NCBI RefSeq assembly: GCF_037975245.1
Contig: NC_092565.1
Coordinates: 7,368,999-7,432,998, forward strand
Direction: 5' to 3'
Origin: Apostichopus japonicus
Taxonomy: Eukaryota > Echinodermata > Holothuroidea > Aspidochirotida > Stichopodidae
Length of the DNA stretch: 64,000 nt
The notes beneath the pieces were generated by a model. It made no database searches and was not told the DNA's origin. It worked only from the letters and a program-made list of their open reading frames with translations. Made by a program: the position numbers and the translations under genes. Shown here in pieces: positions 1 through 64,000 of this stretch. Each line of letters opens with the position of its first letter. The first letter of the stretch is position 1.

Positions 1-530
1 TAATGTTTCTTTTAAATCTTACTCAGACCCACTCCTACACATTTGAGTACTCACAGCGCGATGTTATTTTTTGTCGGGCGAGTGTAAATATAGAGTCATT
101 TAATTGAGGCCGTCTATATTCTAGTCAATTTAAAATAGCTTCTAAATCAGATTTAAAACTGTTGACATCACAAAAATTGTATAAGATGACATTTATGCCA
201 GTTATGACGTCAATTGTGAAACGACCTTTTACCTAGTTTAATTATAGTAAGGCTAATTAGATATTTATAGATAATTTTAAGTTGAGCATGCATTATTAGC
301 TAACAGTCTACAAATTTATTTCTCAGAGTTTTCTCCTTTTTTTGCTTTTTTGTTTTTGTCTCTAATTAAAGAAGAAAAGTTTCAACATAGAAAGTATGAC
401 ATCAAATTGTAAGATTTCTTTTAAATGATCACGCACTCCCACTCTTACACAGTGGGGTAAACTTAGTGCATTGTTTTCTTCCGGTGTGTGTAACGATGGA
501 AGTATAAGTTATGGCGTTAATAAACTTATA
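1..530. repeat. Tandem duplicate segment, copy A
   Basis: Aligns with 1362-1838 over almost its full length (shared landmarks: TTTCTTTTAAATCTT, CAGACCCACTCC, TTTGAGTACTCACAGCG, ATATAGAGTCATTTAATT). Copy A carries an extra ~50 bp around 185-260. The window begins inside this copy, so more units may exist outside. Confidence 0.8.
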
Positions 531-738
531 TAAACATATAAACATGTTGATATCAAATTGGACATTTATGGAGCGTTTGGCTCCCCGTACGCGCCGATGT
601 GCCCAAATTATAACATGATGTCAATGTTGTATCTATAGCTATCAATAATGTTGACATGACCAATGCAGTAGCGTCATGCTGTGATACAAGTTTTCGATAT
701 GCTTATGTTTTTATGTTTGTTTAATTTGACATGTTGTT

Positions 739-900
739 GGACGTAATAATGGACGTAATGATGGACGTTGATGACGTAATAATGTAATGATGACGTAATA
801 ATGATGTAATATGTAATGATGTAATAAGTAATATGTAATGATGGCGTAATAATGATGACGTAATAATGGCGTAATGATGAACGTAATGACGAACGTTTCT
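739..900. repeat. Cryptic GTAATGATGACGTAATAATG repeat
   Basis: Imperfect short repeats built from GTAATGATG and GACGTAATAATG. TGACGTAA occurs several times, which is a CRE/ATF-like octamer, but here it may just be a by-product of the repeat. The ORFs across it are low-complexity. Confidence 0.6.
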
Positions 901-1235
901 TTTCGACATTTATGGAACGTTTGGCTCTCCATGTTTGGCTCCGCGTTTGGCTCTCTTTATTATGACAAGACCGATCAAGAAATAATGTCGTATTTTTGTC
1001 GGCTTCAGTCGGGGATACTCAACATGTCCCGTGCTGCGGTTCACAACTTACACTGCCTAAATTTCAGCAAATGTCACAAAACAATGGGAAATAATTTATC
1101 ATGCATGTGAATCAAGTTTGCTGCAGACTATACAGTTGCTGTGAATTTTAAAGAGTTGAAATGTGGACGACGGGGAAGAGAACCAAACGTTGGTCTCGGA
1201 ACGTGGTCTCTCAGAACCTCTTCCACGCCCACTCT

Positions 1236-1330
1236 CTTGCCCTGCTGTACGTGCTAGTGATAAACGATTAGAATGTGCTGATAACCTGTTCGTCATCAGC
1301 ATCAGCGTTATTGGCAATCTTTATATTTCT
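1236..1330 (-). pseudogene. Duplicated tail of T-box exon 3 with its splice donor
   Basis: On the minus strand this reads KIANNADADDEQ followed by GTTATC, matching the end of exon 3 (KITNNVDADDEQ, GTAATC) and about 50 nt of the following intron (compare 3225-3320). Similarity stops just before the AAAGATT that codes KI, so only the last ~40 nt of the exon are present. No acceptor or complete exon is seen, so this is a non-coding remnant of a tandem duplication. Confidence 0.75.
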
Positions 1331-1361
1331 ACGTATAAAGAATTATGCCGACATCAATTTG

Positions 1362-1838
1362 TAACGTTTCTTTTAAATCTTTCTCAGACCCACTCCAACA
1401 CATTTGAGTACTCACAGCGTGATGTTTTTTTGTTCTCGGGCGAATGTAAATATAGAGTCATTTAATTAAGGCAGTCTATATTCTAGTCAATTTAAAATAG
1501 CTTTTAAATCAGACTTAAAACTGTTGACATCACAAAAATTGCATAAGATATAGTCATTTATAGCATAAAACTGAAACAATACACAAGTTAAGCATGCATT
1601 ATCAGCTAACAGTCTAAAAATATATTTCTCAGAGTTTTCTCCTTTTTTGTGCTTTTTTGTTTTTGTCTCTAACTAAAGAAGAAAAACTTCAACATAGAAA
1701 GTATAATAACAAATTGTAAGATTTCTTTTAAATTAAAACCGCACGCCCACTAATTACACAGTGGAGTAAACTTAGTTAATTGTTTTCTTCCGGTGTGTGT
1801 TACCATGGAAGTATAAGCTATGACGTCAATAAACTTAT
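1362..1838. repeat. Tandem duplicate segment, copy B
   Basis: Second copy of the segment at 1-530. With the exon 3 tail fragment at 1236-1330 it makes a repeated unit of exon tail, donor and intron sequence in the T-box intron 3. Confidence 0.8.
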
Positions 1839-1939
1839 TTACAAATAACTTTCTCATATAGAGGCTGCAGACAGTTTTTATTTACGGGTATTGTGTGTAG
1901 CCCTACGTGTGAGGATGATTTTTCTACAGCTACGTATAG

Positions 1940-3184
1940 CAGTGGCGGCGGAACCGGGGGGGCTTGGGGGGGCTCAGCCCCCCCAATGAAAAAGTTGAGG
2001 GGGCAAATGCATGATAAGCCCCCCCCAATATTTACCAAGGCTCCGAAACGTGCATCTGCCCATTTTTAATGCATACTTGTCGATCTGTCCGATGCACACG
2101 TATATATACTATATAGGTGTAATAATTAAATATGATAATTGATTGTCTGTATCATACCTCATCGAATATTAGTGTTTTAAATAAGAGGGTAATAAGCTAA
2201 ACGCTACACTCATCAACATTTGCGTTTACACTACGAGTACACGCAAGGCGTGGAACATGGCTTTATGTTTAAACGCAATCAATTATTAAACGAACAAAAA
2301 CACAATATTAGCATTTCACCTGCAGTACTGTATAGGGTACATGCATTCATGACATGATGACAGTGCTAGGTCATAGAAATTTGTTGGCAACTGCACATGG
2401 TTTTGGAATGACCCATTTGTTGACATTAAGAAATGCTTTCTGTTTTTTCTTATGACATTTATTTAATTCAGGGGCGTCGGAGCCGGTACGGGCAGGTACG
2501 GCGAACGCCGGACCAAAATTCACGACGCAAAAAAAAAAAGTAGGACTAAAAAATGGAGAAAAAAAAAATCTCGGAGGTATATGTTTCAATAATTTTCAAT
2601 AATGATGACGGCAAAGGCTAAATGTGAGTACTCTGGCATGGCAGGGGTCTTGTTTTCAAGCTCGGGAAGTGCTATTTCCTGCAATCTGGGAGGCATATTT
2701 TCAAAATTTCTCCATTACGCTACGCGCCAATCATGGTGCCGCGTAGCGTAGTTTGACCTACCAAACGTCCCCCGATAATTATGATAGTTGGCCACACTCT
2801 GAACCGCCGTACCAATCAAAAATAGCTTCCGACGCTGTTGTAATTATTGCATTTAATTGCAAGTAGTAATTTACTACACTCAAAAACGTCTTTGCGAGTA
2901 CACGTCGAGTAATAGCTACTCTCTTAAAACACCATCGAATATACAAATTACAATGTTTTACAGATTTTTACGTGCAATCTGAGAAATTGCACGCTTGAGA
3001 CCCATGTTTTAGGGCTAGGTATTCGCAGCATAAAACACTCGGGAAGTGCCGTTTCCGGCCATCTGGGGGGTTTGAAAAAACCCAAAATTTTCTTGTACGC
3101 TCCGCGCCAACCGATGGTGGCGCTCCGCTTAGATAGTCTCCACATATTAGCCCCCCCAATAATTTTCCCGTTCCGCCGCGCCTG
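1940..3184. mobile_element. hAT-like non-autonomous transposon, 1,245 bp, in T-box intron 3
   Basis: Starts CAGTGGCGGCGGAACC and ends CGTTCCGCCGCGCCTG, forming imperfect terminal inverted repeats. It is flanked by an exact 8-bp direct duplication ACGTATAG at 1932-1939 and 3185-3192. CAG-start termini with an 8-bp target duplication are typical of the hAT superfamily. There is no transposase ORF. It contains two minus-oriented copies of the GC-rich internal module (2657-2752, 3032-3146) and a likely nested element beginning near 2469. Confidence 0.8.
2469..2840. mobile_element. Probable nested hAT-like element inside 1940-3184
   Basis: 5' end CAGGGGCGTCGGAGC, 3' end GCTTCCGACGCTGTTG (inverted match over the GCGTCGGA core). 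ATTTAATT lies directly left (2461-2468) and recurs at 2851-2858, ten bases beyond the apparent end, so the right border is uncertain. Confidence 0.45.
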
Positions 3185-3284
3185 ACGTATAGAGTATATA
3201 TGCGACGCCATGGCCTCGTCCACGCCCACTCCCCTGCCCTGCTGTACGTGTTATAGTGATATACCATAAGAATGTGCTGATTAC

Positions 3285-3462
3285 CTGTTCGTCATCAGCA
3301 TCAACATTATTGGTAATCTTTAATTTGGAAAAATTGACGATCGTTTTCATCCAAAATTCGCCTGTTTTGGGGGATTCTGGGTGAGTATACACTTGACTCA
3401 TTTCGTGCAATTCCGTAGTCTGCGTTGAGTGCCATTTTCCGTTAATGAATTTGTAGCGACAT
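3285..3462 (-). CDS. T-box gene exon 3
   Basis: A 178-nt exon, acceptor ACTATAG|ATGTCGC, donor GAACAG|GTAATC. Codes CRYKFINGKW through YTHPESPKTGEFWMK and NFSKLKITNN to DADDEQ, where T-box proteins usually read LTNN then a HGHIIL-like turn. It ends at codon phase 0. The last ~40 nt and the donor are duplicated at 1236-1330. Confidence 0.88.
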
Positions 3463-6035
3463 CTATAGTAAGAAGAAGATAAAACACATATATGAAGATA
3501 TATTGTCCTGTTCATTGTTTAGCTAACTTCCAAAATATTCTATGCAACACAGCCCTCGTCATCTTGATGTAAGGGTGAGGGGAGGCGGAAGTTGCTGGTG
3601 TTTATAAGATAAGATCAACTAAGGAGCTGGAAGATGTCTAACAGCGCCCCCCCCCCCCAAACCATATCCACAATTCCAAAAAGTGTGCTGATGAGGATCG
3701 AATTTCCGAACTTTATGTGCCATTTTTACATGCCATCTCTGTCGATCGGCATATTCCTTAAATCTCATACCGCTGACTGCCGGGCGAATAGGCACGATTG
3801 TAGGTTGTCCAAAAATAATCCCAGCTTTTTATATTTTTGTTCTTAATAACCAAGTCGTAGTGAATATTGATTACGTCAATTAGTAAGGCTTCGCAATTCT
3901 ACGCTCAGCCTGTTTGTCGTCAATACACTTTCTATTGCAGTATTTACGAACGGAATAGCACAGGGCACCAGTTCACTAGTTTTGGGCACGACAGGCTACT
4001 AAACTACCATTACCTGACCCCCTCCACCTTCCTCAATCCAATTCATAATATTTACAAATGAAGATATTAATTTTTCAGTGACTCATTGTCCGAACCAGGA
4101 TACTGCCGTAAACAATAAACTGATACCTGGATAGAAAGCTGATTTTATAAGCCACGTGCCACACATATAGTTGGCATGTTCTTTTTGCTCTCTATATAAA
4201 ACAGATGTTGGCTGGTGTCCATCCTGTGAAGGAGTTATAATGGGAGGGGTCTAAGGGTCCCTCCCGGGAGACGATTTTGATTATAGGTAAGGGGGATGCA
4301 ACTTAATGGTGTTATCATTTCTATCATTTTACATACATTTGTGTATATAGTATACAAGTTTTAAGGATGCTAGTGTGTATATACGACATTGCGTGCTTGT
4401 GTTATAATAAAATGTCAGACATTTAGAACAAAGTGTGATTGTTTGTCAAACTTAGAAACCATAAAATCCCGACCTCCTTTGGTGTTCTTTGACAGTAATA
4501 GACAAATTCTTAAAATATAGCTAACAAAAGAAGAAAAACGTCACACAATATTTATCACAGTGTATGGAAATGGTTAAATGATTTCCAGCTGATATGTTTA
4601 GACAATATACGAAAAGTACCCTAGTTCTCTGCAGAGTCGTTAATTAAAATTAAATTAAAATCATTTAACCATTTCTATCTTTCTGTTATATATTGTGTGA
4701 CTCTGCAAGAGAAAGTGAGCACACTCGTTGATAGATCATCGGAACCCTCCCCACCCCCACCCCACCCCCACCCCACGCCACCCCCACCCCCAAAAAAGAA
4801 AAGAAGAAAACGAACCTTTTTTAAACAGTAATTTTTCTGGACCTGGTACATTTTTTTTTTTTTTTTAACTTTTCCCAGACACTCGATCTTTCGTTAAAAA
4901 ACGTCAACATGTTTACTGTATAGTTAGATTATAAGTGGTCATTAATTGACTTGATAACGTATTTTTGTGCTCATATAGTGGTGGCCATTATATTCTGTGT
5001 GCAACAAATACTAATCTAAGGATTTTAGCGTAGACAGTGTACTCACCCATCGCTTCTTTGAAACATCAGCACAATCGAATAGGAAGCGGCAGGGTTCAAT
5101 CCAGTCAATCGAAATGAAATTCTTGGGAACATTCTCCTATAACGTCAGAGAAACAAAGCAAATTTTTACAGCATGCAATTTACCGAATGGAATTTGCATA
5201 TCTTTTTGTTATTCATTAGGCTGATTATGTAAAAAACTTTGACTTTCACTGGCCTGAAATATTTATCTCGTCGATCGTACTTTTTCAATGCTTTACACTG
5301 GTATTAAATTTGGAATGAATATATACTTGGACTTTTGGCGGAGTCTTACCTGCCCGTTCGGTTGATTATCATTTCTGTTCCCCTTTTATGAAATTTAGAC
5401 CAAAGATTCGAGTTTTGCAGAAATACACTGACTCCATCTTGACTTGTCTCAACCTCTTCAGAATCTGTATCCGGGGTATCTTCCTGGTAGTCTTCAAACT
5501 CCTCCGTGATGTCACCCATCGAATGCCAGTAGTTATTACTCCCCCTACCGCTGATTGGTGACATGAATTCTGCCGTCCCATACCCGCCATGTATGAACGT
5601 CTGTCGTCTGGTCGTGTGACCAAGTGGAAACGTTTCCCCAAAGTTGACAGCGTTCGTCACACCTACGTGATTTATGTTAAGGTTTGAGGTTTCCACTCGG
5701 TTGGTTTTATCATGTTCGTAATGACCATCAACCAAGTCCTCGTCAGTACACGTACGTTTTGATGCTGGTTCGGTGGTATCTAACGAAGATGAGCATAGCA
5801 ATCCACTGCTTTTTCGTTTAACCGACAAGCGGCGGTGACTGGATGCAGGATGCCCCGGGTCCTCTTCTGTGAACTTGTCCGATCTATCAGTTGAGACCGT
5901 TGAAAGCTCCTGTTTGATCATAAATCCACTGGGCTGAAAGCATACATTTGAAAGTAAACATCTTGTTTTGTCTGGGTCTGCTCTCTGTAATAAGTAATCA
6001 ATACTGAATTGTTTGTTACTGCCAGGGAATGCCAT
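3285..6035 (-). CDS. Divergent T-box transcription factor, 5' part (exons 1-3)
   Basis: Sequence-specific nuclear transcription factor. Three exons on the minus strand join in phase: 6035-5350, 5136-5047 and 3462-3285 (954 nt, 318 codons). The T-box begins near residue 209 (LWSKFHKRGTEMIINRTGR) and continues RMFPRISFRLTGLNP, then SDGCRYKFINGKW, then VYTHPESPKTGEFWM and FSKLKITNN. FHKRGTEM and DGCRYKF most resemble the Tbx2/3 class, but the segment normally reading VAGKADP is replaced by HSTQTTEL. Residues 9-15 (FSIDYLL) look like an eh1 Groucho-binding motif, and a basic stretch (VKRKSS, SKRT) may be the nuclear signal. The start ATG at 6035 has an upstream in-frame stop and no ATG between. 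The rest of the T-box is not found in the window and should lie below position 1. T-box membership is secure; the subfamily is tentative. Confidence 0.88.
4540..4701. repeat. Imperfect inverted repeat, ~45-bp arms
   Basis: Arms 4540-4584 and 4658-4701 share GTCACACAATAT and AAATGGTTAAATGATTT in opposite orientation, with a 73-bp spacer. Likely a small MITE remnant or a stable intronic hairpin. Confidence 0.65.
4746..4793 (-). other. C-rich tract, predicted G-quadruplex on minus strand
   Basis: Runs of four or five C separated by single A (CCCCACCCCCACCCC type). The minus strand, which is the sense strand of the T-box transcript, therefore has at least four G4-5 runs with 1-nt loops. Confidence 0.6.
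5047..5136 (-). CDS. T-box gene exon 2
   Basis: A 90-nt exon, acceptor ..GTTATAG|GAGAATG and donor GATGG|GTGAGT. It codes RRMFPRISFRLTGLNPAA, then SYSIVLMFQRSDG, the universal T-box RRMFP motif and following strand. Phase 2 in and phase 2 out match exons 1 and 3 exactly. Confidence 0.88.
5350..6035 (-). CDS. T-box gene exon 1 (N-terminus and start of T-box)
   Basis: Codes ~228 residues: FSIDYLL near the start, a charged Ser/Thr-rich linker, an acidic stretch (DITEEFEDYQEDTPDTDSEE) just before the T-box, and the first T-box strand ending in NRTG plus two bases of the next codon. The donor reads GGGCAG|GTAAG. Initiation at 6035 gives MAFPGSNKQ; an upstream exon splicing in is not excluded. Confidence 0.85.
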
Positions 6036-8744
6036 TCTTGCCACATTTCTTTCAACTAACTTTGTTCCCGAAACTCCTAATAATGTTCACCAAAACAATT
6101 AAAATTAAAATAAGTAGAAAGAACTAAATATCCATCTATACAGAAAAAACAACAGCGTATATAAGTAAACTATATTATCCACACGAAGCTATAGAGACAG
6201 GTATCTTCTATAGTTGTAAAAAGTCATATGTTTGACAAGGAACACAATTTCCACCTTAAGTTGTACAACGTAGTACAACTTAGTAATGACGGATGTTTAT
6301 GTTGTGTGAAGACATACCGCGTTAATTTTCCTCACATGTCTTCTGCATGAGAAACACGAACTAGGACTAACTTTAAGGCTTCAATTCTGCCCAGTATGTC
6401 ATAGTCATCTATAAAGTCAATCACAGTACACGAACGCATGACGTAATGCTGCCTGCGCTAAACACGATAGCGGATATCACCTCGCTGCACTCTCGTCCAC
6501 ACTCACGTCCACGCACGTCCATCCGACCCTAATGCCCCTCATCCCCTCCAACCCCACCCCTTCCTAAAATGAAATGAATTTCTTCAGAGATTTTTCGGTC
6601 ACCATGAATCGCATATAGAATCAATGATATTTATAGCTTTACATGCAGCAACTGCCTACATTTATCGTTTATTCTAAGGCAGAGTAACGCTGATTATGTC
6701 GGGGGTCATTGTGGGCCCACATGAGCGATGCAAGATATAAACGCAGGGTACACGCAGGGTTTATGCTGAAGGACATCAAATAGTGGCTCGTATGCTGAAT
6801 CAAGACAGTACATGGCTTTATGAGAGATATATTTACTTGCAGAACATCTCTTGATGTGGTAGAATAACTTAATGTCCCTCCCAGCGATACTCTATGATGT
6901 TTATAGTTAAAGGACCCCCCCCCCCACACACACACACAACCCCACCTTGACCCACCGTCAAGCGGATATAAAATCTTCCCACACAAGGAAAAAGTGTAAT
7001 TTCGCATTTCACGAACCTTCCTACATTTCCCCCAACATCAACTTCTATCCTCCAGCTCCCCATCCCCTTACTGAATGTAAATCAAAAGAAGGTGATGGCT
7101 GATCTATCTTTTAACTGTTTTTAATTGTTTTCACTAAGATATCCCATTTCGTTGCATCATAATGTATCTTCGGCCATATCGAAGAATTGTTTTTGAACTA
7201 GAGGCATGAAAATAAAGCCGGGAACCTTTAGTTTCATTACAGGGTAAAAGATTTAGGTTTATCAGTGTAAATTTCATAAAGGAGAGGTGGGGAGGGGAAG
7301 GGTGGTCGTTTTACAATGATGGTTTTGTTATTGCTCGCCCAGAGGGAAGGAACAGATGTAGCCGGTGGTGTAATTCGAGGTCTACCTTTCCACTATTGAA
7401 TAGGTACGCTATGAGATTGTTTTTAATGCTAGAACTTTTCTTTGCCTCTGACGCAATCGTTATTATAACATGTCGGTTTATCAGTGACGTCTTAATTACA
7501 AACCTTTAAAATGTCAAAGACAACCCAACAATTACAAGTGTTACCCATTTTACTTGATGTACAAATTGGGCATCACTCATCCCCTACCTTCAATCCCCAT
7601 CCCCCTACCCCCACCCCGGCCACCCCCGATTCAACGACCCTCTCTTTTCTTTGTGATGATTGCTCTCAGCGATACGTTTATCATTTACTGAAGAAAGTCG
7701 TAGGTTATTGTATTGATTTGTGATTGCCAGAGAATAATTTAATTTTTTCTGTAAATCATTCAAATGAAATGTCTCGATGCTCAGTGTCTCACGTGCGTAC
7801 CTTAAACACATACTATCCAATTCACCTCCTCTTTCTCGTCGTTCTTATCTTAAGTTTTACATTTATTGGACCTTCTCTTACATTATCCTGATCAGATAAG
7901 AATAACACATTCCTTTGTTAGAAAGAACAAAGGCTTGATAAGCAACGCAATATAGATCTGCTTCTGTAATGATTTGCATTGATGGATGACCCTCATGAAT
8001 TAGTCATTTTCCAAATTGAGGGTGCATGGCTGTATTACTCCTAGTGTTAAGTTTTCACCCCGAAGTGACTAAATCATTTCCCTAATTAGACACTGCACAC
8101 GCGCCCGGCTTTAATAACCGGCAATTTTCTCACCATTTTCTCACCATTAATTAACAATGTTTACTCCCATATTATATGAGAGATGTCAAAACATTTCGCT
8201 GGGAAATGTACTCTAACAAATAAAAGACGTGAAAGTCAGCCTTTCAATTCATTTGGATTTCCATTTTTTTTTATATTTCGTTAGCAATTAGAAGAACGTC
8301 ATATTGTTGTGTTCGTGCACTAACTGGGATTCAATTCATTACAGTTGGAGAAGAGTGATACGAAAAGAGAGAGAGAAAGGTAGCGAAAAAAAGCAATAAA
8401 AAAAATCCAGATTTAGTTGCTATAATATTTTAAGATTACCTCGTGTTGCAATTGATTTGTTTATATTTATAGCAACGAAAATATATAGTTTAGCTTACTT
8501 TAGCCCTTTCATAAATCAGATCTAGATTATTTTCAGTTTAATGAAGAACTATATATATATGGATATCATTTACTTATGTATAAACTTTCAATTGCGGGAA
8601 TATTTTGCTACTATTTTAGCATATCTGTAGAGTAAATGCCACTATACGACGTAGTCCATCTACCATGTGTCGGCTTCGCACCGGTCGTCCCAATAGCTCT
8701 AGATCTCGCCCATGTTTCGCAAGCTCTTGAGCATGTATCGTTGA
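6036..8744. other. Intergenic region upstream of the T-box gene
   Basis: No coding exon recognised. There is a 10-bp perfect hairpin (TAAGTTGTAC / GTACAACTTA) near 6257-6283 and C-rich simple sequence at 6917-6940 and 7590-7625. It should contain the T-box promoter, but no TATA box or initiator is convincing by eye. Confidence 0.5.
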
Positions 8745-9570
8745 CAGTGGCGGAGATTTCTTGTCAGAAGTGGGGGGGGGGGGGGGGGTTGCAGGCCATT
8801 GATGAAATAAAAAGTCATAACTGCTGGCTCACTATCTAAGTGGAGCGCCACCATATATAGGTTGGCGCGAAGTGCACAAGAATTTTTTGGCAAATATTGC
8901 CTCCCAGATTGCAGTCAATGGCACTGCCCAGACCTTGAAAAGCTGCATTTAACAAGGGGCGTATGCAGGATTTTCTAACCCGGGGGGGGGGGGCGCGAAT
9001 TACTATCTAAGCTGAGCGCCACCATTGGTTGGCGCGCAGCGTACAAGCAAATTTCTGGTTTTGGTACCCCCCAGATCACCGGAAATAGCACTTCTCTGGC
9101 TTGAAACTGACCAACCATATGTACACTTTTGCCTGAGAACCAAGTATTTCCAAATACTTTTTTTCTCATCTATAACCTTTTTGAAGATTGTCACCAGTCA
9201 CACATCATGTTCGACTTCATCACATATCCTGTGGATCATTGCTTATGTAGGTGATTCTTCATCGCGGCTCACAATACCCATCAGCCCCACTGTTCAGAAT
9301 TTGAAAATTCACAATTCTCGTGAATAAATTCACTTCAAAACATACCCATAATGTTGCACAAAATATCATCTATGGACAACCGATATAGAAAAATCTCCTT
9401 CAAACCCTAACAGACGGGTCAAAATTGCACGAGTATGATGAAGTATGATGAAGAAGGTTGGTCAGGGAATTTTCGAAAATTCAGACAGCTACTAAAAAAT
9501 TTCGTTGAAGGAAATAAAAATATACCAGATATTTCCGAAACCGAACACTACACACATCGACAGTTTTCAG

Positions 9571-10126
9571 CATGGGCGCAGATCAGTCTTGGATAATGGT
9601 GGGACGAGTGTCTGTTCTCTGACACTATCTAAGCGGAGCGCGACCATGGGTTCGCCCGTAGCGTACAATTTTGTTTTGGCAAATATACCTCCCAGATCGC
9701 CGGAAATAACTTCCCAGACCTAACGATGCTCCTAAACCTCCTTAAGTTTTAGATCTCATGGCTTAGAAACTTAGTTTGGAGAAATACATGGGCGTCTGCA
9801 GAAAGAAAATCAGGGGACAAATATTCCAAGTAGACTTTTGCATATACTATGGGTCTGGGGTCCTCTCCCAGAAAACAAATATAGACTGCCGCAAATGCGA
9901 TTTCCGTCCTATATTTAACAACTGTGGATAAAATACAATAAAATGAGAACTGCTGCATGTCATTTGCACAATGCTGGATCAAACTGCGCCAAAGCACAAT
10001 ACAGGGGAACTTGAAATGCAGCTATTGGTCAAGACAAATTGGTGGGGACAAGTTATATCATGTCCCCGCTACTGAAAAAGTTGGTGGGGACGCGTCCCGC
10101 TGTCCTCATCAGGATCTGCGCCCATG
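9571..10126. mobile_element. Nested hAT-like element, 556 bp
   Basis: Perfect 14-bp inverted ends CATGGGCGCAGATC / GATCTGCGCCCATG. Flanks GTTTTCAG (9563-9570) and GTTTGGAG (10127-10134) agree at 6 of 8 positions, consistent with an aged 8-bp target duplication. Contains a copy of the GC-rich module at 9625-9725. Confidence 0.65.
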
Positions 10127-10206
10127 GTTTGGAGGCTGTTTATCGTGGAACGCCATTTTCATGCTCACTGATATGATGTGATATCTGCTGTTTGCTTTAC
10201 AAATGC

Positions 10207-10378
10207 GAATAATTTTGTCACTGTTCCTCTTTCTCTTCCAGTTTTCTTGCCGTGTTTTCTACTCCATCCTTTTCTCCTTTTTCTCTCTTTCTTCTTTTTC
10301 TTTTCCTTCCTTCCTCCCCTTCTTTCCTCTCTTTTCCCCCTTTTTCCTTCTCTATTCTTTTCTCTCCTCTTTTTCTTA
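10207..10378. repeat. Polypyrimidine tract (T/C-rich)
   Basis: About 170 bp almost free of purines on the plus strand. The overlapping ORFs on both strands (Phe/Ser/Leu-rich or Lys/Arg/Glu-rich) are artefacts of this composition. Confidence 0.8.
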
Positions 10379-10638
10379 CCCGGGGGTGCGCCCCCATGCC
10401 CCCCCCCTGGATACGAAAATTGAAATCTCATGTTCTGTCACTTGAGTCAGTCAGTTACAGCATAATAGTTCTACACTAACCATATCACAGGTTTACACAC
10501 AGGAACAAAGACTCAAACCTAATTTACATTTGAGTTCAGGTGAGTTTTCACATGATTCAAGTGAAGTTTCCAAACAATCTACAGTCATCACATACTCCAA
10601 ACTTTGCCAAAATAGTCCTAACTCCTAAGGTAGTCCCC

Positions 10639-10993
10639 CAGTGGCGTAGGAAGGTACTTTTGAGTGGGGGGGGGCTGAAGACTGATGGCCGGCCTGGGGG
10701 AGGGGGTGTCCCCCTCCCCTTTGGAATTTTTTGGCATTTCCAGGTGGCCTCAGATGCAATTTGGTGCAATATAGCACACTTCAATACCCACTCCATTTTG
10801 TAAATAATTTGCATTTTCACCTGGCCTTAGATGCAATTTGGTGCTTCAAATGAGATTTTTTTCTCATTTGGAAATGAAAAAGGGGTTTTCTGACTTGCGG
10901 AGCGGGGGGGGGGGGGGCGGAGCGATACTTCCGCCCCCCATATTTTTCACTGGGGGGGCTGGCGCCCCCAGCCCCCCGGTTCCTACGCCCTTG
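10639..10993. mobile_element. hAT-like MITE copy 1, 355 bp, nested
   Basis: CAGTGGCGTAGGAAGG at the left end and GGTTCCTACGCCCTTG at the right give 12 of 14 matching inverted ends. TAGTCCCC is duplicated exactly at 10631-10638 and 10994-11001 (both copies also have a C next to them, so 8 or 9 bp). Nearly identical to 12188-12541. Confidence 0.85.
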
Positions 10994-11471
10994 TAGTCCC
11001 CCACAACACAACCAATGTAATTATCAATTCATGATTTCGACACTCATATTGCCTACGTACATGTACTTTTAGAAACACCTCGTTGAAGTTGGGAAGTGTA
11101 TACAGTTCCAAAGCTATTCAACATCAACAAAACGTTATTTGTGTATGTCTGTTGTGGGGTGAAGTTAGCGCTATGAGCTACAAGTTCCAATGCGCAAGGT
11201 GGGGAAAAGGGGCTAGAAATAATGTGTGGATCAATTCTAACTCGGTTTTCGGTCGTTAATTGTTCATGTAGCCTACCAGGTAAAAGGTTGAAATGACTTT
11301 AACAATTTCAAATTTAATGATTTGATTTATTATGCCATTTGGAGGACATAACATAGGCTATAACAGAACATTACTGGCAAAAATTAGGGGGGTTGATTGT
11401 GTGGACCAACCCCCCTCTTCAAAAAGTGGGGGGTTAAACCCCCCCCCAACCCCCCTGTTTCTCCGCCACTG

Positions 11472-12187
11472 ATCGTTGAGGTACAGTTTAGTTTATTAAG
11501 CCTGTGGGGGGGGGGGTCAAGAGGGACGTAAAGTGACGTAATATTTTGAAAATAAAGTTGTTCCTTGAATCAGGTAGTGAACAATTAAAAATATCTCCCA
11601 TCGACAGGCCACTCATTGAGGAATATCTTAATGAAAACGTTTTCCCCAATTTTCTTTCTCAGATTTTGAACGACATTAGCGTTGTTCGATACATCTAAAG
11701 GATAGCCTTCTTTGTTTGTGAAATTGACAAGCCGAAGCCTCCCATGGCCGGCAAGCCTTACAGTGACGGCCGGATAGTGCGTGTTATTATGCATGCATTT
11801 TGCAGAACTTCCTTTGTCTTTCGAAAAGTAAGGATTAAAAGCCATGTATTGCACATGCTCAAATTGGGGACTAAACAATATATACAATATCTTTCCTTAA
11901 ATATTTAAACTTCCTCCTCGGTACTCATTTCAAGAAACTTGCAGCCTCATTTCACTCCCGGTTAGAATGTTGCCTCCATTCAGAAAGAAAAAAAACACAT
12001 CTGAACATCATCATGCACGGGGTGCGACCCAAACGTTGATCGCAAAAAGTTGGGCGCTTGCCGACGGCGAAGTTAATTTACTCCTCTTTTAGCATCAGTC
12101 CATAGTCCAAGCTGATCTTCGTGAATACTGAGTATCGATTTTGAGGGGAGGTGTATGTGTGAACTTGGCTCAGTCCACATAACAGAT
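11472..12187. other. Intergenic spacer between composite element and MITE
   Basis: A 100-codon ORF on the minus strand (11585-11887) has no recognisable domain. No RNA gene or repeat is recognised. Confidence 0.4.
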
Positions 12188-12541
12188 CAGTGGCGTAGGA
12201 AGCTACTTTTGAGTGGGGGGCTGAAGACTGATGGCCGGCCTGGGGGAGGGTCTAAGGGGAGGGGGTGTCCCCCTCCCCTTTTGCATTTCCAGGTGGACTC
12301 AGATGCAATTTGGTGCAATATAGCACACTTCAACACCCACTCCATTTTGTAAATAATTTTGCATTTTCACCTAGCCTTAGATGCAATTTGGTGCTCCAAA
12401 TGAGATTTTTTTCTCATTTGGAAATGAAAAAGGGGTTTTCTGACTTGCGAAGCGGGGGGGGGGGGCGGAATGATACTTCCGCCCCTCCATATTTTTCACT
12501 GGGGGGCTGGCGCCCCCAGCCCCCCGGTTCCTACGCCCTTG
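12188..12541. mobile_element. hAT-like MITE copy 2, 354 bp
   Basis: Same ends as copy 1 (CAGTGGCGTAGGAAG / TTCCTACGCCCTTG), with an exact target duplication TAACAGAT at 12180-12187 and 12542-12549. Very high identity to copy 1, with small G-run length differences, indicates recent activity. It lies ~190 bp upstream of the HMG20-like start codon, so it may affect that promoter or 5' UTR. Confidence 0.87.
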
Positions 12542-12734
12542 TAACAGATCCAGTATCGTGAACTTTCAAGCGGGACCGCTGCACTGATCTTCTGTTGCTT
12601 AATCCTGACGTTAGGAAAACGACTTGAAGCAAGTCATGTGTACCGTAAACAGTAGTGAAACTCTTGGAAATGAACAATGAAATGCTGTACGTATATTATT
12701 ACGTGCATGCAGCCAATATCGGGCTCGGAAAGAA

Positions 12735-12841
12735 ATGGCAGATTGTGATGTAAATAAGGTAATAACAATCATGAGCGACAGCGATCAAGGGGAATCGATG
12801 ACGGTTCAAGAAGCACCCTTGATGGGTAAACTAACGCCACG
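12735..12841 (+). CDS. HMG20-like exon 1 (start)
   Basis: Begins MADCDVNKVITIMSDSDQGE in good context (AGAAATGG) and ends LTP plus CG before GTAAGG. An earlier donor-like GTAAAC at 12826 would break the phase with exon 2, so 12841 is preferred. Confidence 0.75.
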
Positions 12842-15800
12842 GTAAGGGGACATTTCTGTTTTATTCCATCGCGGCGTCCGAAGTATCATTCCCCAAAATT
12901 AGAATGAACGTATGACACAATGGCTAGGCTACAGTAGACCTAGGCCTAGACTAGCCAAAGTTGCCTCACTTAGCTACCACTACCAACCTGAGTGATGTTG
13001 TATCAAGCACAGCCCTTGTTGCGCATATAAAACTTAATTAACAGCCAATAACTTAATTCTGGATACCATCATAATCTAGGACACTATTGCATAATTAACA
13101 TGGAATAAAACGTAAATAAAAATAAAATAAAACTGTTAGCAAACTGCTTATCCCGCACTAGAGAGCCTGTGTAAGAGAATGTGTAAAAGTAAGTTGGCCT
13201 GACGCTTCGATCGTAGCAGGATCTTCTTCAAAGGCTAAAGAACAGTAACAGAAGGGACAAAAACACACACAGAATACAGACAGGTTAATGAGCATGGTGA
13301 ACACAAAGAGAAAGATGTAAGGGGATTAGTGGACAAGGGGAAAAAAATAATAATATAGAGTGTGGTCTCTATAGCATTGGCCAGCACATGGGTTCTGTGC
13401 GACCATCAAGTGCCATCCTTTACTACCAAACTGGGCAAGAAATATGAAGGAATACATACATGCACTTGACACATGTATACCTAGGCTGTAGCCTGATTTG
13501 GTATTTGGTGTCATTGCTTTTGCTTGTGCTTACAAATAGCAAATTAATCCATACAAAATATTTCTCTCATCCTATTTTTTGTACCATCTTTTGTCCACTT
13601 TTTAGACTGCTAAGAACATTGAGCAGTGAATCCAACTTGCAGACCCTATCGTTGGGAACTTCGTCAGACAATGATTCTTTGGCTACCATATCTTTGGCAG
13701 AGATTGGTGGAATCCCTCAGAGTGGATCAACGACTTCATTAGATCCAAATTTACTGATCGGTCTAAGCCCAGAGACATTGAACATGATGACCAACTCATT
13801 CCCATTTTTGCCGACTACCAGTGGTACAAACGATTTATCTATTGGAGCCTCGGGAGGGGATCTCCCAAATTGTTCAGTGAATGATTTAGAATCCTTAACC
13901 AGACATTCCTCGGATAGAATAGCTATCAGAACAAGGGTGTCAAACAGTCTTCCTTCTCAACCTGTCATGTCTTGTCTTAATACAATCCAATCTGGCAGGA
14001 CCAGTACAAGCAAGAATGAGAAGCCGTCATTAGGGCCTGCCATACCCTTGGAAGTAGATGGTGTTTGCAGTGACTCTAACGTTGTTACCATTATAAACAG
14101 TGCCATAGTTCGCAATCCTCAAGGAGTCTCGGGCATAAATTGTGCAAGAGCTAACTCAGACACTGTGACCATTTCACACGGTCAAGAAATACAGCCAAAG
14201 AGTAACCAGACATTAAACCTGTTTGACAACTCTCTGGAAACTAGAACTGATACCTTAAACAGTAATAGCCAAGACAGCTCCCATGTATCTGAAGGGACGC
14301 ACGAGCCTGTCACGGTAGAGGCATTCCTAAATGAAAGCCGACCAGGTCCTTCCCAAGAGAGTATGAGCTTAACATTATCAAGACCAACCAGCCTATCCAA
14401 TAGTGGTCAGGCTGTTTCCGATGGAGGTGTGGTACAGGCTACAGAGCCACAGCCCCCAGAGGACCCCCAGGGGCAAAATTCTTTATTGGTCGCTCCAGAA
14501 AACAATGTGCAATATGTCAGCATAACAGTTCCTAATGTAGAGATTAACAGCTCTGGTAAGATTTGTAGTTTTGATTAGTGTTATTAATTGAACTTATTTA
14601 AACAATGGACTGCTAAGATTAAGACTGAATGAGAAACAGGAGTTCTTTCATAAATAAAAAATGTGGTCTGATTTTAGCCTCTGAAGAAGATCCTGCTAGG
14701 ATCGAAACTTCAGGCGAACTTACCTTTACACATAAATAAAAAAAACTATACACTACCTACAGGTGTGGAAATATTCTATCGGCTGGGAATAATCTGGGGA
14801 TAACCTCATCTCTGTCATAGCATTATACTCTTTGACCTTGAACTATGAAAAATTCTAGAAGGCTGGAAAAAAAACATGCGTGGTCAGAAAGCGTAAACCA
14901 CAGCAGTGATGATGTCGGTGGGAAGTAGAGTTAAAATGCTAGCAAGTTGGTGGGATCACATAGCTGGAAAGAATGCTAGCAAAGTGGTGGGATCAGATAG
15001 CTGGTAAGAATGCTAGCAAAGTGGTGGGATCAGATAGCTGGTAGGAATGCTGGCAAGGTTGTGGGATCACAAGCTATGGTGATTATAAGACTGTGCCTTA
15101 AAGCACTGTGTGTTGAGCCAACGAAAAGAGCATAACTTGGAAATTTAAACCATTATGACTCTATAACTGCCAAATAATAACTTTGATGTGTGAAAAGAGT
15201 TCTTGCTAGAGGGCTCTATGTAATTGATATTTCACAAGACTTGCTTTGAAGACAAAAACATTAGTTGCTTTGTTAGCACAATAATTTTGGTCCAACTTGT
15301 GATTTTTGTTGTTGCAATGTTTGGTCGTTGATACAGCAATTGATCTTTTGTTTTATCCCCCCTAATCAGGTCAGCTGGTGATCAGTCACGTATCCCTTCT
15401 ACAGGCGCCACAGACCAACAGCTTTATTCCTCTAGTCACTCAAAGTGTCGAGGCCCCTGTCATCTCACAGACAGAGGTCCCTGACAGTACCTCGGATGGA
15501 CTCACACCTACTCTAACTGTAAGTATCAGTTGTGGGTGCTAGTTCATGCTATTACTGTTATATTGAAACAGATGCTCAGAAAGGGATTAAGAACTGTAAA
15601 AAGTTACACAAAATACCTGATATTGTATGGGGGCATCAAAAACGTGACACCAGAATCTGTTTTTTTTTTTGGGGGGGGGGGGGTTAGGTTGGGGAGAGTG
15701 GAAGGATGGTGATGGTAATAAGAAGGGGATGAGTTTATGATGGGGATGAATATTTTACACAGTGATGATATAACATACATGTATTACTCTATATAGGAGG

Positions 15801-18800
15801 AAGGAGGGATGGACGGAAGGGATTAATGGAGGTGAGATATGAAATTCATTTCAGTGTTGCTGCTCCGAGATATCTCAATAGCACAAAAACAATATTGACA
15901 CACAGAAGGGTCATGTTGGCATTTTGAAATTTTTATTCGAAACATGGGAAGTAAACCGAAACTCACGACCTCTCCCCCCCCCCCCCCCCTCTCCACTCTT
16001 TCTGGCTCTCTACCAGTTAAGTGTAGGGTTGATTGGTGTTGGTTACTTGCCAGACTGTCATATGACGAACGAAAAAAAGATTGAGTTTACTTTCAAAGGA
16101 TTCCCTCAACATGTTAATGCTTTACTCTGACTGAAAAAAGTTTGAATTCTCCTTTTCAGAGAAGAAAGGGAGGATGGCCAAAGGGGAAGAGGCGGAAGGT
16201 GAATCCAGTGGAGGCCACACAAGTACCAAGAGCACCTACCACATCGTGAGTATAGAGTTGTTGCTACATACTTGATTCATGTATAAATCTTTGATGGTCA
16301 GAAGCATTTCTGTTCAGTCAAAAAACAAAGTTCTTTCTAAAATTGGTACAACCAGAAATGTTTTGAAGGTAATTACGGCTCTTCTCTCACCCATCTCTTC
16401 ATCTCACCCATCTCTTCCCCCATCTCCTCCTCTCTTCACCCATCTCCTCCTCTCACCCATCTCTTCACCCATCTCCTCCTCTCACCCATCTCTTCACCCA
16501 TCTCTTTCTCTCACCCATCTCTTCACCCATCTCTGTCTCTCACCCATCTCTTTACCCATCTCCTCTCTTCACCCATCTCTTTCTCTCACCCATCTCTTCA
16601 CCCATCTCTTTCTCTCACCCATCTCTTTCTCTCACCCATCTCCTCTCGCCCATCTCCTCTCACCCATCTCTTCACCCATCTCCTCTCACCCATCTTTTCA
16701 CCCATCTCTTCACCCATCTCTGTCTCTCACCCATCTCTTCACCCATCTCCTCCTCTCTTCACCCATCTCTTTCTCTCACCCATCTCTTTCTCTCACCCAT
16801 CTCTTCACCCATCTCTTTCTCTCACCCATCTCTTCACCCATCTCCTCCTCTCTTCACCCATCTCCTTCTCTCACCCATCTCTTCACCCATCTCTTTCTCT
16901 CAACCATCTCTTCACCCAGCTCTTTCTCTCACCCATCTCTTCACCCATCACTTCACCCATTTCTGTCTCTCACCCATCTATACACCCAGCTCTTTCTCAT
17001 AGAGCAATGCTAGTATGAAGCCACTGTTGAGTATTAATTGTGATTGAGATTGTGATCTTTGAGTAGAATATTTATTTAAAAAAAAATTTGTCTTTATGAA
17101 TAAAAACTTGTGCCAAAAGGAACTGTTCCAAACAAGTACATATGAATATAGTTTGATATCAGTAATGTGTGCGAAGAATAAATGTTGCATAATAACCTCA
17201 TATGCTTCCTGAAAGCACCCATCACAATTAATCTCTTTTACAGTGACACTTCATAGATGCAATGTAAATATTTTTCCTGCCACAGAGTTACATCAAATAT
17301 GAAATATATTGTTAAGTTTGTTGTGTGAGTTTGACAAAAGATGAGGAACAAATCTGTTACTTTTCGTAGCACACATCTGCTTTTAGCTTTGGGCTTTGAC
17401 ACTTTCATAGCAGATTCAGGGCCGGACCAGGTCGGACTTGAATATAAAACTTAAAAGTTGTTGCGTTGTGAAGTGATGCAAGAATAAATATATGTGATTG
17501 ACACAGCAGGTAATGATGCAGTGTTAAAATGCAACCAACTTCTTGTAAAAAAAAAAAAACTTCTTTGTAGTTTCCTATTTTTTTCTTTTACCCAGGTACA
17601 TGATATATTTCCGTGAAAACAGAGAGAGGATTGAAAAGGAGCACCAGTCCTTATCTTTCAAGGATCTGTTGAAGGTTATCGGGAACAGTTGGGCGGCACT
17701 CACCGATGATGAAAGAAAGGTGAAAGAACTAGGAAATATAAACAGTGTAAAGTAAAGGATCTCTAATTTCAAATCTTATTAATAAAAAAAAAATTAATTA
17801 AAAAAAATTAAGGAGCAAAGTCAAAACTCATCGTTAGGCCATTGGATAATTCTGATGATGACTGTTTGGTCTAATTTGACAGATCTACAGGGATAAAGCG
17901 GCTCGACTTAAGCAGCAGTACCTCTCTGAGGTCAAGACTCACGCCCAGACAGAGGCCTATCAAACACTGATACGGAAGGAAGCTGTGAAGAAACTCAGCA
18001 ACGCTGATGGTATGTTACTCTGTCGTTGTTGTTTACGGATATGTCCGGTTGTTTCAAGGGCTTCCAAGGGATATGTCCGGTGGCTGACAATGTGACACTT
18101 GAAATGTAAAAGAAGAAATATTCTACACTCTCAGTCAAAAATATCTCTTTTCCAACTCTAGATACGGTTGCTTTGAATGTTAGCTTTTGACAAAAATAAA
18201 ACTCTCCCTATTTCCAAGAAGTGGATCATTAAAAGGGTGGTATGTGATTTCATCGTGATAAATTTTTAGAAGTGAAAAAAATCCTACGGCCCTTCAATGA
18301 AATTGTTGACGATTTGACCTTGAAATGTGTTATCATGTTTAATCCTATTTGTTTTTAGGTGACTTTCCTGGTAGCGATGATATCCTCTTCATGAGTGATT
18401 TCTCTCTGGTGGTGAGTTGTCAGTATTACTCCGTGGTTGTACCTCTACTCATCAAAGGTGGAGTGAGGGGTGTACACCACCCCCACCCCCTTTTTTCAAC
18501 CTTGCAAAAAAATTTAAAGTAGCTATCAACAAAATTATAAGGTTTCTTGGGTTGATGCTCCCAAACCTCCCTACATGGGTCCTCATCTCCTCCTAAACTC
18601 ACCCCTTGAAATGCAGAATAGCATGACCCAGTTATTTCACAGAAAGAGATCACTACCTTATTTGGAATGTTTTAATATCAGACAATTTTTAAAGGGCTCC
18701 TCTTTGCTTTGAAAGAAGCAGGTACTGTTCCAAGTTTTTAGTTGTTCCTTCACGCAGATAACTACGAAGATAAACCCTAGCCTCGAGTAATATTCCAAGC

Positions 18801-21800
18801 CGCTTGTTGCCTTTCCTACTGAGATTTCACTTTTCGTTGTATTTACTCAACTGAAGTGGTCTATGCTTGCTCTTAACACGAAAAGTCAAACTAAAAGCCT
18901 GCCAGTCAAATTAACTTCAGCAGTTAACCTACTTTTAAATTTCCACAATTCTTATATACGAGGTAAACTTCTCTATATACATACGCTAAGAACATGTAGG
19001 AAAAATTTGTTTGAGTGCTGATGCCTCCTTTGAAAATGAAACAGATCACTTCAAGAGTTCAAAGCTATTCTTTCTCTTAATTAGCATTCTCACTATGCAC
19101 TTTATGATCAAACTTATTCGTGGGGGGTCAGACAAACTTATGCTTGGAATCCAACCGGGCGTGAAGAATTTCAAGTGGTCTTGAAATTTGTTTTGCAGGA
19201 AGAGGATCCATTGAACCCCAACGAATTATATTGTAAAGTCTGTGACCAGTACTTCAGTAACGTTCACAACAAGAAAGAACATCTCAGCGGCCGACAACAC
19301 GTTAATACCGTCGGCAAGAAACTCTATTGCTGTGAGTACCTAATCTAATCTTAGCTTCTGTAAATAAGTTATTATTGTTGTTGTGGTTGATGTGGTTGTT
19401 GTTGATTATTATTATTAATATTATTATTATTATTACTAGTAGCAGTAGTAGTAGTATTAGTATAATTATTAGTGTTAGTATTATTTATTAGTAGTAGTAG
19501 TAGTTATAGTAGTAGTAGTAATATAATTATTAGTATTATTATCAGTATAATTATTTTTAGTATTATTATTATTATTGTTGTTATTATTATTAGTAGTAGT
19601 ATTAGTATAATTATTAGTATTTTTATGAGTTTAATTATTATTATTATTGTTTTGTTATTATTATTATTAGTAGTAGTATTAGTATAATTATTATTATATT
19701 TTTGGTTTCCTATTAATAGTTACTCAACAACAAGACCATCCTGATCAGGGCATTCCAGGAGCTGACCAATTAGAGGGTCTAGAGGAATCTGTCAAGAAGG
19801 ATCTCGCCAACCTCAGCGGCATATGAGCAGAAATTATGGAACTTCATGCACGTAAGGTTACATCCACCCGAATGATATCAAAGTATTTTACTGTGAAAAC
19901 TCAACTCAAAAGCATACGAGCAGAAATTATGGAACTTCATGCACCTAAGGTTACATCCCACTCGAATGATATCAAGTATTTAACTACATTTTAATGTGAA
20001 AACTCAACTCAAAAGCATACGAGCAGAAATTATGGAACTTCACGCACGTAAGGTTACATCCACTCCAATTATATCAAGTATTTAACTACATTTTAATGTG
20101 AAAACTCAACTCAAAAGCATACGAGCAGAAATTATGGAACTTCATGCACGTAAGGTTACATCCCACTCGAATGATATCAAGTATTTAACTACATTTTAAT
20201 GTGAAAACTCAACTCAAAAGCATAAGAGCAGAAATTATGGAACTTCACGCACGTAAGGTTACATCCCACTCGAATGATATCAAGTATTTAACTACATTTT
20301 ACTGTGAAAACTCAACTCAAAAGCATAAGAGCAGAAATTATGGAACTTCACGCACGTAAGGTTACATCCACTCGAATGATATCAAGCATTTAACTACATT
20401 TTAATGTGAAAACTCAACTCAAAAGCATACGAGCAGAAATTATGGAACTTCACGCACGTAAGGTTACATCCACTCGAATGATATCAAGCATTTAACTACA
20501 TTTTAATGTGAAAACTCAACTCAAAAGCATACGAGCAGAAATTATGGAACTTCATGCACGTAAGGTTACATCCACTCCAATGATATCAAGTATTTAACTA
20601 CATTTTAATGTGAAAACTCAACTCAAAAGCATACGAGCAGAAATTATGGAACTTCATGCACGTAAGGTTACATCCACTCGAATTATATCAAGTATTTAAC
20701 TACATTTTAATGTGAAAACTCAACTCAAAAGCATACAAGCAGAAATTATGGAACTTCATGCACGTAAGGTTACATCCCACTCGAATGATATCAAGTATTT
20801 AACTACATTTTACTGTGAAAACTCAACTCAAAAGCATAAGAGCAGAAATTATGGAACTTCATGCACGTAAGGTTACATCCACTCCAATTATATCAAGTAT
20901 TTAACTACATTTTAATGTGAAAACTCAACTCAAAAGCATACGAGCAGAAATTATGGAACTTCATGCACGTAAGGTTACATCCACTCCAATTATATCAAGT
21001 ATTTAACTACATTTTAATGTGAAAACTCAACTCAAAAGCATACGAGCAGAAATTATGGAACTTCATGCAGGTAAGGTTACATCCCACTCGAATGATATCA
21101 AGTATTTAACTACATTTTAATGTGAAAACTCAACTCAAAAGCATACGAGCAGAAATTATGGAACTTCATGCACGTAAGGTTACATCCCACTCGAATGATA
21201 TCAAGTATTTAACTACATTTTACTGTGAAAACTCAACTCAAAAGCATAAGAGCAGAAATTATGGAACTTCACACACGTAAGGTTACATCCACTCGAATGA
21301 TATCAAGCATTTAACTACATTTTAATGTGAAAACTCAACTCAAAAGCATACGAGCAGAAATTATGGAACTTCACGCACGTAAGGTTACATCCACTCGAAT
21401 GATATCAAGCATTTAACTACATTTTAATGTGAAAACTCAACTCAAAAGCATACGAGCAGAAATTATGGAACTTCACGCACGTAAGGTTACATCCACTCGA
21501 ATGATATCAAGTATTTAACTACATTTTAATGTGAAAACTCAACTCAAAAGCATACGAGCAGAAATTATGGAACTTCATGCACGTAAGGTTACATCCCACT
21601 CGAATGATATCAAGTATTTAACTACATTTTAATGTGAAAACTCAACTCAAAAGCATACGAGCAGAAATTACGGAACATCACCCACGTAAGGTTACATCCA
21701 CTCAATGATATCAAGTATTTAACTACATTTTAATGTGAAAACTCAACTCAAAAGCATACGAGCAGAAATTACGGAACATCACACACGTAAGGTTACATCC

Positions 21801-24800
21801 ACTCAATGATATCAAGTATTTAACTACATTTTACTGTGAAACTCAACTCAAAAGCATACGAGCAGAAATTATGGAACTTCATGCACGTAAGGCTACATCC
21901 ACTCGAATGATATCAAGTATTTAACTACATTTTAATGTGAAAACTCAACTCAAAAGCATACGAGCAGAAATTATGGAACTTCATGCACGTAAGGTTACAT
22001 CCACTCGAATGATATCAAGCATTTAACTACATTTTACTGTGAAAACTCAACTCAAAAGCATACGAGCAGAAATTATGGAACTTCACGCACGTAAGGTTAC
22101 ATCCACTCGAATGATATCAAGCATTTAACTACATTTTAATGTGAAAACTCAACTCAAAAGCATACGAGCAGAAATTATGGAACTTCACGCACGTAAGGTT
22201 ACATCCACTCGAATGATATCAAGCATTTAACTACATTTTAATGTGAAAACTCAACTCAAAAGCATACGAGCAGAAATTATGGAACTTCACGCACGTAAGG
22301 TTACATCCACTCGAATGATATCAAGCATTTAACTACATTTTAATGTGAAAACTCAACTCAAAAGCATACGAGCAGAAATTATGGAACTTCACGCACGTAA
22401 GGTTACATCCACTCGAATGATATCAAGCATTTAACTACATTTTAATGTGAAAACTCAACTCAAAAGCATACGAGCAGAAATTATGGAACTTCACGCACGT
22501 AAGGTTACATCCACTCGAATGATATCAAGCATTTAACTACATTTTAATGTGAAAACTCAACTCAAAAGCATACGAGCAGAAATTATGGAACTTCACGCAC
22601 GTAAGGTTACATCCACTCGAATGATATCAAGCATTTAACTACATTTTAATGTGAAAACTCAACTCAAAAGCATACGAGCAGAAATTATGGAACTTCACGC
22701 ACGTAAGGTTACATCCACTCGAATGATATCAAGCATTTAACTACATTTTAATGTGAAAACTCAACTCAAAAGCATACGAGCAGAAATTATGGAACTTCAT
22801 GCACGTAAGGTTACATCCCACTCAAATGATATCAAGTATTTAACTACATTTTAATCTGAAAACTCAACTCAAAAGCATACGAGCAGAAATTATGGAACTT
22901 CATGCACGTAAGGTTACATCCCACTCGAATGATATCAAGTATTTAACTACATTTGACTGTGAAACTCAACTCAAAAGCATACAAGCAGAAATTATGGAAC
23001 TTCATGCACGTAAGGTTACATCCACCCGAATGATATGAAGTATTTAACTACATTTTAATGTGAAAACTCAACTCAAAAGCATACGAGCAGAAATTATGGA
23101 ACATCATGCACGTAAGGTTACATCCACTCGAATGATATCAAGTATTTAACTACATTTTACTGTGAAAACTCAACTCAAAAGCATTCGAGCAGAAATTATG
23201 GAACTTCATGCACGTAAGGTTACATCCCACTCGAATGATATCAAGTATTTAACTACATTTGACTGAAACTCAACTCAAAAGCATACAAGCAGAAATTATG
23301 GAACTTCATGCACGTAAGGCTACATCCACTCGAATTATATCAAGTATTTAACTACATTTTAATGTGAAAACTCAACTCAAAAGCATACGAGCAGAAATTA
23401 TGGAACTTCATGCACGTAAGGTTACATCCCACTCGAATGATATCAAGTATTTAACTACATTTTACTGTGAAAACTCAACTCAAAAGCATAAGAGCAGAAA
23501 TTATGGAACTTCATGCACGTAAGGTTACATCCACTCCAATTATATCAAGTATTTAACTACATTTTAATGTGAAAACTCAACTCAAAAGCATACGAGCAGA
23601 AATTATGGAACTTAATGCACGTAAGGTTACATCCCACTCGAATGATATCAAGTATTTAACTACATTTTACTGTGAAAACTCAACTCAAAAGCATACGAGC
23701 AGAAATTATGGAACTTCATGCACGTAAGGTTACATCCCACTCGAATGATATCAAGTATTTAACTACATTTTACTGTGAAAACTCAACTCAAAAGCATACG
23801 AGCAGAAATTATGGAACTTCATGCACGTAAGGTTACATCCCACTCGAATGATATGAAGTATTTAACTACATTTTAATGTGAAAACTCAACTCAAAAGCAT
23901 ACGAGCAGAAATTATGGAACTTCATGCACGTAAGGTTACATCCACCCGAATGATATGAAGTATTTAACTACATTTTAATGTGAAAACTCAACTCAAAAGC
24001 ATACGAGCAGAAATTATGGAACATCACACACGTAAGGTTACATCCACTCAAATGATATCAAGTATTTAACTACATTTTACTGTGAAACTCAACTCAAAAG
24101 CATACGAGCAGAAATTATGGAACTTCATGCACGTAAGGTTACATCCCACTCGAATGATATCAAGTATTTAACTACATTTGACTGAAACTCAACTCAAAAG
24201 CATACGAGCAGAAATTATGGAACTTCATGCACGTAAGGCTACATCCACTCGAATTATATCAAGTATTTAACTACATTTTAATGTGAAAACTCAACTCAAA
24301 AGCATACGAGCAGAAATTATGGAACTTCATGCACGTAAGGTTACATCCCACTCGAATGATATCAAGCATTTAACTACATTTTACTGTGAAAACTCAACTC
24401 AAAAGCATAAGAGCAGAAATTATGGAACTTCATGCACGTAAGGTTACATCCACTCCAATTATATCAAGTATTTAACTACATTTTAATGTGAAAACTCAAC
24501 TCAAAAGCATACGAGCAGAAATTATGGAACTTCATGCACGTAAGGTTACATCCACTCCAATTATATCAAGTATTTAACTACATTTTAATGTGAAAACTCA
24601 ACTCAAAAGCATACGAGCAGAAATTATGGAACTTCATGCAGGTAAGGTTACATCCCACTCGAATGATATCAAGTATTTAACTACATTTTACTGTGAAAAC
24701 TCAACTCAAAAGCATAAGAGCAGAAATTATGGAACTTCATGCACGTAAGGTTACATCCACTCGAATGATATAATGTATTTAACTACATTTTACTGTGAAA

Positions 24801-26485
24801 ACTCAACTCAAAAGCATACGAGCAGAAATTATGGAACTTCATGTACGTAAGGTTACATCCCACTCGAATGATATCAAGTATTTAACTACATTTTAATGTG
24901 AAAACTCAACTCAAAAGCATACGAGCAGAAATTATGGAACTTCACGCACGTAAGGTTACATCCACTCAAATGATATCAAAGTATTGAACTACATTTTAAT
25001 GTGAAAACTCAACTCAAAAGCATACAAGCAGATATTATGGAACTTCATGCACGTAAGGTTACATCCACTCGAATGATATAATGTATTTAACTACATTTTA
25101 CTGTGAAACTCAACGTATTTTATACAAATGATATAAACAGTGACCACCATTCCGTCCATCTTCCAACAGAACGTGAACTCGAGGTCAAGAACTTGAAGAG
25201 AGAAGCGACAGATAATCTACTCAAGAATATCCAGTTAAACAGAGAGCTGAAAGACCTCCAGGTGAGGTCAAAAGTAAACCAGGTTTTAACCAAGTTTAAT
25301 TAACAATTAACAAGATAAACTTCAGAGAATGATAGAAAGTGGATAAAGGTTGATGTTTTGATAAATTGCCACAGTTGACTGAAATGGAGAATTACTTTCT
25401 TTGCTCTGCACTTGAGAATGTTATGTTTTTGTATAATAATTTATATATAATATTGAAAGTGGTCTCCCAATGCATTTGATTATATCGTCTATGAGATGAA
25501 AGCTCGTAAAACATTTGAAAAAGTGAATGTGATCTGTGGATACCAGAGATTATTCTAATGTTTGAAAGTGGTATCTGCTGTAATGTTCATGGTTGCATGG
25601 ATTTACTATGAGACAGCAATAAATAGACATGACCATACGGTAGACCTTAATGAAGAAAATGACAAAATTCATAGCATAACGTAGGTAGAACAAAGCTGGA
25701 TCATTGTCTGTAAATTGAACCCTTTTATTTTTGGTGGATAAACCGAAATCCCTTATGCACGCAATAATTATCTTCTCTAGTTATTCTTGTAAATATGGGA
25801 CATCATATTGCTTCCCACATTGTATTAAAATCTCATAACAATCGTTTGAACTGTTAGGGTTTTGGCATTATTTTCATATGGATATTAGCTCCCCCTTTCT
25901 GCTGTCATGTTTTTGTCATCATTTTCTTTTGCGGAGTGTCATTTTCTTTACTATAGTTTTGTACCGTTTGATGTACGGGATTTGTTTTTTTAAGATGCGA
26001 GCATTTATCGACCATGTAATGGATACAACAAAGTTGAAATCAAAATTAAATTAAATCAAGTCAAATCAAATCTTCATTATTTGTGGATGAAATGGAGTTT
26101 ATGAAGATGGAAAGTCTCTTTGTTCACAGGAAGGTTTGGAAGGAGTGTGGATGGCTTTCATTTTCGAGTGTTCGTCGACATACATTACTACCATTTAAAG
26201 TCTCACTACAGGAGTTAACGACCTATTGTTATTAGCTTAATTATATTTCAAGGGGATGACAATGCCTCCAAACAGCCTTGACCTATTTATTTTATTGTTC
26301 TTTGAAATTGCAGGATACCTACGAAAAGCTGGAAGTCGATCTGAAGAGTCTCAAGACAATCGAGGCGTCACTTCAGGGTAAATTAAGTGGCCTCCGTTTG
26401 CTGATGACATTATTTGGTGTCCTGCACTTCAGGTGACGAAAGCAGTAGAATTGACTTCTTGGGACTCAGGGATGAAGAGGAATAA
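12735..26485 (+). CDS. HMG20-like HMG-box protein, 12 exons, in-frame stop in exon 9
   Basis: Probable chromatin protein of the HMG20A/HMG20B (iBRAF/BRAF35) family, whose known members work with LSD1-CoREST corepressor complexes. Exons: 12735-12841, 13606-14555, 15370-15518, 16160-16245, 17596-17719, 17883-18009, 18359-18411, 19199-19331, 19720-19851, 25170-25261, 26314-26377, 26433-26485. They sum to 2,070 nt (690 codons) with every junction in phase. Order: Ser/Thr-rich N-terminus; basic GWPKGKRRK (~410), as in HMG20B; HMG box (~426-498) with TEAY soon after; C2H2 U1/matrin-type finger (544-566); coiled coil (~590-672) including YEKLEVDL, which matches the HMG20 coiled coil; acidic tail ending RDEEE. 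Codon 612 is TGA in the given sequence, which would remove the coiled coil. The zinc finger is not in the vertebrate HMG20 proteins as I know them. Confidence 0.85.
13180..14732. repeat. Inverted repeat pair flanking HMG20-like exon 2
   Basis: 13180-13240 (minus orientation) and 14671-14732 (plus) share ~60 bp including GAAGAAGATCCTGCTA and ATCGAA. The plus copy has CTGAAGA, the perfect stem GATCCT/AGGATC and GAAAC, which resembles the hammerhead-type motif of Penelope-like elements; the match is partial. Confidence 0.75.
13606..14555 (+). CDS. HMG20-like exon 2, Ser/Thr/Asn-rich N-terminal region
   Basis: A 950-nt exon, acceptor CACTTTTTAG|A and donor CTCTG|GTAAG. Codes ~317 residues with no domain recognised, rich in Ser, Thr, Asn and Gln, likely disordered. 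The open frame extends upstream to 13460, but that part is intronic by phase. It is flanked by a ~60-bp inverted repeat pair. Confidence 0.8.
14938..15076. repeat. 37-bp tandem repeat, ~3.7 copies (HMG20-like intron 2)
   Basis: Units begin at 14938, 14975, 15012 and 15049 with GCTAGCAA(A/G)(G/T)TGGTGGGATCA. Confidence 0.8.
15370..15518 (+). CDS. HMG20-like exon 3
   Basis: Acceptor TAATCAG|GTCAGC, donor CTAACT|GTAAGT. Codes GQLVISHVSLLQAPQTNSF and on to TSDGLTPTLT. No domain recognised; enters at phase 1 and leaves at phase 0. Confidence 0.78.
16160..16245 (+). CDS. HMG20-like exon 4, basic GWPKGKRRK motif
   Basis: Codes RRKGGWPKGKRRKVNP and ends with PRAPTT, the loop just before the HMG box. 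The GWPKGK(K/R)RK element directly ahead of the box is shared with HMG20B and acts as AT-hook/NLS-like basic sequence. Confidence 0.83.
16379..16996. repeat. CACCCATCTCTT simple-repeat tract (HMG20-like intron 4)
   Basis: About 600 bp of CACCCATCTC followed by TTTCTCT, CTCCTCT or TTC. The long ORF across it (16279-17013, Ser/Pro/His/Leu repeats) is not a gene. Confidence 0.85.
17596..17719 (+). CDS. HMG20-like exon 5, HMG box part 1
   Basis: Codes SYMIYFRENRERIEKEH and FKDLLKVIGNSWAALTDDER, covering helices 1-2 of the HMG box with the conserved Tyr/Phe, Gly-x-x-Trp and Leu-Thr-x-x-Glu positions. Minor-groove DNA binding. Confidence 0.9.
17883..18009 (+). CDS. HMG20-like exon 6, HMG box part 2
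   Basis: Codes IYRDKAARLKQQYLSEV (helix 3) then AQTEAYQTLIRKEA; the post-box TEAY motif is shared with HMG20A. Donor GATG|GTATGT. Confidence 0.9.
18359..18411 (+). CDS. HMG20-like exon 7
   Basis: A 53-nt exon, acceptor GTTTTTAG, donor CTGGTG|GTGAGT. Codes GDFPGSDDILFMSDFSLV, a short acidic/hydrophobic linker between the HMG box and the zinc finger. Confidence 0.75.
19199..19331 (+). CDS. HMG20-like exon 8, U1/matrin-type C2H2 zinc finger
   Basis: Codes NELYCKVCDQYFSNVHNKKE followed by HLSGRQH: Cys-X2-Cys-X12-His-X5-His, the U1-type/matrin zinc finger spacing, which often binds RNA or DNA. Acceptor TTTTGCAG, donor TTGCT|GTGAGT. Confidence 0.85.
19372..19700. repeat. TTA/TAG trinucleotide-rich tract (HMG20-like intron 8)
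   Basis: Mixed (TTA)n and (TAG)n microsatellite filling most of intron 8 and ending ~20 bp before the exon 9 acceptor. Confidence 0.85.
19720..19851 (+). CDS. HMG20-like exon 9 with in-frame TGA at 19824-19826
   Basis: Acceptor TATTAATAG|TTACTC, donor CATGCAC|GTAAGG. The frame gives TQQQDHPDQGIPGADQ through KKDLANLSGI, then TGA, then AEIMELHA and into exon 10 (QRELEVK) in phase. The ~51 repeat copies downstream have CGA, AGA or CAA at this codon, never TGA. The stop is therefore either a CpG-decay mutation, a polymorphism or an assembly error. Confidence 0.75.
19820..25112. repeat. 102-103 bp tandem array, ~51 copies, carrying the exon 9 donor
   Basis: Each unit reads AGCATACGAGCAGAAATTAT, GGAACTTCATGCAC, GTAAGGTTACATCC, then ATGATATCAAGTATTTAACT and a spacer. 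The first part is the 3' tail of exon 9 and GTAAGG its splice donor, so each unit repeats the exon-intron junction. Unit starts such as 19912, 20015 and 20117 give the period. The first unit is part of exon 9 and lacks TAACTACATT. A block at about 21290-22790 is especially uniform (CACGCACG, CAAGCATTT variants). It ends 57 bp before exon 10. Confidence 0.93.
25170..25261 (+). CDS. HMG20-like exon 10, coiled coil
   Basis: First unique sequence after the tandem array; acceptor TTCCAACAG|AACGTG, donor CTCCAG|GTGAGG. Codes RELEVKNLKREATDNLLK and IQLNRELKDLQ, a heptad-patterned coiled coil comparable with the HMG20 dimerisation helix. Confidence 0.83.
26314..26377 (+). CDS. HMG20-like exon 11, coiled coil
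   Basis: Acceptor AAATTGCAG|GATACC, donor CTTCAGG|GTAAAT. Codes DTYEKLEVDLKSLKTIEASL; EKLEVDL matches HMG20A EKLEVDV. Confidence 0.85.
26433..26485 (+). CDS. HMG20-like exon 12 (terminal)
   Basis: A 55-bp intron precedes acceptor CTGCACTTCAG|GTGACG. Codes DESSRIDFLGLRDEEE then TAA at 26483-26485. An AATAAA overlaps the stop (26481-26486), but the true polyadenylation site is not determined. Confidence 0.75.
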
Positions 26486-26486
26486 A

Positions 26487-29400
26487 TGGTTTGCAACTCC
26501 TAGTAGAAGGTAGCATACTACATATTAAATGCCCCTTTTACCTACTAAATCATTTCACCAAGTCAAAACTCTACCCCTCATCGGAAAGCGGCCAATCACA
26601 GCAAACTTCAATTTGATTGTCAGCAGGGAGAGCCATAAAATGATTAGCCACCCACTTATAAACAAGGCCTCATTACTCATTAGTGAAACAGATTTCGTAC
26701 ACAGTTCTTTAAAGTGGTTTAAAATGGCCTAAATTCCCACAATTGTACCACATGTACTTCCACATATACACGTTGCAATCTAAGCCACAAACTATCAAGT
26801 CCTATTTGATAAAATATCAAACATTATGTTTGGATTTTTTTTCCTGGAGTATGCTGTCAGTAGACGGTGGTGATTCTGCCATCGGTTTAGCAGCGTAGTT
26901 TTATTCGTGCCTTTAATCAGGTAGTGTCTGGTTGGGAATATCAGGTCACCTCATTAGCCAAGAAGGGACTCATCGGAAGTACGATACTCCGGTCGGATGG
27001 GTAGCATACGATAGGGTCTGTTCAAAGATTGGAAATGGATCCAAATTAGGTTTTGACTTTATAAAGGTCAATTTTGGCATTGGCTATACCTGACTAAGAT
27101 TGACCAGTGAGAGTTATACATTGAAGTCCATCATTGCTGTGGACAAAATGAAGCATAACTTTAGGTTTGAATTAATCACAGATTAGGGCACAGGTTCAGT
27201 TTGCAAATGTGACACAACTCTTCCTACAACATCATGCCCGGGTGTATAGTAACAACGCTCACATACATAGCATCATAACTAAGACTGCAGCACCCAAATG
27301 TATGCCATAGCACCATAACTCAAGACTACAACACCATGCCTGGGTGTATAGTAACAACGCTCACATACATAGCATCATAACTAAAACTGCAGCACCCAAA
27401 TGTATGCCATAGCACCATAACTTAAAACTACAACATCATGCTTGGGTGTATAGTAACAACGCTCACATACATAGCATCATAACTAAGACTGCAGCACCCA
27501 AATGCATGCCATAGCACCATAACTTAAGACTACAACATCATGCCTGGGTGTATAGTAACAACGCTCGCATACATAGCATCATAACAGACTACTGCACCCA
27601 AAATGCATGCCATAGCACCATAACTTAAGACTACAACACCATGCCTGGGTGTATAGTAACAACGCTCACATACATAGCATCATAACTAAGACTGCAGCAC
27701 CCAAATGTATGCCATAGCACCATAACTTAAGACTACAACATCATGCCTGGGTGTATAGTAACAACGCTCACATACATAGCATCATAACTTAGACTGCAGC
27801 ACCCAAATGCATGCCATAGCACCATAACTCAGACTACAACACCAACACTCATACAATGTTACCAAACTGATACCATGGCAGTATGACTCAAACAATAGTA
27901 TCAGCACCTATATTTAGCACAATTACTCAGACTATAGAATCATTCCTGAGACTATAGCATCCAGTAAATTTTCCAGTTAAGTTTATACCTCTGTGTAGAA
28001 GCCAGATCTTGTGATTTACATTGACAAGTATGCATATATATTGATATGAGTTTCGTTTATTTCAAAATCAGTCTCCTAAATTTTCCCCATGTCCCTTTAT
28101 GCTATGCATGTATTCTTTTTTTTTTTACCTTGCTAGTATTATTTTGCAGTATTAATTTTTAGACATAATGTTGCCTCAATGTAAGTATATTTTGCTAGGG
28201 TACGTTCATATTGCATAACAGCTCTTGCATAGTCTAAAATCTAAAAGAAAAAGCAGTCTTTTTTACTATTTTATTTTTAATGAATATGCATAATCGTGCA
28301 ATAGTAAAGCTCACAAATAAAAGCATGTCTTCGTTGGCCCTTGCGTTTTTTTTTGAAATATTTTGAAACAGGAGCTCCCTTAATAGTGTAGCTTGCAAAA
28401 CTTGAAACTACCATGTCGTACTATATAAAATGGTTCGTTGATGATGTCTTTTTTGGGGGAAAATACTTTTAATTTTCCTGGCAAAGAAATGCCAGGCAGC
28501 AACTACACTATTTGGAACTATAATGAGTTATGCAACATGTCGAAAGAAAAGCTGCCTATTGTGTGACACTGCACATTTCAAAAATTACGTCCTATGCAGC
28601 ATGGCTGCAGGATCCTGCAGCCCCTCAGCTTCTAACATTTGACACAATGCCTTACTGCATTCTTATTGAACAATGTACCAGTTACTGCTCTGGTAGGAAG
28701 TGTGCTACAGTGTATATATATATTTAATACTGAAATGCAATTTATTTATTTAGTTACGAATTTGTACAGTGTTCAGTTACAAGCAGGACTGTTTAAATAT
28801 CTAATTTTGTTTTTCATTTTGTATTACTTTTAGATTCTGTACTGAAAATATAATAATACTTAATACAGTATTTAAGAGTCCTTTTGTGAAATTCTGGTGT
28901 ATTGCTTATCCATAATTAAGTGGGTCTATAGTTTACAGTTTCAATGTTAATGATCTGTGATAAAGAAAACGTGGACAAATTGTTAAATTGATGACAGAAA
29001 GTATATGGAAATTTGTAACGGATTGATTGGAAGCGTTGCACATTAGTGTTGGAAGTGTTCATAAAATACATTACTTGATATGTGATATGAAATTAAAGCA
29101 CCTTATTAAACGATTGGTTCAGGTGTTTGACATGTCTATTTTGTATGAAAGAGCACAAAAAGACAAAAAGAACAGTGAAGAAACTACCATGATAGCATGC
29201 TCTGTTAAGTAAATATGACACTTTGAAAATTTCTTTGAGAACGACTAGTGTAGAAAGACTTACTGTGAGGGTGTGATGTCACAATCTCACTTCCTTAACA
29301 TTTGTGAATATATTTCTTTGAAAATTATTTACATTTTTTAACACATTTGAAAATAATATAATCAAAAATTCTTCAGATGTTTAAGTACTTCCTTTGACAA

Positions 29401-32400
29401 ATATGAGATCTCCTGACATATCTTTTGGTTGAAAGTCATGAAATCTTACAAAATATTTAGAGAAAAAACAAACACTTTTCAGGAATGTGAGGATGTGACA
29501 TCACAGCTAGTCAGATTTCAGCAGTTTCTACACAATCTGATAAAACTTTACACTTGAATATCTCTTTAACCGAAAAAGATATTTGAACAGTTTTTTCACC
29601 ATTGTGTTTCTTTTATTGTCCTCTTTCATATAACATAAACATGTATGACAACTGAACCAATCCTTTAATTAAATCAATAGTATACTGCAATTATTGCTGA
29701 TCTTGTGTGAAATATCATTTATACTGCCTTTAATTTTGTAAGTAATTTAATGGTAAAATTGGTCAAAGGATAATTCCAGTCCAGACCGGTGTTTTCTGTG
29801 AATTATAAAGGTTAATTTAAAGAAATGTTTAATAGAGTTGAAACTTGTTATATCCTCTATTGTCTTATCATCAGTTCAGTTAAAATCCAAATGTTTGCAA
29901 AACGTCTGCTGATCATTGGTTGTGTTTTTTATTAAGTCTTGTCTTATACTTGCTAATAAATGACGTTTTGGTTATATTTTATACTAGAGTTATAGGAGCA
30001 ACGCTCAGATGTTTGCCAAGCAAAGGAAGGATGCAATGAGGAATTGAAATTAAACGCTTAATTTCTTTGAACATAAAACAGTCTTTGTGTTTGCTTAACC
30101 TGTGTGTCTGCAAGTAGCCTTCCCTGTATATTCTCAGTGTAGAGCCCTCTCACCCCCCATCCCCTGCCCCTCGTATGAGTATTTACCCTCCTCTTGGTAA
30201 AGGTCATCGCTCAGGGGCCAATCCGGGGATGCTTTGTGACCTTCCCTTTAAACCTTTTTTTAAAGTTTGAACCGACATATATTTATATTTTCAAAACAAG
30301 GTATACATAGTGGAATATTTTCGTACTCGGGCACTTTCTTGCTTGTTAAACGATGTTTTCGTATGCACCGCTGATTTGATAGTAATTTCGGTATTTGTCG
30401 ATCCTTTTTCCTTCCACCCTTCCCTTCTTTCGGCCAATCCTGGACCCGCCACTGCTATGAAGTTAATAACTGGAGGAGACACACTAGGAAGTTGATACAG
30501 TGTGACCCATCTCAAGATTTGGGAAGATTGAATTGAAGATTTACAAATGTTTACTTTAGTTAACATGGCATACTCCTATTAGAGATTGATAAAATTACCG
30601 TAAACTTCAAACATTCACATTTACTTTCATTACTCTTTGCCTGGTTTTTGACCATCTGTTCTATGAAAATGCCATAAAAGTCGGGCAATTTTCCAAATGA
30701 TATCACTTGAAGAAAAAATTCTCTACTGAGTAGTTTGTTACAATCTGGTTGTGCTTTGTTTTTGGTCTTCACTTTATGGTCCTCTCATTAATTGGATAAC
30801 TAAATAAACAAACAAACAGTTTTATTAATGAAAGATCTGTTATTAATTATTTTTCGTTTTGTTTATTATAATGATATGTAAATTGTAGATTTAATAATAT
30901 AAAAAAAAATTCTAAACAGAAAGACAAGCCGTGCATTGGTATGAGTAAATTTATACAGTGATCTTAGGTTCGTAGATATAACAATGTAAAACTTCATACT
31001 AAAATACAGATTAATGTAACATGGCAGTTCAATTACATATATAAACCTAAACTGATATTAGCTCTTAAAAAGAAGGAAAAAACATCCTCTAAAAATGCCA
31101 TTCTTTGTTGTTACCTTCTATTGCATTGTAATCACTGTCTAACAAAATGGTATGAAAATAAAAATTAGCATACAAAAGTATCAAGGAAATCATTTTTAAC
31201 TACATTTTATGGAAACAACAACCCAACCACGTGATTTTATGGCTTATTTGGCACATTATGACGTCATAACATATTGCATGTTTGATGTGTATCAGTGCAT
31301 AAGTACACTCATTTTCAATATATATTTATATTTTGAAATTATCATTGTCACCATCTATACTAGATTTTAATGTTCACAAGAAACGACGATAAAAAGTTTT
31401 TTATTTATTTCTAAATCTAGAAATCTAAATCTTTCCTTACGTGTATTATATTTAGTAAGAACATGATAACAAATAATATTTTTCTAATAAATTCTGAACA
31501 GCACGTGGCGTTCCTGTACTGCGTGCGCGTTGTCCCATTTTAAAACAAACATGAGTGCATCATATATAATAATGTACTGTGATAACATACTGTTTGCATG
31601 AACCCCAGTGCACATCATATTTCTGATACCTTACTGCGTGCCTGATTTCGAGTGCAAATCATTTTCGTATTGATATCATACACACAAAAAAAGAATCTTA
31701 GTAGTATAAAGAAACAGGAAGAAATGAACAATGAGAAATCCTTTTCATTTACGAACTCCGTGTGCGCTTATTTAGGTCCTAGGTCAGATTAACATATAGG
31801 CCTATATATATATAGGTTAAAAATATGTAGTGCTACAAGCCTGTGTAAAATATCCTCTGCATCAAGAATGATGGGAGACGAAAACTGGAAGTCATATAAT
31901 TGTTCTAGTAGAAGATAATATCCGAAATATGATTGTGACGTCATATATCCTTCATGATAAATATTCATCACAGGTGACGTCATTGAGATGATAGAGTTTC
32001 ATAGTGATCGGAAAGCTTATACATTCACTGTATTAGCATCCGCTACATGTGTATGAGAACTTAGAATTATATGTATAAAATGACCTTTGACTTATCATTT
32101 AATTCGTATTTACCTGAGTTCCTGAACTTTAACTTACTACAGTATACATTGACTTATCTAACAGCTGTATGCACCCGCAATCAACACATGCAGGTGGATC
32201 CGTCACTAACCACTGTCAAATGCATAAGTCAATGGCTTCAGAGAAATAAGCTTTTCTGTTTTGTAATAAAATATTCTCATTCCATGCACACTATGTACGA
32301 AAACATACACACACAAATAATATGTGTAGCCCTGAGAAATTTGATAAACACTTGATATACAAACATATACAGAAAGCCATATATAATTGGATGTATTGGT

Positions 32401-33582
32401 AGGTTAATCGATCACGTATATTTAATGTTTGGAAGAAGGCATCAAGTAACATGTTTTCAAGAAGTCTTAGCCAATGGGATTGGGAGCCTGTTCGGGGGTT
32501 TATTCTCCTTCCTTAATTTTTCTCTTCTTCTCGGATAATTCCAATTAATTAACCCATGACAGATATGTACAAGTTGAAACTATAGAATTATTCAAAATTA
32601 TTGTAAACTTGACTAAAATAACATGCATGATGATTTATTTATATTTACTGTTATTAGTATCTTGTGATCTATGTTTATTGTTCTGTTCATCATTTTAACT
32701 ATATAATAATATATGCCTAGTTAATTATGATTTATGTACATTTATTTCTATCCGCTATCTACATTCCTCATACAGTATCAATTAATGTTCATTTAGTAAT
32801 GATATTCATCACTAATAGCCTAGCATATAAACAGTTGATTAAAATTGGTTTCTCAAATATTTGCTGGAACCCTCGAGAAAGACTTACCATTAACAATGAA
32901 CTCAAACACATGGCCCATATATAGTCGAGCCTCCTTTTGTTTTTGTTATCAAGTTTTGATACTAAATACCAGGAAATTGCGTTTTTTCTTAAAAAAACAG
33001 AATAACTAGTTCATAGCGGTCGTACTTCCTCGAACATTGCACTATTTTATCTTTAGTTCATATTTAATTGAATGAATCATTATACGTTACTATAAATTTG
33101 CTGCTTGATAAAACAAAGTGTTTTGAACATGATGACATGGGTATACGTGACATGATAAAGTTGAAATGCCATTTACATATGAATATGTATATATAGATAG
33201 ATACAGTTATATACCGTATGTATATACTGTAACCAATCAGGACAAGGCATATTCATTATTGTACAACACGTGAATGAATATAAGTCTTTTTGGTGAAAAC
33301 GTTATCTCAACAAAGCCAATCTTTTCTTTCTTATCCCAATTTTTCTGCAAATTCTCTGTGATGAAGAATCAAGAAGAACTCGTCCCTGAAATCTTTCATA
33401 CGACTTCTGACCTAGTATAGATAAAAACATAAATAAAAAAACATTGCTGAATAATGTAGGTGTCGTAATTCAAAAGCAGGTCAAGAGATGCAACAAAATT
33501 ATTTATTACATTTGTATACCGTATACATGAGTAAAATTTAAAAGTTCTTTTCGATGAGCCTGATTCGCTTTTATTCATATCG
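26487..33582. other. Intergenic region between HMG20-like and PH/PDZ genes (convergent)
   Basis: The genes converge, so both 3' UTRs should lie here. AATAAA-like signals occur (e.g. 28315). Apart from the 27230-27845 minisatellite nothing is recognised; the ORFs are short and AT-rich. Confidence 0.5.
27230..27845. repeat. 102-bp minisatellite, ~6 copies
   Basis: Unit contains GGGTGTATAGTAACAACGCT, CACATACATAGCATCATAAC and CAGCACCCAAATG. Copies start near 27231, 27333, 27435, 27537, 27638 and 27740. Sequence is unrelated to the exon 9 array despite the same period. Confidence 0.88.
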
Positions 33583-33822
33583 TTAATTCCGTACTTCATG
33601 AATAGGTATGAAATTTAGTACTGTATATAGACCCCAACTATAGCACGCTATCATGGATAAGTTTCTTGAGATTATTCGTAATCGACCTGCCTTGGTCGTA
33701 AAATGACCTCTTTTTACCAATAAGTCTGCAACGCCTGCCACATAAATGTTTTCTTGTATCGGAGAGTCTTTGTGTAAACGCTGTATGATTAACTGCACTG
33801 TAGACATGACCATATTTCCACA
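33583..33822 (-). CDS. PH/PDZ gene candidate terminal exon
   Basis: Acceptor GTTAACAG|TGTGGA, phase 0 as required. Codes MVMSTVQLIIQRLHKD, which supplies the missing last PDZ strand after exon 8, then ~50 less constrained residues to the stop. AATAAA lies 8 bp beyond (33570-33575). A weak donor (TTATTG|GTAAAA) inside leaves room for a different 3' end. Confidence 0.42.
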   Translation of the reverse strand, partial: CGNMVMSTVQLIIQRLHKDSPIQENIYVAGVADLLVKRGHFTTKAGRLRIISRNLSMIACYSWGLYTVLNFIPIHEVRN

Positions 33823-36800
33823 CTGTTAACACTAAAAGCCTAATGGTATTAAGAAGCTACGCAGGCTAATTGTAGAGCCTGAGGTCGATTTACGACCGTG
33901 GCAGGTCGATTACGTAATCACAAAAATTCTCTAGCTATAGCGTGTTATAATTGAAGCCAATAAAGCAGATCATTAAACTTCGAACACTGACGGTTTTAAC
34001 GAAGTTCTTATTCGGATGTGTCAGGCCTATTCGATTTTCTTTGCTCATACGCAGTTTGAACTATGCACGCTTTACTTGTGCAAGAAGCGATATCGTGCAA
34101 CAGTACAAGAATAATGAAGCAGAATCATGCAAATTGAACAGTCTGTTTTGCAATTAACAATATAACAAAAAGGGCAACGATATCTGTCTAACCTTGATTC
34201 CGCCACGACAAGGAGAGTGAATAATTATCGTGGTAGAATATATTATGAACATAGTTAAAAGACCCAACCATTTAAGAAGATCATTCGACTGCCACGGGTT
34301 TTGATAAATTCATGTGTTTGTAGGATTATCTTACCTCTAATGTGGTAGAGCTGAATGGTACGTAGTCACCATTAACATGAGTGATGAACCCTCTTCCTTT
34401 CTTGGCTGACATGAATAGTCCCTCGTCGTATTCAACATCTACTGATTTCACCTAATAAAAAATAGCAACATAAATAAAGTAAAATGATATTGATAAAAAT
34501 GAAAACAATTCCTTTGTATTGTTAGAAATTATTGAGTCATTGCGATTTGGGGTCTCTTAGCTGAACTTTATAAGGAGCGAAACGTGGTAAAGAATATCCA
34601 ATGTTTTTTTTCCGGTGCGTAGGCCTATATGCAAACCTTGAGTCGACCTGAACCACGGGAAATGGTTAAAATCTTGGGGAAATTAACAAATTTCCGTTTA
34701 CCATTTCTCTTAAATTGGTTGGCCTTAAAAAAATAATAATTATAATAACACCAAAATGCTGTTTGTACGGACCTTTCATTTGCCACCGACAAATGAAATT
34801 GTCATTTTGGTGTCCTTTAAACCCTGCTTGACGTTTGTATACTTACCGTGCTCGTATGTATGTAGGCTTTATATATGCTATAGTGAGAGCAGTTATATAT
34901 ACTCGCACTCAACTTCGTGGATTGGCAGTGCACTCGCATTCGTATTCGGGTTATTTTGTAAATGTATAGTATATATAATGCAAGTGCAAGATTAGGTTCT
35001 CGAACCGCCCGTACACATGTACAGAAGAATTGTACCTGTATGGACTGTATTAGTATACGCATATATGTATACTCATGCTGTTGTACTCGTACTACAAATT
35101 TTGTCTAAAGTACGGGTATAAGAGCGAATTTTATGAATTGAGAAATAAAGAAAAATTGTTTCACCTTTGTTCCTTCGAATGTGAAAGGAATTTCCTTCGT
35201 AGTAGGAATTTTAATCAATTGGAGATCAGCTTGTGGCAATCGCTCGACGGTAAGTTGAACTTCCTAAAACATTTGAAAAAAGATATTGAAACATAAGTTG
35301 GGCGTGGTCAATAGTACACAATGGGTAAGTTTTCTATACTTAGACAACAATGTTAAGTTAAGAGTGATTTACCGTTTCATTGCGATTTCATTGCGACAAG
35401 CTTTAAAGTGTAAATAATTAAATATTTTTCCTGCTTGGCTATTTCGGTAATGACGTTATACCCTGTACCCAGTATTACTTACCACCGCAGTGTCACCGAC
35501 AGTTTTGAGCATATCCCTGAAAGTTTTCTCACACTTGACTCCTTTGCCATTGATTTCGTGAATAGCGTCACCGGTGTAGAGTCCAGCACACCTGATGCAA
35601 TTCCTTATCCTATCACGAGACGATATCGTAGTAAATAATTAAATAATGGAACACATTAAATTATTTGATCAACTACTTAACAACTGATAACGTGAATCCA
35701 ATCATATTCATTTTAAGATCACAATTGGATAAGACTGAATATTTTTGCTACAGAAGATCGGATATTTAACAGATGAATGAAAATCCAAAAAAGTATAACA
35801 AAAGCTTTATGAAAGTGAACTGTCGTTTGGTAATAATCTAATCCACGACGTGAATATCGGTAATACATATTGTAAGATTTGGAAGTCTGTATATCTCACC
35901 AAATCTTTCCCTGGTCGTCAAGTAACTTTAGTTGAAGGGCTTCCTTTGTGGAGATCGCCACCTTAATTAGACTTCCAGCCATCTCCAGACGTAGTTGGCT
36001 GCAAAGAAGGAAGATACCAGAAATGTGTCCCGAGAAATGCCTTAAAATTGGACTCCTCACATAGGCTTGGTTGCCCGTATGATTTAAGTACCCCTGCAGC
36101 GTACATATGAGCCAAACATTTTGTCCATTTATTTCTTTCATGATATGATTCGATTTCTGAGAGCTGCAGGGGGCAGTGACGCAACTGACAGAGAAACTGA
36201 CAGAGAACTTAATCCAATCAACTAGAGGGCGTAAGCATCCCGGCCTCCCAAACTTTCTAATTTGCAATTCTCCAAGTTGTTGACAGACACTGATGCGAGC
36301 CAAACCAAAACAGGGACACAGCTTCTTGAGTTAAATTGATGTGACATTAATACGTGATCAGTATAGACCATATCCGATTTGATGCCCAGCCAATGTTGAG
36401 ACTAATAGGCCATACTACAGACCTTGCAATTATTTTAGAAAATAAAGTTCTTCATAAATGGATTAGCAGATTGAAGTAATTATATATGTTGAATCGATTA
36501 ACTTAAAATTGTTCAAATCGAACCCATGCAACATTATTTTTAAACATCGTTTGTAACGTTAAAGAGGTGGTTCGCAAACAATGTCCGTCCACCTGACGGT
36601 CAAACTTGGGACATACCTTAAGATGTCACCTCGGTAATTTAATGCATGCCTTAATCTCGATTGTTGACAATTTTCACCAGCACCGACGACGGTTGTAATA
36701 GACGGACTGCGCCCGTAACAGTACGCTACCGACAGTTGGGACGCATCTTCGTTTACGTCTACACCGACGGAAGCAATCGGGGCTGAGGGCACCTCGGAGT

Positions 36801-38440
36801 CCTCTGTCAACAAATGGTCATCAACCTCGTCATCTTGGAACGGATAGTAGTCTTCTACTGGCGTCTTAGCAGAGTCTCCTACCAGTTCTTCTCTTGCATG
36901 TTCTGTAGTTATCGGCAGGGTGACGTCAGTTGTTAAGGGCGCAGAAAGACCACTTGACGACGAGTCCAGTGACGTTGTGCTTGACGTGTTACTACATGAG
37001 GTGTGTAGAGATGACTCGCTGCTTGATGAAGGAGATGTGGATGAACTACCAGCAGAATAACCACCGATATCAACTCTTGTTGTGCCTATCCAAGAAAGGT
37101 ACAAGTATTATAAAATGCACATGTTTGACGACGATTACATCCAAAATTAACACAACGGAAGAAAAGGAATTTGTCTAAGACTTGGATATACGTGAGGCCA
37201 CTTGTCAACCAAGATATAAAATGGGAGAGAATGGAATGTTGCTAGTTACTTCAATGTAACTCGACAGGACGGTTAAAATGTTAAGATGATTGTGCAAAGG
37301 GTGATAGGTCACCAATATTGCCTGCAAAATTATTAAGAGCTACGAATCTCTACTAAGAAAGTTTTCGATGTAATCGTAATTCTCTGGAAAGTCTGGTCAA
37401 ATAGTTCCAGACATTAAGGAAGATTAAACTAGACACCTATGAATGTCTCACTGCACGGATACGACTTGGACGTTGTTGATTTGTACAGACTGTTAAGCAA
37501 ACTATATTACATATATGTTTGCTGAATGGACACACGTAGTTTTTCCTTATGAAATGGCTTTTTGATTTTCTTTTGCGGAGTCTAATATGTCCCAGTCTTG
37601 CCTTGTTTCATCCATCGTTTACTTACCCTCTTGAAAGCATGATATGACCGCAGAAGTGGCTTTATCATTCCTACTTGTAGTCTGAGCAATATTTGAAGGC
37701 GTAGGTTCGGTGCTCCGTCTACAGGCTCTCCTGGTTCCCGGAAACAGAGATTCATTCACACGATCAATCCATATTTGCATTTCTTCCCTGGATAGAACAA
37801 AGGTGTGATAAAACATATACATATAAATATGTAACGTATGTTTATGTTTTGAAAGAGAAAACAAAGTGTGGTGTCCTATGAGATGGATGCCAATGTAATG
37901 CCAAGGAATCCCAGATGATATACAGTTTTCACAAATAATCGTTAAACCACTTACCTCTTCTGAAAGACAAGGAATTCATGCTTTGGTCCAACAGAGGTCT
38001 GATGGACTACACAGAGAACGTTCCCGTTAGGGTTGGATTTGACTACTTGAAAGTTTGAAAGCTCCCCGATTGGCAACACTGCGCGATGCAAGGGGAAGCT
38101 GTTAACCAAGACACGAGGTCGGTAAATATCCATATGATGCAGGCCATTATGATCCACCTTAAGTTCAATTTCATGGCTCAGCTTCTGGTAAAGTATAGAT
38201 AGTAAATTAGAAAACGATGGTTAAAGAAAGACTAGTGCATATTATGTATGTAGATCTTTCCTCGTTGAGAACGACAATTGTTGTTAAATTCAATCTTTCT
38301 AGGTTTAGTGTTGTTTGCAGACTACTATTTGATATGATAAACTTTGAACTATGAGATAAACTTAGTCTGCCAGAATTTCTCGGAATGTGACTTACAAACG
38401 ACACCTTGGTTAATGAATATATATATATTTATATATATAT

Positions 38441-38476
<36 letters not shown>

Positions 38477-39116
38477 CAAACTTTATATTACAGATGTGTC
38501 ATGTTCTACATGAATTGCTATGGTCATATGGAACTTGTTAACCGTATTTCTTGCTAGGTATGGCCATAACTTTTTACGTGTAGGAAGTTTGATAACGCCA
38601 TTTCAAACTTTCTATTCAACGCTGGTTTGAATTCATGTTAAGTTGTATCAAGCTTGACTTGGCAATGCCAAGATCCTAATTTTCCCTGACTTTATCAGGT
38701 ATTGTGCCATATATGGATTTCTGGGATAATCAACCTACTTTTATTGACAAAATCCACTTACCCCTTTTCCCCTCTCATTTAAGCTACTGATTTTCAAAGT
38801 TTGCTAGCTTCATGTAGGCCTACAAGTGATTGCAATGCCAAAAGAATTATCTTATTCATATGCAATCATCCAAAAACGATTGAGAAATTTGTAAAATTGG
38901 ATCCTAATCAAAATGAATGCCAATGCGTGTCCTTTTCCAGTATGAATACAACTCAATATCATATTTAATAATACTCACCGTCTCACATGAGTCAACAGAT
39001 TCTGGGTTAATATCGGTTTGGTACGTAGCATTGCCTGTCAGTAAAGTTTCTGGAGCTTTGTGCGTCTGGCATTCCTCTTCATTTGGTATATCTCTCGTCA
39101 AATTAACTCCCGCCAT
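33583..39116 (-). CDS. PH domain and PDZ domain scaffold protein, 8-9 exons
   Basis: Probable membrane- or cortex-associated adaptor; I do not recognise an orthologue. Exons (minus): 39116-38979, 38184-37955, 37787-37627, 37085-36617, 35998-35900, 35591-35483, 35263-35165, 34451-34335 and a less certain last exon 33822-33583. All junctions are in phase, ~553 aa. Residues ~47-140 form a PH-like domain ending REEMQIWIDRVNESL, the C-terminal helix with its Trp. Residues ~178-215 are Ser-rich, followed by an acidic stretch (DDEVDDHLLTEDSE). A PDZ domain follows (KIWCAGLYTGDAIHEINGKG, then FRDMLK and VQLTVERL). A second PDZ-like segment has GFITHVNGDYVP and, in the last exon, TVQLIIQRL. The GLGF-type carboxylate loop is not evident in either. 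Confidence 0.8.
34335..34451 (-). CDS. PH/PDZ gene exon 8, second PDZ-like segment
   Basis: Acceptor TTTATTAG|GTGAAA, donor TTAGAG|GTAAGA. Codes VKSVDVEYDEGLFMSAKK and GFITHVNGDYVPFSSTTLE; I-x-x-V-N-G-x-x-V-P resembles a PDZ core. 117 nt, phase 0-0. Confidence 0.8.
35165..35263 (-). CDS. PH/PDZ gene exon 7
   Basis: Acceptor ATGTTTTAG|GAAGTT, donor ACAAAG|GTGAAA. Codes EVQLTVERLPQADLQ (last PDZ strand) then IPTTKEIPFTFEGTK. Confidence 0.8.
35483..35591 (-). CDS. PH/PDZ gene exon 6, PDZ core
   Basis: Acceptor TTGCATCAG|GTGTGC, donor GCGGTG|GTAAGT. Codes CAGLYTGDAIHEINGKGV, matching the GD-x-I-x-x-I-N-G core of PDZ domains, then EKTFRDMLKTVGDTAV. Confidence 0.86.
35900..35998 (-). CDS. PH/PDZ gene exon 5, PDZ start
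   Basis: Acceptor CTTTGCAG|CCAACT, donor ATTTG|GTGAGA. Codes QLRLEMAGSLIKVAISTKEA and LQLKLLDDQGKI. The frame open further upstream (to 36303) is intronic by phase. Confidence 0.78.
36617..37085 (-). CDS. PH/PDZ gene exon 4, Ser-rich and acidic linker
   Basis: Acceptor TTGGATAG|GCACAAC, donor TTAAG|GTATGT. Codes a Ser/Thr-rich stretch (SAGSSSTSPSSSSESS) then EDYYPFQDDEVDD and RHALNYRGDIL. EDYYPF could be a tyrosine-phosphorylation site (inference). Confidence 0.8.
37627..37787 (-). CDS. PH/PDZ gene exon 3, PH C-terminal helix
   Basis: Acceptor CTATCCAG|GGAAGA. Codes EEMQIWIDRVNESLF, the typical PH final helix, followed by a basic/Thr-rich linker (RRACRRSTEPTPSN). Donor AGAGG|GTAAGT. Confidence 0.83.
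37955..38184 (-). CDS. PH/PDZ gene exon 2, PH domain
   Basis: Acceptor TTTACCAG|AAGCTG. Codes KLSHEIELKVDHNGLHH, then GELSNFQVVKSNPNGN and HEFLVFQKR, alternating strands as in a PH fold. Ends in phase 2 before GTAAGT. Confidence 0.82.
38417..38478. repeat. (AT)n microsatellite in PH/PDZ intron 1
   Basis: About 60 bp of alternating AT with two interruptions (TTTAT, AAATA). Confidence 0.9.
38979..39116 (-). CDS. PH/PDZ gene exon 1 (start)
   Basis: ATG in strong context (CAAAATGGCGGG). Codes MAGVNLTRDIPNEEECQ and on to VDSCET; acidic, no domain. Donor GAGACG|GTGAGT, phase 0. Confidence 0.8.
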
Positions 39117-42100
39117 TTTGACGGTGAAGTAAAGACGTATGACCGCAAAGTATGCTGACTGTTGTAAACTTCACCTTTGCAAGGAAAAATCATGACTTCA
39201 AGTCAATTGATGTATAGTTTGAAAAAAAAAACACACAGATCTCAGCATCCATTTTGACTTTCCATACTGTCAATAACAAAATTCTCTGATATTTACAGCG
39301 TAACGTTTATGGCATGAGGAAATTTGTGCACTACACTCAAGTCGTCATATATATGATAAACCTATTTGATCTCCCGGTTTCAAACTATTTAATTTGTGGA
39401 CTATGAACACTCTTCAAATGATATTATTTACTAAGTTCTCTCAACGTAAGAACTCATAGACTACACAAAGAGTTACTATCTACTCATAGCAAAAACTAAA
39501 AAAATGAATGTTAGACATGGCGGGTTTCGACGGATTTTCTGACAGACCAAATCAGTGTTAGTCTAAAATAAACTGCATTTAGTCTACCATTAAAATTAGT
39601 CTACCCTTCCCCTCTCCCATCGTTCTGCTTCATCTACAATATAAGGAACTATTTCCACAACGAACGATGGGATCCTCTATTCCAGTCCTACCCCATAATC
39701 TTCCCGCCCCCCCCTCCCCACCTCCTCCTCACCCATAGTAACCTCGGGAATATTTCTACCCGATTCCGCGCGGGTATATACACTGAGCCAAACGGACATC
39801 TGTTGCTATGGAGATGTTTATTGTGACATTGTCGCTAGTTGCGGATTTTTGTAATCACTGTCGTGCACGGGCTGTGGTAAATTCACGTGAAGGTCTATGA
39901 GCCTTAATTAAACTGGACTCAAAAGTACCCCCCAAACAAAATCATAAAAAAGTAGATCGGTAACATTGTGTTCCTAAAATAGTTTTCTTGGAATCCCTAC
40001 CACACTATCTGAGTTCAGTTTAGGTTTATTAACTAAAACTTTGTTGTTCAAACCCATCTACGTGCATTATGCATATAGGCATAATGGTGATGGCTGATGT
40101 AATGCTCACACTATTCCGGGAAATAGTTGAGAGGATTTTCCCTTCACAATTCCTGATGACTTAGATTGTTTGCACAATATGCTACCATAAAATCGTACAT
40201 GCTTAAAGGGCATACAGTGTACAGCTGTTTTGCATTTAAAGAGGACTAGTTTGCATTGATTAGTTGACAGATCAGGGAATTGTTATAGGCACTAAGAGTT
40301 CGCTACCCGGTTGTTGCGTATTGTAAGCATCCTTGCCATTGGCATTTGAGGACCTGGGCTATGTTTTATGGGGTGGGGGGGTGTTTTGCCTATAACCGAT
40401 GGCACTAACCAGATACCTCAGAAATGCAAGCCCTGCGCTGTACAAACTGCACTATACCCAACAGTTTGTGACAATACCTATATACCCATTTCTTTTATGG
40501 GGGCTCACTTCTTGGTAGACTAAAGGAAGTTCAGCCACTTTGAGTGATGAAGGGCCTAATAGTATATTTTATTTCTTCTAAACTTTAAAGTGAAACTGAA
40601 GTCTAATTATTAGTAGTGGTTGTTCAAAGATTTCTGGTTTTTGCTAAGTTGAGTAGTTAGTTTGCCAAACCTACCGAATATTACAACAAAATGAGATTAC
40701 ACTTGTTCAAACTAACACAACCTATCAAGGTTAGAAGAAAGTTACTGAAACGGAGAGTAAATTAATGTTTCATTAACTCTGTTTTCGGTGTTTTGTCGCC
40801 CAGACTCATCATTATTAAACACTAACGGTCAAAGTTGAATAGTATAACCAATGTTTAAATATTAAGTACAACGTTTGTTTTTTTTCCTGGGGCCACTTTG
40901 ATTTTCAAGGGGGAGGGGTGGGGTACCTCCGCCCTTGCCCTTGTCCCTCGCTTGCGGACACCCATGTTTCCAAATGAACTATATAACAGACATAAAACAG
41001 TAATAAATTAACGTAATGAAATTGAATGAATAAATCGGTTGCGCCTCTAGGCTCAATATAAGACTTATCGCCCAAGTCAAGTGTTTTCTCCTTACGGTGA
41101 GAACAGTCAACTTCCCTCTCCTACACACACTCTATACCCTTCATTTTGCCAATAATAGGGTAACACCTTACGTATATACATTATAGATACGTCCGATCAT
41201 CGACGATGATGCACTGGGCGAAAATATTACACGACATCATAGCACTTCCATATACTAGTGTAGGACAGCTGTGAATACAACACGTAGGCTTTCAAAGTCA
41301 TATTAGGTTAGAGCTACAGAGGAACTACTTCAAATGTTTACATAACAAAGCGCCTGAGTCTAATTCCCTACTTGAAATCTGTTCATTCAACATAAATTAA
41401 TTCCACGCTGTATCACAGGTTTTTTTTAATACTTTATAAGGTCAATACAAAGACATTTGTCTGCATATCAGATATATACAATAGTTCATTCACTCTATAC
41501 TGACGTCGGTGTTTTTGGTTCTTTTCTACAGTCCATACTAATTGCATCATTCCTATGAATGCAAAACCGATGGGATTTCCCCCAATTCGTTTCCCCCTAT
41601 GTATACACGTATATACGTAACAGGCGTGGTTAAGTGCCTTTGTTGTACATTCGAATTGACGCTATCCGTAAAATCGCAATCTATATATATGAAGTGCGGA
41701 TTTGAAAGGAACCTCATATCCTGATTTCGGACTGAAAGGGTGCATTGAAGTTACGAAAACAGGATTATCAGAATTTTTCGCTCCTTAAATAACCAGAGTA
41801 GGAATATTGATTCCTATCGAAGCTGTAAACTAAGGCGAAAAAGATAGCGAACGCAATCGAACTTCTTTACTGTTACTATATTCGCTTTTAGCAGCTGTTA
41901 TCACTCTACAAGTAGTAACCTAGTTGTTTGTAGGACAGTGGACTTATATATACTGCAAGCGTCGCATTAGCTTAGAGTGCCAGCTCCGATCATTTTTATA
42001 CTGATTTCAAGAAAAGTGCAGTTTCATCCAACTGGGATTTGATCATTTGGGAAGTGAAAAGGCAAAGCTATAGCCTACAATTTTTCAGTGGTATGTTATC

Positions 42101-42978
42101 ACATGGGACTTTCCTCGAGTATACCTGTATGGAGGTTTTGTGTGTGTTTGTTTGTTTTCATTGAAAAGGATATCGTGTAACTTCGACACGCTGGGTTAGT
42201 TGCAAAGGCCGTATTGTTTTGCTTTTTGCTTTTCTTTGGATGTTTGGTTCTTTTTCTCTTGCTTCTGAGCTGATAACAATTAGTTTACATGATTTATATC
42301 TGTTTTAAGACTTTCTGTGAGTATGCATATTACGTAACATTTAGACAGTAATTCTTTAATTGCATTCTCTTCTTCGATTGGAGAATTTTTGATCTAAATT
42401 TAAAAATACATCCTAACGTTGCCTTGTTGCTATGGTTATTTTGTTTGTTTGGACGGTTTAGGAAGAAATGTAAAGTATATGTATAAATGAAGTTCATCTA
42501 TTGGCCCTTTGACATTCATATTAAGTACGTTATAACATAAAAGTTTTCCCCACACATGCACTTAAGATGTTCAAAGTACAAATACGGAGGAACTGTAAAA
42601 TGGCCTAAGATAAGAGAAATATTCCTACTATTCTCCTTTCTCAAATGCAATGTATGCATTGTGGAAAACACTCCTTGAGCCATATCCATATCTAGCACGG
42701 AATAGACTACATTTCTCGAAGAATTGGGAATTTTGAAACAGTCGATTGTTGTCTACGATTTTATTGACTTATGTGGTATCTGTCCATAAATCAGCATCCA
42801 CTGGGTGTTTATTTAGACATTGTGTAATTAGACTAATGCTTTGTTAGGCGCTGAACTCAACATAAAGCCATACCGTACAATCTTGCCTTTATTTTAAACT
42901 AGGAACACTGTTATCTGTTTATCATAATGGGCATTCGAAAATCGTAAAATGAACATTTGCCTCAGTCAACTACATTCA

Positions 42979-43132
<154 letters not shown>

Positions 43133-46100
43133 GCAACTTTACACTATAGGCAAGTACCATGGTTTAAAGATAATCAGCTTGTCTTATTAAAGGTCATGAA
43201 TATTTCCAATTTGCCATCAAATATGATAAAAAGTAAGTTAGTGGTCGCTCAAGTTCCTCAAATTTCAAGAAACATTATCACTTCATACTCAAAGCGTTTT
43301 TACCTCACTGGCACAATTCCCCTTTTGAACTCTTCTAATGTCTGGCAATAATTGAGAAGGTCATAACCTTAAGGATAATTTTAGATTTGTTAAGAAAACC
43401 TTTATAAATTTTTAGTATGGTAAAAATTTTGAACCAATGCACTCATTCCCTTTAAGATTTTGATAAAAATTTAACCAATTCTTCTTCCGACGAAACATTA
43501 GCCGAGTTGTAATCCTGAATAAATGATTGACCCCCTGCGGATGTGACGAACTCGAAACTAACAAACACGCTCACATTACACAGACATACAGTATGTATGT
43601 GTACTGCCCATTAAAAGTCGCATTTGAAATTACGAAGGCTTTAAAAAGACATTGCAGGGAAGTTAACAGTATGTCGAAAGAGTCTAGCTGGGGCTTTTGT
43701 AATTAATTGGAACCCTCGTAAATCGTAAAGTGTTCTTTCTAAATGAAGCTATTTCCCTGAGAAATGTAGTTCATTTACTGCAAATGATACTTCAAACAGG
43801 ATATATGCACTTTTCTGCTTTAGTTTCATCAGTAATTTGCCGTCGTTGTCAAACATACTTACGCAAAAACTACTTTCAGAAAGGGCTCTCAATTTTGTAA
43901 CTCCACCGTTTAGCTAAAAGCAAATTAGGCTCTCATGACGAAATGGGAACAATTGAAAGCCCATACGTTTAATTCAGTCAATATGTCTTTAAATACATTC
44001 TTGACATTAGCAAGTAAATCTGAATCCTTTTCTTTGTGTCTTTGCCTAATGCATAATATTGAATAATATTTCAAATAACATTTAACAGTGTTTTTTTTTT
44101 TTTTTTTGGCTCAAGGAAAAGCATATAAAGTGTAGATATAATCTAGTAGCCTGAATAATCACAGAGAATGTTATCTATATTCTTTTATTTTAGTCTTCTT
44201 TTTTTTTTTGTAAAGAGAGTTAGCATTCACTCTTTGAGAGGGTTCAAAATGAATCTCTCTTTAAGCTGTGAAATTTAATGACTCTTATAACAGAATGATA
44301 GCCTTATATTAATTTAGCTCTAGAATAAAGGAGTGTTTCAGCCTATAAAGAGCTTAATTTGCTCTGCATGGGGAAGTCACTCTGTCATCTATAATAGCGA
44401 TCATTGTCGACACTATCAAAGAGCGATTTTATATTTAAATTTTGAGTTAAAAGGTGTTCAATAGGGCAGAATAAACCGAACTGTATGATTCACATTTGGA
44501 TCCCCAATTTCAACGATATGGCATTTCTTAGAGTATCAGGTCAACCAAACAATATCGACGTGTTTTACTTAGGTTCTTTTCTATAAGACAAGATAAGCAA
44601 AAACTCATTCTAAGCATGCCAGCTTATACTAACCAAGTTTAAGGTATAGTACCTTTGTTATGGATATTTTGCAATCATATATGTAGCCTAACTTCTTTCT
44701 TAATAGAGCAGAGTATAGCAACTATACCAACGTATTAACTGGGCTATATTTTGACTGGGTCAAACTAACTAAGAAATATCAATAAGTAATATATTTAAAT
44801 GCTTTTATTAAGAATAAAATAACATCTTACATTTATTAAACAGTTATAATGTTGTTTATAACAACAATGCGACCACACACATGTGAAATCAGTATTTTAA
44901 AATATCCCATCCTATTTATTCAGGTATTTATAAGAGACAAATTAATTGGAATAATTAGCATAGGAATATGTAAATCTGTAACAAACATTTTAATTCCACT
45001 GAACAGAATTTGTTTATACAGGTGACGGAAAATACATTGGTGAGAATACAACTGTTGAAAACATTAGGTTTTGAACAATAATATTATTCTTTCAAGTACT
45101 GCAAAAACCTTTTATGGCTGGTATGAATTATGGCTATTCTAAATGTTGGCTACCATTACTGACTTTGATATAAACATTTTACCTGAGTTTTGTTTTAATT
45201 GTGAGTGATGTCAAGTCACTATTGGGATCTACTAATGGTATTGGCAAATTCGTCTGGCCTATAATCGTGATCAGTTTTAGCCACAGTGTGCTTGTAAAAA
45301 GACAATTAAAAACATAGTAATATTAACGTAATTACCTTGACATGTTAGATCACTTTAGGCTAATTCTAAATTTGTGATGCAACTGTCAACTATCTATGCG
45401 AAAATAAACGTTAAAATGTTGAAATTGTTTAGGGAAAATAATAGGATTCAGTTATGAAATTCGTATGGGAATTATAGTGTTCATAGAGTAAAAATCTGCA
45501 ACATGAGGAAGGTCACATATAAACGAAAATGTCCGCATTTAAGAACATGCTCAGTCGTGTATGTTGCATATCAGTGTATATCAGCGTATTTCAAATCTTC
45601 CTCTGATTTTAAGTATCGTAAAGATTGATTTAGTTCTGGAGAAGTAGCCTATCCAAACGTACGAGTGTTTGAAAACAGGAATTTAAAGTGTATTGTTGTT
45701 ATGATTTGGGAAAATACATACACGATGTCTTTTCACTTACGCTGAAGAAACAACAAGAAATTTGTAGCAGAATATTTTGTTGGACACGTATCAGAAATTA
45801 TAGAAAAGCTCACGTTAATTTCCTTGTTCGTTTGACATTCCAATGACAGCAAAAAGCCAACGCAAGATACACCAGCTCACATATCGGAGATTCTAATTGC
45901 TCTGAAATCTGTCCTGGTCCTATGTGGTAAACGTACCGTACCTCACAATGTATATACAAACACCTATACCTCACATATTTTAGGCACAAACATAATACTC
46001 ATTTACATCTCTTTCGTCGAAAAAAAACAAACAAGATTTACCTTTAGGAACCAGTTATGCGATGTATTGCCAATGTCGTCTTTGTTTAATACGCACTCTC

Positions 46101-49100
46101 AACATATCTATATATATATATATTGATATGTACGTTAGTCTTCGCTTGTCGTACACAAGAACCATATACAAACCAATGTAAGAAACGAATATGCGAGGTA
46201 TCACCGATCTAAATTTCCGACTCTTTGAACTGTAGAAATATGTGACGATATCGATGCTAATATAGACTATAAAAATAGAAAACATATTTGCACCATCAGG
46301 CACTGAATTTTTCGGCACGGTATATCCCTAAATATCTTACCAAATTCTTTCCAAATCATCCAGGCTTCGCCCAACGACACCCTTTTTTGACAATGTCAAA
46401 GGTCACATTTGGCGGCACTCCCGTGATCGATAAACCGAACAGTTCAGGTCATCTTCAAAAATAAAATTGTTACAAACGAGGATATTTTGCTATTTTTGAC
46501 ATATATTTGTATAAAATTGGTAAGTTAAAAATGTATTTATAATAGTTTTCTATTACCCAAATTTTACTATCATGTCAGTTATGTTCACGACATGAAATTA
46601 TCGATCGGTCAATATTTTAGTTAATTTCCCCCGTTTACTAACCGTAAAGTTTAGAATTGCCTCGATTAACATTACGAAGACAAGGCTTGATGTTGCAAAA
46701 TCGCTGCTGTTGTAACAAATTTCATGCAAAACCTCGTAATTTCTGTTTTATCGAAAGAGGGTATCGGTATTGATCATTTATCGACGGTCACTGTGCGCAT
46801 GTCCAACTTGAAATACCATGGCACACTAATCTATACTAGTAATTGTATGTTGCAAGAAGGTACGTAAGCTCAGGTAAGAAACAATTATGTGTCCTTATCC
46901 AATTGCTTAATCATGTGAAATCCACCATCATTTCGTAAAAACTTCGCGAAGTATCAAAACAATTCTTTCTCAATATGTGCATGATTTCCAAAAATCTCCA
47001 ATAAGTGTATTTTACTCATATGACAATTAGTTTTATATAACTTGTAATTGCATGTAAAACTATTTCCTTAGATGTGAATTAGATAGTTTCAGTAACTTGC
47101 GCTAGTACATAACCATCACCCACACGGATCTGTAAGGAAGCAGATATTTTTTTCCCCGAGGCCTTCCAAGCTCTCGTTCAGTTGTTTGTCCTGCTAAAAA
47201 CTGGCTAAAATAAACAAGTCAAAATGTTCTGTTCCTCATCTTGTGTTTTCATATATTCAAAAAGTTGTAACGGATAGTACGTTGACATCATTTGCAAACG
47301 GATGCCGAGGAAAATTAATTTAGTGACGTTCTTCTCTCCTGTGTTGAAAATCTCATTTCAAAATATCATGTATGTATAATCATTGAACTTAGTTCATTTT
47401 TCTATATGCGAAAGCTATCATTACTTAAGAAAACAAAATGTCCACCATAATTATTGTCTTTCTTCATTTGCGATTCCTTATACGGGAAAATTGTTACTTA
47501 TATCGAGCTTTAATTATGTATCTTTTAAATGTAATCAATGACATAACAATATTTTATTTATTATAAACATAACTTTTCATCAGGCAAAATATGACTGAAA
47601 AACTCTCAACGAGGGTTAATTTGATTTTCCTGACATTCTTAACATGTTCTTTGGAACCGTTACGTGTGTTTTATGGTATTATTTATTATTACGTTTATGG
47701 TATCATTGCTTAATACTGATATATACAATGAAAGTTTCAAATGCATGAGGTATGCATAGGTTTTTCTATTAAAAACATAAATAAAGGTAAGTTTATACAG
47801 GTTTTTCTGCAAATAACATAACTACACCCTTGCTACAAACTAAATTATGCAAGTGAAGGTTCACATAAAGAAAATTGTGTCCTTATTCCATCTTTTTTTT
47901 TTCATTAATCTCCAATTTATTGGTAATTTGAAAACTAAGAATCTTCATACTAGGATGAGGCAAGGATGTAATTAATTTATATTGGGCGATCAATATATTC
48001 CTTAACACTAGAACATATGCAGCATTGCTTAAAGTATTACACCACTTCTAATGATGTCCTTCTATTTGACTCAATCCAGCTAGGTATTCCATGTTCAAAC
48101 CTGCAGGTTCTTGAAACTTAAGGAATTCCTTCTCTCTGGATCAGTGATATATAATTTCTGGTCAAGGCTCTTACTTACCGGCATATGTCTATTTAGAGAC
48201 ACTCTTTTAGCTCCAAAAATGGGTGTAAGAATAAATAGCGTCCTGGCTTAGTAAAAGATTGTGAAAATAGAATATCCAACATAACAGTTGATTTAAAAGA
48301 AATCTTCTGAAAGGGCAGAAGAAACAGAACTTTATTTTAAGCGTTACAAATGTTTGAATATTCTCATATTAGCGAAGAATAAAATGAAACCGAAACTTGT
48401 GGATTAACTGTGACTGTGGAAAAAATTCTGGTCGATATGGCAACGAAAGAATATACATAATGTACAATAAGTATCATATTACTCTTTCAAAATTGCGAAC
48501 ACGGCACATTCTTTGTCATGTGCATTTTTGTTCCCTCAAGATATCAGTTTTACCAATATTCCTTGATCTTTTAAATTTCTTATTAGTTATTCATATTGTT
48601 AACTCCTGGACCTCATTAATTTTGAAATCATATCTTTTTCATTTCTTACAGATGATTTTAAGTCAATATAAGTAAAACACGTGTTCATGTCTTTCATCAT
48701 GTTGGTGCAAATAAAACATTTATTGTTTTGAGAATGTGAATATTACAAGATTTCATTCAAGCCTTTAATTTCGATTTCCATGATATTATATATTGATAGA
48801 ATTTCTGCTACTCTGTTTAAGAAAAATATCTTTCTGATTATTGAAGAATTGTCTCACGTTTGCTTCGAAAGAATTTGATACAGTAAATAATATCTTAGTT
48901 CTTTTTTAATGTAATGGGTTTACTAAACTACATGTCGTTTAGCTTGAAATCTCCTTAAAGTAGCTTGACGTTGATTCTCGTGCATTAAAAACGAATTTAA
49001 CTTGACAAACTGAAAAGAAACAATATGATAAAGAAATTCTCATGAGTATTACTCACCAGTATCGTCAAGAAGCATAGTAATCAAAAAGATATGTAATAAA

Positions 49101-51013
49101 AAGTTAAAAAATGTTAAACGTGAAGTAAAGATGTACCCAAAAGGATAATTTCTACTCCATACACTCATAATTTGCCTTCGTGTGTATTGTTTGATAATAT
49201 TTGTCCTTTCATAAATAAATTCATTATTATTCTATTTCATCATAACTATGTAACAACGATCATGAATTATCAATCTGTTGCAGCAATTACTTCACTGTAA
49301 GTTAAGCATATAGCCTATTTACTTATAGTATATAATTCACTATCATACGCATCTCACTTCTTTCTTTAGTCTTGCATCTCTAACAAGAGGAGAATCTTTT
49401 CTTTTTTCTAAGATGGAAACCATGAGGTGGTGGTAAAACATCTATATATATATACAATTAACCTAGTTTTTTTTCAATTAACAATTAACAATTTCTTAAC
49501 ATTTTTTTTCTAAGGTACTTCCCTACATAATATTATTTCAATATTCCTGAGAATTTTGTATCAATATTTTTTAAATATTCGTTACTAACCACTTATGTTT
49601 GATATGTATCTTTGTAAACCTCACTTTCTCTCAAATCACCTGGTAGATCTGCAGTTTTAGTCAAAAATCAATAAGGGACGGTTTTGACTTCAAAATACGA
49701 CTAACTGATGGAAATTAGTTTTGTATCATCAACAAATGTTAAAGCATAATCAAATTCCTTAAATTTTTATATTGAAATATGATAAACAACGGTGTTAAAT
49801 GAATTTATCAAAACCGAGTGAATTTGGTAATAAATGTTAGAAACTATTTTTGATCCAATTGCAAACACCTGTCTAAAAATTTCTATTATTTTTTATAAAC
49901 ACATTTTGGTGAGGTTTGTTTTTCGAATATGTTGATATTCTGAAAGATGTGAACCAACCATGCAAGAAACTATAATTGATGTTATTATACGTCTTTCTTG
50001 AAATACCTGCACAATGCTTTCTCTGCTAATTCTGATCTTGCGAAATAGTTCTTACATGATTGATTTTACCATATAGAATAGTTTACTCACAAATAATTTA
50101 AGTAAACAACGAAGAAATGTTAAGGCATGCTGTGTGATAATGGAGTTTGCTAGCATTTTTACGGATCTTGACAGTATCCATATGGGTTTTTTTCACAGTA
50201 TCAAACCCAATTTAAACGACCAGCAGAGCCTAAAAAAACATAACTTTCATCGTATAGAGAATATCTATTGATTTAATACATAGTCTAAATTGACGGTTAT
50301 TGATCGAATTTTCTTTGTATAAACTTCGATATTTGTTTCTTTTCTTGACTAATCAATCTTATTTCAAATGATATGTACATTTATTACTAAACAAATATTT
50401 GCTTTATGGAAGTTGAATAATTCAAAAATTGTTTCTCTAGTCCATGCATGTAGCTAAACAAAAGTATGCCTAGAAAAATCAACTCAAGAATTAGATGATA
50501 TGCTTTAATTACTTTGATTTGCATCAAAGTATGTTTCATTGTTGTGCCCTTGCAAAAAGAAAACAGAAATTTATGCTTTCACGTACTGTCAAACAGATTC
50601 ACTCCCAAAGTTGAGCAATAATTGGTACAAATGCTGGAAAATTGTGTTAAGATCATTAATTTTGTAAATATTCATTTAGATAGTAATTCACCTTAACTGG
50701 CATCCTAAATCTTGTTGAACGTCGACGCGGAATCCAATATCTATAAATTCAAAAATTATTAGGATGAAGACATCATATTTGAGTAATACTTAAAACATGA
50801 AATACGGGCGACAATAATAAGTAGAATACACTACATGGTTACTCAATGGTCAATTAAGTCCAGACCAAGACAATCGTTAGAGTACCGGGCAAAGATATGA
50901 GGGTCGAGCGATCTGGAAGAGATCTTATGATCAACTCAAACAGAGAACAACTTTGGCTTCATTCACAAGTTGTTTTCTTCTATCAAGAACGTTCGACGAC
51001 ACCATTCTGTAGA

Positions 51014-51051
51014 TGACCAGAGGGACGCAACATATTCGACATTTGAACGTC

Positions 51052-51082
<31 letters not shown>

Positions 51083-51128
51083 GAATCTCTGAATGACCAG
51101 AGGGACGCAACATATTCAACGTCTTATA
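51014..51128. repeat. Short direct repeat around (TAA)n
   Basis: ATGACCAGAGGGACGCAACA followed by TATTC(G/A)AC occurs on both sides of a TAATAATAATAA run at 51053-51082. Confidence 0.75.
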
Positions 51129-51954
51129 ATAACGACACCAGGACGAAAGATCCAACCTAACGTACATCTCTATATCTCTATATATACGGTGTGAAATATG
51201 AAGTAATCAGATTTTTAAATTTGATTTATTGAATGTTTAATCAAACTTCATCAGTTTCAGACATTTTTGCTCAGAATTAAATTGGAGTATATTTGAAAGC
51301 ATACCACACGTTTACCATACTACTTGTTTTTCCAAATACAAAATGTATCTCTTTATTATGACATGAGAAAAAACTTCCAACGATATTTCTTCCAATTGAC
51401 TGTTAGATTAGCATTTTCAATCTATGTACAATTTAGAGAGTGAAATAATTATTACACTTACAGCATTTTTTTGTTGTCATAACAACACCACAGCAAGGAC
51501 TGAGCATTTAATGCAAATTCAGATTAGGAGGAACAATTCAAATATAAACAAAGCAGTTTCCATGTGTTTCAATTGATTTAATAAATAAAACAACGATTAT
51601 AATTATAGGAAACCTAATCCAGATCAAGTTACATAAGCTACAATCGCTTTGCTTTGATTCAAATCTTTTAAACTTCTTTCAATTAAATCTAGAAACACAT
51701 CCATCGTTTGTGCATGACCAAGTACCTGTGGCACTTTCTATCGCATTGCTGTTTAATATTTACAAGCTGATCTTATAATTCAAAGTAAGATTGTAAGTAA
51801 CTTTACTTCTTTATTTTACTCTCTGATCAAACTTATAACAGAATCCTGTCTTTAGCTTACTTGAAACTACAATCGGAATTGTTTTCAGTACTTTTAAAAT
51901 TTGAATTTCATGGTTTATTTCACTTAGGTCACAAGAAGCAAGGATATAAGCATG

Positions 51955-52065
<111 letters not shown>

Positions 52066-54134
52066 TCGAAATCCGTCGAGTATGATGAACTTGTATAAAA
52101 ATTAAATCAACAAATGAACGTTTTATCATCGCACAAATTACTTCTTCTTTCGATTCTAAAACTTCCGACGATCAGAAACGTTCTTCATAGAAGTATATTA
52201 TAATCCCATATCGCACACAAAAATGATGTGAAATTTGCAAATATCTAACGTTTCTTGAGCAGCGCTTTTCATGAAACTAAATCATATATATGGTAACAAA
52301 TAGTATTGGAATTTGATAACTGATGATAGCAAAATTTGAATCAACACAACTCTTCGCAACCGACACCATATAGAATTGTATTTCTAAATTAACGGAATGT
52401 TGAGACAAATTATAGTCTTAGGAAGAAATGTCTTAACTGAAGGTGAACGCGGTGCATTGACCTTTTTTTTAGCAGTAACAGTTTTGACAAATTGGATGGA
52501 ACGCTCAATACAAAGTTGTTTTTCCTTTCTTCTTTTTTATTTCTGACGAAAACAATATCAACATGAAGAAAAGTCACGTCAAATGTGTCCACATAAATGT
52601 CGATTTTTGTTCAAATGTCATTAATCAATGGCCGATAAAAGTATTCAAAAGCTGAAAACCGGTGTGGACTGGGGATTTCACTGGAAGAATTTTAGTTTTG
52701 TAGATGCCACGCTAGCCCAACTGGGACATTGAAAGCTTCGAATGTGTTATGTCCGAGCTGGAATATCTTAAAACTACCTATTTCAGTGGAGAAATTTCGT
52801 GGAGAAATTTGACTTTTCGCGTCAAAATTTCAACTCTCTGTCAAAATTTCGGAATAATATCGGAGCAGGAGTATGTATACTCTTTCTGGTCTTGTGCTCC
52901 TTGAATATATTCCCCCTTTACCTGCATTGTTGGATGTGTGTCTCTATACGAAGCCTGGAGGATACGTAATAGCTTCTTTAGACTCCCAGTGTCCGCCAAG
53001 ACCAAGCCAACGATTGCTTAGTTGCTAAGGTTTAACCTAAAAACTTCCAGAAGACAATTATATAATCTACCCCCTCCCCCCACACCCACATCCCCTTATT
53101 CCAAAACATACGGAAGTAGATTATGTGTCGGAAAAAATATTCAACGGAGACGGACGGGGGAAGCAAGGGGTAAATTTCATTAAAATATGAACGAGCCATC
53201 GGTACACTCAAATTTGTGAAATACGCTACAAATTTATTGAACTCATTTCTGTTTGTCGGCAACGTATCTCCGGGTTTAGAAAATATTGAGGGAGCAACGA
53301 TTATGATACTTCAATACAAGCAAGCTTAAGAACTGAAACGCCTAAAGTGCACATTTTATATAAGGCTCGAGCTTTTCCCGGGGGTGGGGTGATTGTGGAT
53401 AATAAAATGTGAACAGATTGTATCCGATACATTTTTCTCTCTCCAGTTGGACCGCTGTAAACTCGGGTTGATATACAAGAAAGGGGAAAATCCAAATGGC
53501 CGTTTCTATTGCCGTTCTCAGACAATTACATTGACATAATATTTGCATAAGAATTACTTAAATAGGTGTGTTAACAGTTTTGTCCCCTAGCAAGTGTGAA
53601 AACCCTAAAGGGGATTTTTATGAAATTTTCTAATCTAAGATTGACGAAGGTGTCAAAACATATCAAAAGGATACAGTCTATTCGTCGGTAATCAGGTGAT
53701 TGAGGAGACCTAGTAGGATCTGCAATCAGTTGTCTTCATATCCGTGTATTTCTTCGATGTCTTTGAATTATTTATCTATCAATTATAGCGATAAATAGGT
53801 CAGTGAGTTGAACATACAATGAAACAATACTTGATACGGTACGTAGAGACGGATCATAGGGCATGATGAGGATATCACGTGGACGTCACCTCTTTGCATC
53901 CTTTGACTTGTTAGTTATAACTTAAAGTGTCGCTTTGAAACATAAGCAGAAGGAAACCCCCCAAAAACATGTTTTGCTATTTGGTTACATCCTGTTTCAA
54001 GACGGAGCGTGATTTTGGATCTGTTAATTCATATGACTCAGCATGCAGACCTGCCAAATGGCTTCTTTTTTATTTCCATTGACAAACATTATGATTTCGG
54101 TGACTTGGAAGGGAATAATCATGTCCATTCTATG

Positions 54135-54660
54135 CAAGGGCGGCGGAGGCACTTTTAATCTGGGGGGGGGGGGGGGCACCGGCATCAAAGGGCAATTTGC
54201 AGAAATTCGATTCGACTGATGCAGCCTTATATTTAGTACCCTTTATAACTCTTATTGTATTATCTTATTTGCGTATTATCTTATTTACATCACTCCATCA
54301 ACGCCCCCCCCCCCCCTCTTCAAGGAAAATGTGCATACTGGCACTGCAATATCCAGTGTGCAAATTGGGAAATTCATTAAAAGTCAGGGGCGTAGCCAGG
54401 GTTTGCAAAGTTGTGTGCACGACTATCTGAGCGGAGCGCCACTATGTGTTGGCGCGGAGCGTACAAGAAAATTTTTGGTTTTACAAACCCCTCAGATGGC
54501 CGGAAACGGCCCTTCCCGAGTGTTCATTCTGGTTCCCTGGCCTCTTGCAATGCTAACTTGAGACACCTCAATTTTTATGTAGAAAAGGGGCACATTTTTA
54601 ACCTGAGGAAAAGTGGGGGGCACGTGCCCCCTGTGCCCCCCCCCGGTTCCGCCGCCCTTG
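54135..54660. mobile_element. hAT-like element, 526 bp
   Basis: Perfect 13-bp inverted ends CAAGGGCGGCGGA / TCCGCCGCCCTTG. Flanks ATTCTATG (54127-54134) and ATTCTATA (54661-54668) match at 7 of 8. Carries the GC-rich module at 54420-54550 and an internal CAGGGGCGTAGCCAGG start at 54385, suggesting a second element merged in. Confidence 0.8.
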
Positions 54661-54870
54661 ATTCTATACCTAAATATGCTGACAATCCATGCAGATATAT
54701 GTTAACCAGTGGTCCAGTAATAACATGAACTTTCAATGTAAATATCTCGAATTCAGGGTTTCAATGCTGAGAAGTGATGGGTGGGGGTGGGCAAAGATTA
54801 TACGAAGGAATCAGACTTTCCTGGCAACGTGTTCTGGAGGTATTCCTGATTAATTTATCATCCCTATACT

Positions 54871-54989
54871 CAAGGGCGGCGATTTGTTTCAAATATTGGG
54901 TGGGGGGGGGGGACATTTGCAGGCGCGTAGCAAGTTTCATCCTATTCAAATTTTCAAATTTCAAATTTTTCGCGCGCTTCGTGATATTT

Positions 54990-55031
<42 letters not shown>

Positions 55032-55748
55032 AACAAAATATCATTCTGAATAAAAAGTAAAAACTACTTTCGGTGAAAGTCTGTGACGTTTTTGGTGGTA
55101 TTTAGTAACAAATTGTGATACGGTTATACAAGCGAGGGGCGAAGCTATCTAAGCGTAGCGCCACTTTGCGCGAAGCGTAAAAGAAAATTTTGGCCGAAAA
55201 TGCCTCCCAGATCGCTGGCAAAGCACTTCCCAGGCCCTTGTAAGTCGCTTCTGTTTTCTATTATGAAATTACTAGCGAAATCATGAAAAAATACAACAAA
55301 TATGCTCAAGGGGTTACCCCCTTCGCCCCCCCCCCTTGGTTACGCGCCTGCGGTTAGAAATCTTGTAGGAAACAGGCCAAATGGAAACCCAGAGAACCCA
55401 TATCGATGTGGATCATATATATGATTGTACGTACTTACACTCATACACAAGAGATGTACAGACATTATGATAATAATCATGAGTGACAACTTGCTATACG
55501 GTCACAGTTCAAAGAAACGACCACGAAGAGTCATTTACCTAATGCAGCATGTGTTGGATGAAGTTTTAGCCACCGCCAATATGATTTGGATAAATAATCT
55601 CACACATTATTTTCTATTTATAGCCACACAAAAAAACTATGCCACCAAATATTGGGGAGATATTAGATACATATCCCCCACCTAAAATATTGGGGGACAT
55701 GTCTCCCCGTCCTCCTTCCCGTCCCCCTCCCCATGATTGCCGCCCATG
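54871..55748. mobile_element. hAT-like element, 878 bp
   Basis: Ends CAAGGGCGGCGATT / GATTGCCGCCCATG (inverted, two mismatches). Flanks CCTATACT (54863-54870) and CCTATAGT (55749-55756), 7 of 8. Contains an (AT)n run, the GC-rich module at 55146-55240, and probably a nested element with ends CAGGCGCGTAGC / GGTTACGCGCCTG (54924 to ~55351), whose target duplication I could not find. Confidence 0.75.
54993..55029. repeat. (AT)n microsatellite inside the hAT-like element
   Basis: About 35 bp of AT dinucleotides. Confidence 0.9.
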
Positions 55749-55756
55749 CCTATAGT

Positions 55757-56533
55757 AACATGAATATGTCTTGAATCCTCAATAAATGTTAACATCAGTT
55801 ATATGCGATGCGCCTGTTTGGTGAAGGTGTCTATCCTAGCGGTGTCTCAGTAACTATACCATTTCTCAAGAACCGTTCATCATGGTATGACTACATCTCA
55901 CGACAATGTCATAGCAACAAGCAATGTGCTCGTATTTTGACAACGTCTGGAAATTACCCAGGACACATATTTACCAGACAAGGTCACAATGCCTGGGAGG
56001 TCAAGTGGAGGTGGATGCTTTCGGTCGAAACCAGTGCTAGCTTTATTCTATTCCGTTCAACATGAAATGTTAGCGAAGTTTCCCAGTAAAACTATAAATG
56101 TCAGTCAAAATATAAATGGAGAGGGAAGGGATTTGGCAAGGTTCTGGCCAATGTGAATGTTTTTGCATTGAGTGAAGTTTTCTATGTCTAGGCCCTGAAA
56201 CAAAATTATTCTGGGAAAACGCTTCTAGCTCCATAGTCCTCCCCCCCCCCCCCCCACACACACACACATACAAAGATTGGAAGCTTACTATACGCCACTG
56301 TTTACTCTTCATATTTTTTTTCAGACAAAAGTAGAGGAAAGATAATAAACAACATCTCCTTTGTTAAAAATAAATTATAATAACCTTTATTGAAGTTGAT
56401 ATCGCGTTCCATACTACTGGAAATTGACTGCGATGTACGCTTTGATGGCACAATACATGGTACTTTGTAAAGTGAAATGATCTACTATCGCGCCAGCACC
56501 GCAGTAACATCGACAAGTTGTGCGCCTTGAAAA
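55757..56533. other. Region upstream of NELF-A
   Basis: Contains an 85-codon plus-strand ORF (55808-56065) with no recognised domain, a C-run followed by CACACACA at 56240-56268, and the presumed NELF-A promoter/5' UTR. No TATA box is evident near 56534. Confidence 0.45.
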
Positions 56534-56746
56534 ATGGCGACCGTCAGAGATAGTGATACAAGCCTTTGGCTCCATAATAAACTCGGTGATAATGAAGATT
56601 TATGGTCGGGTATAAGCAGCATCAGCACTCAACTCAAAAGAGATGTTTTAGAGAATATTCACCACTGTTTCGTTGCACTTACTCCCACTGTAAAGCTCAA
56701 ATTACTTATGGCGATACTACACATGCCTCGGAGAAGTGTAGATGAG
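56534..56746 (+). CDS. NELFA: NELFA exon 1
   Basis: 71 codons from the initiator to PRRSVDE, phase 0; donor GATGAG|GTAGGC. N-terminal helical domain that binds NELF-C. Confidence 0.95.
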
Positions 56747-59700
56747 GTAGGCAACAGGGTTTATTATTATATAGAAATGCTGTTTAGGCTAGGCCTAACC
56801 TTATTCGGCCGCTTGTTCTGTAGTATTTTTGTAAATTTATACTAGATCTAATACTACTATTTAGGCCTAGACCTGCTAGCACTAGTACTAGTGCCAAAAG
56901 GACTAGGCCTAGTACTAGTAATACTATTAGCTTCTACCAGGGAGTTGTTATGGAACTTCCTGCTTCTACCCATTCCCGGCCATATATGTACTGCATATTG
57001 ACAACACCTACATTTATGTTACTGTTAGAAGTTATACTAGCCACATTACACCACATAGGTGCAAACCTTCATACCTTTCCGCCATAGGTTTCAATCCTCC
57101 CTGACATGACAGAATTGCTCGAAACCTATGGCGGCAAGGTACATTTTAGGAATGGATTTTACACTGGTGTATAGGAATGTATCGGAGAAACTTTCTTTGA
57201 ATTGCGCGAAAGGATAGGAACACCGTCTTCAAATGTGATGGTTCGCTGGATAGTCTGAATCGTATTTAAGACAAGATTGGGGATTTAATACAAAGTCTTT
57301 AATGCAGGCCTATAGGTTGATGGAATAGTTTTAATTGTAAGTTAGAAAGAGTCGATACACTGTCAATGTATAATACAATATATAATAGTTAATTGAATAA
57401 GCCAATTGATGCTATAATCACTCAGTCAACAATGAAGCAACGGCCCATCCTAAAATTTGTTACTTTATATTAATAACCTACATACTAACGTTACTCCTAC
57501 AAACGATAATGTGCTCTTTCCGCCATACAAACCGTGCTTCACCACCATGGCAAAATGGCACTTTTCTTTGGCGTAAAGAGCACATTTCTATGGCGGAAAG
57601 TACCGATGGCAGAATGACATGCCCCCAATATTCAGAAGGCCTAGGCCCTATAGTTAAATGCTAGGCTAGGGTTAGTATTAGGCCTACTGTTAGGTTTAAC
57701 TCTGATAAGCTGTGTCTTCCAACAAGGATTAGCAAGCCATAGCCCACTTTGGACCATTTGACTTTGAACTGAATTATTTTAATTTCAATGTGCTAATCCT
57801 CGATGCACACAAACAAAATTGTTGCTCTTATTTTTACATTGAGGCAAGTATGTTAATGGTTGTGCCCAGTTCATTGATTCCCTCAGGTTTGCCATTTATG
57901 CACTACAAAAAACTCAAGATTTTTACTAACTACAGTCTTTTTACAAATTAAACATTTCAATTGCAAAATGGGACATTCTTAACATCTAGGGATAAGTTGA
58001 ATGTTTAGAACCCACAGGAAGGTATGATTTTGGGAACTTCCAGCAATTTACAGCTGTTTAAAACTGTCAGTTATACATTGTTAAACCCTTTATAAACCCT
58101 GTTGTACAACTTGTCCTATAATTGACATATAATCCTGCTTGGTCCATTGGCTACTTTGTAAATATATTTTACATGAAAACCAATACTAATAATGTTAGTT
58201 TATCATTTCCACAAAAAAAAGGGGAATCAAATTATAGATGTCATATAAAAAATTAAAAAATCATAATTCTACTACATATGAGTTATAATGTGCTTTTCTG
58301 TTTAATGTCTCTACACAGTTGAAAGATGAGTTAAGTGCTATTCTACACTTAGCCCTCACGGACACTGACCAGTGGGTTTCTACTATAGCAGATATTTTGA
58401 GGTCATACCCTACCACAGGTCAGTTGAACCTTGACCTTGAAGAAAATCATCCATTCATCGCTGAAACTCTGAAGGATCTCAGAAAAACCTGTGAGTTAAA
58501 CACTGTAGCATAAATCTGTTAATAGTAATAAACTAATGAATGCAGATATAAATTGCATCAGAAATGGGGTGCAATTAAGTATACTGAACACTTGACTGAT
58601 TTGCAAATTGTGCTTTATACTTCGTCGTCTTAAAGGTTTAAAAATAACTATTTGGGAGCTGTCAGATGTCTGACACCGTCTTTGTGAGATGCAGACAGAC
58701 CTGCAGTGTGAGTACAAAACCGTGAGTAAGAGCACGGAGTCCCAAGAATGAGTTTCAACAAATTTACTCGAGTACGGACTCAACTACAAGCACAGATTTG
58801 TGGCCTTCCTGTCTGGATTGAGGGGTTCCAATAACAGTATTGCTTGAAATTGAATATTATGTAGATTGGTCAGTAATAATGCAACCTGGAAGTCAAACTG
58901 TTAATGAGCTAATAGCAGAAAGAAATGTTGATGAGTTAATGTAGTATTTTGGTGTACAGCATCTTAATTGCTAGTGCATTGTAGTTGTATATAAATCTCT
59001 TTGCTGTGTCATACATTGGTTGCATTAATTTCATATCCTCAGCTGTCTTCCTACATTCTCTATAAAACTTTGAGGCTCCAGTACTTCTTTCTGGTACCGT
59101 AAGGTACAGTACTCCAATATCCTTAATTGTTTTTTTATTTAACAGTGTCTGAAACAGATACCAATGCATTGCTTCCCTTGGAGTGTCAATACCTGAACAA
59201 GAATGCCTTGAACCAGCTAGTTGGAATGCAGGTTCCACCCGTAAAACATTTCCAATTGAAGAGAAAGCCAAAGTCGGCAGCATTGAGGGCAGAACTTCTA
59301 CAAAAATGTGAGTACCCAGATGTGAAATTCACAGAAACCTCTAGAATAATGTGAGTACCCAGATGTGAACTTCACAGAATCCTCTAGAGTATTGTGAATA
59401 CTCAGATGTGAAATGCACAGAAAGTACCTCTAGAGTAATGTGAGTACCCAGATGTGAATTTCACAGAAAGTACCTCTAGAGTAATGTGAGTACCCAGGTG
59501 TGAAATTCACAGAAAGTACCTCTAGAGTAATGTGAGTACCCAGATGTGAAATTCACAGAAAGTACCTCTAGAGTAATGTGAGTACCCAGGTGTGAAATTC
59601 ACAGAAAGTACCTCTAGAGTAATGTGAGTACCCAGGTGTGAAATTCACAGAAACCTCTAGAATAATGTGAGTACCCAGATGTGAACTTCACAGAATCCTC

Positions 59701-62700
59701 TAGAGTATTGTGAATACTCAGATGTGAAATGCACAGAAAGTACCTCTAGAGTAATGTGAGTACCCAGATGTGAATTCCACAGAAAGTACCTCTAGAGTAA
59801 TGTGAGTACCCAGGTGTGAAATTCACAGAAACCTCTAGATTAATGTGAGTACCCAGATGTGAAATTCACAGAAACCTCTAGATTAATGTGAATCCCCAGA
59901 TGTGAAATTCACAGAAAGTATCTCTAGAGTAATGTGAGTACCCAGATGTGAAATTCACAGAAAGTACCTCTAGAGTAATGTGAGTACCCAGATGTGAAAT
60001 TCACAGAAAGTACCTCTAGAGTAATGTGAGTACCCAGATGTGAAATTCATAGAAACCTCTAGATTAATGTGAATCCCCAGATGTGAAATTCACAGAAACC
60101 TCTAGAGTAATGTGAGTACCCAGATGTGAAATTCATAGAAACCTCTAGATTAATGTGAATCCCCAGATGTGAAATTCACAGAAAGTACCTCTAGAGTAAT
60201 GTGAGTACCCAGATGTGAAATTCACAGAAAGTACCTCTAGAGTAATGTGAGTATCCAGATGTGAAATTCATAGAAACCTCTAGATTAATGTGAGTACCCA
60301 TATGTGAAATTCATAAAAAAAACCTCTCATGTGAGTACCCAGATGTGAAATTCACAGAAACCTCTACATTAATGTGAGCACTCTAATGTAAAATTCACAG
60401 GAACCTCTACAATTAATGTGAGTACGCAGATGTGAAATTCACAGAGGCTACAGTAGCATGAGTAACCTGATGTGAAATACACAAGTTCTTTTACAGAAAT
60501 GTGTGTATCCTAAAAAGGGTAATTATTGCACAAGCCAATTATATTTATACATTTGTAGATAATAGTCTCATACTATATTTAAGGGTTTAAACTGCAGTAG
60601 TCGTAAACTGATGAATTATAAGAATTGTTATTTTGTCTCTAAATGCATGGAGTTTGTATATATTCATTTTTGAAAGAAAGCATGATATGTTACCATTTCC
60701 CAAATGTTGTGATATGTATTTATTGTTATCTTTAAGAAGTGATGTGGGGTGGGGGCGGGGGGGTAGTTGGATTAGAAAGTTTTGATGTAGTATTTTTTAA
60801 TTCTTTAGAAAAGTTGAGAACCAGGTTCTTAGATGTTCTTCTTTTTCCCCATGAAGCTATTTCCTTATTGAAGATGGTCAACGCTATTTTCAATGTTCCA
60901 CTTTTTTTCTTACTTGATTTATCGTTCTCTACAGCTGCCGAGGCACAACAACAATCCAAGAAACTAACAGGCTCATCGTCAATACCAATAAAGATCAGAG
61001 GAATTTCAAGAAAATCCTTGGATGAGAGTAAGTCATACATACTTAGCAACGAATCGTCGCCCAAGCGCCTGTCGTAATTTTTTATATTTTTTCGTACGGA
61101 GCAAAACAAAAACACATCTAACTTATTTAAATGGACATGGAAGATTTTATTGCAACTTTATGTAAGTGTTTGTGTGACTGCATAAACATGAGGGCCAACT
61201 TCTAAAAAATATCAAAATTGATTTTTACTATACATATGTTACACTGTTTGGCATATTTGTGAGCACTGTAACAGTACATGACGTGTACATTACAGTACGT
61301 GTACAGAACATGACGTGTACAGTACATGACGTGTACATGACTTGTACAGTACAGGACGTGTACAGTACATGACGTCTACATGACGTGTTTAGTACATGAT
61401 GTGTACATGATGTGTACACTACATGACGAGTACATGACTTGTACAGTACATGACGTATACATGACTTGTACATGACGTGTACAGTACATGATGTGTTCAG
61501 TACATGATGTGTACAGTACATGACGTGTACATGACGTGTACAGTACATGATGTGTACAGTACAGGACGTGTACATGACGTGTACAGTACACGATGTGTGT
61601 TTTCTTCGTCTCTGTCATATATCTAGATTTTAAATCTTGTTAAATCATAAAATTTCCACAGTGATTATTCAGCTACATTGTTTACCTCTTACTATTCTCA
61701 CCTATCTAGGTCCCATGCGCGGATTTTCAGCAAACAAACCGGCAAGTTTTCGTCAAGGGAAATCTCCTGTGAGCCGTTTGCCAATGAATCGAACAGGAAG
61801 TAGACTGGCTACAAATAGAGAGGGCGGTACAAAGGTAAGCTATTGATGCCTGGATATGGAGGAGACGGAAGGGGAAACATAAAAATCCTGACACATTTAT
61901 TACGTTGATGTCATTCAATTTTCCTCTGCTTTTCCAAACAATGTTATTCATTAGCTTGATTATAGGATATGTTCATTCCACATAGTATATTCAGAGTCAA
62001 AATATCTTCCATAACAGGAAATACAAGAGAGCTTCCTGGGTGACGAAGAGTTGAGAATCAAAATTGTTTTTCTTACTCGCTCATAAGACCTTGATTTGGT
62101 AAAAAAATTATAGGAATGATGAAATTCAAAAATTGCCGACTGAACCTACAAGGTGTTATTTTAGATCCACCCGATAATATCAAATCTATTACGTTTTGCT
62201 CAAAATAGTGTTCCAAATGGTCTGACATGATGAGATTAATTACAAAAATATTGCAGAAGTTTTTTGTCCATGGTAATAATCAAATTCAAATGTCAAATGA
62301 GAAATTCACAATACATATTCCATCTTTTTTTTTTGTTATTTGGAATGAAACTGGCGTTAGCCAATTTTGTTGTGGAGTGCAAAGTGTATAGGATGCTTAC
62401 CAAGGCCAATTGCAAATAGTTACTTAATTAAGGGTATGGAAGTATTGAGTGTGGCGAACTACTTTGTAGTGTACTGGTTGGTACCATTGGAATTGTGGCT
62501 TATGTGTACTGTATCGGAGTACTGAAGCACGGAAGGGGCATAATAATGATAACTTCCAAACATTGCAACAACAGTCAACATCTGAAATATGAACATTTTG
62601 CACATTTAGTGTATCTCTCCCCCCCCCCCCCCCCCCTCAATACAGATTGCCTTAGCATGGAAGGATTACGGCTGCATCACCCTTGGCGCCATCCACCCTC

Positions 62701-63207
62701 ATGGTGTCAACATTTAGCGAAAATTGATTTAATATTTCAAATATTGTTTAGCAGTTATGAAGCTCCTGAAGTTTGTCTCATATAATATACTATGGTTTCT
62801 TTGTGCAAAATGGCTATGCATCTTTGAACTCGTGTAGCAACTTGACCATCTTGTGTAGCATTTTGCAATGTGATACCAGATGAAATTATTCCTGGATCAT
62901 CCGAGAAGGGAAAGATTAACCCACTCCCTCCCTCCCTCCCTCTCTCTCTTTCTCTCTCCCTTCCCCTTCCTTTTCTCTTTTTAATCTCCCACCCTTCCCA
63001 TATTGAATGTACTCCACTCTCTTCACCCACACTCACAACGTTCTGCCTTCTTAATCTCCTTTCATTCTTTCTGAAGCTGGCAGAGACATCCATAACATTT
63101 AAAGAAATTTTATTTCAATTTGGTTTTGATTAAATAGCTTCTGGATATTATGGAGCAACCAATCGGTGGAAATTCAAGAGAGGCTAAGAAAAGGAAAAGA
63201 CAGCAAG
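56534..63207 (+). CDS. NELFA: Negative elongation factor A (NELF-A), exons 1-6, 3' end off-window
   Basis: NELF-A subunit of the NELF complex that holds RNA polymerase II in promoter-proximal pause. Exons 56534-56746, 58319-58490, 59146-59307, 60935-61027, 61710-61834, 63138-63207 join in phase to 278 codons plus one base. The frame runs MATVRDSDTSLWLHNKLGD, VKLKLLMAILHMPRRSVDE, ADILRSYPTTGQLNLDLEE, LPLECQYLNKNAL, PPVKHFQLKRKPKSAALRAE, LLQKSAEAQQQSK and KKRKRQQ. These align nearly residue by residue with vertebrate NELF-A (LWLHNKLG, LHLPRR, LECQYLNKNAL, PPVKHFQLKRKPKSA). Human NELF-A is ~528 aa, so the C-terminal half lies beyond 64000. Start context AAAATGGCG is good. Intron 3 begins with a tandem array of its own donor. 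Confidence 0.96.
57073..57140. repeat. Hairpin with 20-nt arms in NELFA intron 1
   Basis: Arms 57073-57092 (ACCTTTCCGCCATAGGTTTC) and 57121-57140 (its reverse complement with one mismatch) with a 28-nt loop. Confidence 0.8.
57511..57600. repeat. Second TTTCCGCCATA hairpin in NELFA intron 1
   Basis: GTGCTCTTTCCGCCATA at 57511-57527 faces AAAGAGCAC (57575-57583) and TATGGCGGAAAG (57589-57600). Shares CTTTCCGCCATA with the hairpin at 57073. Confidence 0.7.
58319..58490 (+). CDS. NELFA: NELFA exon 2
   Basis: Acceptor CTACACAG|TTGAAA, donor AACCT|GTGAGT. Codes LKDELSAILHLALTDTDQWV and SYPTTGQLNLDLEENHPF, matching the vertebrate DILKSFPDTGSLNLELEE region. Confidence 0.95.
59146..59307 (+). CDS. 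NELFA: NELFA exon 3
   Basis: Acceptor TTTAACAG|TGTCTG, donor AAAAAT|GTGAGT. Codes LPLECQYLNKNALNQLV and PPVKHFQLKRKPKSAALRAE, the most conserved NELF-A block. Its donor is the first unit of the following minisatellite. Confidence 0.95.
59306..60470. repeat. 43-46 bp tandem array, ~26 copies, carrying the NELFA exon 3 donor
   Basis: Unit TGTGAGTACCCAGATGTGAA followed by ATTCACAGAAA(GTA)CCTCTAG and A(A/G/T)TAA. The first unit begins exactly at the AAT|GTGAGTACC junction of exon 3, so each copy repeats a strong 5' splice site. The last few copies are more diverged. Confidence 0.92.
60935..61027 (+). CDS. NELFA: NELFA exon 4
   Basis: Acceptor CTCTACAG|CTGCCG, donor GATGAGA|GTAAGT. Codes AEAQQQSKKLTGSSSIPIKI and SRKSLDES; completes LLQKS as in vertebrates. 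Confidence 0.9.
61254..61603. repeat. GTACATGACGTGTACA minisatellite (NELFA intron 4)
   Basis: About 350 bp of GTACATGACGTGTACA(GTACATGA) variants ending ~105 bp before exon 5. The minus-strand Thr/Ser/Cys/His repeat ORFs are artefacts. Confidence 0.88.
61710..61834 (+). CDS. NELFA: NELFA exon 5
   Basis: Acceptor CTATCTAG|GTCCCA, donor ACAAAG|GTAAGC. Codes PMRGFSANKPASFRQGKSP and LPMNRTGSRLATNREGGTK, corresponding to the Pro/Ser/Arg-rich linker (GNRTP, RKERGVK) of vertebrate NELF-A. Confidence 0.88.
62930..63010. repeat. Polypyrimidine CT-rich tract (NELFA intron 5)
   Basis: CCCTCCCTCCCTC and TCTCTCTTTCTC runs ~130 bp upstream of exon 6; a C17 run lies at ~62619. Confidence 0.8.
63138..63207 (+). 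CDS. NELFA: NELFA exon 6
   Basis: Acceptor TTAAATAG|CTTCTG, donor CAGCAAG|GTATAA. Codes LLDIMEQPIGGNSREAKKRK, like vertebrate KLLDISELDMVGAGREAKRR, with the basic cluster. Confidence 0.9.
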
Positions 63208-64000
63208 GTATAAACGGAGAACACATAACATTTTTCTACCTCGATGCTTCACCATGTTTATAGATGTGGTGTGAGCATCGGAGGGGTGGGGGGGGGGGGG
63301 TATGATGTGTACAAAAGGAGGTCTGTTTTTTTTGGAAGTTGAAAAGTAAAATTGCAGCTGGTGCCTTTTATTTTTGAATTTTCACAGTAACAGTAACTAG
63401 AGAAAGTGTGTATTTTCATAATGGTTATTATTCCTCACCTTTAGAAACGTCTTTTCTGAGTAAACTGCTGAAAATAATTTTATGATTGTAGTCTGAAGAG
63501 CAAACAGAGTATGGTGAATATCAGTAGTACACAGAAGTAAACATGACATTGTTGAGTTGTGTGTGTTATGCTTTTGGTCATGTAATTTATTGTTTATCAA
63601 TTACAAATCCCTCATGGGAAATTTGTTTGTGTAATTTTGCCCAGAAGACTGAGTTTTGCTGTTACTTTCTAAAGGGTGTCCATTCTGGGTAGAGAATTAC
63701 TTCCAAATTTTGACATTTTTTCAAAAATATGAAAGCATTAATTTTTCTTTCTTTTTTTAAAACTGTCAAAATTTTTCCATCTTGTGATGGCCAATGTGCC
63801 TTATCTCAGCCATAAAAAAATAGGACAAGATCTGACAAAGAATGCATAGTTGTGTGACATAGTAGTGTATAAGTACATACAGGGAACAAAATTCTCATTC
63901 GATTTACATTTCGACGACGCATAATAAAATTGTTAGAGTACTCATATTTTGTTTTATTTTCACTTTCCATTCGAGATGCCAATATTAAGTTTTTGCACGG
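63208..64000 (+). other. NELFA intron 6, partial
   Basis: No further NELF-A exon recognised before the window ends. There is a G-run at 63284-63300. Confidence 0.5.

Follow-up and report, generated by a model that had tools for sequence, protein, structure and literature searches.

A tandem array in intron 9 of an HMG20-like gene of Apostichopus japonicus repeats the exon 9 tail together with its donor site

Results

The host gene

The window analysed here, a stretch of 64,000 nucleotides of Apostichopus japonicus DNA, carries an HMG20-like gene on its plus strand (12735-26436). Exons were placed by eye, and the model was then checked by script for phase and GT-AG junctions. It has 11 coding exons joined in phase by GT-AG introns, and its 2076 nt contain one internal stop. 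Exons 1 to 4 lie at 12735-12841, 13606-14555, 15370-15518 and 16160-16245, and exons 5 to 8 at 17596-17719, 17883-18009, 18359-18411 and 19199-19331. Exon 9 (132 nt) occupies 19720-19851, exon 10 occupies 25170-25261 and exon 11 occupies 26314-26436, all on the plus strand.

The HMG box (PF00505) scored 54 bits against a cut-off of 25.4. A jaz-type zinc finger scored 21.3 bits, just under its curated cut-off of 22.6. When the segment that starts with the HMG box and ends at the stop was compared with solved structures, the best match was 2crj (E 1e-10), which has the database title SWI/SNF-related subfamily E member and which we take to be mouse HMG20B. Because of the PF00505 box and the 2crj match, the HMG20-like label of the first-pass annotation is reasonable, and the gene is probably a chromatin gene. 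It shares the HMG box with HMG20A and HMG20B (BRAF35), and the region 3′ of the box looks coiled-coil-like by eye. Between the box and the coil-like region, it has a candidate jaz-type zinc finger, scoring just below the cut-off, which vertebrate HMG20 proteins are not known to have. In human HMG20B, the coiled-coil region is reported to bind LSD1 (PMC7613766), and a C-terminal region is reported to be required for cytokinesis (PMC4614378).

The genome (671,581,487 bases in 35 contigs) was searched with several parts of the locus; these searches score the best candidates only. With the HMG and zinc-finger part, no second intact copy of the gene was found among the 10 matches listed. Five of these were exons of the same gene, and five were weak HMG-box matches (E 0.0058 or worse). 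Exon 10 gave a single listed match.

A dispersed G-run-rich repeat was seen by eye beside the gene, in two similar copies at about 10640-10990 and 12189-12545. Within intron 4, CTCTTCACCCAT-like units form a CT-rich array (16379-16998), which is pyrimidine-rich on the sense strand and could mimic polypyrimidine tracts. Most of intron 8 is an ATT/AGT trinucleotide repeat (19405-19697), which ends about 22 bp before exon 9.

The array in intron 9

Intron 9 contains a tandem array, for which Tandem Repeats Finder reported a period of 102 bp, 51.2 copies and 96% matches. By motif splitting, the array resolved into 52 units at 19819-25115 on the plus strand. The consensus unit of 102 bp consists of 33 nt of exon tail followed by 69 nt of intron-type sequence that begins with the donor. 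Unit lengths are 102 bp (n=29), 103 bp (n=16), 100 bp (n=3), 101 bp (n=2), 96 bp (n=1) and 93 bp (n=1), and 38 distinct sequences occur among the 52 units.

Unit 1 (19819-19911, 93 nt) comprises 33 nt from the end of exon 9, the authentic exon 9 donor GTAAGG (19852-19857, plus strand) and the first part of intron 9. The array therefore adjoins the exon, and the exon's donor lies in its first unit. Units 2 to 52 all lie within the intron, and each repeats the exon tail, the donor position and the intron sequence. Mean identity is 95% among units 2 to 52. Unit 1 is lower, at 84%, mostly through the 10-nt difference in length.

The donor motif recurs in 50 of the 51 further units. Counting unit 1, GTAAGG is present in 51 of 52, with 48 CAC/GTAAGG (CACGTAAGG), two CAG/GTAAGG (CAGGTAAGG, units 13 and 48) and one TAC/GTAAGG (TACGTAAGG); the number expected in intron 9 from base composition is 0.62. 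Unit 2 alone has lost the donor and reads CTAAGG (19945-19950, plus strand). The intron measures 5318 nt from the first donor to exon 10, and 117 nt from the last. A 201-base query from around unit 1 was searched against the genome, and the 52 matches listed all fall at the array locus.

The first-pass annotation had described a tandem array of about 51 copies whose unit was an exon tail with its 5′ splice site and adjoining intron, and both the copy number and the unit anatomy agree with what we found. The span it gave, 19720-25261, needs correction, as it takes in exons 9 and 10. Between the array and exon 10 lie about 55 bp rather than the proposed 57 bp. It had also put the donor CAC/GTAAGG and about 55 bp of intron in each unit; the donor is right, but the intron part is 69 nt in the consensus.

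Past the last coding exon of the gene, a second array with a period of 102 bp and about 6 copies lies at 27224-27841. Kinship between this array and the one in intron 9 was considered and rejected: the local alignment score of 15 was matched by 218 of 300 shuffles, and the shared period is a coincidence. Farther along the window are an array with a 46-bp unit in about 26 copies (59305-60445) and an array of ACAGTACATGACGTGT-like units (61271-61598).

Strength and accessibility of the donors

We scored donors with a weight matrix and by the energy of the duplex with the 5′ end of U1, and compared the ten donors of the gene. The exon 9 donor has a weight score of 3.09 with this matrix, which places it sixth of the ten, and its U1 duplex of -5.1 kcal/mol is the weakest of the ten. 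Outside the array, 79 plus-strand GT sites score at least as high. The donor CAC/GTAAGG is thus middling rather than strong. The earlier claim of about fifty near-identical strong donors holds for their number but not for their strength. Two copies do score well: the CAG/GTAAGG sites of units 13 and 48 reach 7.43 and -11.5 kcal/mol, and both outscore the true donor.

In folding predictions, the unpaired probability of the donor hexamer was 0.004 in unit 1, with a median of 0.007 over the decoys and 0.107 over all six-base windows. At each of the three settings used, the decoys were less accessible than the median of the other GTs (0.0072 compared with 0.028 at one of them). Masking of the donors by RNA structure was nevertheless rejected. 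The fold of unit 1 in its context had a z of +1.20, with 179 of 200 shuffles as good, and a three-unit fold had a z of -0.52, with 28 of 100 shuffles as good. The authentic donors of the gene cover the same range of unpaired probability.

Splice acceptors and reading frame in the array

The acceptor of exon 10 (25150-25169, plus strand) has a pyrimidine tract of 13/16. By pyrimidine count, the two AGs examined in the unit have 7 and 6 pyrimidines of 16, compared with 10-14 in the ten real acceptors. Because their AGs lack acceptor-like pyrimidine content, the array units appear to be half-exons with no credible 3′ splice site, and not tandem exons. A search for coding sequence in the array on both strands found none, the longest open stretch being 64 codons in sense and 35 in antisense.

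Continuing the exon 9 frame into the intron leaves unit 1 open over its 93 nt, apart from the exonic stop described below. The next in-frame stop is a TAA at 19992-19994 (plus strand) in the intronic part of unit 2. Since this stop lies before all decoys that have a GT, use of any of them would give a stopped message. The unit 2 donor is the only copy whose use would avoid the stop at 19992, and it is also the only dead one. This may be accidental (1 in 51) or may be a mark left by selection. At the other end of the array, the last decoy (25053-25058, plus strand) would give the 117-nt intron to exon 10.

An in-frame stop codon in exon 9

The first-pass annotation had read the codons SIRAEIMELHA at the end of exon 9. 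In the exon copy itself, we found an in-frame TGA at 19824-19826 (plus strand), from both the exon model and the comparison of units, and the frame reads LANLSGI-stop-AEIMELHA. This TGA is the sole internal stop in the 2076-nt model. At the same position, the other 51 units have CGA (40 units), AGA (7 units) or CAA (4 units). The array therefore keeps Arg and Gln versions of a codon that reads as a stop in exon 9 itself. A single C-to-T change at a CpG, a common kind of point mutation, separates TGA from CGA.

The last exon junction follows 117 nt after the stop. By the mammalian rule, a stop that far upstream of the last junction leads to nonsense-mediated decay, so the message stopped in exon 9 would be a target of decay if this rule applies. 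If it escaped decay, the message would give a protein of 611 residues with the last 79 missing. These 79 residues gave weak matches to coiled-coil segments, with a best E of 0.25 in PDB and 0.066 in Pfam, the latter below the cut-off. We considered whether an earlier donor within exon 9 could let the transcript skip the stop. This is implausible, because only two GTs lie upstream and they score -5.65 and -7.77. The stop belongs to one assembly and may be fixed, polymorphic or an error alike.

Variation among the units

Units 23 to 29, seven in a row, are identical, and a 323-bp exact repeat occurs 35 units apart. Mean distance between units is lower at lags 9 and 35. The unit distances, the run of identical units and the 323-bp repeat point to unequal exchange.

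We counted minority cells per alignment position in units 2 to 52. The donor hexamer shows a single minority cell, a count not exceeded in 25 of the 97 six-base windows in the unit. The nine bases from -3 to +6 have 4, and 33 of 94 windows are likewise low. With insertion columns excluded, exon-derived positions average 1.36 minority cells and the remaining intron-derived positions 1.33. Codon changes in the exon-derived part comprise 3 synonymous and 8 nonsynonymous types, with 22% synonymous expected. Special conservation of the donor or of the exon-derived codons was thus not found in units 2 to 52. With no extra donor conservation and no synonymous bias, the copies look neutral.

U1 snRNA genes

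A search of the genome with the U1 family found 42 places above the family cut-off among the matches listed, all on one contig (C20). Forty-one lie in a cluster at 29043583-29087219, and one stands apart at 29019462. Three copies in C20:29073173-29076337 have the canonical 5′ end ATACTTACCTG. In the cluster, neighbouring U1 copies are mostly about 856 bp apart.

Discussion

Origin and likely effect of the array

We propose a tandem duplication of a single segment that ran from the last part of exon 9 across the donor into the beginning of intron 9. The left edge of the array in exon 9 (CCTCAGCGG) and its right edge in the intron (AACTCAACG) both have CTCA, and because the edges share this tetranucleotide, the duplication junction was likely formed by microhomology. 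The copies would then have expanded to 52 by unequal exchange. Before this, the intron was presumably short, as the 117 nt measured from the last donor suggest, and it would have grown to its present 5318 nt. If intron 9 is given its presumed earlier length, the probability that a 102-bp seed placed randomly in the gene covers one of its donors is 0.12. Tandem Repeats Finder also reported other tandem arrays in and beside the gene.

The acceptor of exon 9, which lies 132 nt before the first donor, would still define that exon. Splicing would mostly ignore the remaining 50 donors, none of which follows a credible acceptor of its own. Under exon definition, the first donor should have the advantage, with a real acceptor 132 nt away. 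The array may cause low-level mis-splicing, in which any decoy would put the in-frame TAA of unit 2 into the message. Most likely, its effect on splicing is little or none. We therefore favour, as fairly probable, the reading that the array is a neutral minisatellite of the intron, started when an exon/intron boundary was duplicated, with the choice of the first donor, the neutrality and the fate of the message being parts that we infer.

Several points count against this neutral reading. The 117-nt intron from the last decoy could suit intron definition, and two decoys outscore the true donor. That the decoy nearest to exon 9 is the sole dead one of 51 could reflect selection as well as chance, and selection would equally yield 50 intact donors in the 51 downstream units. 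By analogy, the donor-bearing repeat of human ABCA7, discussed below, is not inert.

Alternative readings

The decoys could instead rival the middling first donor and produce messages that are stopped and degraded, which would lower or regulate the full-length output. All 50 decoys are the same as or better than the donor (7.43 in units 13 and 48 against 3.09), the last one offers the 117-nt intron, any reading past unit 2 meets a stop, and a donor-bearing repeat does alter splicing in ABCA7 (PMC5954066). We consider such a switch unlikely, however: the donors have no excess conservation, the exon copy has a stop already, and retention of one unit in ABCA7 is reported at about 2% and independent of length (PMC5954066). 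A more elaborate form of competition is conceivable, in which the mediocre donor 9 and the decoys, two of them strong and the last with a short intron, compete for one acceptor. Array length would then set the share of message with exons 10 and 11 in frame, and the array would also serve as a store of exon tails able to rewrite the end of exon 9, stop included, by unit exchange. We give this dose control little credence. The first-pass annotation had also suggested an alternative-splicing hotspot, and the array may be one.

It is very unlikely that an error of assembly or consensus has produced a wrong copy number, a wrong stop codon or both. Seven identical units in a row are open to miscounting, and the stop is the only one that interrupts the gene; the 38 distinct unit sequences, however, speak for a real array. 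The published Apostichopus japonicus assembly is reported as 671,643,915 bases in 34 scaffolds, made with hifiasm from HiFi reads averaging 14.7 kb in length, at 64x (PMC10344927). An artefact becomes less likely because such reads could span the 5.3-kb array, if ours is the same assembly. If the stop is real, exon 9 might end a shorter isoform, with the last 79 residues lost or being lost and the array growing since splicing no longer mattered. The in-frame TGA fits this reading, as does the lack of a second gene copy among the genome matches listed. Exons 10 and 11, however, are open and in phase with good splice sites, and because the other units lack the stop, it probably arose after most of the array had formed. 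We regard the shorter isoform as highly improbable.

The suggestion of the first-pass annotation that the transcript may be a sink for U1 snRNP fares worse still. In this reading, extended here to a U1 shield, the array would hold U1 snRNP on the nascent transcript, either titrating it or suppressing premature polyadenylation. There are indeed 51 GTAAGG sites, and intron 9 has no AATAAA or ATTAAA. But pairing at each site is the weakest among the ten donors of the gene, and it is set against 42 U1 places among the genome matches listed; fifty sites on the nascent transcripts of one gene are few compared with the usual U1 pool. The absence of poly(A) signals also leaves little to shield and, in a repeat, shows just that the unit lacks them. 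A U1 sink or shield is extremely improbable. Overall, we keep to the neutral minisatellite.

Comparison with known systems

Tandemly repeated exons with both splice sites are known from the titin- and nebulin-type exon repeats and from the EBV W repeats. They resemble the present array in repeating a 5′ splice site. Their units, however, have both splice sites, whereas here we see no credible 3′ site.

The closer precedent, by analogy, is the VNTR in intron 18 of human ABCA7, the only array with an exon's donor that we noticed in a literature search covering titles and abstract openings. Like the sea cucumber array, it is an intronic minisatellite that abuts an exon and carries the exon's donor: the first GT of the repeat is the donor, and alleles are reported with about 12 to about 427 units (PMC5954066). 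Its unit is 25 bp and begins at the GT, whereas the sea cucumber unit measures 102 bp, 33 nt of which are coding exon tail. When one ABCA7 unit is retained, the frame shifts and a stop results, and skipping of the next exon rises with repeat length (PMC5954066). A stop codon in the exon copy is found in the sea cucumber array, unlike in ABCA7. Length polymorphism and splicing have been measured for ABCA7, whereas the sea cucumber array is known from the sequence of one haplotype.

The present array may thus be a second donor-bearing case, this time from an invertebrate and with a longer unit. It indicates that the edge of a coding exon can be drawn into a minisatellite. It also offers a natural test of 5′ splice site choice among about fifty near-identical donors that lie in the same context and differ mainly in distance: use of the first donor alone would mean that exon definition dominates, and use of the last would mean intron definition. 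A second case beside ABCA7 would help to judge whether donor-bearing arrays generally disturb splicing.
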